Assembly: GCA_009784815.1 (NCBI GenBank) | Contig: WQXN01000006.1 | Coordinates: 1 to 54,276, forward strand | DNA length: 54,276 nucleotides | Direction of reading: 5' to 3' | Origin: Alphaproteobacteria bacterium | GTDB lineage: Bacteria; Pseudomonadota; Alphaproteobacteria; Rs-D84 | Shown here: positions 1-54,276 of the stretch, one piece after another | Numbering within the stretch: position 1 is the first letter of the stretch | How the letters are laid out: each line of letters starts with the position of its first letter | Program-made: the position numbers and the translations under genes | Notes under the pieces: generated by a model | What the model was told of the DNA's origin: nothing | The model's database searches: none | Seen by the model: only the letters and a program-made list of their open reading frames with translations

Positions 1-110
1 CTTACAGGGACTTAGATGTCCACATTCCAGTCGGTTTTTCTAGGCATTGAATGATTTATCCTCGATTTGCGATATTTATAGAATTTTTTGAGATTGTTAT
101 TTGTGATCGG
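1..110. repeat. Structured intergenic repeat, copy 1 (partial, left part outside window)
   Basis: The right arm and tail match the copy at 50338-50487: a stretch reading TTTTTCTAGG, then ATTGAA.GAT.TATCCTCG, then GATTTGCG and a TTTTTTGAG tail. The left arm is cut off or degenerate at the window edge. It lies upstream of a plus-strand gene, like the other copies (6588, 30867, 50338). About 60 further bases up to the PAP2 promoter hold nothing else I recognise. Confidence 0.6.
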
Positions 111-159
111 GATGGGATTTTTTTGGATTATTATTTATAAATCTAGGAATAGTCCCCTT

Positions 160-188
160 TTGAATTGATTGTTTGCGCCGTATAGCAT
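160..188 (+). promoter_or_regulatory. Promoter of the PAP2 gene
   Basis: TTGAAT (160-165), 17-bp spacer, TAGCAT (183-188). The ATG at 194 follows five bases later, so the mRNA should be leaderless. This excludes the upstream in-frame start at 173. Confidence 0.45.
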
Positions 189-193
189 GCGGC

Positions 194-724
194 ATGATCA
201 AAAAGATTATGCTTGGATTGGCGGTTGTATTTTTTGCGACGGATTCCGACGCGCGCCGCGCGCATTCCACGGTCGAGCAGATCGGAGACTGGCTGGAAGC
301 CGCTTTGCCCGCATATGCGCTTGGCTGGACTATGATGGAATCCGACTGGGAGGGCGCCAAGCAGCTGGCTTATTCATACTTTGCTACCATGGGGACCGTT
401 CATGGAATGAAATTGGCCATAGACGCCGAGAGGCCAGACGGCACCGACAACCGGTCTTTCCCAAGCGGGCATACGGCTTCGGCTTTCGCGGGCGCGACGT
501 TTATTCATAAGCGATATGGACTGGAACAAGCCGCAATTCCCTACGCTTTGGCCGCGTTCACGGGTTATTCACGCGTTTACGCCGACCGGCATTTCTGGGA
601 TGACGTGATCGCGGGTGCCGCCATAAGTTTCCTTTTTACCTGGATTTTGGTCGACCGGTATGAAAATTTCCAGGTGGCGGCCGATTTGAACTCGGCCAGG
701 CTTTCTTTCAAAATGGCGTTTTAG
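194..724 (+). CDS. PAP2-family phosphatase
   Basis: Membrane or periplasmic phosphatase of the PAP2 (phosphatidic acid phosphatase type 2) superfamily, acting on lipid phosphates or isoprenyl pyrophosphates. All three catalytic motifs are visible: K-x6-RP (KLAIDAERP), PSGH (SFPSGHTASAFAG) and the SR-x5-H-x3-D block (SRVYADRHFWDD). The N-terminus is short and hydrophobic (KKIMLGLAVVFFATDSDA), suggesting a signal peptide or anchor. At 176 residues it is at the short end of the family. The start at 194 is chosen because a promoter -10 lies at 183-188; an in-frame upstream start at 173 would precede it. It could process lipid A or undecaprenyl pyrophosphate; the substrate cannot be told. Confidence 0.85.
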   Translation: MIKKIMLGLAVVFFATDSDARRAHSTVEQIGDWLEAALPAYALGWTMMESDWEGAKQLAYSYFATMGTVHGMKLAIDAERPDGTDNRSFPSGHTASAFAGATFIHKRYGLEQAAIPYALAAFTGYSRVYADRHFWDDVIAGAAISFLFTWILVDRYENFQVAADLNSARLSFKMAF

Positions 725-749
725 CGTTATAATTTTTTTAATATTTAGC

Positions 750-780
750 TTGACAAAATAGTTTCGGGGGGGGGTATTAT
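750..780 (+). promoter_or_regulatory. Promoter with 9-G tract in the spacer (putative phase-variable)
   Basis: TTGACA at 750-755 and TATTAT at 775-780 bracket a 19-bp spacer ending in nine Gs (766-774). Losing two Gs would give the optimal 17-bp spacing. It drives the outer-membrane protein at 839. Confidence 0.7.
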
Positions 781-838
781 GTCAATACGTATTCGCAAAG
801 GTGCGATTCGAATCTAACTCTTAATAAGGAGAGAAAAA

Positions 839-1375
839 ATGAAAAATATATTTAGCAACAGCGCTTGTCGCACGGCTGCGTTGGTCGTTTTGATGGTGCT
901 TTTGGGCGCTCAAAAATCAAAGGCCGTCGCTCAGGAATCCGGGTTTAGGCCGGCTCTTAGTGTATCAGCTAATTCGAATTTTATCGGAGAAAATGGATTC
1001 AGCGTACCCGGAGCCGCGATCGGATTAGGCGTTGATAAAGAAGCGCTGCCGGGCGTATATGGCGCAGAGCTTGAATGGAAACTTAGTCCGTATGAGGTGT
1101 TCGATGATGAGAAAGGTGTGCGTGGGCGGCATTCTTTATCGGCTGTAGGTCGCTTTGGTATTCACCTTGAAAAGACCGGTTTTGGCTTTCGGACAGGATT
1201 TAAGGTAGGCTATGCGTTCGGAGATAACAATGGTTTCATTTATGGATTTTCTGCAGAACCCACGTGGAGGCATGACGACGGCGTTGAAATTTTCGCCGGT
1301 GTGGAGTCCGTGCTGGGCAATGACAATATAAGCGACAATGTCGTAAAGGCCGGCCTGCGGTTTATAATTAGATAG
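839..1375 (+). CDS. Small outer-membrane beta-barrel protein
   Basis: Predicted exported protein of 178 residues. A signal peptide (hydrophobic core AALVVLMVLLGA, cleavage near the AVA-QE region) is followed by alternating polar/aromatic strands and ends in an aromatic/Ile strand (AGLRFIIR) typical of outer-membrane barrels. A strong ribosome site (AAGGAGAG) lies just before the ATG. No specific family is recognised. Its promoter carries a 9-G spacer tract, so expression is probably phase variable, as is common for surface-exposed proteins. A 9-bp hairpin follows the stop codon. Confidence 0.7.
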   Translation: MKNIFSNSACRTAALVVLMVLLGAQKSKAVAQESGFRPALSVSANSNFIGENGFSVPGAAIGLGVDKEALPGVYGAELEWKLSPYEVFDDEKGVRGRHSLSAVGRFGIHLEKTGFGFRTGFKVGYAFGDNNGFIYGFSAEPTWRHDDGVEIFAGVESVLGNDNISDNVVKAGLRFIIR

Positions 1376-1390
1376 GGCATAATCCTTTGT

Positions 1391-1421
1391 CTATATGCGT
1401 CGCCAAAAACGCCGCATATAG
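1391..1421 (+). terminator. Hairpin after the outer-membrane protein gene
   Basis: Perfect 9-bp stem CTATATGCG (1391-1399) with CGCATATAG (1413-1421), followed by a weak T-rich stretch. Likely a terminator that insulates dnaE. Confidence 0.55.
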
Positions 1422-1434
1422 ACTCTTAATAGCG

Positions 1435-1463
1435 TTGACTTTTTGAGATTTGGCGGGTATATT
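1435..1463 (+). promoter_or_regulatory. Promoter of dnaE
   Basis: TTGACT (1435-1440), 17-bp spacer, TATATT (1458-1463). The ATG at 1473 is only nine bases beyond the -10, so the leader is at most about three bases. Confidence 0.6.
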
Positions 1464-1472
1464 TCGTATGAA

Positions 1473-4400
1473 ATGACCGACGCAAAATTCATACATCTTC
1501 GCCTTCATTCCGCGTATTCGTTGTCCGAAGGCGCGATACCGGTCAAAAGAATTCCGGAACTGTGCAAAAACATGAATATGCCCGCGGTCGCGATCACCGA
1601 CACCAACGCTTTGTTCGGTGCTCCTCAGTTTTCGGGACTTTGCTGCAAGAACGGAATTCAGCCCATAATCGGAATCACTATTTCATTCAATCAGCACGAC
1701 ACCGTCGATCCGAAAACAATCCGTCAGGACCAGCTGTCCGAGATCGCGCTTATAGTCCAATCCGAAGAAGGATTTCAAAATCTGTCCAAGCTTATCACCG
1801 ACGCTTATCTTCGATCGGATAATCTGCATCTTGGAGCGCATGTGACTTTCGACGAGTTGAGGGCCAGCAGCGCCGGTCTTATCTGTTTGTCCGGCGGCGT
1901 GAAAGGACCGATCAATACCGCGATATTGAATAACCAGGACAATCTTGCCCGCGAATTCGCCGATAGATTTTGTGAAATTTTTCCTGGGTGTTTTTATATC
2001 GAGCTTCAGCGCCACGGGCTAGAGTCCGAGATAAAATCCGAACCCGCCGCGCTGGACATAGCTTATGAAAAGAATATTCCAATCGTCGCCACCAACAACG
2101 TTTTCTTCGAAAGCCCCTCTCAGTTCGAGGCGTTCGACGCGCTTCTTTGCATAGCCGCTATCACCAAGATAATCGACCCGAACCGCCGCCGCGAAACCCC
2201 CGAGCATTACTTCAAATCAGTCGAACAAATGTGCGAAATATTTTCCGATCTGCCCGAAGCGATCGAAAACACCGTGAACATCGCCAAACGCTGCAGCTAT
2301 GTAATTCCGGCGCGCGGTCCGCTGCTTCCGAAATTCGCGCCGGACTTTGACCAGGAATGCGCAATGCTTCGCGATAAGACTATGGCCGGGCTTGCCGCGC
2401 GTTTGGACGACGCGGGCATAGTCGACGAGGTCGAGCGCAAAACTTATTTCGATCAGGCCGAGTTTGAGTTGTCCGTAATAATACGCATGAAATTTCCCGG
2501 TTACTTTCTTATCGTCGCCGACTATGTCGAGTGGTGCAAAAAGAACGACATATGGGTCGGTCCGGGACGCGGTTCGGGCGCGGGTTCCGTCGTAAGCTGG
2601 GCGCTTGGAATAACCAGCGGAAACGCGAATCCGTTCAAGTACCGACTTTTGTTCGAACGATTCCTTAACCCCGACCGAATTTCCATGCCGGACTTCGACA
2701 TAGACTTCGATCCCGACGGAATCGACCGCGTCATAGAATATCTTCAGCAAAAATATAATTTCAACCAGGTGTCGCGCATAATAACCTTCGGATCGCTAAA
2801 GGCCAAGGGAGTGATCCGCGACGTAGCGCGCGTCATGGGCCTGTCTTACGGCAAAGCCGACAGACTTGCCAAACTGATCGACAATATGGAGAAGGATCCG
2901 CTTCCGAAAATTATGGCCAAGACCCCGCAGATGCAAGAGATGGTCGCCGCGTCCGAAGAGCTTGCGAAGGTCATCGACATAGCGTCCCAGCTGGAAGGGC
3001 TTTACCGCCACGCCGGCATTCACGCCGCCGGAGTCGTAGTAGGAGACAGACCTCTGGTCGAGCTTGCGCCATTGTACAAAGACCCGTCCAACGCGATACC
3101 CGCGACGCAGTACGATATGAAGATAATCGAGGACGTCGGGCTTATCAAATACGATTTCCTTGGGCTTGCGACGCTTACGATTTTGAAGTACGCGACCAAG
3201 CTGATAAAGCAGAACTGCAACGCGGTGGTAGACGTCGAAAAAATTCCTTTGGACGATCCGAAGACTTTCAAAATTTTCCAAGAAGCAAGAACCGCCGGCG
3301 TATTCCAGTTGGAATCCCAGGGTATGCGCAACGCGCTGCGACAAATGAAGCCGACCATGTTTGAAGAGATAGTCGCCGTGATCGCGTTGTACAGACCCGG
3401 ACCGATGGCCATGATTCCCGATTTCATCGAACGCAAACACGGACGCCAGCCAGTCCATTATCCCCATCCGAAACTGGAAGAACTGCTTAAGGAAACCTAC
3501 GGGATACTTGTCTATCAGGAACAGATCATCGAAACATCGAAAAAGTTGGCGGGATTCACCCCCGGCGAGGCGGACGGGCTTCGCAAGGCCATGGGCAAAA
3601 AACTTAAAGACCTGATGGACTCTTTTAAGCCCAAGTTTATAAAAGGCTGCAAGGACGTGTCCCAGATACCGGAAGACGCCGCGACGGATATATGGAACCT
3701 TTTCGTGAAATTCGCCGAATACGGATTTAACAAAGCGCACTCGGTCTGCTATGGATTCATAACCAACCAATGCGCTTATCTGAAAGCGCACTACCCCGGC
3801 GAGTTCATAGCAGCCAGCATGAGCATCGGGACCAATCTAAACAACGCCGAAAAACTAAGCATGTTTATCGAGGACGCGACCTATGGATTCGGTCTTAAAA
3901 TAGTTCCGCCCGACATAAACTTGTCCAGCGCGCTTTTCATCACCCGCGGGCGCAACATAATATTCGCGCTTGCCGCGCTTAAGGGCGTCGGCGTCGGCGT
4001 CGCGGAAAACATAGTCGCAGCCCGAGGCGACAAACCTTTTAAAAATATAACCGATTTCGCAAAGCGATGCGAAGGAATTCTAAACAAGCTTGTGCTGGCG
4101 GCGTTCATAAAAACGGGCGTGATGGATTCGCTGGAAAAAAACCGCGCTAAACTTTACGCGAACATGGACAGGATAATCGGATACGGAGCCGCGTCCAAAA
4201 ACGCCGGCCCGTCGCTGTTCGACGTAGTCGGAAGCGACGATGTCGCCGAAGACAAGCTTGCCGGACAGCTGGACGAAGTTCCCGAATGGACTTTCGGCGA
4301 AAAACTTGCCGGCGAGTACGAGACGCTTGGGTTCTACGTATCGGCCCACCCGCTGGATCAGTTTAAGGGCATAATTTCGAAAAACGGAATGGTCAAGTCG

Positions 4401-4904
4401 TCGGCGAAGGTTCAGAATCTTCCGGACCGCACGAATATTCTGCTTCCGATGTTCGTCGAAAGCGTCAAGCTTCGCACCACGAAAGCGGGCAAGCCCATGC
4501 TGATCGCGAAAGGATCCGACTTGGACGGCAATGTCGAGGCGGTGTCCTTTTCGGACAACATAAACCAAATTTTTGACACAATGGACGGCGGCAAGCTGGT
4601 CATGCTTGCGGCGCGGGTCAGCATCCGCGACGAGCGAGCGTCAATTATGATAGATCGCGTGATACCGCTCGAGGATTGGATCGCGAACGAGGTGTCCAGC
4701 ATAACTTTGGAAATACATTCCGAGGATACGGTAAAAGATTTGCAAAGCGTGCTTGCGCCGCTTGCCAGCGGTTTGGTAAAGATAAAACTTGTCATACATT
4801 CGGGCGCAAAGATAACGACGGTCGTGCTTCCAAAGACTTACCGCATGACGGCGGTCGCATTGGACAGCATGACTAAACTTTCCCCGAAGATGGATATGGC
4901 ATGA
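1473..4904 (+). CDS. dnaE: DNA polymerase III subunit alpha
   Basis: Catalytic subunit of the replicative DNA polymerase, about 1143 residues (family about 1150). The N-terminal PHP domain opens with FIHLRLHSAYSL. The palm carries PDFDIDF at about residues 406-412, supplying catalytic aspartates. The fingers and thumb blocks GPGRGSGAGS, FGSLKAKGVIRDVARVMG, YRPGPM and YGFNKAHS follow, with HhH and OB-fold regions C-terminally. The ATG at 1473 is preferred over an upstream in-frame TTG at 1443 because it follows the -10 box directly and restores the usual N-terminus. The last four bases overlap rsmH (ATGA), so the two genes are translationally coupled. Confidence 0.97.
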   Translation: MTDAKFIHLRLHSAYSLSEGAIPVKRIPELCKNMNMPAVAITDTNALFGAPQFSGLCCKNGIQPIIGITISFNQHDTVDPKTIRQDQLSEIALIVQSEEGFQNLSKLITDAYLRSDNLHLGAHVTFDELRASSAGLICLSGGVKGPINTAILNNQDNLAREFADRFCEIFPGCFYIELQRHGLESEIKSEPAALDIAYEKNIPIVATNNVFFESPSQFEAFDALLCIAAITKIIDPNRRRETPEHYFKSVEQMCEIFSDLPEAIENTVNIAKRCSYVIPARGPLLPKFAPDFDQECAMLRDKTMAGLAARLDDAGIVDEVERKTYFDQAEFELSVIIRMKFPGYFLIVADYVEWCKKNDIWVGPGRGSGAGSVVSWALGITSGNANPFKYRLLFERFLNPDRISMPDFDIDFDPDGIDRVIEYLQQKYNFNQVSRIITFGSLKAKGVIRDVARVMGLSYGKADRLAKLIDNMEKDPLPKIMAKTPQMQEMVAASEELAKVIDIASQLEGLYRHAGIHAAGVVVGDRPLVELAPLYKDPSNAIPATQYDMKIIEDVGLIKYDFLGLATLTILKYATKLIKQNCNAVVDVEKIPLDDPKTFKIFQEARTAGVFQLESQGMRNALRQMKPTMFEEIVAVIALYRPGPMAMIPDFIERKHGRQPVHYPHPKLEELLKETYGILVYQEQIIETSKKLAGFTPGEADGLRKAMGKKLKDLMDSFKPKFIKGCKDVSQIPEDAATDIWNLFVKFAEYGFNKAHSVCYGFITNQCAYLKAHYPGEFIAASMSIGTNLNNAEKLSMFIEDATYGFGLKIVPPDINLSSALFITRGRNIIFALAALKGVGVGVAENIVAARGDKPFKNITDFAKRCEGILNKLVLAAFIKTGVMDSLEKNRAKLYANMDRIIGYGAASKNAGPSLFDVVGSDDVAEDKLAGQLDEVPEWTFGEKLAGEYETLGFYVSAHPLDQFKGIISKNGMVKSSAKVQNLPDRTNILLPMFVESVKLRTTKAGKPMLIAKGSDLDGNVEAVSFSDNINQIFDTMDGGKLVMLAARVSIRDERASIMIDRVIPLEDWIANEVSSITLEIHSEDTVKDLQSVLAPLASGLVKIKLVIHSGAKITTVVLPKTYRMTAVALDSMTKLSPKMDMA

Positions 4905-5734
4905 AGCACATACCCGTATTACTGAATCCGGTTTTGGAAGCCTTGGGCGATATTTCGGGCAAGACGATCATAGACGCTACTTTCGGAGCGGGCGGATATT
5001 CGCGCGCGTTTTTAGATCGCGGCGCAAAAGTCGTGGCGTTTGATCGCGATCCGAATGTGGTTCCTATCGACGGAGTGCGGCTGATCAGAAAGCCTTTCTC
5101 GGAAATAGATTCCGCAGATGTTCGGCCGGATGCCATAGTATTCGATCTTGGGGTTTCTTCGATGCAGCTGGACGAGAGCGCGCGCGGATTTTCACACCGC
5201 TTTGACGGGCCGCTTGATATGCGCATGTCGGGCAGCGGCGAGACGGCGGCGGACGCGGTAAATAATTTATCGGAAGCCGAATTGATAAAAATCATGCGCG
5301 ATTTCGGGGAAGAGCCCAAGGCAAAATTCATCGCACAGGAAATAATAAAGTCGCGGCCGATCAACACAACCCTGCAGTTTAAAGAAATAATAGAGCGCGC
5401 TTCGTTCGATCCCAAATCAGCCGTACGCGTATTCCAGGCTTTTCGAATTTACATTAACGACGAGCTTGGCGAGATAGATATAGCTTTGAAAAAAGCCGCC
5501 GCCATGCTTAAGCCCGGCGGGATTTTGGCAGTGGTATCGTTTCATTCGCTGGAAGATCGGATAGTAAAAGAATTTATGCGCAGCCTTACCGAAGCAAAGG
5601 GTGATCCGCGAATGCCGGCGATAAACAAGCCGGAATTTGTCAGCCTAATCCGCAATACAAAGCCTTCCCAGGAAGAGATCGCGACGAATCCGCGCGCCCG
5701 GTCGGCGACTTTGCGCGCCGTTAGGAAAAATTGA
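4901..5734 (+). CDS. rsmH: 16S rRNA (cytosine1402-N4)-methyltransferase
   Basis: S-adenosylmethionine-dependent RsmH/MraW, which N4-methylates C1402 of 16S rRNA in the ribosomal P site. It starts HIPVLLNPVLEAL as usual and has the SAM motif DATFGAGGYSRAFL, then FDLGVSSMQLD and the late block GGILAVVSFHSLEDRIVK. At 277 residues it is slightly shorter than typical (about 300). The start codon overlaps the dnaE stop (ATGA). In most bacteria rsmH heads the division/cell-wall cluster; here it follows dnaE and no mra/fts genes are adjacent, so the locus has been rearranged. Confidence 0.95.
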   Translation: MKHIPVLLNPVLEALGDISGKTIIDATFGAGGYSRAFLDRGAKVVAFDRDPNVVPIDGVRLIRKPFSEIDSADVRPDAIVFDLGVSSMQLDESARGFSHRFDGPLDMRMSGSGETAADAVNNLSEAELIKIMRDFGEEPKAKFIAQEIIKSRPINTTLQFKEIIERASFDPKSAVRVFQAFRIYINDELGEIDIALKKAAAMLKPGGILAVVSFHSLEDRIVKEFMRSLTEAKGDPRMPAINKPEFVSLIRNTKPSQEEIATNPRARSATLRAVRKN

Positions 5735-5763
5735 TTGTTTGTGCCGCCGAAATATGGTAGAAT
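5735..5763 (+). promoter_or_regulatory. Promoter of the 5789 outer-membrane protein
   Basis: TTGTTT (5735-5740), 17-bp spacer, TAGAAT (5758-5763), immediately after the rsmH stop. Confidence 0.5.
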
Positions 5764-5788
5764 CTTATCATTAACGGGAGACTCTATC

Positions 5789-6559
5789 ATGATTAAAAAA
5801 ATCGTTCTTGCTTCGATAATTACAGCCGCGACCGTTGTCGCAGCCAACGCCCAGCGTCCGGCCAACGACGAATGGCGGGACAGGCTTGTCATAATAAATC
5901 CGAACCAACGCGCCGAGGCGCAGAATTCTGCGGGCCCTTGGTATATGAGCGCGAAGGCGGCGCTTAACTTCGCGAATTTCAAGAACGAATATAAGGTTGT
6001 CGAAGCTCCGGTAGTGGCCGGCAGCGACAGGTACGCCGGTGCGCGCACAATAGGATTTGAGGTTGCCGGCGGGTATCAGATCGACCCGATGTGGAGGTTG
6101 GAACTTGCTTACGGATATTCGGGGGAATTCACAGACAAGGACGCCGGTGCAAATTTTTCCATGCTGAACCAGACCGTAATGGCGAACATAATGGCCAATC
6201 TGCAGCAGTGGGGAACCACATCGGTATATCTTGGAGCAGGTTTCGGCGCATCGATCCTACAGTCTCATTGGTGGGGTCCCGCTTTGGGCACTTCGTCCAA
6301 GAAAAGCAGTTTCAATCCCGCAGGACAGATCATATTTGGAGCCGAAGAGCAAGTGCATAGGAATTTCGCTTTGAACATACAGTACAGGATTTTATTCAAC
6401 AGCGGCATGAAGCATGATGTCGAAGGCGTGCAGTACTGCGTGCCGGGTAACGAAGCCGCGTGCCAGGCGAATCCCGAGAACTTTGTCGGGACGCTTTCGA
6501 CCGAGATTGAGAACGTGATCACCCACGGCATTATGGTCGGCGCCCGCGTCCTCTTTTAA
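5789..6559 (+). CDS. Outer-membrane beta-barrel protein (opacity/OmpW-like)
   Basis: Exported protein of 256 residues. A signal peptide (MIKKIVLASIITAATVVAANA) is followed by a mature chain with alternating strands typical of eight-stranded barrels: WYMSAKAALNFANF, GFEVAGGYQIDPMWRLELAYGY, TSVYLGAGFGAS, NFALNIQYRILF and a last strand HGIMVGARVLF ending in Phe. Two cysteines in the CVPGNEAAC segment may form a loop disulfide. The start at 5789 follows a GGGAG ribosome site; the in-frame TTG at 5735 is inside the promoter. The ligand or function is unknown; surface exposure is inferred. Confidence 0.75.
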   Translation: MIKKIVLASIITAATVVAANAQRPANDEWRDRLVIINPNQRAEAQNSAGPWYMSAKAALNFANFKNEYKVVEAPVVAGSDRYAGARTIGFEVAGGYQIDPMWRLELAYGYSGEFTDKDAGANFSMLNQTVMANIMANLQQWGTTSVYLGAGFGASILQSHWWGPALGTSSKKSSFNPAGQIIFGAEEQVHRNFALNIQYRILFNSGMKHDVEGVQYCVPGNEAACQANPENFVGTLSTEIENVITHGIMVGARVLF

Positions 6560-6587
6560 TAGGACAAAAAATCCAATCTCGGTTTTT

Positions 6588-6725
6588 CGTTTGCGGTCTA
6601 TATCGTCCACTACGCTTCGGAAAACGAACCCTTATGTACTTAGACGTACACCGCGGGTTCGTTTTCCTTGGTATTGGACGATCTATCCTTGCAAACGCGA
6701 CCTTGATAGGATTTTTTGGGATATT
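6588..6725. repeat. Structured intergenic repeat, copy 2
   Basis: Long imperfect hairpin with three nested helices: CGTTTGC (6588) with GCAAACG (6691); ATCGTCCA (6602) with TGGACGAT (6675); GGAAAACGAACCC (6619) with its exact complement at 6655; and an apical TGTAC/GTACA. A TTTTTTGGGATATTATT tail follows. The 303-bp gap from 6560 to 6862 holds only this element and a second TTTTTGGGATTATTATTT stretch before sspB. Confidence 0.8.
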
Positions 6726-6862
6726 ATTTTTTCATCGAAAACGCGATGCGCCGAATGGTTTTTGGGATTATTATTTATACTTGGCGTTGCGATGCGGCTA
6801 AGCATTTTTGAGTTATTTTATAACTTGCAAAATTGGCGATATAGGTTTATCTTGTTGATGCC

Positions 6863-7312
6863 ATGAACTACGATGTTTTTATTGAACGTTCCAAGATGTA
6901 CATAGTGCGCGAGGCTTTGCGCCACGTGCAGAGCCATGGGCTTGGAGGATCGACGCATTTCTACATCACCTTCAAGACCGGTTTCCGCGGCGTAAAGATT
7001 CCCGATTTTCTGAAAGCCCGGTATCCCGACGTCATAACCATAGTTCTGCAGCATTCTTTCACGAATCTAAACGTATCCGACACAGGGTTCGGAGTAGGGC
7101 TTGCGTTCAACGGGCAACCCTTTTACATAGTGGTCCCGTTCAATTCATTGGTAGAATTCAAAGATCCTTCGGTTAATTTTGTTCTGGGATTTATTCCCGA
7201 AGACAATTTCGAGACCGATTCGGTCGAGCAGAGCCTGCCCTTGGAAGGCGGAAGTTCGATTCCGCAAGCGTCCAGCAACATAATAGACTTGGAAAAGTTC
7301 CGTAAAAAATGA
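6863..7312 (+). CDS. sspB: ClpXP adaptor protein SspB (alphaproteobacterial type)
   Basis: Adaptor that tethers ssrA-tagged substrates to the ClpXP protease. The core fold is recognisable: HFYITFKTGFRGVKIPDFLKARYPDVITIVLQH, then FGVGLAFNGQPFYIVVPFNSLVEFKDPSVNFVLGF, which is the pattern of alphaproteobacterial SspB. The acidic linker ends with IDLEKFRKK, a plausible ClpX-binding tail. At 149 residues the length fits the family. The last bases overlap the following GT8 start (ATGA), an unusual partnership with a glycosyltransferase. A structured repeat lies upstream. Confidence 0.88.
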   Translation: MNYDVFIERSKMYIVREALRHVQSHGLGGSTHFYITFKTGFRGVKIPDFLKARYPDVITIVLQHSFTNLNVSDTGFGVGLAFNGQPFYIVVPFNSLVEFKDPSVNFVLGFIPEDNFETDSVEQSLPLEGGSSIPQASSNIIDLEKFRKK

Positions 7313-8442
7313 ACGTTAAAATAGCATTTTGTGCGGATGGAAAATGGTATCCGTATGTATCTGTGGCCATACAATCAATCATAGATAACTCGTCTATCGA
7401 TAGAAATTACGAAATATTCGTTCTGAATTACGACGCCGACGAATTTGCCTGCGATCGGATCAAATGGAAACTTCCGAAAAACGTTTCGGTTCAGTTCGTG
7501 GATATGTCGGAATACATCAAAAAGTACAGGATCGCCGATTGGTTCCATTCAGGCCGTCTGAACTACGCCGCGTACTTCAGACTGTTTTTGCCGCTTGTAC
7601 TGCCGGACGCGGACAAAGTCTTGTATCTTGATTCCGACGCCATTCCAGTCAGAGACGTTGCGGATTTATACGACATAGATTTGGGCGAAAACCTGGTAGG
7701 GGCCGCGCACGAAGTAATATACATGAAGGATAGCGAACGCGCCGGGCTGTCGGAAAAATTATATATGGGCGAGTTTTTCAATTATTGCGAGCGCGTCTTA
7801 GGCATGACGAAGCCCAGCGAAAAATATTTTAATTCCGGCGTCGTATTGATGAACCTTAGACAGATGCGCATTGAAAACACAATCGAACAATTTCTTAAAT
7901 ACGCCAAAATAAACAACGCTTATTTTCATGATCAGAATGTTTTGAACGCCGCGTGCCAGGACCGGGTTTTTTATATTCCCCAGGAATGGAACTTCATGAC
8001 GAATTGGTTCGCGGACAATAGTCAGTTTGTGGACAAGGGAATGCGCGACAAGTATCAGCAAATGCTGCGCGATAAAAGTTTCGGGATAATCCATTATTCG
8101 TGCTATCCCGAAACCCGGCCTTGGATTACCCCGCTGGCCCCGCTTGGCGAATATTGGTGGGGGGGGGCTAGGAACACCGCATTTTACGAATCAATTCTTG
8201 AAAATATATGCAAAGGCGAAATCCTGTCAAAATTGGCCGATATGGCCACTATAGAAGAGGCCATGCGCGCTGATTTGGATCACTTGAAGCTTTGGCGCAA
8301 AGGCGTGCTGTCAAACGGATTGAGGATCAAAATCCGCCGTTCAGAAACTCTGCAATTCATGACTTTGGGCTTGATCCCGAAAGTTGCGCGCAAGAAAAAG
8401 GAATGCCGCGACAAATTAAAAGCTTTGCTTGAATCAAAATAA
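7309..8442 (+). CDS. Glycosyltransferase family 8 protein (phase-variable candidate)
   Basis: GT8 retaining sugar transferase resembling LgtC/RfaJ-type lipooligosaccharide galactosyl/glucosyltransferases. It opens NVKIAFCADGKWYPYVSVAIQSI. The nucleotide-sugar/Mn2+ motif is DSD at about residues 108-110 in KVLYLDSDAIPV. Further blocks are YFNSGVVLMNL, FHDQNVLNAAC and IIHYSCYPETRPW. A basic, amphipathic C-terminus (RIKIRRSETL onward) suggests membrane association. A run of nine Gs (8159-8167) encodes W-G-G near residue 284; a one-base slip would truncate the last quarter of the protein. The start overlaps the sspB stop (ATGA). Confidence 0.88.
   Translation: MNVKIAFCADGKWYPYVSVAIQSIIDNSSIDRNYEIFVLNYDADEFACDRIKWKLPKNVSVQFVDMSEYIKKYRIADWFHSGRLNYAAYFRLFLPLVLPDADKVLYLDSDAIPVRDVADLYDIDLGENLVGAAHEVIYMKDSERAGLSEKLYMGEFFNYCERVLGMTKPSEKYFNSGVVLMNLRQMRIENTIEQFLKYAKINNAYFHDQNVLNAACQDRVFYIPQEWNFMTNWFADNSQFVDKGMRDKYQQMLRDKSFGIIHYSCYPETRPWITPLAPLGEYWWGGARNTAFYESILENICKGEILSKLADMATIEEAMRADLDHLKLWRKGVLSNGLRIKIRRSETLQFMTLGLIPKVARKKKECRDKLKALLESK
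8159..8167. repeat. 9-G homopolymer inside the GT8 coding sequence
   Basis: Nine consecutive Gs in frame within the codons for Trp-Gly-Gly. Candidate slipped-strand contingency tract; the present length keeps the gene in frame (ON). Confidence 0.75.
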
Positions 8443-9192
8443 TCATCTTAGTTCGAACGTCGCATTGACCGTGATTGATATTTCCTCGTCGCGCGAATGC
8501 AGCGGCATTGTGACGTCAGCTTCGCCCATGGCCATGACGGCCGAGTCCGAGGCAAATTCCACAGCTCGACCTCTTGGCATGATGCCGCCGAAATTACCCT
8601 GGCTGTAATGCGCGCTAATCATTCTTCCTATGCGGGCCTTTCCGCCTTCGGCTATCGCCTCGGCCTTTTCGCGCGCGTTTCTTGTGGCGTCGAACATGCA
8701 GGCTTCACGCTCAACCTTCTGCAATTCTTTGGAAGTAAAGAAGTTGAATCTGTTCGTGAAGACGTCGGGCTGACCGGCGGCAATCAGCATAACCTTGCCA
8801 AGATCTTCGGCATTTTCGGCTACGACTTCAAACGCTATCACGGACTCGAAGCCCAGCGAAACACGCCGTTCAAGCTTGCGGTTCCATTCGGTTTTCTCAT
8901 AGCTTTCGACCCTTGTCGTTTCAAGTTCCAGATTGTCCATTTTCTCTATGGCTTCGCTAAGTCTTTTGTAAGTCGCCGAGGTTTGCTCGGTCGCGGTGAC
9001 GATATTGTCGGTAAGATTTCTGACTTCGATTGTCATAGACACGCGGTCTTTTGGGACTTTGCGCAGGCATTCGCCGGTGGCGTGAACCTGCTTGTACATT
9101 GCCGGTTGGTTTGAAAACGGGTTCATGAAGGCCAGCACGGCGACTGCTATAATAGTTACGAACAGAACGTTTTTATTGATTTGTTTTAACAT
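8443..9192 (-). CDS. SIMPL-domain (DUF541) protein
   Basis: Envelope protein of 249 residues with one N-terminal membrane segment or uncleaved signal (NVLFVTIIAVAVLAFM). The DUF541/SIMPL fold follows: the strand HATGECLRKVPKDRVSMTIEV, repeated TSATYKRLSEAIEKM helices, and the closing pattern AREKAEAIAEGGKARIGRMISA. The family is known from periplasmic proteins such as E. coli YggE and PA2K-like proteins; biochemical function is poorly defined. The start at 9192 follows a clear AAGGAGAG site; longer in-frame starts have none. The gene is convergent with GT8 and the stop codons abut. Confidence 0.8.
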   Translation of the reverse strand: MLKQINKNVLFVTIIAVAVLAFMNPFSNQPAMYKQVHATGECLRKVPKDRVSMTIEVRNLTDNIVTATEQTSATYKRLSEAIEKMDNLELETTRVESYEKTEWNRKLERRVSLGFESVIAFEVVAENAEDLGKVMLIAAGQPDVFTNRFNFFTSKELQKVEREACMFDATRNAREKAEAIAEGGKARIGRMISAHYSQGNFGGIMPRGRAVEFASDSAVMAMGEADVTMPLHSRDEEISITVNATFELR

Positions 9193-9257
9193 AATTCTCT
9201 CCTTTTCCTTTGGGATGATATCATAATAAACGGATGCATCAAGGGGATTTTGCATTA

Positions 9258-9377
9258 TTATCCGAATCGGTTGGCCGGGATGTATTTGACTGAAATCCGC
9301 AGATAAGAATATGCTCCTGCTACTTATAGTTGAAACCCTTGAAATATTATTTTATTCTTGATATAGTTTCCTAGGAA
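9258..9377 (+). promoter_or_regulatory. Conserved promoter/operator module, copy 1
   Basis: A 120-bp block shared with 19617-19740. It has an upstream box AAATCCGCAGATAAGAATATG-like sequence (9292 on), promoter TTGAAA (9339-9344), 17-bp spacer, TATAGT (9362-9367), and the perfect palindrome TTCCTAGGAA (9368-9377) directly after the -10. It drives the HTH gene at 9407. Confidence 0.65.
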
Positions 9378-9406
9378 GAAATTTTGTAACAATAAAGGAG
9401 AAGAGA

Positions 9407-9652
9407 ATGAAACATTCTGATATTTGGGGTGCGATTGACGCTTTTGCGAAATCCAAGGGCAAGACGGTTTCCGGTTTGGCCAGGTTTTCTGGACTGGACG
9501 CGACTACTTTTAATCCAAGCAAAAGGTTCACGAAGGTGGGACAGGAACGCTGGCCCTCGACGAACAGCATATCCAAAGTGCTGATCGCGACAAATTCCAG
9601 CTTTTTGGATCTGTTCCGTGTTTACCTTAAGAAATTAAAGTCAGATAAGTAG
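9407..9652 (+). CDS. Small helix-turn-helix regulator (S24/LexA-like N-terminal domain only)
   Basis: Protein of 81 residues matching the DNA-binding domain of alphaproteobacterial S24/CI-type regulators: DIWGAIDAFAKSKGKT.SGLARFSGLDATTFNPSKRF, then RWPSTNSISKVLIAT. The family normally carries a C-terminal serine autopeptidase; here the chain stops after the DNA-binding domain, so it cannot self-cleave. A strong AAAGGAGAAG ribosome site precedes the ATG. The palindrome TTCCTAGGAA overlaps the start of transcription and recurs before a 39-codon gene at 19754, suggesting an autoregulated repressor with a second target. Confidence 0.75.
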   Translation: MKHSDIWGAIDAFAKSKGKTVSGLARFSGLDATTFNPSKRFTKVGQERWPSTNSISKVLIATNSSFLDLFRVYLKKLKSDK

Positions 9653-9671
9653 GATTGGCGCATTACGCGCG

Positions 9672-10769
9672 TCAGTTGTTTTCGATATAGGAAAATAACT
9701 CGCGCGCGTCTTCCGCTTTTTCAAACGACAGCGAGTTTTCGTGGCCGTCATAAGAATAAAATAAGCGGCCGCCTTTTATATTTATACGTACTGCATCGCG
9801 CTTCTTGTTATCCAAAGCTTGAAAATAAAATAATTCCGCGATAAAACGCAAGACTTTATGCCGGTCATTTTTCAGTATTTCCAAGGTCCTTTGCGTATAG
9901 TCCGGGTATCTCTCAAGTATTATTTCGGCGTGCTTGTCCTGTAATTTCTGCTTTTCCACGGAACCGAAGCTTGCTCCGTGCTTGTGCCATACGAACAGAT
10001 CTCCGGCTATGGTGTTGAAGTATCCGGCTTTGACCGCTCGCTGGCACCAGTCGACTTCCTCGCAATAGCCTTTTGCGAAAATTTCGTCGAATATTCCGAT
10101 TTCCCTTAGCGCGTTTTTATTAATGCCCATGCAGAATCCCACGCCGGTTGAAAACCGCAGCGATTGATATGGAATATTAAGCCCTGATAATTTTTTATTG
10201 ACGCTTTCCAAATTTCCATCGAAGACATTGTTTCTAAAAATAAGCGGCAGCGAGAATATAGTAGCGGCATTACTGAAAGGCGTGACGCTGGCCACGTTCC
10301 GGTCTTCGAAAATAGGGCGCATAAGTCGCGACGTCCAACCGCGAGGAACCACGGCGTCCGTGTTTAAAATTATCACGTGGTTTTCGGTTGATCTCAGCGC
10401 CCGGTTGACGCTTTTAACAAAGCCCAGATTCGTATCGTTCTGCAGCAGGATCATCCGCGATTTAAAAATATCCTGATATTTTTCAAGCAAAGGATTGACC
10501 CTTGCGTCGGAAGAGCAGTCGTGCACGACGATAAGCCGGTATTCCAAATCCGTGTTTTTCATCACGCTGTCGAACAAGGGCGCAAGATATTCATAGGCGT
10601 TGTAAACAGGCACGATAATGTCTATCTTTTGTTTTTCAAAATATTTTTTGCCTTCGAAAAACATCCTGACGTTTCCGGGGGCAATGCGCAGCTTCCTCTT
10701 TCTTATCCTGATTCCAAGCAGGTATACGCGCGCAAAATTCGCGGAAATTTTCTTATTTATCAGTTTCAT
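9672..10769 (-). CDS. Glycosyltransferase family 2 protein
   Basis: GT2 inverting transferase, 365 residues. The GT-A fold begins near residue 48 with KIDIIVPVYNAYEYL; the sugar-nucleotide region is HVIILNTDAVVPRGW, with NTD in place of the usual DxD. The ED-like catalytic region is GYCEEVDWCQRAVKAGY. It has an N-terminal tag (ANFARVYLLGIRIRKRK) shared in form with neighbouring sugar-modifying enzymes. The start overlaps the stop of the upstream methyltransferase gene (ATGA), so the minus-strand operon runs GT4, methyltransferase, GT2. Likely role: building a cell-surface glycan. Confidence 0.85.
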   Translation of the reverse strand: MKLINKKISANFARVYLLGIRIRKRKLRIAPGNVRMFFEGKKYFEKQKIDIIVPVYNAYEYLAPLFDSVMKNTDLEYRLIVVHDCSSDARVNPLLEKYQDIFKSRMILLQNDTNLGFVKSVNRALRSTENHVIILNTDAVVPRGWTSRLMRPIFEDRNVASVTPFSNAATIFSLPLIFRNNVFDGNLESVNKKLSGLNIPYQSLRFSTGVGFCMGINKNALREIGIFDEIFAKGYCEEVDWCQRAVKAGYFNTIAGDLFVWHKHGASFGSVEKQKLQDKHAEIILERYPDYTQRTLEILKNDRHKVLRFIAELFYFQALDNKKRDAVRINIKGGRLFYSYDGHENSLSFEKAEDARELFSYIENN

Positions 10770-11713
10770 TTCGCGCCCAGGATTATGTTTTGCAGGCCGA
10801 AGTGCCCTTTAAGCGCGTTGCTGTAAAAATGAACGTTTACATCCTTGAATCCGGCTTTCCGCATTGCATCCAAAAAATCCCATCCGTGATTGTGAAACAC
10901 CAGAGCGCCGCCCGCGGGATCCGCCGGATTGCCGTGGATTTCCGGCGGCAGTATATGCCGGACCTTTCCGTTTTTCAGTTCAGCGCGCAGAATCGTGAAT
11001 TTGTTTTCCGGGAAGAACGGGATCGAGATCGCAAGCCTGCCGCCTTTTTTCAACACGCGAAAATATTCCTTAAGCGCTTTTTTGTAATCTGGCACATGCT
11101 CGAAGACGTGCTGCGAAACGATTAATCCGAACGAGTCGTCGGCGAACGACAAATTTTCCGCATTCTGGTGCATGATGCCGTCGTATATTTTTCCCGAAGT
11201 TTTATCCTCTCCTAGAAATTCCGCCCCGGTGATATTTTCCTCGCCGTAGAATTTTTTCAAGTTTTTGAAAGTGGTCGTGACGAATTCATCCGCATAGACT
11301 TTTCCGGGATCGGGAGCGTGCATTTTGACGAATTCATGCATGGCGCGCATGCGCGGATTCATTAGGCATTCCTCGCACCACATATCCTCGCGGTCGCCGA
11401 ACGGGTTGCATACCTTGATTTTTGTAACGCGGTCGCAGACTTCGCAGAATCCAGGTATGGCGGCGTTTTCGGTCGTACGGATTCCGGCAGATAAAACCGC
11501 CAGCTTTTTCGCATATTCGTGAAGATCCAAGTCCTTTATATAGTCGTCGAAATTGTCGTGTTTCGCGCACCATTGTTCGCGGCCTCCGTCGAACTGCGAC
11601 ACGTTCGGCACAAGGTTCCAATAGCTGTATCCTTCGGTTCTTTTCCAAATTCTGATTCCGAACAGGTAAGTGCGTATAGCGGAAATGGTTTTTCTTGTGG
11701 TAATTATTTTCAC
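10766..11713 (-). CDS. Class I SAM-dependent methyltransferase of the glycan island
   Basis: Protein of 315 residues with the same N-terminal tag as its neighbours (SAIRTYLFGIRIWKR). A zinc-knuckle-like region carries CEVCDR and CEEC pairs (about residues 65-100). A methyltransferase-11-type domain follows: DDSFGLIVSQHVFEHVPDYKKALKEYFRVLKKGGRLAISIPFF. It probably methylates a sugar or lipid-linked intermediate. The start codon is GTG, one base after the upstream GT4 stop; the stop overlaps the next GT2 start. No closer family assignment is possible by eye. Confidence 0.75.
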   Translation of the reverse strand: MKIITTRKTISAIRTYLFGIRIWKRTEGYSYWNLVPNVSQFDGGREQWCAKHDNFDDYIKDLDLHEYAKKLAVLSAGIRTTENAAIPGFCEVCDRVTKIKVCNPFGDREDMWCEECLMNPRMRAMHEFVKMHAPDPGKVYADEFVTTTFKNLKKFYGEENITGAEFLGEDKTSGKIYDGIMHQNAENLSFADDSFGLIVSQHVFEHVPDYKKALKEYFRVLKKGGRLAISIPFFPENKFTILRAELKNGKVRHILPPEIHGNPADPAGGALVFHNHGWDFLDAMRKAGFKDVNVHFYSNALKGHFGLQNIILGAK

Positions 11714-11714
11714 T

Positions 11715-13130
11715 TCAAATTTCCTTGGGCTTCAACATATTTTCCATCTGCGCCACAAGCTTGGCGGCGGCAGTATCCCAGTTGCATTTTTCATCAAGCA
11801 GTTTTTTGCCGAAGTCCAAAGATTTTTTCGCGAGATCTTGGTCGTTGTATATTTGGATAATTTTTTCGGTTATCGAGTCGATGTCAAACGGATCAAACTG
11901 GCACTCGGGTGCGGTTATTTCCCGCACCGAAGAATTGTTCGAGGCGATACAAGGCTTGTTCATGGCATAAGATTCCAATACGGGCAAACCAAGGCCTTCG
12001 TAGAAAGAAGGATATATAGTCGCTCGGCAGGCGCGCAGCATATCGCCGACTTCCTTGTCGGACGGCCTGTGCCTGTCGAACAGCACCACGCGGTCATCGA
12101 TTGCGAACTTGGGCAACCGCTCTTTTGTTTTGGCTATGATTTCTTCGGAACTTCCCTGCAGGCTGGAAGCCACGACCAAGCGAGCGTCTTTTGGAATTTT
12201 TCCGCTTTCATAGGCCTTTATAAATGCGACGATGGCCCCATCCACGTTTTTGTTAAATCCTCCGCCCAAAAGCGCGACCAGATCGTTGTTTAATTTTTCG
12301 TTTGAGGGATTGCCGAATCTTGCGATGTCGACGCCTCCGTATATGACGGTGAATTTATCGCGCGGAATATCAAGCATGCTCATAGCATCGATCGCCGTGC
12401 ATTTCGAGTTAGTAAAAATATGGTCGCTTAGAAATATGTTGAGCATGCCGTTTTTAACGGCGTCGTACCCCCACGATTTCACGTAAGTTTCGCGCCCGAC
12501 GAACGGAATCATGTCGTGCAGAATGCCCACGGTGTATTTGGCGCAGGATTCACGTCTGACATTGCCCGCAATATTCTTCAAATAATAGGGACAGCCGATG
12601 TGAGGGTCGAAATAAAAATCGTAAACTTCACTGTCCGGATCGTCCAATTGGTCCAGCATGACCGCTTTATATTTTTTCAGAAACGCATCCTTTTTATAAA
12701 GGTGGGTGTTTCCTTGGTCGTAAAGAAAATCTATCCGCACCTTGCCCGTATCCTCCATCGCTTTTAGCAGGCCTAACGCAAATATGCCCGCTCCTCGGGT
12801 ATAGGTGATATGTATAGCGTGGACTTCCACTAGAATTCTGATCGTCTTGTTCTTATTTTCATAATTTTGATCTATTGATCGACCTTTGTTAGCACGCAGG
12901 ATGTATTCCGCGCGGGCCAATTGTTTTTTAGAAAGCACGCCTTTATCGGGCAGCGGCGCACCTTGCAGGACGCGTTTGCTTATACGTATGCCAAATAGAT
13001 AGGTGCGGACGGCAACTGCGGTTCTTTTCTTGGCAAGAAACGGCAGGCCAAGGAAATAGTATTTCCTATCGCCGTTTGGGAATCGTTTCTTGTTTGTAAG
13101 TTTCAATTTAGTTTTACCTCTTGGTCGCAT
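11715..13130 (-). CDS. Glycosyltransferase family 4 protein (homologue of the divergent 13346 gene)
   Basis: GT-B fold retaining transferase, about 460-471 residues. The C-terminal nucleotide-sugar domain shows FTVIYGGVDIARF, RVVLFDRHRPSDKEVGDMLRACRATIYPSFYEGLGLPVLESYAMNKPCIASNNSSVREI, the E-x7-E pattern of GT4. The N-terminus carries the tag KYYFLGLPFLAKKRTAVAVR, identical to the divergent neighbour. The ATG at 13130 lies in a 21-bp inverted repeat and has no ribosome site; a TTG at 13106, ten bases after AGAGG, aligns better with the homologue. First gene of a three-gene operon. Probable surface polysaccharide enzyme. Confidence 0.85.
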   Translation of the reverse strand: MRPRGKTKLKLTNKKRFPNGDRKYYFLGLPFLAKKRTAVAVRTYLFGIRISKRVLQGAPLPDKGVLSKKQLARAEYILRANKGRSIDQNYENKNKTIRILVEVHAIHITYTRGAGIFALGLLKAMEDTGKVRIDFLYDQGNTHLYKKDAFLKKYKAVMLDQLDDPDSEVYDFYFDPHIGCPYYLKNIAGNVRRESCAKYTVGILHDMIPFVGRETYVKSWGYDAVKNGMLNIFLSDHIFTNSKCTAIDAMSMLDIPRDKFTVIYGGVDIARFGNPSNEKLNNDLVALLGGGFNKNVDGAIVAFIKAYESGKIPKDARLVVASSLQGSSEEIIAKTKERLPKFAIDDRVVLFDRHRPSDKEVGDMLRACRATIYPSFYEGLGLPVLESYAMNKPCIASNNSSVREITAPECQFDPFDIDSITEKIIQIYNDQDLAKKSLDFGKKLLDEKCNWDTAAAKLVAQMENMLKPKEI

Positions 13131-13206
13131 AATCGCTATTATGTGCCATGGTTCATTTTGTTGATTTCTTAAACATGGCCTTGTTTATATTTGATTTAGC
13201 CAGAAC

Positions 13207-13234
13207 ATTATAAGCATTCATTTTATAAAATCAA
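13207..13234 (-). promoter_or_regulatory. Promoter of the minus-strand GT4 operon
   Basis: On the minus strand: TTGATT (13234-13229), 16-bp spacer, TATAAT (13212-13207). No comparable promoter faces the plus-strand GT4. Confidence 0.6.
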
Positions 13235-13245
13235 CCTTAATTTTA

Positions 13246-13254
13246 CCCCCCCCC
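13246..13254. repeat. 9-C homopolymer upstream of the GT4 promoter
   Basis: Nine Cs (nine Gs on the minus strand), ending 12 bp upstream of the minus -35 box, where tract length can change upstream-element or activator spacing. Confidence 0.7.
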
Positions 13255-13345
13255 ACGCGAATAATCCTTTGATTATAGTTAAATTTATTATAGGAATGTA
13301 AACATAATAGCGATTATGCGACAAAAGGGTACAGAGGAGCATTTA

Positions 13346-14746
13346 ATGAAATTATTCGGTAAAAGGCATCATAATGGCAAAACTAAGTACTATTTTTTAG
13401 GCCTGCCGTTTCTTGCCAAGAAAAGAACCGCAGTTGCCGTCCGCACCTATCTATTTGGCATACGGATCAGCAAAAGGCAACTGTCCGCCGTTGCGCCATA
13501 CATTGATTCCAGTGTACCCAAACAGTCGGCCAGAGCCAGATATATTTTGCGCGCTCATGCAAATCGTTTTATAGGTAAAGATTATAGAAGTGAAAACAAA
13601 AAAATCACAGTTCTAGTGCAGGCCTGCCTTATACAGGTGGCGCATGACCGTGGAGTCGGAGTGTATGCGCTAGGTTTATTGGAAGCCATGGTGGCCACCG
13701 GTAAAGTGAAAATCGATTTCCTTTACGATCGCAATCAAAGGCCTTTGTGGCATGAAAACAAGTTTTGTAAAAACCACAATGCCGTGTTCTTTGAACAGTT
13801 GGACGATCCGGACAGTGAAGTTTACGATTTTTATTTCGATCCGCACCTGTGGCATTCATATTATAAGGACAATATAGCGGGCAGTTTGCAACGCATGTCG
13901 AGCGCAAAATACATGGTCGGAATTTTGCACGATATTACGCCGCCTATTTTTTGGGGCAGCCACTCGAAAAACTGGTATCTTCAGGCTTTTGCGGAAAACA
14001 GCCTATGCAACATATTCTTCGCCGACCATATATTCACTAACTCGAAATGCACGGCGATCGATGCCATTAACAATCTTGATATTCCCCGTGAAAAATTCAC
14101 CGTCGTGTACGGTGGCGCGGATACAAGTAGATTCAGGCGGTCCGACAAGGTAAAATTAAACAACGATTTGGTCGCTATTCTGGGCGGGGATCCTAGAAAA
14201 AATGTCGATGGTGCGATAATCGCGTTTATAAAGGCCTATGAAAGCGGAAAAATTCCAAAAGACGCGCGCATAGTGATCGCGTCATTTCTTGAGAATCGCC
14301 ATAAAGATGTAATAGATAAAATAAAGGGCCGCCTGAGGGAATCTGCGCCGAATTTCAAGCTTGACGGACGCGTGGTGCTGTTCGACAAGTACAGGCCGTC
14401 AGACAAGGAAGTCGGCGATATGCTTCACGCGTGCCGCGCCACAATATTCCCTTCTTTCTACGAAGGATTGGGTTTGCCCGTGCTTGAATCCTACGCTATT
14501 GGCAAGCCATGCATAGCATCCAACAATTCATCGGTTGCCGAAATAACCGCGCCAGAGTGTCAATTCAATCCGTTTGATGCAGATGATATTGCAAAAAAGA
14601 TCATAGGGATATACACTAATCCGGAATTGGCGAAAAAATCCCTTAAGTTTGGTAAAGAGCTTTTGGCAGAAACATGCAACTGGGACGCAGTAGCTGCGAA
14701 AGTCGTGTCAAAGATGGAAGAGATGATAAAACGCAGAGAAGTATAA
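13346..14746 (+). CDS. Glycosyltransferase family 4 protein (divergent homologue)
   Basis: GT4 enzyme of 466 residues closely related to the 11715-13130 gene: the same tag (YYFLGLPFLAKKRTAVAVR), FTVVYGGADTSRF, RVVLFDKYRPSDKEVGDMLHACRATIFPSFYEGLGLPVLESYAIGKPCIASNNSSVAEI. The ATG at 13346 is chosen because GAGGAG lies seven bases upstream; an in-frame ATG at 13316 is inside the inverted repeat and has no ribosome site. No promoter is evident in the current orientation, so expression may depend on inversion of the upstream segment. The stop overlaps the next GT2 start region, so the two are co-transcribed. Confidence 0.87.
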   Translation: MKLFGKRHHNGKTKYYFLGLPFLAKKRTAVAVRTYLFGIRISKRQLSAVAPYIDSSVPKQSARARYILRAHANRFIGKDYRSENKKITVLVQACLIQVAHDRGVGVYALGLLEAMVATGKVKIDFLYDRNQRPLWHENKFCKNHNAVFFEQLDDPDSEVYDFYFDPHLWHSYYKDNIAGSLQRMSSAKYMVGILHDITPPIFWGSHSKNWYLQAFAENSLCNIFFADHIFTNSKCTAIDAINNLDIPREKFTVVYGGADTSRFRRSDKVKLNNDLVAILGGDPRKNVDGAIIAFIKAYESGKIPKDARIVIASFLENRHKDVIDKIKGRLRESAPNFKLDGRVVLFDKYRPSDKEVGDMLHACRATIFPSFYEGLGLPVLESYAIGKPCIASNNSSVAEITAPECQFNPFDADDIAKKIIGIYTNPELAKKSLKFGKELLAETCNWDAVAAKVVSKMEEMIKRREV

Positions 14747-15619
14747 ATGAAAAATCCTAAAGTTTCGGTGTTAACGCCAGTATGGAATACTAATCCGGTT
14801 TATTTGCGCGAAGCGATAGAGTCTATTCTGTCGCAGACATTTACGGACTTTGAGTTTATATTGATGAACAATTCTCCCGAGAATTCCGAGGTTACAAAGA
14901 TTCTCAAATCTTATAAAGAAAAAGATCCTCGTATAGTGTACGTGGAAAACGAAAGCAACCTGGGAATAGCATCAAGCCGCAACAAGCTGATAGACCTTGC
15001 CAAAGGAGAGTACATAGCGATTTTCGATCACGATGATATATCTATGCCCAAGCGGTTTGAAAAGCAAGTGGTGTATATGGATGACAATCCTTATGTCGGG
15101 GTTGTAAGCTGTAACGCCAAATTCATGATCAATGGTCGTGGAATAACGAAAGGCGAAACTACGGATTTTCCATCAAACAATTTAGACATAAAACGCGGTC
15201 TAATGAGATACTGTCCTATAATGCATCCAGGTTCCATGATTCGCAAATCAGTGCTGGAAAATTCGGGAGTGCGTTACGAGGCGCAATATTCTCCGGCTGA
15301 AGACTATATGCTATGGATTCGTCTTATGGAGCATACAATGTTTCATAATCTTAAGGAAGCGTTGCTAAAGTGGAGGGACTTCGGCGATAACGCATCGTGT
15401 TTACAAAGGGAAAAGATCGTAGATGCTTCGGCCCGGGTCACAAATGTTGCGCGCCGCGAAAATCCATGCCTGGCAGATTCTGGATGCAGTCCCGTATTAA
15501 AACGCAAGGAATGGCTTAGGCTGTTCTTCATAATCCCGTTTATAAAAATAAAGCGCAGGCCTGACGGCAGAACAAAATATTATTTATTCGGCTTCTTCCC
15601 TCTGCTTTACGTTCGGTAA
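14747..15619 (+). CDS. Glycosyltransferase family 2 protein
   Basis: GT2 of 290 residues. KVSVLTPVWNTNPVYLREAIESILSQTF opens the GT-A fold, followed by NNSPENSEVTK, GEYIAIFDHDDISMPKRFEKQ (DHDD as the DxD metal site) and AEDYMLWIRLMEH as the acceptor/base region. The C-terminal end carries the tag seen N-terminally in its neighbours (RRPDGRTKYYLFGFFPLLYVR). It begins directly at the stop codon of the upstream GT4 and is the last gene of the plus-strand glycan operon. Confidence 0.88.
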   Translation: MKNPKVSVLTPVWNTNPVYLREAIESILSQTFTDFEFILMNNSPENSEVTKILKSYKEKDPRIVYVENESNLGIASSRNKLIDLAKGEYIAIFDHDDISMPKRFEKQVVYMDDNPYVGVVSCNAKFMINGRGITKGETTDFPSNNLDIKRGLMRYCPIMHPGSMIRKSVLENSGVRYEAQYSPAEDYMLWIRLMEHTMFHNLKEALLKWRDFGDNASCLQREKIVDASARVTNVARRENPCLADSGCSPVLKRKEWLRLFFIIPFIKIKRRPDGRTKYYLFGFFPLLYVR

Positions 15620-15628
15620 AAATAAACC

Positions 15629-15656
15629 TTGTTATTTGTGAAATTCGCGCTATAAT
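15629..15656 (+). promoter_or_regulatory. Promoter of rho
   Basis: TTGTTA (15629-15634), 16-bp spacer, TATAAT (15651-15656). A leader of about 70 nt with a GGCGGCG-rich segment precedes the rho start. Confidence 0.6.
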
Positions 15657-15733
15657 TGATCAACCGGCGGCGTTCGTCGTCCGGATGCTCCACATTAATT
15701 TTATCAAACAAACCGTAAAACAGGGGACAATTC

Positions 15734-16999
15734 ATGTTCGTCAAAGACCTTAAATTAAAAACCGCAAAGCAACTTTTGGCCGAAGCCGAAAAGCTTTCAA
15801 TAGAAAATCCTTCGCAGCTTACCGCGCAACAGCTGCGCTTCGCGATCGCCAAGACTTCTATATTGAACGAGCCGACCGCGCAGCATATAGGCGAAGGCGT
15901 GATGGAACGCATGCAGGACGGCTTCGGATTCCTGCGCCAGCCCGAGGCAAATTATCTAGCGGGCCCCGACGACATATACGTCAGCCCCGCCTTGATCAAA
16001 CAGTACGGCCTTAGGACCGGAGATTACGTGCAGGGAAATATTTCCGCACCTAGCGAGGGCGAACGTTATCTCGCGCTTAAAACCATAACCGCCGTCAATG
16101 ATGAAGATCCGAAAGAAATCCTACAGCGCGTTTCGTTCGACGACATGACGCCGCTTTATCCCGATGAAATGCTAAAGATGGAAACCGAGGGCGACACTGA
16201 CAAGGGCCGCTCGCTGTCCGCCCGCGTCATCGACCTTATATCTCCGACCGGCAAGGGCCAGCGTTCTCTGATCGTGGCTCCTCCGCGTACGGGTAAGACC
16301 GTCATGCTGCAGAACATAGCGCATTCGGTAGCGACGAATTATCCGAAAGTAAAATTGATCGTTCTATTGATAGACGAGCGCCCGGAAGAAGTCACTGATA
16401 TGCAGCGTAACGTCAAGGGCGAAGTGATCTCGTCGACTTTCGACGAGCCCGCGACGCGACACGTGCAAGTCGCGGAAATGGTGATAGAAAAGGCCAAGCG
16501 CTTGGTTGAAGGCGGCGAAGACGTTGTGATACTTCTTGATTCGATCACGCGTTTGGCTCGTGCGTTCAACACGGTTGTCCCAAGTTCAGGCAAAGTTCTT
16601 ACCGGAGGAGTCGACGCGCACGCGCTTCAGCGTCCCAAAAAATTCTTTGGAGCGGCGCGCAATATCGAAAACGGCGGATCGCTGACCATCATCGCCACCG
16701 CGCTGGTCGATACGGGTTCCAAAATGGACGAGCTTATATTCGAAGAATTCAAGGGAACCGGAAACTCGGAAATCATATTGGATCGCAAGTTGTCCGACAA
16801 GCGCGTCTATCCGGCAATCGATATAACGAAATCCGGCACGCGCAAGGACGATCTTTTAGTCGATAAGGCTACGCTGTCAAAGATGTGGATACTACGCCGC
16901 ATAATAAATCCGATGGGTACGCTTGAAGCTATGGAATTTCTGCTTGATAAGATGCGTTCCACAAAAACCAACGCGGATTTTTTCAGTTCCATGAATTAG
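15734..16999 (+). CDS. rho: Transcription termination factor Rho
   Basis: Hexameric RNA helicase that terminates transcripts, 421 residues (typical). The N-terminal RNA-binding region ends with [26 protein letters not shown] (cold-shock-like primary site). The ATPase core has Walker A APPRTGKT at about 182-189, Walker [17 protein letters not shown], the Q-loop/R-loop region [28 protein letters not shown], and [12 protein letters not shown] good ribosome site (CAGGGGACA) precedes the ATG. It is followed closely by a small unknown gene. Confidence 0.97.
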
Positions 17000-17007
17000 G
17001 AAAAACA

Positions 17008-17508
17008 GTGGGTATAAACGAAGCAAAGTTTAAACACTACGATCAACCGATAATGGAAGCCTTAAAAAAGCTTGTCGGCAGCGGCGGCGTATATGGAACC
17101 GCCAAGCAAGTCTTTTATGCGTTTGATCCGCCGTTGAAAGTGGATTTTACTACATTCAAGCGAAGGATTTCGGTAGGGAATGCAAACTTCAACAGCAAAA
17201 TCTATGTCGAGTTTATGAAGTGCGTGGGTTCGGGCTATGATTCCGAACGGGATAAACGGATTGAGAGAGAAAACGAGCTTGTTATATCCATAATGAAACA
17301 GCTTCCGCGCATAGTCTACAGCGGTCGTCCCGAGTTGTTTGAAAAAATTATGAGATTCGACCCAGACATTAATATTAAGATGAGTTATAGAACTTTTTTC
17401 CGCAGAACTACAAAAGGAAACAAACATTTTGATGCTGATCTGCACTGTGAATTCATATCGCTTGTGAATATGCGTCGCATAAGCCACGGCGGATCAAGGT
17501 ATATGTGA
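17008..17508 (+). CDS. Unknown protein with two tandem 60-residue repeats
   Basis: Protein of 166 residues starting with GTG nine bases after rho. It consists of two similar halves: residues about 14-72 (IMEALKKLVGSGGVYGTAKQ..FAFDPPLKVDFTTFKRRISVGNANFNSKIYVEFMKC pattern) and 92-152 (ISIMKQLPRIVYSGRPELF..DPDINIKMSYRTFFRRTTKGNKHFDADLHCEFISL pattern). Shared positions include DP-x3-(I/V)-x3-(T/S)-(F/Y)-x-(R)FF/KRR and NxxF(N/D)xxxxxEF. The helical, basic character suggests a nucleic-acid-binding module, but no family is recognised. It is probably co-transcribed with rho. Confidence 0.65.
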   Translation: MGINEAKFKHYDQPIMEALKKLVGSGGVYGTAKQVFYAFDPPLKVDFTTFKRRISVGNANFNSKIYVEFMKCVGSGYDSERDKRIERENELVISIMKQLPRIVYSGRPELFEKIMRFDPDINIKMSYRTFFRRTTKGNKHFDADLHCEFISLVNMRRISHGGSRYM

Positions 17509-17518
17509 CTCAAACGGA

Positions 17519-18238
17519 TCAACCGCCGGCGGTTTTCAAATCTGCTATATGCGCAAGCGCCTTACTCTTGATTGTATCGGTAATCCTGTCGGATTCCTTT
17601 TCCGTCGGGATCAGTTCATATGCGTTCCAATCATAGTTTCTTCCTGAAAAAATCGTTAACCCTTGTGGCAGGGAAGTTCTTTGAAACACTTGCATAACGT
17701 GCGAAATTTCGTGGCCCGCAACCAATAAGGGCATGATGAAGCCGTAATCCGACATTATGAGATCTTCATTGTACAGGACTTTTCTAAGATTATGGTCGAA
17801 TACGGCGACCAAAGTTTTTCCGGTTCTTTTTACGAATTCCGATCCCGGCATAAATTCAACGCCTTTATATAGTTCCCTTGCGTAAAGGTTGCCTAGAAAA
17901 TCAGTTATATAAACGATGAATTCTTTTCGCGCGCCCAAGTCCGATTTATGCCATGAATCCTCGTTATGCTTGTCCCAGTCTATTTCGTTTTTCATCGCAT
18001 TCCACATACGTTCCGCCACCAAGTCTATGGCCGGGTAATCCAGATCGAATTTTTCCCAAAACAGCGTAAGCGCGTATCTGTGTTCCAAAACCGGGTTTGC
18101 GACCTCGTTATCGTAATCATAAGCCTTCCAATATGCTTCGCCCTGAATGTTATTTAGAGTATTTTGCAGCTCCTCGAAATCATAATTTCGAAAGGCTGTA
18201 CGTTTCAATTTTTCTGTGGATTTTGAAAAGTCCGTCAT
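17519..18238 (-). CDS. Unknown protein with HExxH zinc-peptidase-like motif
   Basis: Soluble protein of 239 residues (no signal or membrane segment). Near residue 176 it has VAGHEISHVMQVFQ, an HExxH motif in a helix, with candidate third ligands in the PTEKESDRI segment downstream. This looks like a gluzincin-type metallopeptidase or minigluzincin; activity is inferred only from the motif. The start MTDFSKS is preferred to longer starts because TATGATACAAT, a -10-like sequence, lies immediately before it. It is convergent with the 17008 gene and divergent from the 18273 gene. Confidence 0.6.
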   Translation of the reverse strand: MTDFSKSTEKLKRTAFRNYDFEELQNTLNNIQGEAYWKAYDYDNEVANPVLEHRYALTLFWEKFDLDYPAIDLVAERMWNAMKNEIDWDKHNEDSWHKSDLGARKEFIVYITDFLGNLYARELYKGVEFMPGSEFVKRTGKTLVAVFDHNLRKVLYNEDLIMSDYGFIMPLLVAGHEISHVMQVFQRTSLPQGLTIFSGRNYDWNAYELIPTEKESDRITDTIKSKALAHIADLKTAGG

Positions 18239-18272
18239 ATAGCATTGTATCATAAACAAAAGAAAAATTGAA

Positions 18273-18914
18273 ATGCAAATAGACCGTCTTCACAAGGAAT
18301 TCGACAGGCTGCAGCAAAAGCACGGCTCGCCCGGACTTACCAGCATATACGGCGCGGGTTGCATAGCCGGGCCGAAAGTCTGCTTTGTCTTTATGAATCC
18401 GACCGGAAAAAATGTGGCAAGCGCGAAGACTTGGCGCGGGCTTAAAGCTCCGTGGATCGGCACGAAAAACACTTGGATACTTTTCAATTCCGTAGGTGTG
18501 CTTTCCGACGGCACGCTGCAAGAGATTTTATCGAAAAGACCCGAAAATTGGGACTATGAATTTGCGGACAAAGTCTATGCCGAGCTGGCCAAAAATAAAA
18601 TCTACGTCACAAATTTGGGCAAATGCACGAAGAGCGACGCTTCGCATGTTCCTGATTCCGTGTTCAAAGATTATCTTGAATTATTGGAACAAGAGATCGT
18701 CCAGGTGAATCCTGAAAAAATAATAGCGTTCGGAAATCAGGTCAGCAGTTTGCTTTTGGGTAAACCTTGCAGGGTTTCCGAAATGCGCAAAAAATCCGAA
18801 GTAAAAATCATCAATGGTAAAAAATTCAAAGTGTTTACGGTTTACTATCCTGTAGGGCAGGGCATGCGGAATCTGCCCGCCGCCATTGAGGATATAAAAT
18901 TCGCTATCGGGTAA
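18273..18914 (+). CDS. Uracil-DNA glycosylase superfamily protein
   Basis: Protein of 213 residues with the UDG-like fold: an early active-site loop in FVFMNPTGKNVAS, a central YVTNLGKCTKSDAS, the sheet strand KIIAFGNQVSSLLLG, and a late histidine-less block VYYPVGQGMRNL where classical UDGs have HPS. It resembles the group that includes family 4/5 and related glycosylases, but lacks the iron-sulfur cysteines of family 4 and has an atypical final motif. Either a diverged base-excision enzyme or a related DNA-binding protein. The 3' end overlaps the convergent 18904 gene. Confidence 0.6.
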   Translation: MQIDRLHKEFDRLQQKHGSPGLTSIYGAGCIAGPKVCFVFMNPTGKNVASAKTWRGLKAPWIGTKNTWILFNSVGVLSDGTLQEILSKRPENWDYEFADKVYAELAKNKIYVTNLGKCTKSDASHVPDSVFKDYLELLEQEIVQVNPEKIIAFGNQVSSLLLGKPCRVSEMRKKSEVKIINGKKFKVFTVYYPVGQGMRNLPAAIEDIKFAIG

Positions 18915-19470
18915 CTATATCCCTGTTTAAGTAATCCGCGTATTGCACAGGGTGAAGAAACGGGATCATCGCGCGAAAAACCACCTGGCATACTTCCTGC
19001 GAACGATCCAGGGCTCCGCGCGTTAGATATGCCAAAGCTCCGCCTTTGCCAATGGTATAGTCCGGGAACACTTGACGCATGGCTTTGGGCAAGGTGGCTC
19101 CGTTATGAATCAAATCACACACGGGCTTTGGCAGATAATTCCCGCCGCCACTTCCTTCGGCCTGCTGGCCTTTTTCGTTAATTATGCAAACCCAGTCGCG
19201 CATTATGAAAAGCCCCTGTTTTTGCAACGAAGACTTAAGCCCGCTTTCTATCCCGATATAAAAGTCATATCCGGGGCGATCGCGGAACAGTCGACTTGCG
19301 CGGCTGAATGCTCCGGCTCGGTTTTCTTCTTCGCTTTTAGGCTGTTCTGGAACACCGCTTGGAACTGATTCTCCGGTCACTTCAACTTGGCGTCCAAGCA
19401 AAAGTTCCAGCGCTTGGCGAACGCCGTCAACTTTTTCTTTGTTTTCCGTTCCGACCAACACTTTTGTCAT
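18904..19470 (-). CDS. Inosine/xanthosine triphosphatase-type protein (DUF84, YjjX-like)
   Basis: Protein of 188 residues of the DUF84/NTPase family that hydrolyses non-canonical ITP/XTP. Matches are KVLVGTENKEKVDGVRQAL at the N-terminus, SGVPEQPKSEEENRAGAFSRA (family motif SGV..QP...EE...GA..RA), DFYIGIESGL and GKGGALAYLTRGALDRSQ. It is somewhat diverged: MRDWVCIINEKGQ replaces the more usual strand. It acts as a soluble house-cleaning enzyme. It overlaps the end of the convergent 18273 gene by 11 bases. Confidence 0.78.
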   Translation of the reverse strand: MTKVLVGTENKEKVDGVRQALELLLGRQVEVTGESVPSGVPEQPKSEEENRAGAFSRASRLFRDRPGYDFYIGIESGLKSSLQKQGLFIMRDWVCIINEKGQQAEGSGGGNYLPKPVCDLIHNGATLPKAMRQVFPDYTIGKGGALAYLTRGALDRSQEVCQVVFRAMIPFLHPVQYADYLNRDIVTR

Positions 19471-19505
19471 GGCAAATCCTTTTCTCGATTATATACCGAT
19501 AGATC

Positions 19506-19533
19506 TTGCATTTCCACGTATATTTGATATAAT
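19506..19533 (+). promoter_or_regulatory. Promoter upstream of the hairpin-rich 19.54-19.63 kb segment
   Basis: TTGCAT (19506-19511), 16-bp spacer, TATAAT (19528-19533). The next protein start is 220 bp away, so a non-coding RNA or long leader is likely. Confidence 0.5.
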
Positions 19534-19539
19534 GCGTTA

Positions 19540-19626
19540 GTTTCCTATTGGGGGCCAAAAGGAAGAGAGAGGTCGGCGCCGCGTCCGCGCGGCGCGAAGC
19601 CTTAAGGCAAAAAACATTATTTTGCC
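19540..19626 (+). ncRNA. Candidate structured small RNA or leader
   Basis: Downstream of a good promoter. Perfect 8-bp G/C stem GCGCCGCG/CGCGGCGC (19576-19595) closed by a TCCG (UNCG-type) tetraloop; GCCTTAAGGC palindrome; then GGCAAAA/TTTTGCC hairpin (19606-19626). It has a purine-rich GGAAGAGAGAGG stretch. No known RNA family is recognised. It could also be the leader of the 39-codon gene. Confidence 0.4.
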
Positions 19627-19740
19627 GATTCGGTTGTTCTTTGGTATTTTGGTTAAAATCCGCAGATAAGAATATGTTCTTACTATCTAGGGTTGAAATG
19701 CTTGCATCTTTAATATATTCTTGATATAGTTCCTAGGAAC
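19617..19740 (+). promoter_or_regulatory. Conserved promoter/operator module, copy 2
   Basis: Same block as 9258-9377: a TCGGTTG and AAATCCGCAGATAAGAATATG-like upstream box, TTGCAT (19703-19708), 17-bp spacer, TATAGT (19726-19731), overlapped by palindrome TTCCTAGGAA (19731-19740). Confidence 0.65.
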
Positions 19741-19753
19741 AAAGGGGAGAAAA

Positions 19754-19873
19754 ATGTTAAATATGATAAGAATAAAAGGTCTTCACAATTTACCTATGCC
19801 TTTCACGGATCTCAGCAGACGCGTTCATATTTATCCGCCGCTGTCAAAGAGAGATATGATTAGAAGGTCTTAG
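19754..19873 (+). CDS. Small basic protein, 39 codons, unknown
   Basis: ATG five bases after an AAGGGGAG ribosome site and directly below the conserved promoter/operator module shared with the HTH gene at 9407. The peptide begins MLNMIRIKGLHNLPMP and ends PPLSKRDMIRRS; it is basic with no membrane segment. Its size and basic, Arg-rich end recall DUF1127-type stress proteins, but the diagnostic pattern is absent, so I do not assign it. Probable target of the same regulator as the HTH gene. Confidence 0.55.
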   Translation: MLNMIRIKGLHNLPMPFTDLSRRVHIYPPLSKRDMIRRS

Positions 19874-19893
19874 TTTATCGCTAGGAAAACAGT

Positions 19894-19921
19894 TTGACTT
19901 TTTTAAAATGCGTGATAGAAT
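19894..19921 (+). promoter_or_regulatory. Promoter of the tRNA-Glu/tRNA-Phe pair
   Basis: TTGACT (19894-19899), 16-bp spacer, TAGAAT (19916-19921), 11 bp before the tRNA-Glu. Confidence 0.6.
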
Positions 19922-19932
19922 TGGCAGTTGTC

Positions 19933-20008
19933 GGCCCCATCGTCTAGTGGTCTAGGACACCGCCCTTTCAAGGCGAGAACCGGGGTTCAAATCCCCGTGG
20001 GGTCACCA
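19933..20008 (+). tRNA. tRNA-Glu (anticodon TTC)
   Basis: 76 nt with encoded CCA. Acceptor GGCCCCA pairs with TGGGGTC; anticodon loop CTTTCAA with TTC at 19967-19969; T-arm CCGGGGTTCAAATCCCCGT. Confidence 0.95.
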
Positions 20009-20067
20009 TCCTTGGCTGCTGCGCAGCTTTGGGTGGCGGGCCACCGCCCGACGAAATGTTTTGTATT

Positions 20068-20143
20068 GGCTAAGTAGCTCAGTTGGTAGAGCAAATGACT
20101 GAAAATCATTGTGTCGGTGGTTCGATTCCGCCCTTAGCCACCA
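20068..20143 (+). tRNA. tRNA-Phe (anticodon GAA)
   Basis: 76 nt with encoded CCA. Acceptor GGCTAAG/TTTAGCC-type pairing (3' strand CTTAGCC); anticodon stem AATGA/TCATT with loop CTGAAAA, GAA at 20101-20103. Confidence 0.95.
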
Positions 20144-20149
20144 ATAAAT

Positions 20150-20352
20150 CGATTTATACACGCCATCTACTTGGCGTTTTTTGTTTTTTAATTCCGGCAT
20201 GTACTTATGGGTACACTAGCGCGGAATCAAAAAACTTCAAATACGCAGTATCTGGCATGTCTAAATCGATTTCTTTCAATAATTCGTGATATGTACATCA
20301 TCTAGTTTGCGTTTCTTGATTTTTGCCACCGGCATGTACTTATGGGTATAAG
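20150..20352. repeat. Duplicated tRNA-Phe 3' flank
   Basis: The 3' flank of tRNA-Phe occurs twice: both copies start with AAATCGATTT (about 20147 and 20262) and end with an identical 20-bp block, CCGGCATGTACTTATGGGTA, at 20194-20213 and 20329-20348. It contains TGTAC..TGGGTACA-type palindromes. The 328-bp gap 20144-20471 holds only this and two terminators; possibly a scar of a lost tRNA-integrating element. Confidence 0.6.
20160..20190 (+). terminator. Terminator of the tRNA-Glu/tRNA-Phe unit
   Basis: ACGCCA (20160-20165) pairs with TGGCGT (20172-20177), followed by TTTTTTG. Confidence 0.75.
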
Positions 20353-20436
20353 TCAAATCTAAGAAAATATAAAGAAATGAACTTTTACAACTTTTGATAA
20401 CTTGTTAAAGTTCAAGTCCTAATTCCATTACTTAAA

Positions 20437-20460
20437 ACAAAAACACCCCTTCGGGGCATT
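20437..20460 (-). terminator. Terminator of tRNA-Asp
   Basis: On the minus strand a CCCC/GGGG stem with a short loop, then GTTTTTGTTTT, just past the tRNA-Asp 3' end. Confidence 0.7.
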
Positions 20461-20471
20461 TTTATTTTAAG

Positions 20472-20548
20472 TGGCGGGATTGACGGGACTCGAACCCGCG
20501 GCCTCCTGCGTGACAGGCAGGCGCTCTAACCAGCTGAGCTACAACCCC
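20472..20548 (-). tRNA. tRNA-Asp (anticodon GTC)
   Basis: 77 nt on the minus strand with encoded GCCA end. Acceptor GGGGTTG pairs with CAATCCC; anticodon loop CTGTCAC with GTC; T-arm GCGGGTTCGAGTCCCGT. Confidence 0.95.
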
Positions 20549-20599
20549 GCGAACTGGCTTATAATAGGGTATAATTCCGTAAAAAGCAAGGACAAAAAA

Positions 20600-21295
20600 T
20601 CACCCCATAACAAGCTGCATAACAATCGGCGCAAGAAGCGCCGAGCACAAGCCAGCGATCACAATTGCCGTGCTTGATAAGGCTCCCTCGACCTCGCCGA
20701 TTTCCATGGCTTTGGCTGTTCCCGCCCCGTGGCAGGTAGTGCCGATCGCAAGTCCGACGGCCACCGGGTGCGTTATTCTGAACGCTTTTATTATGATGCC
20801 GGCAAAGGTCGCGCCGAATATACCGGTAAAGATCGACGCTATCACCGCTATGCTTCCTATGCCGCCCGTGCTGTCCGCGATCCCAAGAGCGATCGCCGCG
20901 GTGACCGATTTAGACATCAGAGATTTCGCAAGTTCAAGGTCCATATTGATGAACCACGCCACTATGAAAACGCTTATTATACTGAACGCGCTTCCCATAA
21001 ATATCGAAAAAAGTATCGCGGTTTTGTGTTTTTTTAGGATGTTTATCTGCTTGTACAGCGGCACCGCAAGCGCAACTGTAACCGGAGTCAGAAAGAACGA
21101 CACATAACGCGCGCCCACAAAGTAATCAGAAAAATCCGCGCCCAACAAAAGTATAACCGCTACCACCATAACCGCGGCGGTAAAATGCGGGAATAGATAC
21201 GGGATCCTTCTATATATAATAATCGCCAGGCAATAGGCGGCCAGCGTTAAGAAAAACCCAAAGAATAGTGAATTAGCCAGAAAATCCGCCATCAT
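20600..21295 (-). CDS. lrgB: LrgB/CidB-family membrane protein
   Basis: Polytopic inner-membrane protein of 231 residues, partner of LrgA/CidA, linked in other bacteria to murein hydrolase control and to pyruvate/overflow metabolite transport. The family core is clear: HFTAAVMVVAVILLLGADFSDYFVGAR, FFLTPVTVALAVPLYKQ, KSVTAAIALGIADSTGGIGSIAVIASIFTGIFGA and the late block HPVAVGLAIGTTCHGAGTAKAMEIGEVEGALSSTAI. The start at 21295 is set by AAGGAGG six bases upstream. Overlaps the lrgA stop by four bases. Confidence 0.9.
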   Translation of the reverse strand: MMADFLANSLFFGFFLTLAAYCLAIIIYRRIPYLFPHFTAAVMVVAVILLLGADFSDYFVGARYVSFFLTPVTVALAVPLYKQINILKKHKTAILFSIFMGSAFSIISVFIVAWFINMDLELAKSLMSKSVTAAIALGIADSTGGIGSIAVIASIFTGIFGATFAGIIIKAFRITHPVAVGLAIGTTCHGAGTAKAMEIGEVEGALSSTAIVIAGLCSALLAPIVMQLVMG

Positions 21296-21702
21296 TTTCC
21301 GCCTCCTTCGCGCCTGCATTTCGCGATGCGAATATAGCGTTTTTTCTTAATCCTTTTTTCTTCAGCCCGGACGGTGATCTGCGCGACAAGTCCGGTAAAG
21401 CCCATGACAAGCACCGCCGTCAGAGCAAGCAGCAGTATCATGGCCGGCAACTGACCCCTCATATTTGCCGCAATCTCCATAAAGCTGACAGTCGGAGGAA
21501 TAAACACGATCAGCATGACCGATATCATAGCCATTGACACCTTCTCGACCCATTCAAGTTTGATGATTTTAAGGCATAGCAGCGCGAACATAATGACAAG
21601 AGCATAGACGGCCGCGGGAATCGGAAAACTTATGATATGCGCCAGGATTTCGCCCGCAAGGGAAACGCCCGCAATTATCATAATCGGAACAAGATACTCC
21701 AC
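21292..21702 (-). CDS. lrgA: LrgA/CidA-family membrane protein
   Basis: Small membrane protein of 136 residues with four hydrophobic segments: VPIMIIAGVSLAGEILAHII, FPIPAAVYALVIMFALLCLKII, WVEKVSMAMISVMLIVFIPP and PAMILLLALTAVLVMGFTGL. It has the CidA/LrgA pattern IPAAVYALVIMFALL...FIPPTVSFM. The basic C-terminal tail (RAEEKRIKKKRYIR) is cytoplasmic. GTG start overlapping the alkyltransferase stop by one base (TAGTG). Holin-like oligomerisation is described in the family; here inferred. Confidence 0.88.
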   Translation of the reverse strand: MEYLVPIMIIAGVSLAGEILAHIISFPIPAAVYALVIMFALLCLKIIKLEWVEKVSMAMISVMLIVFIPPTVSFMEIAANMRGQLPAMILLLALTAVLVMGFTGLVAQITVRAEEKRIKKKRYIRIAKCRREGGGK

Positions 21703-21983
21703 TAACTTTCGTCCTTTATTGTAACGCCCTCATCTTTAAGCAATTTTCGCTTCATGTCAAGGCCCAGAGCAAATCCGCCGATAGTTCCGTTCGATGCGAT
21801 TACTCTATGACACGGAATTTTTATAGGATACGGATTTTTTCCGACGGCGGTACCGACTGCGCGGACGGCTTTGGGATGGCCTATACGCCGCGCCAGTTCC
21901 GCGTATGAAATGGTTGTGCCGCGCGGGATCTTCATCAGCTCGGCCCAGACTTTTTTCTGAAAATCGGTTCCCTTTAATTCCAT
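21702..21983 (-). CDS. ogt: Methylated-DNA--protein-cysteine methyltransferase (C-terminal domain only)
   Basis: O6-alkylguanine repair protein. Signature PCHRVI with the acceptor cysteine is intact, preceded by the helix-turn-helix region FQKKVWAELMKIPRGTTISYAELARRIG and VGTAVGKNPYPIKI. Only about 93 residues, so the N-terminal RNase H-like domain of Ogt is missing, as in stand-alone DNA-binding-domain members. The ATG at 21983 sits six bases after a -10 box; the in-frame TTG at 22013 lies within the -35 region. First gene of the ogt-lrgA-lrgB operon. Confidence 0.85.
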   Translation of the reverse strand: MELKGTDFQKKVWAELMKIPRGTTISYAELARRIGHPKAVRAVGTAVGKNPYPIKIPCHRVIASNGTIGGFALGLDMKRKLLKDEGVTIKDES

Positions 21984-21989
21984 GTCCGC

Positions 21990-22018
21990 ATTATCGGTTG
22001 ACACCGCCCGCAAATCAA
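21990..22018 (-). promoter_or_regulatory. Leaderless promoter of the alkyltransferase-lrgAB operon
   Basis: Minus strand TTGATT (22018-22013), 17-bp spacer, GATAAT (21995-21990), then six bases to the ATG. Confidence 0.55.
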
Positions 22019-22034
22019 GGATAAACTTCCCAAC

Positions 22035-23711
22035 ATGGGAACATTATTTTATCTTTTGAAACAGTATTGGAAGAACGCGAAGGGGCGCCGCTGGATGGCG
22101 ATTTTGTCTGCGTGCTCGCTGCTTATTTCCTATTCCGTCTGGGCTTTCGAGCCATTGTTGTTCGGAGCCGTAGTAAACACAGTTCAGCATTACACCGGGT
22201 CTGACGCTATAAATAAAGTCATACAAATTGTGTTCATTTGGATTGGGATTTATGTAGTGTACAACATGACCAACCGCATCGGCGGGCATCTTGCGAACAG
22301 GGTCGGGTATTATCTTAGGGCGCAGTACGTCGCGCGCAACTATCGCAAGCTTTGCCGTCTGCCGCTTAAATGGCACGCAGATCACCACAGCGGCGAAACC
22401 GTGCGCCGCATAGACCGCGCCGCGGACACCCTGGACGAGATGGCCGGAATGCAGTGGCGGTATTTTTACATATTCTCGAACGTGGCGGGATCCTTTGCGG
22501 GGCTTCTTTATCTTAGCTGGAAGGTGGCGCTGATCGCTATAGCCGTATTCGCGACCTTTTATGCCGCCATGGCGTTTTTAGACCACAAGCTTCAAATCAA
22601 GCTGGAAGAGATCAACGAACGGCAGAATAGAATACTTGCCGCCATATTCGATTTCGCCGCAAATATGCGGAGCATAATAACCCTGCGCTTGGGCTCGCGC
22701 ACGGCGCGCGTGGTAGACGCCAAGGTGGAAACCGCCCGCTGGCCGACCATCTACGCCTGGGGAGTTTTGGCTCAGATAAAATGGACCGTGATTTCGTTCG
22801 CGTTCATGTTTTTGCAAATCGGCGTGGTGCTGTATTTCGTGCTGACCGGCCTTTATTCCGGCGAAGTCATAAACCTTGGAACTCTTGCCGCCATGTATAT
22901 TTATCTTGATAGGATCGGCGCGGCGAACTATGACCTTACCGATCTGTATAACAGCATGATGAAGGACAAGGCCGCGCTGCTGAACGCCAGAAGGGTCGAA
23001 GGCGCCAAGGACGCGCCGGCGTCGCCGATAGCTCCGTCCAAATGGAAAAAGTTCGAGGCCAAAGGAATAAGATTCGCGCATGACGACAGCAGAGGCAAAG
23101 ACATTATATGCGGCGCCGATTTCTGTTTTTCCAAGGGGGATAAAATTGCGCTTATGGGCGAATCAGGCTCGGGTAAAAGCACTCTGCTTGTTTTGTTGCG
23201 CGGACTCAAAGCCGCCACTTGCTGCGAGGCGTTTATCGACGGAAAGAAAGTATCCGGCGGGGTGGGCGTGTTCGCTTCCAATGCAACGTTCATGCTTCAG
23301 GATCCGGAAGTTTTTGAAAATACGATAAGATACAACATAACCATGGGGCTTCCCTATTCCGCCGCCGAAATCAAAAAAGCGCTGCGTTTGTCTAGGTTCG
23401 ACCAAGTGCTTAAAAAACTTCCAAGCGGACTTGAAACCGACATACGCGAAAAGGGCGTGAATCTGTCCGGCGGCGAGCGTCAGCGCCTTGCGCTTGCGCG
23501 CAACATACTTGCCGCCCAAGATTCCGAGATAGTGCTGATGGACGAAATAACTTCCAGCATAGACGTAGAAAACGAAACCTTCATATACGACGCGATTTTG
23601 AAAGAGTTCAAGAATAAGACAGTCATAGCCGCAGTTCACAAGCCCGCCATGGCGAAAAAATTTGATCGAATAATCCGCATCGAAGCCGGCAAGGCTTACG
23701 ATAAAAAATAG
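22035..23711 (+). CDS. ABC transporter, fused permease/ATPase (exporter type)
   Basis: Half-size ABC exporter of 558 residues. Six transmembrane helices occupy about residues 15-290 (for example WMAILSACSLLISYSVW, AFAFMFLQIGVVLYFVLTG-like). The ATPase domain has Walker A GESGSGKST at about 375-383, Q-loop MLQDPEVFE, signature LSGGERQ at about 478 and Walker B SEIVLMDEITSSID. The H-loop is AAVHKP. It should act as a homodimer; the substrate is unknown. Its gene diverges from the alkyltransferase operon, and dihydroorotase follows 70 bp downstream. Confidence 0.88.
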   Translation: MGTLFYLLKQYWKNAKGRRWMAILSACSLLISYSVWAFEPLLFGAVVNTVQHYTGSDAINKVIQIVFIWIGIYVVYNMTNRIGGHLANRVGYYLRAQYVARNYRKLCRLPLKWHADHHSGETVRRIDRAADTLDEMAGMQWRYFYIFSNVAGSFAGLLYLSWKVALIAIAVFATFYAAMAFLDHKLQIKLEEINERQNRILAAIFDFAANMRSIITLRLGSRTARVVDAKVETARWPTIYAWGVLAQIKWTVISFAFMFLQIGVVLYFVLTGLYSGEVINLGTLAAMYIYLDRIGAANYDLTDLYNSMMKDKAALLNARRVEGAKDAPASPIAPSKWKKFEAKGIRFAHDDSRGKDIICGADFCFSKGDKIALMGESGSGKSTLLVLLRGLKAATCCEAFIDGKKVSGGVGVFASNATFMLQDPEVFENTIRYNITMGLPYSAAEIKKALRLSRFDQVLKKLPSGLETDIREKGVNLSGGERQRLALARNILAAQDSEIVLMDEITSSIDVENETFIYDAILKEFKNKTVIAAVHKPAMAKKFDRIIRIEAGKAYDKK

Positions 23712-23783
23712 CTTGATAAAGCCAGAGCAGGTGATAAACTTTGGGCAACAGGGTGACGAGAGCAGCAAAAAGGAAGCACCGAT

Positions 23784-24821
23784 ATGACTATGATATTTGA
23801 CGCTCACGTCCATGCCCGCGAAGCGGACTCGATCGAATTCAACGAAGTAATAGGGATTTACACCGCTTTATCCGGCGCGGTTTATATGATGAATTTTCCA
23901 AATCCGCTTGATCTGTCCAACGTATTCGAAGCAGTGGATTTTTGCAAAAAGTATTACGCGGATATAATGGAAGTCGCCGGAAAAGTCAATTCAAGGCATC
24001 GCGCGCTTTTGATGCCGGTGCTTAACGAAACCATGCGGCCCGACCAGCTAGAAAGTTTTATAAAAAGAGCTGATTTTCCGCTGGCGGGATTCAAACTTTT
24101 TCCAAAGGGGCAAAGCACGAATTCCGGCTACGCTCCCTCGACCGAGCTTGCGCAAAACCTGATAGACGTAGTACAGGCCGAGGGTTTGCCGCTTGCGCTT
24201 CATTTGGAAGACCCGGACGAACCGGACGCTTCGAAAAAAGAAGCGTCAGCAATAAAAAACATTCTGCCGCTTCTTATCGACAAGGACGGCAAGCAGCGCG
24301 ATATGAAAATCTCGATCGAGCATATATCGACCACGGACGCAATACAAGCCGTGGTCGAGCGCAACCTGCATTGCACGATCACGCCGCACCATCTGCTTTG
24401 GTGCCAGGAAGATTTCGGCATAACCGATCCGTCGCAAGCCGAAGGCATTCTGTCCAGGGAATATCCGTATTTCTTTTGCAAGCCTTTGATCCAGACCAAA
24501 TACAACCAGTTTTTCTTAAAGCAATTCTGGCAGTCGGGTTATAAAGGGATCATGCTTGGCTCGGATTCCGCTCCGCACCGAGAAGCGAATAAGATAGTTG
24601 AAGAAGGAAAGACGCCTTTCGCCGGAGCGTTTTTGGGGGACGCAAACACTTCCTACAATCAGACGTCGCTTGGCCGAGTGTCCGAGTATTCCAAAAACGG
24701 AGCCGAATTTTATTTGGGCGGCGGAGTGTATCAGCTTTCGTCCGCCATGCAGCCCGACGAGTCGAATCTTGTTAAAGTCAAAAATATCCTGACTTTGGAA
24801 AATTGCGGAAGGATCAAATAA
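23784..24821 (+). CDS. pyrC: Dihydroorotase
   Basis: Class II (PyrC-type) zinc amidohydrolase of pyrimidine synthesis, interconverting carbamoyl-aspartate and dihydroorotate; 345 residues as usual. Visible motifs: metal-binding HVHAR near the N-terminus, the carboxylated lysine in GFKLFPKG, ligand histidines in ALHLEDP and ISIEHIST, and catalytic Asp in LGSDSAPH. An AAGGAAG ribosome site precedes the ATG. The next GT2-FkbM gene starts three bases after the stop. A pyrK-pyrD fusion lies at 45.2 kb, so the pathway is dispersed. Confidence 0.93.
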   Translation: MTMIFDAHVHAREADSIEFNEVIGIYTALSGAVYMMNFPNPLDLSNVFEAVDFCKKYYADIMEVAGKVNSRHRALLMPVLNETMRPDQLESFIKRADFPLAGFKLFPKGQSTNSGYAPSTELAQNLIDVVQAEGLPLALHLEDPDEPDASKKEASAIKNILPLLIDKDGKQRDMKISIEHISTTDAIQAVVERNLHCTITPHHLLWCQEDFGITDPSQAEGILSREYPYFFCKPLIQTKYNQFFLKQFWQSGYKGIMLGSDSAPHREANKIVEEGKTPFAGAFLGDANTSYNQTSLGRVSEYSKNGAEFYLGGGVYQLSSAMQPDESNLVKVKNILTLENCGRIK

Positions 24822-24824
24822 TAA

Positions 24825-26918
24825 ATGCCGGCAACCGAAACAATAGTTCCAAGATCCGTAGTCGAGGTTGCAGATTCCAAGCCCGGTCCCGTCGTATCTT
24901 TTATAATCCCATTCCATAATGCAAAACGCTATCTTAACCGGGCGGTAGCGTCCGTGGCCGGGCAGACGATCCGCAACATAGAAATAATTCTTGTGGACGA
25001 TTGCAGCACGGACGGCTCGGAATCCGTCGCCGAAAAATGGGCCGCCGCGGACGGTCGCGTAAAAATAATTTCCAATTCCGAAAACTATGGTGTCGCCGCA
25101 TCGCGCAATATGGGCATGGACGCCGCATCGGGTGACTATATCGCCTTTGTTGACTCGGACGATTACATCAATGTCGATTGGGCCGCGCAGACGTTGGCCG
25201 CGGCGTGGAACCACGAAGTCGACATAGTGGTCGGACGTGCTGTGGCGTTATGGCCAAGCGGCAGAATGGACAATTATTTTCGCGGTTTTCCCGGACAGAA
25301 GATCGAAAACAACGTACACACGGGCGCCTATAATAAATTCTGCAGCTATGTGATCTGGGGGGTATTGTTCAACCGCGAATTTTTGACGCGGAAAAAACTT
25401 CGCTGTCTTTCATTCAAAGTAGGAGAGGACATCGAATTTATGTACAGGGCGTTTTCATTGTGCAGAAAAGTCGCGGTCGAGCTTGGGGCGGTATACACTT
25501 ATTATCAGCGCCGCGACGGCCTGATGGGGTCCGGCGGCGGTGAAGACAAAGCTTTGGCTATCGCCGACTGCCAGCTTGGCGTCGCCGAAACGATACTAAG
25601 GAACTTTCGCGAATCCCGTCTTTACGACAAAGACGGATGGATGGGATTGGCTGAAGTTCAAATGATATCCGGCATGCTGACGTTTATGTTGTACAGTCAA
25701 CAAAGCGACGAGGGAGACCGAATTTATCAAAGGTGGAGACGCAGCGTCCTTTCGATAAACCTGCGAAAAAACAAATCCGCCAAATGGTTTGAAAAACGAA
25801 TAAGACGGCTTGTCGGGCTTGCTAAAACTCAGGGGGAATTTATGAAAATTGCAAAAGTTAAAATTACCGCGAAGAAAATGGAATATGTGCGGCGCATATC
25901 GTGGTTCCATTATATAAAGTTTTCCATAAGAAGAATGTCGGAATGGATTTCGGGCCGCTCCGAGAAGTTCGACAGCGAAAAGATTTTCGCCGAGGCTTGC
26001 GGCGCGAATTCGGTCGGTGAGGAAGAAATTTTTCAGGCTTACTTTCTTAAAAACAATATGCCGGAAAAAATAGCAAGGCTAAAAGAAGGGCTTGACGACG
26101 AGTCCAAGCAAAATATAGATATGTTTCTTAAAAGATCCCTTGTGTTTCCCGATTCTAAGATCGCCGGTAATTATAAGATAAGTCAAGAGTTTATAGACGC
26201 CATGCAGACCGGTCGGGACAAAGCCGATACGGAACTTTTCAAAAAGGACTTGCCCAATTACAAGCGGGAGTTCGCTTTGGAAGATGACGAGTATAGTTTG
26301 TGCGTATTTCTTCACCATCATGGACTGAAAGCAGCGGACGACAAAATTAAAAAATATATTTCAGGCAAGGATTTTATAGACGGAGGAGCTTTCGTGGGAG
26401 ACACCGCGCTGATGCTAAGCAAGCATTATAATCCAAGGTCGGTTCATTCGTTTGAAATTTCGACAGAGAATATGAAGGCGTATAACAAGAATATGGAAAG
26501 GAATCCATCGTGGTCAAGCAAATGCCGTTTTGTTCCAATGGGGCTGGGCGGCGAAGTCGGGGTCGCATCCTTATACGACTGCGGAGGTTCCAGCTCAAGC
26601 ATTTTTGAAAAAGGCGAAGACAAGGTTAAAATCACGAACTTGGATTCGTACGCCGCCGAAAATAATTTGGACGTAGGGTTTATCAAACTTGATGTCGAAG
26701 GCATGGGTCTTGAGGCGGTAGAAGGAATGAAGGATACAATAAGGAAACACCGTCCGGTATTATCCGTGGGAATTTATCATAATCCGACGGAATTTTTTGA
26801 AATACTTCCCAGACTCCGCGAGATTTGCGGCCCGGATTACGAATTCAAGGTAGTTCAGCTTTTCCCATTTTCCCACAGCAATTTGGACACGGCCGTTTTC
26901 GCTTATCCCAAGGTATGA
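24825..26918 (+). CDS. GT2 glycosyltransferase fused to FkbM-type methyltransferase
   Basis: Two-domain protein of 697 residues. Residues about 20-240 form a GT2 domain (VVSFIIPFHNAKRYLNRAV, EIILVDDCSTDGS, DYIAFVDSDDYINVDW with DSDD metal site). A helical linker of about 220 residues follows, including basic segments. Residues about 500-690 form an FkbM-family SAM methyltransferase: DFIDGGAFVGDTALMLSKHY (SAM loop), VHSFEIS, KITNLDSYAAEN and FIKLDVEGMGLEAVEGM. It probably transfers and methylates a sugar in one polypeptide. It sits three bases after pyrC. Confidence 0.85.
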   Translation: MPATETIVPRSVVEVADSKPGPVVSFIIPFHNAKRYLNRAVASVAGQTIRNIEIILVDDCSTDGSESVAEKWAAADGRVKIISNSENYGVAASRNMGMDAASGDYIAFVDSDDYINVDWAAQTLAAAWNHEVDIVVGRAVALWPSGRMDNYFRGFPGQKIENNVHTGAYNKFCSYVIWGVLFNREFLTRKKLRCLSFKVGEDIEFMYRAFSLCRKVAVELGAVYTYYQRRDGLMGSGGGEDKALAIADCQLGVAETILRNFRESRLYDKDGWMGLAEVQMISGMLTFMLYSQQSDEGDRIYQRWRRSVLSINLRKNKSAKWFEKRIRRLVGLAKTQGEFMKIAKVKITAKKMEYVRRISWFHYIKFSIRRMSEWISGRSEKFDSEKIFAEACGANSVGEEEIFQAYFLKNNMPEKIARLKEGLDDESKQNIDMFLKRSLVFPDSKIAGNYKISQEFIDAMQTGRDKADTELFKKDLPNYKREFALEDDEYSLCVFLHHHGLKAADDKIKKYISGKDFIDGGAFVGDTALMLSKHYNPRSVHSFEISTENMKAYNKNMERNPSWSSKCRFVPMGLGGEVGVASLYDCGGSSSSIFEKGEDKVKITNLDSYAAENNLDVGFIKLDVEGMGLEAVEGMKDTIRKHRPVLSVGIYHNPTEFFEILPRLREICGPDYEFKVVQLFPFSHSNLDTAVFAYPKV

Positions 26919-27902
26919 TTATTCCTCGACCGTGACGCCCATTTTTTCCCAAACGGGCATCATGGCTTTCTTGTTTATAATGCTGCCATCGGTGATTTTA
27001 AGCACAGTAATAATTTTTTTGTCCGACCTGACCGTCTCGGCCTTTTTCTTCGCAAGATAAACGGGGGAAGTTTTTTGCGCGCCCTCCTTGAACCACTGCG
27101 GAGGTCTGCCGCCCATCTCCTCCTCTTCCGCGATCCACGCGCCTTCGTCTTTGTGCTCTGCTATAACGCGGATTTCCTTGTCGGTTTCGATCAGTTCAAT
27201 TCCGTCATCTTCGACGTCTTCTTCCTTGTCGTTTTCCTTATTATCGCCGCCGAAAGTCATGGGCTTGAATTCCATCGGCGCGAAGCTTGGCGCGCTATCT
27301 TTTTGCGGCGCGCTTTTCGGAGTCGGATCAAAGTCGTCCATCTCAAACAGATCGTCGCTTTCGGTCTTGGTCGCCTTTGCTGGCGCAGGCGCGTCCGCCG
27401 TGAATTTTTTAGGAGCTTCTTTTATTGTCTCTTTCTGTTTTAGGATTTCGGTAGGCTCGGTTTTGTTCTCTTTTTCTTCGGTTTTCTTTTCCTCTTCGAC
27501 AACTGGCGGAATAGACTCCGCACGCTGCTTAATTTTTATATAAGCGTTTTTAAGTTCGTCCGGCAGATCCTTTTTAATTTCTATTTTCGGCGCGGGATCT
27601 TCTTTTGCTTCATGCTCGGCCGGCGCCTTTACTTCGGCTTTTTTGGGTTTTTGAAATCCTTTCCATTTATAGAATAACGTCGCCATGGCCGCGCCTATCG
27701 GCAGGGCGGCTGAAATGGAAATCAGCAGGGCGGTGCCGCGAAGCCCGCCAAATCCATAAGTGGCGGCAAGATGCCAGTGCCGCGCGGACAGCACGTCGAA
27801 TCTAAAAGCAAGCCGCAGGAAAACTATGCAGAAAGTTATCCATGCCGCCCACCAGACGGCTTGGATTAAAATGACTTTAAACAAGGTTTTTGCTTTTTCC
27901 AT
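26919..27902 (-). CDS. Membrane-anchored protein with long charged tail, unknown
   Basis: Protein of 327 residues. Two transmembrane segments lie near the N-terminus (VILIQAVWWAAWITFCIVFLRLAF and TALLISISAALPIGAAMATLF). A roughly 160-residue low-complexity Lys/Glu/Pro/Ala linker follows, then a C-terminal folded region of about 70 residues (GAWIAEEEEMGGRPPQWFKEG, SDKKIITVLKITDGSIINKKAMMPVWEKMGV). The topology resembles envelope-spanning or membrane-scaffold proteins, but no family is recognised. The promoter is perfect-consensus and leaderless, implying strong expression. Convergent with the GT2-FkbM gene. Confidence 0.6.
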   Translation of the reverse strand: MEKAKTLFKVILIQAVWWAAWITFCIVFLRLAFRFDVLSARHWHLAATYGFGGLRGTALLISISAALPIGAAMATLFYKWKGFQKPKKAEVKAPAEHEAKEDPAPKIEIKKDLPDELKNAYIKIKQRAESIPPVVEEEKKTEEKENKTEPTEILKQKETIKEAPKKFTADAPAPAKATKTESDDLFEMDDFDPTPKSAPQKDSAPSFAPMEFKPMTFGGDNKENDKEEDVEDDGIELIETDKEIRVIAEHKDEGAWIAEEEEMGGRPPQWFKEGAQKTSPVYLAKKKAETVRSDKKIITVLKITDGSIINKKAMMPVWEKMGVTVEE

Positions 27903-27908
27903 GTGGCT

Positions 27909-27937
27909 ATTATAAAGAATAAATACTATTTTGTCAA
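27909..27937 (-). promoter_or_regulatory. Perfect-consensus leaderless promoter
   Basis: Minus strand TTGACA (27937-27932), 17-bp spacer, TATAAT (27914-27909), six bases, ATG at 27902. Confidence 0.8.
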
Positions 27938-27952
27938 CATATATTTAATACG

Positions 27953-27982
27953 TTGAAATTCACCGGCGGGGGGGGGTATAAT
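27953..27982 (+). promoter_or_regulatory. Promoter with 9-G spacer tract (putative phase-variable), GT2 gene
   Basis: TTGAAA (27953-27958), 18-bp spacer whose last nine bases are Gs (27968-27976), TATAAT (27977-27982). The ATG at 27991 is eight bases on, so the mRNA is leaderless. Confidence 0.75.
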
Positions 27983-27990
27983 GCGGCCTG

Positions 27991-28968
27991 ATGTTAATAT
28001 CCGTTATAATTCCTATTTACAATGTCGAGAATTACATTGCTCAGTGTCTGGACAGTCTGATCGCGCAGACTTTGCAAGATATCGAAATAATTTTGATAGA
28101 CGATTGCAGCACGGATAATTCTTTGAGAATAGCTGAAGACTACGCTTTGCGCGATCCAAGAATAAAAATAATTCGGCAAAGTCGGAACATGGGGCCGTCC
28201 GCCGCGCGCAATATTGGAATAAGCCAATCGTCCGCCCCATACATCATGTTTTGTGATCCTGATGATTTTGTCCAGCCCGAGTTTTGCGAAAAAATGTTCC
28301 ATGGTGTAAACTCTTACGGCGTAGATATGGCGGTATGCGGAACAAATGTGATTTTAGAGACCTCCTGCGATCCATTGGATGTCGAACAAAATATATATAA
28401 CGACAAGCGCGACGTTGTTTTGGCGATGGACGACAGCGTGCGCTTAAACCTTAGCGTTGTGATATGGGATAAGATTTTTCGCCGCGATATAATACAGCAA
28501 TACAATATCCGGTTTCTTGACAGCCAGCTGTATTACGGGGACAATATTTTTTCGAAATCATATTTCATGTTCGCCCAAAAAGTTCGTTTCATTCCCTCGA
28601 AACTATATAACTACCGCATAAGGCCGGAAAGCATCATGACTCGCACAAGAAATTACAAACCAGGCATGAGTCTGTGGATTTTGAAAACTTTCGCAGCGGT
28701 GTACGAGTTTGCAAAGAAACATGATTTGCTGGATCGCGATCGGAGGTACTTGGCAAAGAATTTCTTTATTAACCTTGGGTTTGCTTTCGAGTGGGAAAAG
28801 ACGGAAAACGGCCGCAAGGATATTTACAAATTCGCATTGGATTTTATAGAACAAGAAAATCTGACGGGACAAGGTTTCTTTGCAGACTTTCGCCCGTATT
28901 TGAGAAAACTGAAAAACAGGACCTATTGCGGCGAAAAGCGTGGAATTATCAGGCGGATTTTCGGTTAA
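27991..28968 (+). CDS. Glycosyltransferase family 2 protein
   Basis: GT2 of 325 residues opening MLISVIIPIYNVENYIAQCLDSL, then IEIILIDDCSTDNS, PSAARNIGISQSSAPYIMFCDPDDFVQPEFCEKM (DPDD metal site). C-terminal helical region ends KRGIIRRIFG. It is closely similar in form to the N-terminal half of the 24825 protein. The promoter carries a 9-G spacer, so ON/OFF modulation of a surface sugar is likely. An ABC exporter follows 60 bp downstream. Confidence 0.88.
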   Translation: MLISVIIPIYNVENYIAQCLDSLIAQTLQDIEIILIDDCSTDNSLRIAEDYALRDPRIKIIRQSRNMGPSAARNIGISQSSAPYIMFCDPDDFVQPEFCEKMFHGVNSYGVDMAVCGTNVILETSCDPLDVEQNIYNDKRDVVLAMDDSVRLNLSVVIWDKIFRRDIIQQYNIRFLDSQLYYGDNIFSKSYFMFAQKVRFIPSKLYNYRIRPESIMTRTRNYKPGMSLWILKTFAAVYEFAKKHDLLDRDRRYLAKNFFINLGFAFEWEKTENGRKDIYKFALDFIEQENLTGQGFFADFRPYLRKLKNRTYCGEKRGIIRRIFG

Positions 28969-29029
28969 TATAACGCTTGCGATACGGTTTGCGCGGTGTT
29001 AAGGTATAAGAATACAAGAGTTGAAAGCA

Positions 29030-30856
29030 ATGATAAAAAAAGCAAAAAAAATCACCGAGCGAATACGGAAATTCATCAAGAACGATGACCCGGAAACAAA
29101 GGTTAAATGGATAATATACGGCCGCGTATGGCGCGAAATCGGCCGCCCTCAGCTGTGGGGCATAATTGCCGCCGTAGCCTGCATGGTAATAGCGGCCGGA
29201 GCAGAAGCGTTTTCCATAACCCTGGTGCGCCAGGCCATAGATTACGGTTTCACGGCTGACAACATGACGTTCCTTTACCTTTTGGGACTGCAGATCATAG
29301 CCGCTTTTTTCTTCAAGGGCGCGTTCGGATACGCCAATACTTTGATAATGGGCCGCGTCGGCTTGCGCGCCGGAACCGCGTTCCGCCGCCGCATATACGC
29401 GCATGTTTTGCGCCAAGACATGAGCCGGTTCAAGAAAAACAATTCCGGCGCGCTGATGAATATGTTTTCCCTGCAAAGCGCAGCGCTTATGGAGCTTGTG
29501 ACAAAGGTGCTAGTCAATTTCATACGCGACTGGGTGACCATATTCATAATGATCGGACTTATGATCTACTATGCCGCTCCATTGGTCGTATTGCTGCTTT
29601 TCATAGTTCCCGGAGTCATGGTTCCGATGGTAATGATACTCCGCAAGCGGGCCAAAAATACGCGCAGATATTTCGGCATAGCCGCTTCCAGCGCCCAGTG
29701 GGTTCTGCAAAGCATTCAGGGAATAAGAACCATACAGGGCTACAACGCCGAAACCGATTCCAAAAAACGCATGGGCAGCATTGAAGACAAGGCCATACAC
29801 ACGCAGTATAAAAACATACAGCTGGACGGACTTCGCAGCCCTATAATGGAGCTTATGATAAGCCTTGGCCTTGCGCTGTCGTTGATCGTCGGCGGAGTTT
29901 TCATAACTTCCGGCCGCATGTCGATCGGAGATTTTACCGCATTCCTGCTTGCGCTTACCGCGGCCTACAAGCCGGCGAAAAGCCTGACTAACATAAGCGG
30001 AGGAATCCAGACCGGCCTTATCGCCGCCGAAGCTTTGTTCGGGTTTATCGATTCCGAGCCTTTGATAAAAGATAAAAAGAACGCCAAAAAATTAGACGCC
30101 TCGAAGGGTATAAATGTCGAGTTTGAAAACGTGGGTTTTTCGTTCGACGACGATCCGACGCGCAAAATTTTGAACGATATAAACCTGGTCGTGAAATCCG
30201 GACAGTCTTGCGCTTTGGTCGGAATCAGCGGCGGAGGAAAGACCACCATGGTAAACTTGCTGGAACGTTTTTACGACGTGACCGAAGGCAGCATAAAGAT
30301 CAACGGCACCGACATCAGGGACTATGCTTTGGAATCTTTGCGCAGCAATATCGCGGAAGTGTCTCAGGATGTGTTTCTGTTCGACGGATCGATTGAAGAA
30401 AACATACGTTTTGGAAAACCGGACGCCACCCATGAAGAAGTGCAGGAGGCTTCGCGCATAGCCAACGTGGACGAGTTCGTGCAAAAAATGCCCGAGAAAT
30501 ACAACACCGTAATAGGTGAACGCGGAGTCATGTTAAGCGGCGGCCAAAAACAGCGCGTCGCGATCGCCCGCGCGGTGCTTAAGGACGCTCAGCTTCTGTT
30601 GTTGGACGAGGCGACAAGCGCGCTTGACACCAGGTCCGAACGCATGGTGCAGGAAGCTCTTGCTAAATTGATGGTCGGCCGCACAAGTTTCGTCGTAGCG
30701 CACCGCTTGTCCACCATAGTCAACTCGGACATAATCTGCGTCATCAAGCAGGGTATAATAGTCGAGCAGGGGACGGACGAAGAATTGTATGCGCTTAACG
30801 GCGAGTACACCGGTCTAAAAAATCTTCAACTCGCTAAGAAGGACAAAGAATCCTAA
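29030..30856 (+). CDS. MsbA-like ABC lipid/glycan exporter
   Basis: Fused permease-ATPase of 608 residues with a basic N-terminus, six transmembrane helices (about 40-320) and an ATPase domain with Walker A GISGGGKTT near residue 398, Q-loop EVSQDVFLFDGS, signature LSGGQKQRVAIARAVL, Walker B LLLLDEATSALD and H-loop VAHRLST. It is closest in layout to MsbA/lipid-A or multidrug exporters. The ATG at 29030 is preferred to TTG at 29021. Position after glycosyltransferase genes suggests export of a lipid-linked saccharide; this is inference. Confidence 0.87.
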   Translation: MIKKAKKITERIRKFIKNDDPETKVKWIIYGRVWREIGRPQLWGIIAAVACMVIAAGAEAFSITLVRQAIDYGFTADNMTFLYLLGLQIIAAFFFKGAFGYANTLIMGRVGLRAGTAFRRRIYAHVLRQDMSRFKKNNSGALMNMFSLQSAALMELVTKVLVNFIRDWVTIFIMIGLMIYYAAPLVVLLLFIVPGVMVPMVMILRKRAKNTRRYFGIAASSAQWVLQSIQGIRTIQGYNAETDSKKRMGSIEDKAIHTQYKNIQLDGLRSPIMELMISLGLALSLIVGGVFITSGRMSIGDFTAFLLALTAAYKPAKSLTNISGGIQTGLIAAEALFGFIDSEPLIKDKKNAKKLDASKGINVEFENVGFSFDDDPTRKILNDINLVVKSGQSCALVGISGGGKTTMVNLLERFYDVTEGSIKINGTDIRDYALESLRSNIAEVSQDVFLFDGSIEENIRFGKPDATHEEVQEASRIANVDEFVQKMPEKYNTVIGERGVMLSGGQKQRVAIARAVLKDAQLLLLDEATSALDTRSERMVQEALAKLMVGRTSFVVAHRLSTIVNSDIICVIKQGIIVEQGTDEELYALNGEYTGLKNLQLAKKDKES

Positions 30857-30866
30857 GCAAATATTT

Positions 30867-31010
30867 CAATTTCGCGCTAAATCGTTGATTGCCTGCGGGA
30901 AGCCGAAAATTATGTATTTGTTATACACTGCATTTCGCCTTCCCTTGGCACTGAACGATTTATTATCGAAATTGCGATTTGCCTGGATTCTTTGAGTTTA
31001 TTCATCGAAT
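30867..31010. repeat. Structured intergenic repeat, copy 3
   Basis: Same fold as copies 2 and 4 with different bases: CAATTTCG (30867)/CGAAATTG (30967); TAAATCGTT (30878)/AACGATTTA (30954); TGCC/GGCA; GGGAAG (30897)/CTTCCC (30939). Tail GGATTCTTTGAGTTTATT. It fills most of the 30857-31097 gap. Confidence 0.8.
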
Positions 31011-31046
31011 TTGTGGCGGCTCTAATATTCTTTGGGTTTATAATTA

Positions 31047-31075
31047 TTGACAAAACATTCATAAAGGTTTATAAT
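31047..31075 (+). promoter_or_regulatory. Perfect-consensus promoter of the 31098 gene
   Basis: TTGACA (31047-31052), 17-bp spacer, TATAAT (31070-31075), right after the repeat tail. Confidence 0.8.
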
Positions 31076-31097
31076 CCTAAAAACCATAGGTTAAATT

Positions 31098-31403
31098 ATG
31101 AAATTCGAATCCGTATTAATGGGGTCGGAACTTTTTATAAGGGGCTTTCTATCTTCGGCGATAGGCGGTCCTGTGCAGTGTTTTTTCGAAGGCCACCGAG
31201 TCGCATCCAAAGGCGCGAATTCCAAATTAAGCGTTGTTGAAAATATGGTGTACGATCTAAATCCGACGTATGAAAGCGTTGCTTGGTGCATAGGTATCGG
31301 CGTCGGGACATTGGCCGTTTTACCATTATCTTTGGCTGCCGGTCCAGCGGGCCGCTTTTGCGGCGGCGTTCAAAAGGCTGTTACCGGCATGGTCATGGGC
31401 TAA
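31098..31403 (+). CDS. Small hydrophobic protein, unknown
   Basis: Protein of 101 residues. A central and C-terminal hydrophobic stretch rich in Gly/Ala (SVAWCIGIGVGTLAVLPLSLAAGPAGRF) suggests one or two membrane segments; the N-terminal half is mixed. No family recognised. It has a perfect-consensus promoter 22 bases upstream but no clear ribosome site. It lies between the structured repeat and the tRNA-Asn. Confidence 0.5.
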   Translation: MKFESVLMGSELFIRGFLSSAIGGPVQCFFEGHRVASKGANSKLSVVENMVYDLNPTYESVAWCIGIGVGTLAVLPLSLAAGPAGRFCGGVQKAVTGMVMG

Positions 31404-31410
31404 AAATCTC

Positions 31411-31438
31411 TTGCATTCATCGTATTCGTCGTTATAAT
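31411..31438 (+). promoter_or_regulatory. Promoter of tRNA-Asn
   Basis: TTGCAT (31411-31416), 16-bp spacer, TATAAT (31433-31438), 11 bp before the tRNA. Confidence 0.7.
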
Positions 31439-31449
31439 GGGCGGGTTAC

Positions 31450-31525
31450 TCGGGTGTAGTTCAGTTGGTAGAACACCGGACTGTTAATCCGTATGTCGCT
31501 GGTTCGAGTCCAGCCACCCGAGCCA
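31450..31525 (+). tRNA. tRNA-Asn (anticodon GTT), integration target
   Basis: 76 nt with encoded GCCA. Acceptor TCGGGTG/CACCCGA; anticodon GTT at 31483-31485; T-arm GCTGGTTCGAGTCCAGC. Its last nine bases form part of the 18-bp att core, and the recombinase gene reads into it on the other strand. Confidence 0.95.
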
Positions 31526-33067
31526 AGTATTACAGCCCTTTGATTTTAATAGAGAATCAAAGGGTTTTTTCAAGGAATAACAAGCACTTAGACCACTTAA
31601 TGTCGTGCTCGTAAATATCAATCTCAATAATTCGTTCTTTTTTAGATTGTCCGAACAAGCCATAAGGTTTCCAGCACCTGCAGCGATTTCAACTATATTT
31701 GTCATTGTTTTGATAGTTTCCGAATCAGGTAGTTCATATTTCTTATAAGACTCTTCAAGGTCTGCTCGTTCTTTCTTTAAGGATTCAAGTTTGGAATCGT
31801 GTCTTTCTTTTGATATTTCATTATCTAAGAACTTATTAAAAAGTGCTTCTTCTCTGCCTTTCAAGGTCGTTAGTTGAGTTGCTATGTTCTTTTGAATGTT
31901 TTTTATATGACCTGTCTCTTTTGATACATAGTCCTTAATACCTGCCTTGATTTCATTTAGTGCTTTTTCAGGAACTTTTATATTCTTAAAAATCTCTTCG
32001 TGAAGTTGGTCTAGTATGACATTTTCATTTACTAGTTCTTGTTTGCAATTATCTTTCCTACGAGTGCATCTTAGAATAACATATCTTTTACCATTTCTCT
32101 CGTGTGCTTCTGGCGATATAGTGCAACCACAAGTTCCACATTTCATAAGACCGCGAAATATAAAAGGAATTTTCTTATATCCTAATTTGAAAGGAACTCT
32201 GGCTTTTCCTTTTAGTATATCCTGACATATATTAAATAGTTGCCTATCTATCAAAGGTTCGTAAATATGTGGGATTAGTTTGCCTTTAACAAGCATTTCC
32301 CCATAGTAGAAAGGATTTTGAAGAACATTCCATATTTGATTTCTGCTTAAAGTGCAGTTTGGATTTTTCTTTTTCTTCATATATGTTTTAAGACCCATAG
32401 CCTTAGCAAGAAGTTCAAGACTCTTTAATGTGTGCTTTCCAGTAGAGTATTCTTCAAAGAGTCTTCTAACCATTGGACCATAAACATCGTCTATTTCAAT
32501 ATGTGCCTTGGTATCACTGGTCTTTGATATATTCTTGTAGCCAACAGGTGCAAGACCAGACCAGATACCTTTTGAATAGAGATAATTTTTACTTCTTTTG
32601 ACATTATCAGATATATTGTTCGTATAGTTTTTTGCTAACATAACGAATATATCCCAAATCATAATATCAGAACTTACAGAATCCTGTTTGATTGTGATGT
32701 TTTCTTTTATGAAGTGAATTTCAATCCTTCCTTCTTTACGAAGTTCGTCTAAGATTGGACTTTCATTACTGCTTCTTTGAAGTCTATCTACACAATGAAC
32801 GACAATAGCAGTTTTCTTTTTCTGCTGTTTTACAAATTCTATCATATCGTAAAATTGCTCTCTTGGACCACGAGTTGAAGATTCTGTAAAAATAAATCTA
32901 TCCTGTTCAAGAATCTCAAAACCTTCCTTTTCACAATAGTTAATAGTGGCTTCTTTTTGCGCGTCCTTAGAAGCACCTTTTTCTTGGTCTTCTGAAGATA
33001 CACGAACAAGAATTACCGCTTGTTTGCACTTTTCGTTATTTTCTATATATTTTTGCTTTCTTGGCAT
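31484..33067 (-). CDS. Large serine recombinase (element integrase)
   Basis: Site-specific serine recombinase of 527 residues. The catalytic domain has AVILVRVSSEDQEKGAS with the nucleophile serine, then VHCVDRLQRSSNES. The Recombinase domain includes APVGYKN and LSRNQIWNVLQNPFYYGEMLVKG. A zinc ribbon follows (MKCGTCGCTISPEAH .. LRCTRRKDNC) and a coiled coil (about 390-460). The last ten codons (after CNTWLG) are antisense tRNA-Asn sequence and the stop lies in the anticodon loop: integration has replaced the native tail, whose 40-codon remainder lies at 40148-40270 (predicted free-form length 557). Confidence 0.92.
   Translation of the reverse strand: MPRKQKYIENNEKCKQAVILVRVSSEDQEKGASKDAQKEATINYCEKEGFEILEQDRFIFTESSTRGPREQFYDMIEFVKQQKKKTAIVVHCVDRLQRSSNESPILDELRKEGRIEIHFIKENITIKQDSVSSDIMIWDIFVMLAKNYTNNISDNVKRSKNYLYSKGIWSGLAPVGYKNISKTSDTKAHIEIDDVYGPMVRRLFEEYSTGKHTLKSLELLAKAMGLKTYMKKKKNPNCTLSRNQIWNVLQNPFYYGEMLVKGKLIPHIYEPLIDRQLFNICQDILKGKARVPFKLGYKKIPFIFRGLMKCGTCGCTISPEAHERNGKRYVILRCTRRKDNCKQELVNENVILDQLHEEIFKNIKVPEKALNEIKAGIKDYVSKETGHIKNIQKNIATQLTTLKGREEALFNKFLDNEISKERHDSKLESLKKERADLEESYKKYELPDSETIKTMTNIVEIAAGAGNLMACSDNLKKNELLRLIFTSTTLSGLSACYSLKKPFDSLLKSKGCNTWLGWLDSNQRHTD
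31517..31534. repeat. attL core, 18-bp direct repeat
   Basis: CCCGAGCCAAGTATTACA, identical to 40271-40288. The first nine bases are the tRNA-Asn 3' end. Confidence 0.9.
31536..31570 (+). terminator. Element-borne terminator behind tRNA-Asn
   Basis: CCCTTTGATT (31536-31545) pairs with AATCAAAGGG (31555-31564), then six Ts. It lies immediately after the att core and inside the recombinase coding region on the other strand. Confidence 0.8.
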
Positions 33068-33167
33068 AGTATGCTCCTTTGGTTCTTATATGGTTATATT
33101 ATACGATGTATCAAACCAAAAACGAATCAGAAAACTCTCTGGAAGCGGCGGAAATCTCAATTATTTT

Positions 33168-33200
33168 CAATAATTAGGTTTCTGGAAACCATATTATTTA
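33168..33200. repeat. AATAAT..ATTATT hairpin, copy 1
   Basis: AATAATTAGGTTT paired with GAAACCATATTATT through a short loop, between the recombinase gene and the 33214 gene. Related copies at about 37000 and 37917. Confidence 0.6.
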
Positions 33201-33213
33201 ACAAAATGGATAG

Positions 33214-33420
33214 TTAAATATCCTTTTTATTTTGGTCTTTCCTGTCTTCGTGAAGTTTTAGCAACTCTTCCTTTCTTTTCTGCTCCGATAGGATTTCAGA
33301 ACCAATAGCAAAGAATTTAATAAGATTCTGTGCCATAGTGTCTAGTTCTTGGTCTGTAAAGGTTTGTCCTTCATACCAAGACGCTATAATTGCTTTTAAG
33401 TTTGTATTATCGTATGTCAT
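33214..33420 (-). CDS. Small element protein, unknown
   Basis: Protein of 68 residues, helical and charged: an N-terminal segment (TYDNTNLKAIIASWYEGQTF) and a Lys/Glu-rich C-terminus (SEQKRKEELLKLHEDRKDQNKKDI). No family recognised. A TATAAT box lies two bases before the ATG, which would make the leader extremely short. It sits directly upstream of the recombinase gene on the same strand and could be its regulator or excision partner, by position only. Confidence 0.5.
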   Translation of the reverse strand: MTYDNTNLKAIIASWYEGQTFTDQELDTMAQNLIKFFAIGSEILSEQKRKEELLKLHEDRKDQNKKDI

Positions 33421-33437
33421 ATATTATAGAAGTGTCT

Positions 33438-33457
33438 GGTTCGTGAATTGCACGACC
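33438..33457. repeat. GGTTCGTG palindrome upstream of the methyltransferase
   Basis: Imperfect palindrome GGTTCGTGAATTGCACGACC. GGTTCGTGAATT also occurs in each downstream cassette (about 40354, 41151, 41778). Possibly a recombinase or regulator binding site. Confidence 0.5.
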
Positions 33458-33515
33458 TGAAACTTCCAAATAGTGAAAAATATCTTAAATGGCTGAAATA
33501 CTGGAAAAAATCTGA

Positions 33516-33544
33516 TTTACTTTTTAATCCTTAAAAGTTATAAT
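33516..33544 (+). promoter_or_regulatory. Promoter of the restriction-modification operon
   Basis: TTTACT (33516-33521), 17-bp spacer, TATAAT (33539-33544); AAAGGA ribosome site before the ATG at 33570. Confidence 0.55.
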
Positions 33545-33569
33545 CTAATGAAAGGAAAGGATATAACGA

Positions 33570-34670
33570 ATGGGTGCTAATTCGGCAGTTAGGAAAAAGG
33601 AATATATGGAATCAGAATTAAATCTGTTTCCAGATGTTTCTGTATTTCCTACAAAGCACCCGGTTCTTGAAATAAGAACAAATCCACACTTTACATTTAT
33701 AGACCTTTTTGCAGGTATAGGTGGGATTAGGCTTGGAATGGAAGCAGCGGGGGGACATTGTGTGTTTTCTTCTGACTTTAATAAACACGCTCAAGAAACC
33801 TATTTTAATAATTTTAATGAAATGCCTGCTGGCGACATAACAAAGATAGATGAGAAGTCTATCCCTAAGTTTGATGTTTTATGTGCCGGGTTTCCCTGTC
33901 AGCCATTTAGTATTTGTGGAAAACAAAAAGGATTTGACGATGTTAGAGGCACCTTATTTTTTGATATTATAAGGATTGTTAAACATCACCAACCCAAAGT
34001 GCTGTTTCTTGAAAATGTTAAGCATATGATACATCACGATAAAGGAAATACACTAAAAGTCATTTTGCAGCACCTTAAAGAATTAGGGTATTATGTGTCC
34101 TATAAATTATTAAATGCAAAAGATTTTGGAGTAGCACAAAATAGAGAGCGTATTATAATTATAGCAAGCAAGGATAAAGAATTTGACTTTTTACCTATAA
34201 AAACACGCGAATCTGTGTATTTAGAATCTGTGCTAGATAAAGACACAGACGAGAAGTTTTTGGATAAAAAGGAATACACTCTTTTAGATAAAAGTCGGGT
34301 AAATAAAAAAGATTCAGGACTTATTTTTGTTGGCTATCGTAATAAAAACATCTGGAAGAAAGGGATTAGGCCCAACACAGAACATTTATCAAGAGTGCAT
34401 AGACAGCCTAATCGTATCTATTCAGCAGAAGGGAAACACCCAACTCTTCCTTCACAAGAGAGTTCGGGCCGTTTCTTTGTTTATATACCTAAAATAGATA
34501 AGGTTAGAAAATTGACAATTCGGGAATGTTATAGACTTATGGGCTTTCCTGAAAATTATAAAATATCATCTATAACTTCAGAAGCATATAAACAGGGTGG
34601 TAATTCTGTATGTGTGCCAATGATAGAAGAGACAGCAAAAGAAATCGTAAAACAACTACTAGATAACTAA
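33570..34670 (+). CDS. DNA (cytosine-5-)-methyltransferase of a type II system
   Basis: C5 methyltransferase of 366 residues. Motif I FIDLFAGIGGIRLGMEAAG (about 47-65), motif IV GFPCQPFS with catalytic Cys near residue 110, motif VI FLENVKHM, motif VIII AQNRERIIIIA, motif IX RECYRLMGFP and motif X QGGNSVCVPM. A 40-residue N-terminal extension precedes motif I. It is followed 12 bases later by an endonuclease gene, so it forms a type II restriction-modification pair. AT-rich, unlike the chromosome. Confidence 0.93.
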   Translation: MGANSAVRKKEYMESELNLFPDVSVFPTKHPVLEIRTNPHFTFIDLFAGIGGIRLGMEAAGGHCVFSSDFNKHAQETYFNNFNEMPAGDITKIDEKSIPKFDVLCAGFPCQPFSICGKQKGFDDVRGTLFFDIIRIVKHHQPKVLFLENVKHMIHHDKGNTLKVILQHLKELGYYVSYKLLNAKDFGVAQNRERIIIIASKDKEFDFLPIKTRESVYLESVLDKDTDEKFLDKKEYTLLDKSRVNKKDSGLIFVGYRNKNIWKKGIRPNTEHLSRVHRQPNRIYSAEGKHPTLPSQESSGRFFVYIPKIDKVRKLTIRECYRLMGFPENYKISSITSEAYKQGGNSVCVPMIEETAKEIVKQLLDN

Positions 34671-34682
34671 AAGGCGGGGATT

Positions 34683-35780
34683 ATGGCAATAGCAACTTTG
34701 AAAAGAATATATGAAATTGCCAGTTCTGGAGCAAAAGTTGCACTTCCACGCTCTATAATTCAGCATTTAGATAAAATTGCAGAAAATGCACTTAATCAAA
34801 AAGGAGTTTATACAGCCGTTATAACTCTTGGTGTGTATAAAATTCTCAATCCTAAGCAAGATATAAGAAATCATAAAGTAGAATTGCCAGGTGGTTTTTC
34901 TGGAAGAAGTTTTGATACAAAATACATTACCCCTACGCTTATGGAGTTAGAATTGCCACATATGGCAGAAAGTGGTTGGCTTACAAGGTCCATAGAACAA
35001 CTTGCGCCTTTTGATAAAAACTTTCCTGGAAGAATCCGTGTAGTAAAAGAATCATTTTTAGAAGTTGTGGATTTTATACAGAGCAATCCTAATCAGGTTG
35101 AATCTGCACTAGTTTATTTGATACAGGAAGTTATAAAGAAAAATGAAGAAAATAGAGTTGAGATTGTGCCTATTGCCAATCCAGATAAAACAAATATATC
35201 TTTAATAATCTCAATGCTGAAAGAGCATTTTGAAACTAATTATAAGACACATAATGCTGCAAAATTGCCTGTTATAGCATTTCATTCTATTTATGAAATG
35301 TTGATAAATGAATTGAACAGGTTTAACAAATGCAAATTAGAACCATTGGGTAGTCATACAACTTGTGATAGGACATCAGGCCAATCTGGCGATATTCAAA
35401 TCTTTAATTCCAAGAATAAACCTTTTGAAGCAGTTGAAATAAAACTTGGAATCCCTGTTGATAACCAACTTTTACTTCGTGCCAAAGAAAAGATTTATAA
35501 AACTGATAGTTTAACTCGTTATTATATCTTGTCATCGGTAGGAGTAAAAGAATCTGAAAGAACACAAATAGAAAAACAGATTATAGAAATTCAAGAAAAG
35601 CACGGGTGTCAAGTTATCGTAAATGGACTTTATGATACTTTGAAATACTACTTACGCCTTGTGTCTGATTTAGATGTATTTTTGAATAATTATGCAAGGA
35701 ATGTATCCAAGGATAAGGAATTACAGCCACAACATAAACATAAATGGAATGAGATTTTAGAGAAAACAGGTCTAGCTTAA
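34683..35780 (+). CDS. Type II restriction endonuclease (SacI-family-like)
   Basis: Protein of 365 residues paired with the C5 methyltransferase. A PD-(D/E)XK-like nuclease core is visible: D237 in QSGDIQIF, then E252-x-K254 in AVEIKLG. The N-terminal LPGGFSGRSFDTKYITPTL and overall layout resemble the SacI-type restriction endonuclease family, an assignment from memory of the family pattern and not a search. If right, the recognition sequence may be GAGCTC. Same operon as the methyltransferase. Confidence 0.75.
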   Translation: MAIATLKRIYEIASSGAKVALPRSIIQHLDKIAENALNQKGVYTAVITLGVYKILNPKQDIRNHKVELPGGFSGRSFDTKYITPTLMELELPHMAESGWLTRSIEQLAPFDKNFPGRIRVVKESFLEVVDFIQSNPNQVESALVYLIQEVIKKNEENRVEIVPIANPDKTNISLIISMLKEHFETNYKTHNAAKLPVIAFHSIYEMLINELNRFNKCKLEPLGSHTTCDRTSGQSGDIQIFNSKNKPFEAVEIKLGIPVDNQLLLRAKEKIYKTDSLTRYYILSSVGVKESERTQIEKQIIEIQEKHGCQVIVNGLYDTLKYYLRLVSDLDVFLNNYARNVSKDKELQPQHKHKWNEILEKTGLA

Positions 35781-36167
35781 ACTTCATTTTTGCCCCGTAG
35801 TTTTCTATTTTTAATTTTTAAGATTGCGTGATATATTATTACTCCCTGCTTGTTGGAGCAGTTTTTTTTAGTCTCTGTCTCTGCTCCTACACTTCTCAAA
35901 TTCGCGTTTTGGACTCAATTTAGGTCTCACCCTAGCAAGTATATACCAACAGGTCGTTTCGTGGTTCTGGGAGTGCTTATGGCTCGTTCAAGGCTATGTT
36001 GTGGGGATAGAAAACGTTCACTACTCATTTCTAGGTCTTTCTGGACTCAAATTTAGCAAGAATGGTTGATTTCTGGGAGAAGATGAACCATAGGAGCGTT
36101 TTTTAGTTCGTTTTTGTTGGGATACACGATATAAATAAGATAGTGAATAACAAAAAGGACAAACAAA
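35781..36167. other. Gene-free segment of the element
   Basis: After a terminator, 387 bases with no convincing gene. Two related blocks (GGACTCAATTTAGGTCTC near 35922 and GGACTCAAATTTAGCAAG near 36045) and two G/T-rich stretches. A 68-codon open frame here has no ribosome site. It might hold an origin or regulatory site; nothing more can be said. Confidence 0.4.
35846..35869 (+). terminator. Terminator of the restriction-modification operon
   Basis: CTGCT (35846-35850) pairs with AGCAG (35857-35861), then eight Ts. Confidence 0.75.
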
Positions 36168-36446
36168 ATGAAAAAACAATTTGAACTATGGCTTGAATCC
36201 AAAGGCTACTCATACTTCACACCTGAAGGAAGACCTTCTACTATTTATGACTATGTTAATCGTGGTCTTAAAAGAGTTTGCAGAGAAGAACATCTTTCAC
36301 TTTTAGAAGTTGCAAAGAGAGTAGATAGACTTTTACCTGCTTATCAGTATGGAAAAAAATCTGAAATAGGAAAATCTATTAGTCGTTCTTGCAGGTCTTC
36401 ACTTGCTGCATTCTCTAAATTTGTAAAAGAACAAGGAATAGCATAA
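36168..36446 (+). CDS. Small basic element protein, unknown
   Basis: Protein of 92 residues, helical and basic (KKQFELWLESKGYSYFTPEGRPSTIYDYVNRGLKRVCREEHLSLLEVAKRVDRLLPAYQYG). An AAAAAGGACAAAC ribosome site precedes the ATG. The first half is reminiscent of N-terminal helical regions of integrases and DNA-binding proteins found in gut mobile elements, but no firm family is assigned. The stop overlaps the start of a 45-codon gene (TAATG). Confidence 0.55.
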   Translation: MKKQFELWLESKGYSYFTPEGRPSTIYDYVNRGLKRVCREEHLSLLEVAKRVDRLLPAYQYGKKSEIGKSISRSCRSSLAAFSKFVKEQGIA

Positions 36447-36583
36447 TGTGGTATGTAGAATTAAATGGTCGTGTGCTTCCTAATCCATTCCAAAGGTTTA
36501 GTGATTGTCTTGCAGAATGTAATCGTCTGTCTTGGGAAATGGTCGCAGTAATAACAAGACCAGTCCACGAATCAGATTTATAA
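36446..36583 (+). CDS. 45-residue element protein, unknown
   Basis: Begins MWYVELNGRVLPNPFQRFSD and ends in ITRPVHESDL. Its ATG overlaps the stop of the preceding gene (TAATG), so translation is likely coupled. A bidirectional terminator follows its stop at once, which supports a real gene end. No domain recognised. Confidence 0.45.
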   Translation: MWYVELNGRVLPNPFQRFSDCLAECNRLSWEMVAVITRPVHESDL

Positions 36584-36586
36584 AAG

Positions 36587-36612
36587 AAGCCACTTTTAGA
36601 GTGGCTTTCTTT
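36587..36612. terminator. Bidirectional terminator
   Basis: AAGCCAC (36587-36593) pairs with GTGGCTT (36601-36607), flanked by A-rich and T-rich runs, between convergent genes. Confidence 0.7.
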
Positions 36613-36613
36613 A

Positions 36614-36859
36614 TTAGATTGTTTTTCTTCTGTAATAATTAACTGAATCAAATGGCGATATAAAATCTATTATCTCACCAGTATCTTCATCTATAATAAC
36701 ACCAGTTGCATAATTTCTTTTTCTTTTTACTTGTTTAATAATTACATCTCGTTCTCTTGCTGAATCTTTTGTAGTATCAAAGTATTTCTGATATACAATC
36801 GCTTCGTCAGGCAAATCATTACATTTTTGTAGTTTTTTATATAATTCTTGTCTAGTCAT
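36614..36859 (-). CDS. Small element protein, unknown
   Basis: Protein of 81 residues: a helical N-terminus (TRQELYKKLQKCNDLPDEAIVYQKYF), a basic centre (VIIKQVKRKRNYATG) and a strand-rich end (VIIDEDTGEIIDFISPFDSVNYYRR). No family recognised. It lies downstream of the HUH gene on the same strand and is separated from it by a hairpin repeat. Confidence 0.5.
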   Translation of the reverse strand: MTRQELYKKLQKCNDLPDEAIVYQKYFDTTKDSARERDVIIKQVKRKRNYATGVIIDEDTGEIIDFISPFDSVNYYRRKTI

Positions 36860-36997
36860 AATTATTCTCTATTGGTTTAAGGTTATATTCAGAACTTCTT
36901 GCTCTGAACTTCAAAATCATAATGACGCGGTATTGTATCAATGTAAAACAGATAACTTCCAAATAGTAAAAATAGCCAAAGTAGCAGAAATCTAATA

Positions 36998-37032
36998 AAA
37001 ATAATTAGGTTTTATGAAACCATATTATTTAC
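36998..37032. repeat. AATAAT..ATTATT hairpin, copy 2
   Basis: AATAATTAGGTTTT...GAAACCATATTATT, between two minus-strand genes. The preceding ACTTCCAAATAGT block also occurs at about 33462. Confidence 0.6.
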
Positions 37033-37049
37033 TATATAGATTAGATAGT

Positions 37050-37709
37050 TTATGGTCTCAAACTGGCTTTTCTGATAATCCTGTCATTATTCTTTCTAAC
37101 TTCTGCACTAAGTTTAATCTTAGTCTTAACAGGAAATACATCATCAGGATAGATTAGATTGTCTATATTTACAAAAGAGCGACCATTATCAAAACAAATC
37201 TTAAATTCTTTTGATATATATTCTGAAACACCATTTACATCATATATAGGCGAAATAACCATATTATGATGATGTCTTTTAGTCTTTCTTATTTTTCGGT
37301 CGTTTTGTTCTTTAATAAAGATTTCTATTTTGATTATAGGTTCAAGGTCTATCAAAGTCTTAATAATATCTTCTTTCTTAAATCTATCTGTTTTGAGACC
37401 AAGTGCTAAATGAGCGTGTCTTTGGTTATTCTTAACTTCTTCTACCAACAAGAAGGTAAAGTGTTTTTTATAAGATTCTATCCAATGAGAACCAAGCAAT
37501 TCAGGGAATACTTTATTAAATATAATATGTGTTCTGTTTATCAAGTCTGCTCTTGATAACTTTCTACCAAGATACCAACGAAAAGAAAAGAATAGTCCAT
37601 TATCTGTAATTATGTCTGATAGCCATTTATGAACTATCTTAATGTCTTTAATGTATCTTGTATCGTAGTTGTTATATTCTTGTTGTTGTATTGTCTTAAA
37701 ATCTATCAT
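37050..37709 (-). CDS. HUH-endonuclease Rep-like protein
   Basis: Protein of 219 residues with the rolling-circle/relaxase signature. The metal-binding HUH motif is RHAHLAL at about residues 97-103, preceded by a strand (FTFLLVEEV), and the nucleophile motif is EYISKEF near residue 163 (Y-x-x-K). A basic histidine cluster (KTKRHHHN) lies between. This suggests replication initiation or mobilisation of the excised element. It is smaller than typical plasmid Rep proteins. Function is inferred from motifs only. Confidence 0.65.
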   Translation of the reverse strand: MIDFKTIQQQEYNNYDTRYIKDIKIVHKWLSDIITDNGLFFSFRWYLGRKLSRADLINRTHIIFNKVFPELLGSHWIESYKKHFTFLLVEEVKNNQRHAHLALGLKTDRFKKEDIIKTLIDLEPIIKIEIFIKEQNDRKIRKTKRHHHNMVISPIYDVNGVSEYISKEFKICFDNGRSFVNIDNLIYPDDVFPVKTKIKLSAEVRKNNDRIIRKASLRP

Positions 37710-37735
37710 TGTATATCCTTATGGGTAATAAAGTT

Positions 37736-37830
37736 CTTACTATGATTTTTTTGAAATAATCATAGTTTTGGTAGTTTTTACATATAGAACCCAGTATCTA
37801 CACACTTTCTATATTGTGTATAGAACGCGA
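37736..37830. other. Candidate origin/nick region of the HUH protein
   Basis: Within the 288-bp gap between the divergent HUH and methyltransferase genes: inverted repeat CTATGATT/AATCATAG (near 37739-37770), direct repeats TATAGAAC (37787 and 37816 region) and the dyad CTACACA/TGTGTATAG between them. Stem-loops next to a rep gene are where HUH nick sites usually lie. Confidence 0.35.
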
Positions 37831-37912
37831 ATTTTATGAAAACTTGTGCTAAAAATTTCTGATTTGGAAGTTTAATGTGAGAAATCTGTTGTTTTGAAAC
37901 TTCTATATCAAT

Positions 37913-37950
37913 AATGTGGATTTGCAAAACCATATTATTTTGTGCTTTAT
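37913..37950. repeat. AATAAT..ATTATT hairpin, copy 3
   Basis: AATAATGTGGATTTGC paired with GCAAAACCATATTATT, upstream of the 37998 gene. The bases differ from copies 1-2 but the pairing is kept. Confidence 0.6.
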
Positions 37951-37997
37951 ATTACTGAAATGTTGATGTAAAATGCAATAAAACAAGGAGAACACTA

Positions 37998-40013
37998 ATG
38001 TCTAAGACTACATCTTCTGCACTTTCTACAATGATTGCTCGTGGAAATAAAGCAAGAAAAGCCAAAATTGATATTATTGAAGATAAAAAAGTTGCTTCTA
38101 CTATTAAAGAATATGAAAAATCTATAAAGTCAGGTGAAAAGACGCCGGAAGATTTAAGAGACCTTGCAGAACAAGTATCACCTGAAAAGCGTGATGAAGT
38201 GATAAAAGCGGCAATTCAAGCAGGTGAAGATTTATTAAAATTTGAAGTTAAGATGTCTAAGGAATTTAATGAAAGAAAACTCACCTCAGGCAGGCCTTCA
38301 TCTAAAAAAGAGAAGACACCAGAGCAACAAGAAAAACTAACCATTCAAGAAATGGCTAATTTGTATAAACTTGGTAATAGAAAAAAGAAAAGCAAACAGA
38401 CAGGTTATAAAATAGCACAACAGATATTAAGACTTGCTGATAATGAAGACCTTGTTGAGGAAGAGATTAGAGAAGCGTGGGAGAACCACGACCAACCGCC
38501 TACAAGGGCTAGTGTTATGGTTAGAATAACAAAACGAAACAACCAAAGAACTACAACTACACATACTCCACAAGGTGAATATACTGATGATGTAGATATA
38601 GAAACAATGGAAAAACTAACTCCAATTCGTGCAACTTCCTTATTTGCTAATGTTGGAATATCTGAATTCTATCTTGAATATGCAAGAGTAAAAGTTGTTT
38701 TGGCTAATGAACTGCTACCTGAAAGAGCAGATTGGCATAAACATACTTATCCTGATTGTGAAATGATAGAAACGGCTGCTAAGAATCCAAAAACAGGAAA
38801 ACTTGAAAGGACTGGCGATATATACCTAAAAGAGATACAAGACGAAATTGTAAGAAAGCATATAGATAAAAAGTGTTGTATGATAATAGCAACTCCACCT
38901 TGTCAAAGTTTTAGTAAAGCAGGAAAGAGAGACCTTAACAATCCAAACGACCCAAGAACTCCATTATTTATACCTATGCTTGATATAATTAAACGACTTG
39001 GTGATAATAATAAGTATGTTCTTATTGAGAATGTTCCTGAATATGCAAAAGCAGCACCCGATTTTCTTGGACTTGGAAAAGATAAAAATGGTAAAAAAAG
39101 AAGTATAGTTGAATATATCATACATAAACTTGAAAAAGACCTTGGATATAAAGTAAGCGACAAATTTATAAATGCTGCTGACTATGGCACTCCACAATCA
39201 AGAGAAAGATGTATAATACTTGCTTGTAAAAAAGAATTAGGCGAGTGGAAGTTTCCTGAAAAATCTAAATATAGTATTCCTTTATGGAAAGCAATAGGAC
39301 ATCTTCCTGCTAATCCAATTAAAAATGAACTTGTTAAATTAGAAGAACCTATATTCTTTCCTGCAACAAATAGCAAACTATGCGGTTTAAGCGATGAGCA
39401 AGCGGAAGATTTAATCGGAATGGATAGTTCAAATTTAACTGATGACCAGATAAAATTTTTGATACATACACCAACAGGGAAATCGGCTCACGATAATCCA
39501 GATGAGTATCTACCTGTTAATAAAGATGGAAGTCCAAGCGAAGCAAAGCATAAAGCCAGTTTTTCAAGAGAAGATTGGAATAAACCAGCAAGCACGATAA
39601 CAAGTGATAGTGGATATATTGGAGGCCATAATACAATTCACCCAGGTCGTCTTATGACAGACGGGACATATTCAGACCCAAGAGTTTATACTTTGGCTGA
39701 AATCTTAATTTTAACTGGTTTCAATAGTAATTTTTGGTATCAGGGAATGAAAGTAGATAATGAGTTTCCAAAATATAGAATACCAGGTTGGGCTTTGGTA
39801 AGTAAGACTGGTCTGTATAGCGAAGCATTAGCAAGGGTAGTTTTAGGTGAATCATTTTTACCTAAATTGGCTATGAGACTTTGTGAGACTATTCCAAACA
39901 GACCTAATATATCACCAGACAAACCAAAAATCTTTCCTAAGTTTCCAAGAATAACAGGTGAATTTTCAACAGGTCCATTATTTACACTTCCACCAATTAC
40001 TGGTAAAGAATAG
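37998..40013 (+). CDS. Orphan DNA (cytosine-5-)-methyltransferase with long N-terminal extension
   Basis: Protein of 671 residues. Residues 1-205 are a helical, charged extension (coiled-coil-like to about 120, then a possible DNA-binding helical region). The C5 core follows: a diverged motif I SLFANVGISEFYLE near 214, motif IV ATPPCQSFSKAG with Cys302, motif VI LIENVPEY, motif VIII YGTPQSRERCIILA, and a diverged motif X. A GGTGGxG-less motif I and no partner endonuclease set it apart from the 33570 enzyme. An AAGGAGAAC ribosome site precedes the ATG. It may protect the element against host restriction. Confidence 0.85.
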   Translation: MSKTTSSALSTMIARGNKARKAKIDIIEDKKVASTIKEYEKSIKSGEKTPEDLRDLAEQVSPEKRDEVIKAAIQAGEDLLKFEVKMSKEFNERKLTSGRPSSKKEKTPEQQEKLTIQEMANLYKLGNRKKKSKQTGYKIAQQILRLADNEDLVEEEIREAWENHDQPPTRASVMVRITKRNNQRTTTTHTPQGEYTDDVDIETMEKLTPIRATSLFANVGISEFYLEYARVKVVLANELLPERADWHKHTYPDCEMIETAAKNPKTGKLERTGDIYLKEIQDEIVRKHIDKKCCMIIATPPCQSFSKAGKRDLNNPNDPRTPLFIPMLDIIKRLGDNNKYVLIENVPEYAKAAPDFLGLGKDKNGKKRSIVEYIIHKLEKDLGYKVSDKFINAADYGTPQSRERCIILACKKELGEWKFPEKSKYSIPLWKAIGHLPANPIKNELVKLEEPIFFPATNSKLCGLSDEQAEDLIGMDSSNLTDDQIKFLIHTPTGKSAHDNPDEYLPVNKDGSPSEAKHKASFSREDWNKPASTITSDSGYIGGHNTIHPGRLMTDGTYSDPRVYTLAEILILTGFNSNFWYQGMKVDNEFPKYRIPGWALVSKTGLYSEALARVVLGESFLPKLAMRLCETIPNRPNISPDKPKIFPKFPRITGEFSTGPLFTLPPITGKE

Positions 40014-40078
40014 TCCTACTGGATTTGACCTGTCTCTTAGGAAGCCCCTATATAAGAAAGCGAAAATAGGCTAAAAAG

Positions 40079-40110
40079 AGTCCCCTACAAGGAGCAACAA
40101 GTAGGGGACT
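40079..40110 (-). terminator. Strong hairpin after the orphan methyltransferase
   Basis: AGTCCCCTAC (40079-40088) pairs exactly with GTAGGGGACT (40101-40110). The T-run CTTTTT is on the minus side, so it would best stop minus-strand transcripts. Confidence 0.6.
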
Positions 40111-40147
40111 TGGACTTCACCACCTTGTCAGGCTTCTAAGTCCAAAC

Positions 40148-40288
40148 TCAACAAATAAGCAGATTTTTGTTATTCTGGTCTATCTCTTTTAACTTGTCCT
40201 TGAATAGTTCAATCTCTCGTGCTAAACTATGAAAAAGGTCTGGATTACTGGCTCGTAAATTGCAAGTTATCCCGAGCCAAGTATTACA
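40148..40288 (-). pseudogene. Displaced 3' end of the serine recombinase gene (tail A) and attR
   Basis: On the minus strand the att core reads CNTWLG in the same frame as the recombinase at 31484-33067. It continues ITCNLRASNPDLFHSLAREI and on to a TGA at 40148. This is the native C-terminus of the recombinase, separated from its gene by integration. Confidence 0.85.
40249..40288. repeat. att site A (attR) with inverted repeat
   Basis: TGGCTCG (40249-40255) and CGAGCCA (40273-40279) form a 7-bp inverted repeat. The 18-bp core at 40271-40288 is identical to attL. Confidence 0.85.
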
Positions 40289-40313
40289 AGGTCGTCTATT
40301 GGGCGACCTTTTT
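40288..40313 (+). terminator. Terminator after att site A
   Basis: AAGGTCG pairs with CGACCTT, then TTTC. Each att core in the array is followed by its own plus-strand terminator. Confidence 0.7.
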
Positions 40314-40420
40314 CTATGGTGACCTTGACTTTCGGACGATTTTTACTGGTTCGTGAATTACTATTCAAAAAAGATAGTTTTTTAGACCTTTACGAACTCT
40401 GGTTAGGTTTTCCAAGGTTT

Positions 40421-40936
40421 TTAGAGCGTTATCCAATAAAAACGCGAAAGCCGACCATCTTTTTGGTCTATCTCTGTTTTAGATAAAATCCCACCATTAT
40501 GCTCAATAGTTTTCCAACTTGGGGCATTATTATCATTACAGGTTAATAAGACTTTTTCAATTCCCATTGACTTTGCTTGTTTCAATGTTTCAGCAAGTAA
40601 TATATTCGCATATCCTTTACCACGAAATTTTGAACCAGTCGAAAAACCAATATGGCCTCCGTGCTGTTCCAATGCAGGTGTCAAATAATGTCGTAATTTA
40701 CTGAAACCGACAGGTTCATTATCAATCCATAAAACAGATGTTGTTTGTGGCACACGACCTTCTTTTAATCCAATGCCTTTGGATTGCAAATCTGCTGTCT
40801 TTACCCATTCAGCAAAGTCTGTTTGGGATAAACTATGCGAGTGATTTTCAAAACCATTTTCACTCGGTATAGATTGAAATAAATCATAAACAGCCATTGC
40901 ATCTTTTTCTTGGATAGGGCGAAGTTCTATTTTCAT
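40421..40936 (-). CDS. GNAT-family N-acetyltransferase (cassette 1)
   Basis: Acetyltransferase of 171 residues. It begins MKIELRPIQEKDAMAVYDLF. The acetyl-CoA loop lies in GHIGFSTGSKFRGKGYANILLAETLKQAKSMG (R/Q-x-x-G-x-G/A), with VLLTCNDNNAPSWKTIEHNGG downstream. AAAGGA before the ATG at 40936 fixes the start. The substrate is unknown; similar proteins modify small molecules or antibiotics. Cargo of the first single-gene cassette between att sites A and B. Confidence 0.82.
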   Translation of the reverse strand: MKIELRPIQEKDAMAVYDLFQSIPSENGFENHSHSLSQTDFAEWVKTADLQSKGIGLKEGRVPQTTSVLWIDNEPVGFSKLRHYLTPALEQHGGHIGFSTGSKFRGKGYANILLAETLKQAKSMGIEKVLLTCNDNNAPSWKTIEHNGGILSKTEIDQKDGRLSRFYWITL

Positions 40937-41063
40937 TGTTTTGTCCTTTGATTTCAGCATTTTAATTTGTTTATTTATGAAATTCAAGTTTTTATAAAAC
41001 TTCTATTCGTTCCTTAAACAAGTTAATCTCTCGTGCTAGTTCAGCAAAAACATCTGGTTTATC

Positions 41064-41102
41064 GGCTCGTAAATTGCAAGTTATCCCGAGCCAGGTTTTG
41101 CA
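41064..41102. repeat. att-like site B
   Basis: GGCTCG (41064-41069) inverted to CGAGCC (41087-41092). The core CCCGAGCCAGGTTTTGCA at 41085-41102 matches site A at 13 of 18 positions. Confidence 0.75.
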
Positions 41103-41126
41103 AACGCCCTGTAAATGGGCGTTTTT
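41103..41126 (+). terminator. Terminator after att site B
   Basis: AACGCCC pairs with GGGCGTT across TGTAAAT, then TTT. Confidence 0.7.
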
Positions 41127-41315
41127 GCTAGGGTTTGCTTGGCTTTGGGCGAGTTCGTGAATTCTATTTCCAAAAAGTGTATTTTTTAAGCCTTCACGAG
41201 CCCGTACCAGCAAAACCAAGCCTTTCGGCCAGTTCGTATCCTACCGCCCTGTTTTTGATATTTCTGTTTTACTTGTTAGGATTGCTTGTTATAATTAAGA
41301 AAAAGGATTTATAAA
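41127..41315. other. Conserved cassette leader (CutA cassette)
   Basis: The block GCTAGGGTTTGCTTGGCTTT, a GGTTCGTGAA-type hairpin and CGTATCCTACCGCCCTGTTT are nearly identical to those at 41750-41890. The block ends in a promoter-like TTGTTA..TATAAT before CutA. It seems to be the constant 5' part of the cassettes. Confidence 0.55.
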
Positions 41316-41630
41316 ATGGCATATTGCATTATATTTTCAACCGCTGGCTCACAAATCGAGGCTGATAAGATAGCGGCAGCCTTATTGGAAAATCGTGTGG
41401 CATCGTGCGTCCAAATGACACCTATACAAAGTGCTTATCACTGGAAAGGCAAAGTTGAACGAGCAGACGAAATTCATTTGGTTGTTAAGACCCGGGACGA
41501 GTTATATCCGAAAGTTGCAGAAATTATAAAATCCAACCACTCTTACGAAACTCCACAAATAGTTAAGATTCCAATTACTGATGGTTTACCTGCATATTTA
41601 GATTGGATAAAGAGCGAAACAAAATCATAA
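41316..41630 (+). CDS. cutA: Divalent-cation tolerance protein CutA (cassette 2)
   Basis: CutA1-type trimeric protein of 104 residues: CIIFSTAGSQIEADKIAAALLENRVASCVQMTPIQSAYHWKGKVERADEIHLVVKTRDELYPKVAEIIKSNHSYETPQIVKIPI and a final YLDWI. All family landmarks (ASCVQ, Y.W.GK, KT, H.Y..P) are present. In other bacteria it is linked to copper tolerance, but the role is unsettled. It is the sole gene between att-like sites B and C. An AAAAAGGAT ribosome site precedes the ATG. Its stop abuts the stop of recombinase tail C on the other strand. Confidence 0.92.
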   Translation: MAYCIIFSTAGSQIEADKIAAALLENRVASCVQMTPIQSAYHWKGKVERADEIHLVVKTRDELYPKVAEIIKSNHSYETPQIVKIPITDGLPAYLDWIKSETKS

Positions 41631-41726
41631 TATTTCCTTAAAAGCCTTAATTTGTCTTGCAAGGTCGTTAAATATTTCATAATCATTAGCTCGTAAATTG
41701 CAAGTTGTCCCGAGCCAGATTTTGCA
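41625..41726 (-). pseudogene. Orphan serine-recombinase C-terminus (tail C)
   Basis: The minus strand reads CKIWLGTTCNLRANDYEIFNDLARQIKAFKEIL and stops at 41625, homologous to tails A and B. No recombinase body remains. Confidence 0.7.
41688..41726. repeat. att-like site C
   Basis: AGCTCG (41688-41693) against CGAGCC (41711-41716); core CCCGAGCCAGATTTTGCA (41709-41726). A GCCC..GGGC terminator (41729-41750) and the conserved cassette leader follow, filling the 312-bp gap to 41942. Confidence 0.75.
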
Positions 41727-41942
41727 AGCGCCCTGTAAATGGGCGTTTTTGCTAGGGTTTGCTTGGCTTTGGGCTGGTTCGTGAATTACTATTCAAAAAA
41801 GATAGTTTTTAAGGCCTTCACGAACCCAACCTTGGATTTCCAAGCCTTTCAGTCAGTTCGTATCCTACCGCCCTGTTTTTGATATTTCTGTTTTATTTGT
41901 TGAAACGGCTTGATATAATAAAATAAAACAATTGAGACATAT

Positions 41943-42404
41943 ATGAAATCTATCAAAATTGGAGAGTGGGATATAGAATACGATAAACAGGCAACAGAGA
42001 AAATCTATGCGGCAATTAAGCCTTATGCGTGTGATTGTATTTCGTGCCAGAATTATCGTAAAGCAACAGAAAACATTCCTTCGGAAATAAGGAATTTATT
42101 TGATGCTTTTGGGATTGATTTTTACAAGGCAGCAGAAATTTATGATTGCAGTGCAAAACAAGATGATAAACTGATATACGGTGGCTGGTATCATTTTATT
42201 GGGCGGATTGTGGGGGAAAAAGATGGCAAAGAAAATGGTATGTTGATTGGTTGGTATGAGATAACAAAAGATTTTAAAATAACATTTACCAAAGATTCAG
42301 CATTGATTGATGAAAATTTTCCAAAAGATAATATATGCCAAATGGAAATAGTGTTTAATCTTCCTTGGGTTTTTGAAGATAAGCAGTATTTCAATGAGCT
42401 ATAA
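41943..42404 (+). CDS. Cysteine-motif protein of unknown function (cassette 3)
   Basis: Soluble protein of 153 residues. A CDCISCQNYRKA motif (C-x-C-x2-C) near residue 30 suggests a metal site. The rest is strand-rich (LIYGGWYHFIGRIVGEKDGKENGMLIGWYEI, ICQMEIVFNLPWVF). Proteins with a Y-x-C-x-C-x2-C-x-N-Y opening recur as accessory cargo, but I cannot name a family. Single gene between att-like site C and remnant D. Its promoter lies in the conserved cassette leader (TTGATATAATA just upstream). The 3' end overlaps recombinase tail D. Confidence 0.6.
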   Translation: MKSIKIGEWDIEYDKQATEKIYAAIKPYACDCISCQNYRKATENIPSEIRNLFDAFGIDFYKAAEIYDCSAKQDDKLIYGGWYHFIGRIVGEKDGKENGMLIGWYEITKDFKITFTKDSALIDENFPKDNICQMEIVFNLPWVFEDKQYFNEL

Positions 42405-42506
42405 TTTTATTAAACATCTGAATCTCTCTTGTCAGTTCTGTAAAAACCTTAGATTCATCCGTCTCCGCTGCGCTACGCCGCGACAGGTTGGCTCGTAAAT
42501 TGCAAG
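42391..42506 (-). pseudogene. Orphan serine-recombinase C-terminus (tail D) with broken att site
   Basis: The minus strand reads CNLRAN, then an inserted G/C-rich segment (LSRRSAAETD), then KVFTELTREIQMFNKI to a stop at 42391. TGGCTCGTAAATTGCAAG (42489-42506) is the left half of an att site; the core half is missing. Marks the right end of the foreign island. Confidence 0.65.
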
Positions 42507-42531
42507 GAAATTAAAAGGGTGAATCGCTCCA

Positions 42532-42690
42532 TCAATGGTTCGCGCTTATGCGCCAGTAGATCGAACGCTCTTCCTTTTTGATCCCGTCGCGCGTTTGTAA
42601 ATAATCCGGAGCCATAAGCGTTCGCGCATAGATCAGCGACCAATTCAGATTTCTTCCGCCATAGTGCAGGCCCGCGCCGACGCCGGCCAT
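42532..42690 (-). pseudogene. C-terminal fragment of a two-partner-secretion transporter (ShlB/FhaC-like)
   Basis: A 52-codon remnant reading MAGVGAGLHYGGRNLNWSLI, then YARTLMAPDY and a final YWRISANH. This is the pattern of the last strands of TpsB outer-membrane transporters (GVGxGLxY..L.YAR.L). Composition is chromosomal. The frame stays open upstream to about 42720 but the rest of the gene is gone, presumably removed with the island boundary or by the promoter region at 42713. Confidence 0.55.
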
Positions 42691-42712
42691 TTTTTTGCCC
42701 AATAAAAATATC

Positions 42713-42739
42713 TTGACAAATGGCGGGGGGGGGTAGGAT
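42713..42739 (+). promoter_or_regulatory. Promoter with 9-G spacer tract (putative phase-variable)
   Basis: TTGACA (42713-42718), 15-bp spacer ending in nine Gs (42725-42733), TAGGAT (42734-42739). Gaining two Gs would give 17 bp. Confidence 0.7.
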
Positions 42740-42771
42740 TGCTCTGAAACTATAAATAATAGGAGTTTATC

Positions 42772-43617
42772 ATGGACGATTTAGTAACACTTAAAGATGG
42801 AAAAACCTTTCCAAAATTTATGGTGAATGTTTTAAATTTATCGTTAAGCGGCTTGGCGAAAAATCAGCCGATCGCGTTGTACGAACTTGCTATGGTATGC
42901 CGGGATCCTAATCATAAAATATTTGGAAATGCCGAACAATTGTTAAAAGAACGCTCGTTGGTCGAGCCGGACGGAAAGATAAGATCCGAAATCAGAGCGT
43001 TCGTTCTGAACGCGGTTGAAGGCGATGGTGTAGAGATGAAGCTTGTTAATCCGGTGAAATTAGAAGAAGGTCAAGCGCAAGACGGCCCCGCAAGGTCGGC
43101 GATTAGAAAATCCGCGGACTTTGAACTTTATAAAATAGTCAGATACGAAATAGCTGAAGTTTTCTTTCAAGCCGTAGCCGAACTGAACGAAGCCATTAAA
43201 GGCAAAGGCGAATTAAACATAGGCAGACGAGACGATAGCGTTTCTTTCAATGCCTATTACAGTCAAGTCAACGGATTGTTTATGGAAGAATATTACGGCA
43301 CGCCGTCTTATCTATGGACTCCTTGGGGCAAGTATGATTTCAGAGGAAGCTGTTCAAGTTACGGCGTCAATGACGAAGATTTACGAGAACGGCTTTATCC
43401 AAAATTAGGCGGCGTAATAGCGTTTCCGGAACGCCGGTCGGAAATGGGAGTGCACGGTCCCGTCTACGCGTTGAATGAGATAAACGGCAAGCCTTTGCCC
43501 GCGCCGGAACTTTTGGAAGAGAGCGCATTTTTAAGTTATAAAAACGCGAACAAAGAGTGGCAAGGATTTGAAGCTCGGTATAGGGAATGGATGAGCAAGC
43601 AAAAAGTAAGGCAATAA
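42772..43617 (+). CDS. Unknown protein under a phase-variable-type promoter
   Basis: Soluble protein of 281 residues without a signal peptide. An N-terminal helical part (FMVNVLNLSLSGLAKNQPIALYELAMVC) may be a small winged-helix or adaptor domain. The C-terminal half is rich in aromatic residues (YYSQVNGLFMEEYYGTPSYLWTPWGKYDFRGSCSSYGVND). No family recognised. An AATAGGAG ribosome site precedes the ATG. The 9-G promoter tract suggests on/off expression, so it may face the host or phage, or modify the surface. Confidence 0.55.
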   Translation: MDDLVTLKDGKTFPKFMVNVLNLSLSGLAKNQPIALYELAMVCRDPNHKIFGNAEQLLKERSLVEPDGKIRSEIRAFVLNAVEGDGVEMKLVNPVKLEEGQAQDGPARSAIRKSADFELYKIVRYEIAEVFFQAVAELNEAIKGKGELNIGRRDDSVSFNAYYSQVNGLFMEEYYGTPSYLWTPWGKYDFRGSCSSYGVNDEDLRERLYPKLGGVIAFPERRSEMGVHGPVYALNEINGKPLPAPELLEESAFLSYKNANKEWQGFEARYREWMSKQKVRQ

Positions 43618-43698
43618 GCGAATTTCAGATCACCTTTATAGCCTATCTTTTTCCGAATTTTAATCAGTTTATCAATTAAATTTGTTTTTGATTCTCTC

Positions 43699-43727
43699 TT
43701 GAATAAATGCGCCTTTTATCTTAGGAT
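43699..43727 (+). promoter_or_regulatory. Leaderless promoter of the hydrolase gene
   Basis: TTGAAT (43699-43704), 17-bp spacer, TAGGAT (43722-43727), six bases, ATG at 43734. Confidence 0.55.
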
Positions 43728-43733
43728 AGAGGC

Positions 43734-44525
43734 ATGAATAAAAAATTATTTACTACAAAAGACGGCGTTAGGCTGGCATATTTTGATGGCGCGGTTCCCG
43801 GTTCAAAAATCGGGCTGGTTATAGTTCACGGACTGGCCGAACATAAAGGAAGATACGAGGAATTTATCGATCGGTTGAACGCCGCCGACATATCCACGTT
43901 CGCCCCCGATCTCCGCGGTCACGGAGAAAGTTCAGGAGCGCGCGCCTGCGTACCAAGTTTTCAAAATTACTTATCGGACTTGGATGAATTCGTCCGCCAC
44001 ATAAAAATGGCGCATCCCAAATTAAAGATAGGCCTGTTCGGGCATTCGATGGGTGGATTGATCGCCGCCGCATACGCAGGCCAAAGCAAGTTGATAGATG
44101 CGCTGATTTTATCCAGTCCGGCTTTGCAGCGACGCAGAATATTGCTGCCTTTATATATTTTTCCGAACTGCATTCTGGGAAAAATTAGGATCAGTAAATT
44201 TTGGTCGGAAAGCAAAAAAATGATGAATGTCGCAAGGCGGGATCCGCTTAGCTCTATGAAATTCACCATGCGTTTGGTAAAAGAATCTTTTTTGAAAGGC
44301 GTCAATCTTGCCGACGTAAACATAAAAAATATTTCTGTTCCCGTCCTGATGATGGGCGGATCCGGGGACATAATCGTGAATGGCTTGGATAATGAATTCA
44401 AAAAATTTTGCGGCCGTGACAAGACTTTGAAAATTTATGCCAAGGCCATACACCGCGTAGTCCAAAATGCCGCCAAGGACGAGGCGATTCCGGACATAAT
44501 CGACTGGCTGAGTGATAATGCTTGA
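43734..44525 (+). CDS. Alpha/beta hydrolase, monoacylglycerol lipase/lysophospholipase type
   Basis: Serine hydrolase of 263 residues. Oxyanion region IVHGLAEHKGRYEEF, APDLRGHGESSGARA, nucleophile elbow GHSMGG (about residue 105), the acid in GSGDIIVNG and histidine in KAIHRVVQ complete the triad. This is the Hydrolase_4/PldB-type pattern, a cytosolic enzyme acting on monoacylglycerols or lysolipids. PlsY follows 42 bp downstream, consistent with lipid metabolism. The usual AxH.. end is slightly altered (HRVV instead of HELL/HEIL). Confidence 0.85.
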   Translation: MNKKLFTTKDGVRLAYFDGAVPGSKIGLVIVHGLAEHKGRYEEFIDRLNAADISTFAPDLRGHGESSGARACVPSFQNYLSDLDEFVRHIKMAHPKLKIGLFGHSMGGLIAAAYAGQSKLIDALILSSPALQRRRILLPLYIFPNCILGKIRISKFWSESKKMMNVARRDPLSSMKFTMRLVKESFLKGVNLADVNIKNISVPVLMMGGSGDIIVNGLDNEFKKFCGRDKTLKIYAKAIHRVVQNAAKDEAIPDIIDWLSDNA

Positions 44526-44567
44526 TTTTTGTATACGCTTTTATAAAATCGGCGAAAGGAGTAAAAA

Positions 44568-45137
44568 ATGGAATATATAATAATCGGAATAATCGCTGGA
44601 TACCTGATCGGCAGCATTCCGTTCGGTTTTATTTTGTTGAAACTTGCGGGCCTTGGCGACGTGCGCAAAATCGGAAGCGGCACGGTCGGCGCGACCAACG
44701 TCATGCGCCTCGGCGGATTCAAGTTCGCGCTTGCCACTTTCATACTTGATTTTTTGAAGGCGTTTATACCGGCGTATTTTCTTGGACCATGGGCGGGCAT
44801 CGCCGCGGTAGTGGGGCATAATTATTCAATATATCTTGGAATGAAAAGCAGCGGTAAAGGCTTTTCGGCATCAGGCGGGGTTTTGACCGCGATCGCTCCG
44901 ATCATGCTTCTTCCATGCTTCGCCATTTGGCTTGTCATCGCGCTTGCTACCGGTTATTCGTCTTTGGCCGCGATAGTTCTTTTGATAATCACTCCGCCGT
45001 TTGGATTTTTGATTTCGAACCAAGTCGGCGCAGCGCTGGTCACGCTCGGGGTCATAGGGCTGTTCGTGTACCGCAATAATATCAAGCGCCTGCTTAACGG
45101 GACCGAGCCTAAAATCCAATGGCGCAAACCAAAATAA
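44568..45137 (+). CDS. plsY: Glycerol-3-phosphate acyltransferase PlsY
   Basis: Integral membrane enzyme of 189 residues that acylates glycerol-3-phosphate from acyl-phosphate. Matches are GYLIGSIPFGFILLKLAG, the glycine-rich GSGTVGATNVMR (normally GSGNIGATNVLR) and VGHNYSIYLGMKSSGKGFSASGGVL (normally GH..P.FL.FKGGKGVAT). So the two catalytic loops are present but diverged in this lineage. An AAAGGAG ribosome site precedes the ATG. Confidence 0.88.
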   Translation: MEYIIIGIIAGYLIGSIPFGFILLKLAGLGDVRKIGSGTVGATNVMRLGGFKFALATFILDFLKAFIPAYFLGPWAGIAAVVGHNYSIYLGMKSSGKGFSASGGVLTAIAPIMLLPCFAIWLVIALATGYSSLAAIVLLIITPPFGFLISNQVGAALVTLGVIGLFVYRNNIKRLLNGTEPKIQWRKPK

Positions 45138-45144
45138 TAGTCGG

Positions 45145-45173
45145 TTGACAATTTGCCGCCGCCGTAGTATTGT
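45145..45173 (+). promoter_or_regulatory. Promoter of pyrK-pyrD
   Basis: TTGACA (45145-45150), 17-bp spacer, TATTGT (45168-45173). The leader ends in CAAGGAG before the ATG at 45215. Confidence 0.65.
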
Positions 45174-45214
45174 GCTGCGTGAAGAGAGCAGGATGTAGGG
45201 CAAGGAGCTTTACT

Positions 45215-47032
45215 ATGATAAAACCAACCGACGAATGTGTTGCCGTACTTTCCAATAAAGAAATATCAGAAAATGTAATGGAGATGACTTTCCGCTCTCA
45301 GCATATAGCCGAGAACGCAAAGCCCGGCCAGTTCGTGAATATGGCGGTAAGCACCGATAAGCTGCGGCGACCGTTCACCATATCGGGTGTTGATTCGAAA
45401 ACAGGCGCCGTCACGATCCGCTATAAAATAGTCGGCGTAGGCACCGATATATTGGCAAATAAAGAACCGGGTGAAAGCATATACTGCATGGGACCTTTGG
45501 GCAGCGGGTTCGAAATAGAAACCGGCGAAACAAACAAACACCAGATATTTATCGGCGGAGGCATGGGCGCAGCGTTTATCCCATTTGCGGAAAAAGCCTT
45601 GGATTCTTACACTCCATTCCACACGATCATAGGCGGCAGGACCAGAATTGATGTAGAATTCTGGGAAGAACTAACAAAGCTCGGCGTGAATATAATGACC
45701 GAAGACGGATCTTTCGGAGATAGGGGCCTTGTCACGGACAAACTTAAAGAGCTTATTTGCTTGGGAGAAAAAATTGGAAAAATATTCGCCTGCGGGCCGG
45801 TCGGAATGATGAAGGCCGTGTACGACATCGCCAAAGAATTCAACGTGCCTTGCGAGTTTGCGTTAGAGGCCGAAATGGGCTGCGGCTACGGCGTCTGCAA
45901 ATCCTGCACCTGCATGGGCTCGGACGGCCAGCCGGTTTCGATCTGCAAGGACGGTCCGGTCTTGGCCGGCGATGCGATCGACTGGGCCTATTTGAAAGAT
46001 AAGGAAGATTTTAAGAAGCGAATAGAAGTAAAATCACCATCCGAAGAATCTGAAGAAAAACCGGCCGCCAACTTTCTGAATGATTTTTTACCAAATCCGT
46101 ATGTCGCCGCCTCCGGTTGCGTCGGGTTCGGCTTGGAACAGGAAGGACTTACCGACATGACCAAGTTCGGTGCGATAATGACCAAGGGGATCACGATGAA
46201 TCCCCGGCCTGGAAACCGCGGCACGCGCATCAAGGAACTTCCCGGCGGCGGAACCATGAACTCGATCGGATTGGAAAATCCCGGAGTAAAAAGATTTCTT
46301 GCGGAAATAGACAGAAACGTCCGTGCTAAATACTGGAACAAGGACACGAAAATCATCGCCAATATTTCCGCCTTCGGCGTCGAGGAATTCAGCGAAATGA
46401 TCGAAATGCTTGGACAATCTGAAAGCATACACGCGTACGAGATCAATGTGTCCTGCCCGAACTTGGGTAAAGACAAAAAGATCATCGGCACCGACGCACA
46501 AATGGTCTTTGATGTAGTCAAAAACTCGGTCAATGCAACCTCTCTTCCGATCATAGTGAAACTGACTCCGAACGTCACCAACATCGCGGAAGTGGCGCTT
46601 GCTGCTCAGGAAGCAGGGGCGCAGGCGATTTCTCTGATCAACACAGTCGTAGGGTATGATATAAATCCATACACCGGACGCGGCACATTCTTCAACGGCG
46701 ACGCCGGAATATCCGATCACGAAATAGTCCGCAACATAGCCTTATCAAGAACCGTAAGCGTAGCGAAATCTACAACGCTTCCGATCATCGCGGGCGGCGG
46801 AATTAAAACGGACAAAGATATTGTGATGTTCGCATTAGCCGGAGCGGACGCCTTCGCAATAGGCACCGAACTGCTACGCAATCCAGGCATTATCGAGGCA
46901 TTGCCGTCTGCTGTCGAAGGTTTTCTGAAAGAACACTGGGGCACAAGCGACATCAAGGACATCACAGGCAGGCTGTTCCTGGACAACGAGGGCCGCACCA
47001 TAGCCCAAGCCCGCGCCGCATTGCAACGCTAG
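45215..47032 (+). CDS. PyrK-PyrD fusion, NAD-dependent dihydroorotate dehydrogenase (class 1B)
   Basis: One polypeptide of 605 residues combining the two subunits of class 1B dihydroorotate dehydrogenase, which oxidises dihydroorotate with NAD+. Residues 1-260 are PyrK: an FAD domain (LRRPFTISGVD), an NAD-binding region (QIFIGGGMGAAFIPFAEK, IFACGPVGMM) and a [2Fe-2S] site C223-x4-C228-x2-C231-x12-C244. Residues about 290-605 are PyrD: NPYVAASGCVGFGLE, MTKGITMNPRPGN, catalytic Cys414 in NVSCPNLG, and GGGIKTDKDI. The ATG at 45215 follows AAGGAG. Proteobacteria usually have quinone-linked class 2 PyrD, so acquisition from an anaerobe is plausible. Confidence 0.9.
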   Translation: MIKPTDECVAVLSNKEISENVMEMTFRSQHIAENAKPGQFVNMAVSTDKLRRPFTISGVDSKTGAVTIRYKIVGVGTDILANKEPGESIYCMGPLGSGFEIETGETNKHQIFIGGGMGAAFIPFAEKALDSYTPFHTIIGGRTRIDVEFWEELTKLGVNIMTEDGSFGDRGLVTDKLKELICLGEKIGKIFACGPVGMMKAVYDIAKEFNVPCEFALEAEMGCGYGVCKSCTCMGSDGQPVSICKDGPVLAGDAIDWAYLKDKEDFKKRIEVKSPSEESEEKPAANFLNDFLPNPYVAASGCVGFGLEQEGLTDMTKFGAIMTKGITMNPRPGNRGTRIKELPGGGTMNSIGLENPGVKRFLAEIDRNVRAKYWNKDTKIIANISAFGVEEFSEMIEMLGQSESIHAYEINVSCPNLGKDKKIIGTDAQMVFDVVKNSVNATSLPIIVKLTPNVTNIAEVALAAQEAGAQAISLINTVVGYDINPYTGRGTFFNGDAGISDHEIVRNIALSRTVSVAKSTTLPIIAGGGIKTDKDIVMFALAGADAFAIGTELLRNPGIIEALPSAVEGFLKEHWGTSDIKDITGRLFLDNEGRTIAQARAALQR

Positions 47033-47044
47033 AGGCGGCTTATA

Positions 47045-48133
47045 ATGACCCATCAGAAAGTAAAAAATTATTTCATGACCACGGGCGATGTCGTTCGGAT
47101 AATCGACGGCAAGCCCGACGTGTCGTCCAGTCTGACCGCCGCCCATTACGAGCTTAGGCAGAACGTCGCGGGCTTCTACCTTAAGCGCGCCAAGCCGTTC
47201 GGAGTTCCCGCAAAAATATTTGGCGATTCCGATAAACATGTGAAAAGAATACTCAATACTTGGAATGATCGCGATTCCGGCCTAGGTGTTTTGCTGTCGG
47301 GCTTCAAGGGGGGGGGTAAAACTCTGCTTGCGAAAAAAATAGCGAACGAGTGCGTTCAAACAGGCATACCTTCCATAATGATAAACGATTCTTTTTCCGC
47401 AGGCGGCATCGCCGAATTTTTGGGCGCCATACCGGGCAGGACGGTGGTGATATTTGACGAGTTCGAAAAAATATACGGCAGATCCAGCGGCGACCAGGAC
47501 GGCATGCTCACTATGTTCGATGGCGTGAAAAATCCGGGAAACAAGCTGTTCCTTCTGACCTGCAACGAGACAAGCAACGTAAGCAGTCTGCTTTTGAATC
47601 GTCCGGGCCGCATGTTCTATCATATAAAATACAAAGAACTCGAGGCCGAGGAGATAGAGGCCTATTGCGATGAAAACTTGAAGGACAAGAAATATACGAA
47701 AAATATAATTTCCCTTGCGCTTGTGATACGAGGATTTTCATACGACATCCTCAGTAAACTGATCGAGGAGATGAACAGATACAACGAGAGCCCGTGGCAG
47801 TCGCTTGGCTATCTGAATATCGAGATATACAACAGCAGTTCATATTTTATCGGAAACTTTTTCGATAAAAACGAAAAAGAATATGTATGTTATAATACAG
47901 ACGGCGAGCGCGCCGCGAATGATTTGTATTTCAATCCGCTGACTGACGAGATTTCGGTATATTGCAATTTCGGAGGAAAGAAAAAATCCGAGATCGAATT
48001 CAGACCTATAGATTTTGAATGCATAGAGGGCGATAAAATAATCATGAAAAACAAGTCCGGAAGGCTGGAACTAACCAAGCCGATCAGAGACTTGACCGCT
48101 GTGGAATTGCTGGGCGGCAAGCGTATAAAATAA
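47045..48133 (+). CDS. AAA+ ATPase with homopolymeric Walker A
   Basis: Protein of 362 residues. Walker A is SGFKGGGKT at about 86-93, Walker B VVIFDEFEKIY with D138/E139, a sensor-1 region LFLLTCNE, and a sensor/arginine-finger region LLLNRPGRMFYHI. N-terminal part unknown; the C-terminal 120 residues are strand-rich and unknown. The layout resembles phage-type AAA ATPases. Nine Gs (47308-47316) encode K-G-G-G of the P-loop, so a slip both shifts the frame and destroys the active site. Starts 12 bases after pyrKD. Confidence 0.7.
   Translation: MTHQKVKNYFMTTGDVVRIIDGKPDVSSSLTAAHYELRQNVAGFYLKRAKPFGVPAKIFGDSDKHVKRILNTWNDRDSGLGVLLSGFKGGGKTLLAKKIANECVQTGIPSIMINDSFSAGGIAEFLGAIPGRTVVIFDEFEKIYGRSSGDQDGMLTMFDGVKNPGNKLFLLTCNETSNVSSLLLNRPGRMFYHIKYKELEAEEIEAYCDENLKDKKYTKNIISLALVIRGFSYDILSKLIEEMNRYNESPWQSLGYLNIEIYNSSSYFIGNFFDKNEKEYVCYNTDGERAANDLYFNPLTDEISVYCNFGGKKKSEIEFRPIDFECIEGDKIIMKNKSGRLELTKPIRDLTAVELLGGKRIK
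47308..47316. repeat. 9-G homopolymer in the Walker A codons
   Basis: Nine Gs spanning the codons of K-G-G-G in the P-loop. Glycine codons could avoid a pure G run, so its presence is not forced by the motif. Confidence 0.7.
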
Positions 48134-48135
48134 TT

Positions 48136-48888
48136 TTAAAACTTATAGCTTGCGCCGATGCCCAGCATAAACTGGTCTTTGGCATAAGTTATCGGCGACT
48201 TCGCCGCAGGTCCCGTCAGGCGCATATATTCGAACGCGACGTCGATCGAAATATTTTTCGTTACAAAGTATTTAACAAGCCCGCCCGCGTCCAAGCTTTT
48301 CAAGCCTGCGGACGGATCGTATAGTTCGTATCCGAACTTGTTGTGCTCGACCTCGGTCACACCGAAATAAGTCTGGTTGAAAGTTTTGCTTCCATATATG
48401 GCGGTCGCGTAAAGCGTCAAATTAACGCGATCCGAAATCTCGTCCCTCCAGGCGATTCCAAGGTTATAGCTGCTTCCCCTTACGCCGTGCATCAACCCGT
48501 CCGTCATTCGGAAGTTAAAAACAAAAGGATCGAATTTCAATATGGTGTTCAGCGTTGCGACCGGCCGGATGTTTTCGATATATTCGAAAGTGTCCCACGA
48601 TTCTCCCAAATTCCGTTTCACGCGCCAGCGGATCGCGGGGGCAAATATCAAAGTGCGAGTCTCCTCGACCGGAACATAAAGTCCGACGCCCTGGAAGGTC
48701 TCTGCGAACAAAGGTCCGTACTGCAGGTCCACCATAGGGAACCAATAAGGCTCGTACTTGGATGCGCCCATATATTGCGGCCCGATCAGCACCATTCCTC
48801 CGACCGACGCCTTCAGCTGAAAGTCATCGTCGGCCAATGCGCCCAGCGGCGCCAAAGCAATAATTAAAATAATCGCTTTCCTAAACAT
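48136..48888 (-). CDS. MipA/OmpV-family outer-membrane protein
   Basis: Barrel protein of 250 residues with a signal peptide (MFRKAIILIIALAPLGALA). Matches to MipA/OmpV: GGMVLIGPQYMGASKYEPYWFPMVDLQYG, VGLYVPVEETRTLIFAPAIRWR, a TYFGVTEVEH segment and a C-terminal strand QFMLGIGASYKF ending in Phe. In other species these are scaffolds for murein enzymes or porin-like proteins. The start at 48888 is supported by the signal peptide and the promoter nine bases upstream; the frame is open further upstream but has no start signal. Confidence 0.85.
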   Translation of the reverse strand: MFRKAIILIIALAPLGALADDDFQLKASVGGMVLIGPQYMGASKYEPYWFPMVDLQYGPLFAETFQGVGLYVPVEETRTLIFAPAIRWRVKRNLGESWDTFEYIENIRPVATLNTILKFDPFVFNFRMTDGLMHGVRGSSYNLGIAWRDEISDRVNLTLYATAIYGSKTFNQTYFGVTEVEHNKFGYELYDPSAGLKSLDAGGLVKYFVTKNISIDVAFEYMRLTGPAAKSPITYAKDQFMLGIGASYKF

Positions 48889-48897
48889 CGTGTCTGC

Positions 48898-48905
48898 ATT
48901 ATAAT
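48898..48905. promoter_or_regulatory. Shared divergent -10 region
   Basis: ATTATAAT reads TATAAT on both strands (plus 48900-48905; minus 48903-48898). The flanking start codons lie at 48888 (minus) and 48913 (plus), so both mRNAs have leaders of about zero to three bases. Confidence 0.5.
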
Positions 48906-48912
48906 ACGGCCT

Positions 48913-50139
48913 ATGAACAAAAGTAAACTGTTTCTTTGGTGCCTTTACACTTTCGCGAACTCGATAGTCTTTGTGAATTTTCTGGTGTATTTTTCCAAGT
49001 GGCTGGTGATAGACGGCGGTCTGTCGGACATGGCCTATAACATGGTGTTCGTGATTACGGCAATCGCCTTGCTGTTTTCGGCTCCGGCGCTTGCGGCCCA
49101 TACGGACGTGTGCCGATCCCGCCGGTTGTTCCTGAACCTTGCCACGATAGGCACGGCGGCGGCATATCTGATCGCGGCGCTGGCAGCTATATACGGGGCG
49201 CACGTTATAATAGCGTTCCTTGCGCTTATGGCGGGGCAGTATTTCTTTCAGCTGTCTTATATATTTTACGATCCGTTGCTGAACGACTTGTCGGATAAAA
49301 AACACCGCGCCGCCGCCAGCGGCATAGGACAGTTTTCAAGCAACGCCGGAATGATCGCCGGGCTTGCCTTGTCGCTGCCGTTGGTCTCCGCGGGCGGAAG
49401 GCTTGCTCCGCTTATACCGTCGGTCGCGCTGTTCTCGATACTTGCTCTGCCGCTGATGATCTTTTACCGCGAGAATATCGACAAATGCAAAATGGTCGCC
49501 GTTAAGCACAAAATAAAGCTAGGTTTCGACTGGAAGAAATTTAAGCGGTTTGTTCTGACTTCGGCGGCCGCGCCGATCCTGATCGCGTTTTTCTTTTACA
49601 CCAACGCGCTGAATACTATTACGAACAACTACGCCATATACGCGAACCGGGTCGTGGATTTGTCGGATGAAATGACTTCTGTGATACTGATCGTCAATCT
49701 GATCGCGGCCTGCCTTGGCGCCTTGGGCATAGGATTCATAGGCGACAGGATCGGCGCGCGGAGATGTTTGATGTGCATATTATGGACCTGGCTTTTGCTG
49801 ATTCCGGTGATAGCAATAGCGAACACTCAGTGGTTGTTTTTCACGCTGGCGGTGCTGCTTGGCCTTACGATCGGCGCGGGCTGGGCGATAAGCCGCGCTT
49901 ATGTCAGCACCAGTCTGGGCAAGGACGAAGTCGGATACGGATTTTCGTTCTATACGATATTCGAACGGTTTTCATCGACCATAGGCCCGTTGATATGGGG
50001 AGGAATATTGCTATCAGGGGCCGGATACAGGGTCGCGATGCTGTCAATGGCAGGATTTATTCTGATCGGAATAATCGTCTTGAATCGCGCAAAAACTTCA
50101 GCTAGAATCCATCAGGAAAACAAAAGGAGAACAAAATGA
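48913..50139 (+). CDS. MFS transporter, UMF1/Atg22-like
   Basis: Polytopic membrane protein of 408 residues with about 12 hydrophobic segments. It opens FLWCLYTFANSIVFVNFLVYFSKW, close to the UMF1 family start (W.LYDFANS.F). Further matches are YIFYDPLLNDLSDKKHRAAASGIGQFSSNAGMIAGL and IGFIGDRIGARRC, the MFS loop motif. Substrate unknown; yeast Atg22 exports amino acids. Its stop overlaps the next small gene (ATGA). Confidence 0.85.
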   Translation: MNKSKLFLWCLYTFANSIVFVNFLVYFSKWLVIDGGLSDMAYNMVFVITAIALLFSAPALAAHTDVCRSRRLFLNLATIGTAAAYLIAALAAIYGAHVIIAFLALMAGQYFFQLSYIFYDPLLNDLSDKKHRAAASGIGQFSSNAGMIAGLALSLPLVSAGGRLAPLIPSVALFSILALPLMIFYRENIDKCKMVAVKHKIKLGFDWKKFKRFVLTSAAAPILIAFFFYTNALNTITNNYAIYANRVVDLSDEMTSVILIVNLIAACLGALGIGFIGDRIGARRCLMCILWTWLLLIPVIAIANTQWLFFTLAVLLGLTIGAGWAISRAYVSTSLGKDEVGYGFSFYTIFERFSSTIGPLIWGGILLSGAGYRVAMLSMAGFILIGIIVLNRAKTSARIHQENKRRTK

Positions 50140-50321
50140 CGAAACTTATAAATATGGTATGTCTTCCGATAGTTATAATCGGAGCCGTGAACTACGGTCT
50201 TATGGGGCTTTTCGGCATAGACCTGCTGCATTATCTGAACGGCGCGACGTTGATTCAGGCCGCCCAGATCATCATCGGAGTATCCGGTCTTGTTGTCGCC
50301 GCGGGCTACGCTCAGAAGTAA
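50136..50321 (+). CDS. DUF378 small membrane protein
   Basis: Protein of 61 residues with two membrane segments (VCLPIVIIGAVNYGLMGLFG and AAQIIIGVSGLVVAAGYA). The pattern IIGA.NYGL.GLF..DL...L.G...........I.G..GL matches DUF378. Starts inside the MFS stop (ATGA), so it is translationally coupled. Confidence 0.82.
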   Translation: MTKLINMVCLPIVIIGAVNYGLMGLFGIDLLHYLNGATLIQAAQIIIGVSGLVVAAGYAQK

Positions 50322-50337
50322 GGCGACAAAAAATATT

Positions 50338-50487
50338 GGGTCGCTTTTCAAATCGGTCTATATCGTCCACTACCGTCGAAAACCCGACACGTCGTGGCAG
50401 CCTATTAGGCCTACGCCGGTCAGGTTTTCTAGGTATTGAACGATCTATCCTCGATTTGCGGCGACCATAATATTTTTTGAGTTTATT
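50338..50487. repeat. Structured intergenic repeat, copy 4
   Basis: Nested helices GGTCGC (50339)/GCGACC (50461); CAAATCG (50349)/CGATTTG (50452); ATCGTCCA (50362)/TGAACGAT (50437); GAAAACCCGAC/GTCAGGTTTTC. The tail ATTTTTTGAGTTTATT runs into the next start codon. Confidence 0.8.
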
Positions 50488-50492
50488 AAAAA

Positions 50493-51773
50493 TTGAGAAA
50501 AATTGCGATATTTATCTGCGCGCTTCTATCCGCCTGCGGCGGAGGGTTTGAAGCGCGCAATCAAAAATTCATGAAGGAATTCTCCGACGGCGAATATGCT
50601 CGCGCCGGGGAAATCATGGTTCCGAAAAAAGAAGAACGCTATCTGTCCGGCCTTCAATGCGGGGCGGGTTTCATGTGGGCAAATTCGGGCGACCGCGCCC
50701 AGCAGTGCTTTGCGATAAGCGATGAAGCCATTTTAAATTCTCCGCGCGGCGATTATACACCTCTTGCGTTCGAGCAGATAATGCTGAACACCTACCAAGG
50801 AATTTCGGCGACGGTCCTGCGGGACGGTCACGCGCGCGTATTCTTCAACCGCGCCTATCAGCTGCAGGTCCAAAGCGTTCAGGATGCGGCGAAACAGATA
50901 GACAATCTTGCCGATGAATTCAGAAGTTCTGCAAGGAAAATCCCCGGCATGCCGCCGCTTGAAACGATCGTGAACGACGTCAGCCGCGATCTGGACAGGA
51001 ATGCGGAAGTCGCCGCGATGTCGGACTTTGTGAATCCGTACGCCACCTGGCTGGCCGCAATATACCGCGGTGTGAACGGCGATCTAAGCAATAGCGAAAA
51101 TTTTCTATCGCGTGTCGCGGTATTCGCTCCGGACAATAAATTCGTATCGGGCGACATGGCCGCGATCAGGTCAAGACAGCCGCAGGTATGGATAGTGCTG
51201 GAAGACGGTCTTATGGGAAAACGCACGGTGCAGAAACTTGCGCCCAGAACTTTGCAGCAGTGGAATATAAATCTGTCGATACCGGACGTTGCGAAAGGCA
51301 CCAAAGCCAAGGGCGAGCTGACGATCAACGGGATAAAAACCCAGCCGCTTGCGGACATGACGCGGATCGCCAAAACCGACCTGTCGAAATTCCGCAGGCG
51401 CGACATAATAGCGTCAGTAGTATTTGAAATCGCAAAAGTGGCGGCGGCTGGCACCGCGTTTGTGGCTTCCGAAATCACCGCGCATTCCAAAGCCGCAAAC
51501 CAGCAGGCGGCAGGCGCTTTCGCATTCGCCCTGCTTGGCCGCGCCGCGCTGGTGGCTATTATGGCTCAGGAAAAAAGCTGGGAGATGAAGGGCTGGGAAG
51601 CGCTTCCGAACACTGTTTCCATCGCGCGCCTTCCGATGCCCGCCAGCCGTAAATTAAATATCGACGGCGTGGGCCAAGTCGAAATCCCGGCGGATATTAG
51701 GAACGCGGTCGTCTTCGTAAGAATTCCCTCGACTAATGCGAAACCAGGAGTTATAGTAGGGAAGTTGAATTAG
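50493..51773 (+). CDS. Lipoprotein of the COG3014 type, partner of LpoB
   Basis: Protein of 426 residues starting with TTG. Signal and lipobox: IAIFICALLSACGGG (LSAC). The body has a helical TPR-like part (FNRAYQLQVQSVQDAAKQIDNLADEF) and a C-terminal region with VWIVLEDGLMGKRTVQKL, a strand-rich LTINGIKTQPLADM, and a hydrophobic AFALLGRAALVAIMA. This resembles the COG3014 lipoproteins that sit next to lpoB in many Gram-negatives. Its translation start lies in the tail of the structured repeat, which might therefore influence expression. Confidence 0.7.
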   Translation: MRKIAIFICALLSACGGGFEARNQKFMKEFSDGEYARAGEIMVPKKEERYLSGLQCGAGFMWANSGDRAQQCFAISDEAILNSPRGDYTPLAFEQIMLNTYQGISATVLRDGHARVFFNRAYQLQVQSVQDAAKQIDNLADEFRSSARKIPGMPPLETIVNDVSRDLDRNAEVAAMSDFVNPYATWLAAIYRGVNGDLSNSENFLSRVAVFAPDNKFVSGDMAAIRSRQPQVWIVLEDGLMGKRTVQKLAPRTLQQWNINLSIPDVAKGTKAKGELTINGIKTQPLADMTRIAKTDLSKFRRRDIIASVVFEIAKVAAAGTAFVASEITAHSKAANQQAAGAFAFALLGRAALVAIMAQEKSWEMKGWEALPNTVSIARLPMPASRKLNIDGVGQVEIPADIRNAVVFVRIPSTNAKPGVIVGKLN

Positions 51774-51793
51774 GCATTTTTTGGGATTATAAT
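51765..51793 (+). promoter_or_regulatory. Promoter of the LpoB-like gene
   Basis: TTGAAT (51765-51770), 17-bp spacer, TATAAT (51788-51793), overlapping the previous stop codon. Confidence 0.65.
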
Positions 51794-51821
51794 AGGCAAA
51801 CTAAACTAAGGAGAAACGACA

Positions 51822-52394
51822 ATGAAAAAAATAATAATATCTATTTGCGCCGCGCTGATGCTTGGGGCCTGCGCCGAAACCCGCGTTATAGACCGGAACG
51901 AGTCTGCAAACTGGGTGGCGGCGGAACTGACAAGCCACGACCTTGAACGCATGGCGAAAATAATGCTGGACGATCTTTTGAATAACGAGCTGTCCGGCGA
52001 CAAGCGATTTATAATGGAAGTCGCGCAGGTAAGAAACGACACAATGCAGAAAATCAACACGGCCGACCTGACGGACTATATGAGGCGCGAACTTCGTAGG
52101 TCAGGCCGCGTCCGGCTGACCAACCTTCACGAGAATGCGTCGGTCGCAGCCTCGCGCGATCTTGCCAATAAAAGCATAATGGACCAGTCCACCGTCATGC
52201 AGCAGGGCAGGGTTGTCGCTCCGGACGTCAGCCTGTTCGGAAGAATCCAGCAGCGCGACTTCATGGTGGACGGCAAGCGCATGATCGAGTATACATTCTC
52301 GCTTGCGATCACGGACCTTAAGACGGGGCTCGAGATTTGGAGCAAACAGGAAGTCGTGACCAAGCTTACCCACCGCAACCGCCGCACCTGGTAG
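51822..52394 (+). CDS. lpoB: LpoB-like penicillin-binding-protein activator lipoprotein
   Basis: Lipoprotein of 190 residues: signal MKKIIISICAALMLGAC with lipobox LGAC. The LpoB core follows: WVAAELTSHDLERMAKIMLDDLLNN, FIMEVAQVRNDTMQKINTADLTDYMRRELRRSGRVRL, APDVSLFGRIQQRDF and YTFSLAITDLKTGLEIWSKQEVVTKLTHR. In enterobacteria LpoB activates PBP1b; here the partner is inferred. An AAGGAGAA ribosome site precedes the ATG. A terminator follows. Confidence 0.82.
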   Translation: MKKIIISICAALMLGACAETRVIDRNESANWVAAELTSHDLERMAKIMLDDLLNNELSGDKRFIMEVAQVRNDTMQKINTADLTDYMRRELRRSGRVRLTNLHENASVAASRDLANKSIMDQSTVMQQGRVVAPDVSLFGRIQQRDFMVDGKRMIEYTFSLAITDLKTGLEIWSKQEVVTKLTHRNRRTW

Positions 52395-52424
52395 TAATAG
52401 TTAGCGTGTGATCATAAATATGTA

Positions 52425-52458
52425 TAAACAAAAACCACGATAATTTGTGGTTTTTGTT
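52425..52458. terminator. Terminator after the LpoB-like gene
   Basis: AAACAAAAACCAC (52425-52437) pairs with GTGGTTTTTGTTT (52446-52458). Confidence 0.8.
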
Positions 52459-52484
52459 TAATTTAATAACGTAGATACTAACGC

Positions 52485-52784
52485 ATGACAAGACAATTTC
52501 AAAGAAGAATTGAAGATTTTATTTGCCAGCGTTGCGGTGCGAAAGTTTCCGGCGACGGTTATACAAACCATTGCCCCGCGTGTTTGTATAGCAAAGATGT
52601 TGATATAAATCCAGGAGATCGGGCTTCCGAATGCCAAGGTTTGATGGAGCCTTTGTCTGTAGAAGTTAAAAAAGATCATTATGTTATACTACATAAATGC
52701 ACTAAATGCGGGAAAGAGCGAAAAAATAAATCCTCAAAAAAGGATGATTTCGATATTATTTTGAAAATTTCCCAAAATGCATAA
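52485..52784 (+). CDS. RNHCP-domain zinc-ribbon protein
   Basis: Protein of 99 residues with the RNHCP domain: FICQRCGAKVSGDGYTNHCPACLYSKDVDINPGDRASECQGLM, then ILHKCTKCGKERKNKSSKKDDFD. Cys pairs C-x2-C, C-x2-C and C-x2-C form the zinc site; NHCPxCLYS and PGDR are diagnostic, with YTNHCP in place of RNHCP. Function is unknown but an RNA-associated role is plausible. No clear ribosome site. Confidence 0.85.
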   Translation: MTRQFQRRIEDFICQRCGAKVSGDGYTNHCPACLYSKDVDINPGDRASECQGLMEPLSVEVKKDHYVILHKCTKCGKERKNKSSKKDDFDIILKISQNA

Positions 52785-52814
52785 AGGTTCGGATAAAATT
52801 CCGTGCGATCGAAC

Positions 52815-52844
52815 AAAAAAAGTTCCCCGCTTTCGCGAGGAACT
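52815..52844 (-). terminator. Terminator of the candidate sRNA
   Basis: Minus strand AGTTCC..GGAACT stem with a GCGAAAGC-type loop, then seven Ts. Confidence 0.75.
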
Positions 52845-52990
52845 ATCAAAGCATTCAAGGAAGGAGGAAGGAAAGGAGAAACGAATGCCTTAATCTGTAA
52901 AAAGTCCCGGGGCCTAGAGGAGAGAGAATGTAGGAGGGAGTCTAGTTCCCCGGGTTAATCGCCAAGGGCTTTTTCCCTCCCCCTTGACAT
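52815..52990 (-). ncRNA. Candidate minus-strand sRNA with anti-Shine-Dalgarno loops
   Basis: About 175 nt between a promoter at 53023-52996 and a terminator at 52844-52815. Hairpin 1: CCCGGGG/CCCCGGG (52954-52906) plus CTAGA/TCTAG, with a pyrimidine loop holding CTCCCTCCT. Hairpin 2: GCATTC/GAATGC (52888-52851) with a 26-nt loop holding CTCCTTTCCTTCCTCC. The design recalls alphaproteobacterial CCUCCUCCC-loop sRNAs (CcsR/cuckoo, alpha-r15), recognised by motif only. Confidence 0.6.
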
Positions 52991-52995
52991 TGACA

Positions 52996-53023
52996 AACAT
53001 ACAACATCTGTGTCATTTGTCAA
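52996..53023 (-). promoter_or_regulatory. Promoter of the candidate sRNA
   Basis: Minus strand TTGACA (53023-53018), 16-bp spacer, TATGTT (53001-52996). An inverted TTGACA..TGTCAA pair around it could bind a regulator. Confidence 0.55.
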
Positions 53024-53090
53024 GCAATTTTGTCGTAGTATTTTCACATATTTGGTAGTTTTGAATAAACTGGCTTAATTCAATAGGATG

Positions 53091-54224
53091 TTAGATGTTT
53101 TCGCCGGCGATAATTCCACTGGCAAAGGCAAAATGAAGGTTAAATCCGCCCAAATCGCCCGAAACGTCCAAAACTTCGCCCACAAAGTACAATCCGGGGC
53201 ATAATTTTGACTCGAAATTTTTTCCCGACACTTCATCCGTCGATACTCCGCCCGCGGTAATTTCAGCGCTTCGAAATCCCATAGTCGTCATTGACCCGGC
53301 CGGGATAATAAAATTTTTCAAGCGGTCCGACAATGCGACAAGCTCGGAATCCTTATAATCGGCAAGCGGCCGTTCGTCATCGCCGGCAAACCATTTCGCA
53401 AGACGCGCGGGAAAATGCGATTGCAGTACGTTGAGCGCTCGTTTTTTACCATCGGTTTTCTTGGAATCTATCAAAATATTTTCCGTGCCGGGCATAAAGT
53501 CGATATGCCAATCCTGACCCGTATAGAAAAGTGAAGCGCGGTAAGTTGCCGGTCCTCCTATACCCGAGTGCGTGAACAACAACGAATCTTGGATTTCGTT
53601 TATTTTGACCGGCACGGACATGCCCGCGAATTCGATTGGAAATATTTTGGTTTTAAGTGCGACAAGAGCAGGGCGGATCGGCTCGATTTTATGTCCGAAC
53701 TGTTTAGCAATTTTGTATCCGACGTCGGATATGCCAAGCACGGGAAAAGATACTCCCCCGGTCGCGATTATGACTTTGTTCCCAATCCATTTGGAATTTA
53801 CATGGAATTTATTGCCGCATTTTTCGACCTTGTTAATTTTTGCGTTCAATATAAAGTCGGCCCCAATCGCGTTTTTAAACATCGCATCCGCCAAGGTTTT
53901 CGCGCCGTCCGCGCAAAAGAATTGTCCGGGGGCTTTTTCGATGTATTTAATTCCGTGCGCGTCGGCCCATGCAAGAATATCGCGCGGTTTTACTTTTGAC
54001 AAAGCGGAAATTACGAAGTTGGGATTTTTCCCAAAATACCTGGGTTTATCCGCCGCAAGATTTGTGAAATTGCACCGCCCTCCGCCTGCGGCCAGCACTT
54101 TGCGCAAAGGCTTTTCGCCCATATCCAGAATCAGAACGCTACGGCCTTTTTCCAAGGCCGCCCGCGCGGCGCTTAACCCCGCCGCACCCGCCCCAATAAT
54201 TATAACGTCATAGTTTTTATCCAC
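53091..54224 (-). CDS. NAD(P)/FAD-dependent oxidoreductase, HI0933/YhiN family
   Basis: Flavoprotein of about 377 residues. The FAD dinucleotide-binding motif is YDVIIIGAGAAGLSAARAALEKG at the N-terminus, followed by the HI0933 hallmarks KPLRKVLAAGGGRCNFTN, KVIIATGGVSFPVLGISDVGYKIAKQFGH, FTHSGIGGPA and a C-terminal GLYFVGEVLDVSGDLGGFNLHFAFASG. The physiological substrate is generally unknown. The GTG at 54224 is the likely start; upstream codons in this frame are only a GGN-type repeat read as Ala/Val. The start overlaps the stop of the upstream gene. Confidence 0.88.
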   Translation of the reverse strand: MDKNYDVIIIGAGAAGLSAARAALEKGRSVLILDMGEKPLRKVLAAGGGRCNFTNLAADKPRYFGKNPNFVISALSKVKPRDILAWADAHGIKYIEKAPGQFFCADGAKTLADAMFKNAIGADFILNAKINKVEKCGNKFHVNSKWIGNKVIIATGGVSFPVLGISDVGYKIAKQFGHKIEPIRPALVALKTKIFPIEFAGMSVPVKINEIQDSLLFTHSGIGGPATYRASLFYTGQDWHIDFMPGTENILIDSKKTDGKKRALNVLQSHFPARLAKWFAGDDERPLADYKDSELVALSDRLKNFIIPAGSMTTMGFRSAEITAGGVSTDEVSGKNFESKLCPGLYFVGEVLDVSGDLGGFNLHFAFASGIIAGENI

Positions 54225-54276
54225 CGCCACCGCCGCCACCGCCACCGCCGCCGCCACCGCCGCCGCCACCGCCGCC
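54217..54276 (-). CDS. Poly-glycine C-terminus of an upstream gene (partial)
   Basis: On the minus strand one frame reads 19 consecutive glycines (GGC/GGT, last GGA) from the window edge, then TAA at 54219-54217, overlapping the GTG start of the flavoprotein (GTGGATAA). The rest lies outside the window, so the protein cannot be named. The repeat probably caused the contig to end here. Confidence 0.5.
   Translation of the reverse strand, partial: GGGGGGGGGGGGGGGGGGG

Follow-up and report, generated by a model that had tools for sequence, protein, structure and literature searches.

The window analysed here, a stretch of 54,276 bp from a gut-type alphaproteobacterium, very probably contains at its tRNA-Asn gene a mobile element with the attP site inside its own serine recombinase gene, whose integration would exchange the C-terminal tail of the recombinase, and units with the same junction appear to have accreted at that place. 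According to the mechanism that we propose, the element carries the end of the tRNA within the coding sequence of the recombinase, and this enzyme would recombine attP (tail, core and coding end) with the end of the tRNA gene. Insertion would restore the tRNA, place the hairpin and T-run of the element right behind it and remove the native C-terminal tail, the antisense of the tRNA taking over as coding end. New units would each enter next to the tRNA, those devoid of recombinase using the same site and being, as cassettes or cis-mobilisable remnants, mobilised by recombinases of this family, and a recombinase that came to lie behind another unit would acquire the tail of that unit. The coordinates of the features are given in Table 1.

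Table 1. Features of the tRNA-Asn locus, the inserted element and the units to its right (positions in the window).
Feature	Position	Strand	Remarks
tRNA-Asn (GTT), insertion site	31450..31525	+	Core includes its nine 3'-terminal bases, CCCGAGCCA
Stop codon of the integrated form	31484..31486	-	Within the tRNA anticodon loop
Large serine recombinase, integrated form	31484..33067	-	527 aa; Resolvase, Recombinase and zinc-ribbon domains
attL core CCCGAGCCAAGTATTACA	31517..31534		Encodes CNTWLG antisense; from sequence
Mobile element, 8,754 bp	31517..40270		At the 3' end of tRNA-Asn; in silico end-joining
Hairpin and T-run	31534..31572	+	Directly behind the tRNA core, within the recombinase coding end
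Cargo: C5 cytosine DNA methyltransferase	33570..34670	+	
Cargo: 365-aa protein beside the methyltransferase	34683..35780	+	No family match
Cargo: 219-aa protein	37050..37709	-	H-x-H stretch (HAHLALG), motif by eye; no family match
Cargo: second C5 methyltransferase	37998..40013	+	671 aa
Native recombinase tail	40148..40270	-	40 codons and stop; joined to the recombinase frame on the circle
attR core	40271..40288		Same sequence as attL core; from sequence
814-bp unit without recombinase	40271..41084		Core, terminator, GNAT gene (40421-40987, -), tail copy
Second recombinase-tail copy (ITCNLRADKPDVFAELAREINLFKERIEVL)	40992..41084	-	No recombinase attached
624-bp unit without recombinase	41085..41708		Core, terminator, CutA1 gene (41316-41630, +), third tail
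Older unit	41709..42506		Core, terminator, 153-aa gene (41943-42404, +), decayed fourth tail

The 18-bp core was present in two exact copies, at attL and attR, and no further exact copy was found within the window. As the initial annotation had read, this core codes for CNTWLG in the recombinase, whose integrated ORF ends CNTWLG-WLDSNQRHTD and is antisense to the tRNA from WLDSNQRHTD on. The stop codon (TTA on the plus strand, 31484-31486) overlaps the anticodon GTT (31483-31485), so that its placement in the anticodon loop was right to the base, and the native tail of 40 residues lies, as had also been said, 8.7 kb away. The three domains of the recombinase occur in the order Resolvase, Recombinase and zinc ribbon (Pfam). 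When the ends of the element were joined in silico, a circle of 8,754 bp was reconstructed on which the predicted ORF of 557 codons was indeed open and continuous across attP, the first 517 codons being common to both forms and followed by ITCNLRASNPDLFHSLAREIELFKDKLKEIDQNNKNLLIC. The hairpin and T-run behind the tRNA core is likely the terminator of tRNA-Asn in the integrated state; it was recognised by sequence reading and alignment and is absent from the list of a generic terminator consensus scan, which recovered one such hairpin in the window, the others being sequence readings.

Genome-wide repeats were searched by query. The search of the genus for an empty copy of this tRNA-Asn site matched only tRNA genes with other surroundings, the gene at the right flank had no relative in 40 genomes, and no simple common empty site was found after fabI-tRNA-Asn, where the downstream sequences differ among the genomes compared. 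The fabI-tRNA-Asn locus (L254-L283, genus g10) looks like an insertion hot spot, and in most of its genomes with enough sequence a hairpin and T-run comes first after the tRNA-Asn. Neither a copy of the attP junction nor the general att pattern was detected in IMG/VR contigs, and plasmid and phage records (query P0001) yielded distant relatives only, the best at about 35% identity.

With regard to the cargo of the element, the 365-aa protein could, as a guess, be the restriction partner of the adjoining methyltransferase, and together with the two C5 methyltransferases it perhaps constitutes a restriction-modification cargo. The 219-aa protein is possibly of the HUH replication or relaxase type, judging from its H-x-H stretch. 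No second small serine recombinase (DsiA-like) nor any other resolvase was recognised in the larger and several of the small ORFs of the element that were scanned.

The beginning of the tail is strongly conserved at the DNA level, its Arg codon, for instance, being CGA in 24 of 24 copies, and the open frame alone is therefore little proof that the tail belongs to the protein. A profile was built from the C-termini of relatives without tRNA overlap. Of 1,000 shuffled tails, 998 fitted it less well than the native tail of the window. The antisense tail scored no better than shuffles, and the native tail is consequently more than a product of chance. The tail found behind the recombinase of genome G057 gave no signal with the profile. 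In the AlphaFold model of the intact relative L138 the tail is a helix (residues 524-546, in blocks of pLDDT 67-85), and residues 516-527 of the integrated form in the window had a pLDDT below 50. The best PDB matches of the L138 model, obtained with Foldseek, were serine integrase complexes, and the predicted fold, judged on this intact relative, is like that of the solved serine integrases. Because the native tail fits the profile and the tail of L138 is modelled as a helix, insertion most likely deprives the recombinase of a real C-terminal segment.

A second recombinase of the same genome (L029 / G000:C1:208925-210316), 50% identical to that of the window, ends inside tRNA-Pro(TGG), and its 5' end seems to be disrupted by stops. 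A native-type tail lies 4.1 kb off, behind an 11-bp repeat, which is the same two-tail pattern, and this tail also exceeded 998 of 1,000 shuffles with the profile of intact relatives. The existence of different C-termini before and after integration, stated in the initial annotation, is thus upheld by the sequence, by this second case and by the likeness of the native tail to those of intact relatives.

Among 89 related loci drawn from genomes and viral contigs, the 3' end of the recombinase runs antisense into a tRNA in 44, the tRNAs entered being those for Gln, Asn, Thr, Glu, Leu, Pro, Gly, Ala, His, Phe and Asp. The hosts of the related recombinases include alphaproteobacterial gut and termite MAGs, Rickettsiales, Chlamydiae and CPR bacteria. 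The Trp at the junction is near-invariant in these relatives and its codon TGG is the complement of the CCA end of the tRNA, which indicates that the element holds the tRNA end in its coding sequence. In two loci (L163 and L189) the 3' end of the recombinase matches the 3' end of a tRNA-Gln or tRNA-Leu located 5.4 or 6.6 kb further on, and these are apparent further tandem arrangements.

The stop falls at the 42nd nucleotide in five other tRNA-Asn insertions (CPR bacteria and alphaproteobacteria) and at 63 nt in most tRNA-Gln(TTG) cases. Its position is set by the tRNA, and the one seen here is a fixed property of tRNA-Asn. The anticodon-loop stop as a designed feature was rejected, given that other tRNA-Asn insertions stop at the same place. 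In 12 of 49 relatives the stop is reached 10-15 nt into the tRNA end, where it would lie in or near a shared core and leave little or no possibility of a swap, and the C-terminal swap is probably not universal among relatives.

Loss of the tail may weaken or alter the integrated enzyme, as has been reported for Mx8, or the change may equally be a by-product of the position of attP. According to the second of these possibilities, an attP placed at the 3' end of the gene is at the same time attP, tRNA end and coding end, and the tail would be dispensable and its exchange of no regulatory meaning. We give this somewhat less than an even chance. The persistence of the relatives with such an early stop, at most 15 nt into the tRNA, agrees with it, as do the tails of the units lacking a recombinase, which differ in length and display no clear coding selection: over the distal ten tail codons of 24 copies, pN/pS was 0.79 in frame versus 0.80 and 1.14 out of frame. 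A subset of six tails had looked selected (0.53 vs 0.81), and the larger set of 24 is preferred. Since these codons lack clear coding selection, the tail may be kept in such units only as a DNA half-site. The fact that the native tails of both the Asn and the Pro element fit the intact relatives to the degree given above argues against dispensability.

The initial annotation went further and considered the two C-termini a possible built-in switch between integration and excision, in which the long-tailed form would integrate, the antisense-tailed form would be held back or specialised in excision, and integration itself would flip the activity. The sequence supports the two C-termini, and the switch only in part. 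Against it stand the early-stopping relatives, which have scant room for any swap, and the antisense tails, which vary with the tRNA and are not free to adapt. The loss of the native tail on integration, as deduced from the in silico circle, the nature of this tail as a real family feature with a predicted helix, and the analogous C-terminal change of Mx8, which alters the specificity of its integrase (PMC6070905), are what speaks for the switch, and on balance we regard it as doubtful.

Rightward of attR, tail, core and hairpin recur in diverged form at 41085 and at 41709, and once more at 42489 in a decayed copy whose tail, the fourth, is reduced to an 18-bp match (42489-42506). Given these further copies of tail and core downstream, on which the initial annotation is silent, the recombinase could regain a tail from a neighbouring unit. 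In the aligned units the core is followed by a stretch with a hairpin and T-run, which would replace the terminator of the tRNA displaced by the insertion. After each core there is also a conserved noncoding stretch of about 200 bp (e.g. 41103-41300 in the window and L114:8570-8760), and this left end of the units includes an imperfect inverted repeat (GGTTCGTG...CACGAAC) and a T-arm-like segment, GGTTCGAGTCC.

A search for the att/tail pattern in 183 genomes of the family found 20 sites in nine of them, and the reversed pattern, used as control, had no match in the same 183 genomes. Outside the family, among 385 genomes of the class, one other genome gave two identical off-pattern matches. 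Units were located directly after tRNA-Asn in G078, G023, G014, G057, G068, G084 and G157, and one additional case each was recorded in G064 and G071 (looser scan) and in G100, which belongs to another family. Altogether, arrays follow tRNA-Asn in at least ten related genomes, their units mostly comprising one or two genes and no recombinase. One of the nine genomes, G005, was not counted as an array, its tRNA-Asn being in the wrong orientation; an isolated att-like tail site near that tRNA-Asn (L239, 5247) is a remnant or due to chance.

Only one of the 23 delimited units, the 8.75-kb element of the window, contains a full recombinase gene, and no recombinase of this family was seen inside most of the mapped arrays. 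Most of the other delimited units span 0.55-1.9 kb and hold one or two genes, and a few reach 2.2-3.5 kb; GNAT, CutA1, peptidase S51, glycosyl hydrolase 32 and numerous proteins of unknown function are encoded. In G057, three other units come before a recombinase, and the third of them contributes the tail that follows it in frame; this gene is frameshifted and belongs to yet another unit, longer at about 15 kb. One cassette is the first after tRNA-Asn in G071 and the third unit in G078, with 74.5% identity over 1,019 bp and 168 of 240 residues identical in its protein. Leftward, the similarity ends at the core, where the tRNA lies in G071 and the tail of another unit in G078. The arrangement would be explained by insertion of two units at the core in G078, by loss of these units in G071 or by insertion of the same cassette in both, and all these readings need core-precise events.

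We read these arrays as accretion of cassettes mobilised by the recombinase, a variant of tandem-island accretion. The small units could instead be decayed leftovers of successive full-size insertions that lost their recombinases, as the decay of the fourth tail of the window, the seemingly broken GNAT gene in one G023 unit and the presence of several genes in some units would suggest. We think this less probable than not: compact units of one or two genes with both ends recognisable recur in several genomes, the left end of the units lacking a recombinase is itself conserved over about 200 bp, and the cassette shared by G071 and G078 takes different array positions. The strongest version of the cassette reading, in which tRNA-Asn anchors, throughout this alphaproteobacterial family, an integron-like serine-recombinase system whose small mobile cassettes of att, terminator and tail accrete there and, by inserting in front of the recombinase, restore a tail and change the activity of the enzyme, is unlikely.

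The principle of the C-terminal swap is already known from Mx8 and was proposed in 2011 for Dehalococcoides dsiB. In Mx8 the attP site is inside the integrase gene, and integration creates a new 3' end with a reported change of specificity (Tojo 1996, Magrini 1999; PMC6070905). The element described here likewise has its attP within the recombinase gene and changes the 3' end on integration; unlike it, Mx8 is a temperate phage, and the review (PMC6070905) mentions no cassette arrays. In mycobacteriophages such as BPs (PMC4557955), attP also lies inside a coding gene and integration changes the C-terminus of a protein, and the protein altered in their integration-dependent immunity is the repressor, whereas here it is the recombinase.

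The islands at ssrA of Dehalococcoides with their recombinase DsiB (McMurdie et al. 2011, PMC3146451) are in tandem, are bounded by direct repeats and carry the integration module in some cases only. As in our locus, the 3' end of the recombinase overlaps attL antisense to an RNA gene. The target there is the tmRNA (ssrA), while here it is tRNA-Asn and, in relatives, other tRNAs; the vcr islands measure about 12 kb, whereas many of our units have 0.6-1.5 kb and one or two genes; and the Dehalococcoides module includes the small partner DsiA, the like of which was not recognised here among the ORFs scanned. The same authors compared their islands with SCC and proposed that a whole dsiB gene exists only in the circular form or when its island lies behind another one (PMC3146451). 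G057, in which the recombinase is followed by the tail of a neighbouring unit, has the very arrangement that McMurdie et al. proposed (PMC3146451), with the frameshifted gene mentioned above. Now that the tail sequences are known, the 2011 hypothesis that the circle or an adjoining island provides the tail can be put to a direct test. Arrays of such small units were not encountered in the open-access literature searched.

Segments without recombinase, bounded by att sites and stacked at one chromosomal site, are familiar as CIMEs in ICE and IME biology and as the SCC of staphylococci. Like CIMEs, the units described here have att sites on both sides and no recombinase of their own; they differ from CIMEs and SCC in going down to 0.6 kb and one gene, and in that each has a spare C-terminus and a hairpin with T-run. 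If the tail matters, the integration state and the neighbouring cassettes would set the activity of the recombinase through its own coding sequence, without a separate regulator. Integrons use the tyrosine integrase IntI and form rows of small gene cassettes that grow at the proximal end. The locus resembles them in its row of small cassettes at one insertion site, with presumed growth at the proximal end, and departs from them in its serine recombinase, in its tRNA-end site and in units that carry tail and core, a terminator and perhaps also a promoter. If these small units are mobile, the stockpiling of cassettes would not be exclusive to the integrons with their tyrosine recombinase, and a serine recombinase at a tRNA gene would do something similar in very small genomes.
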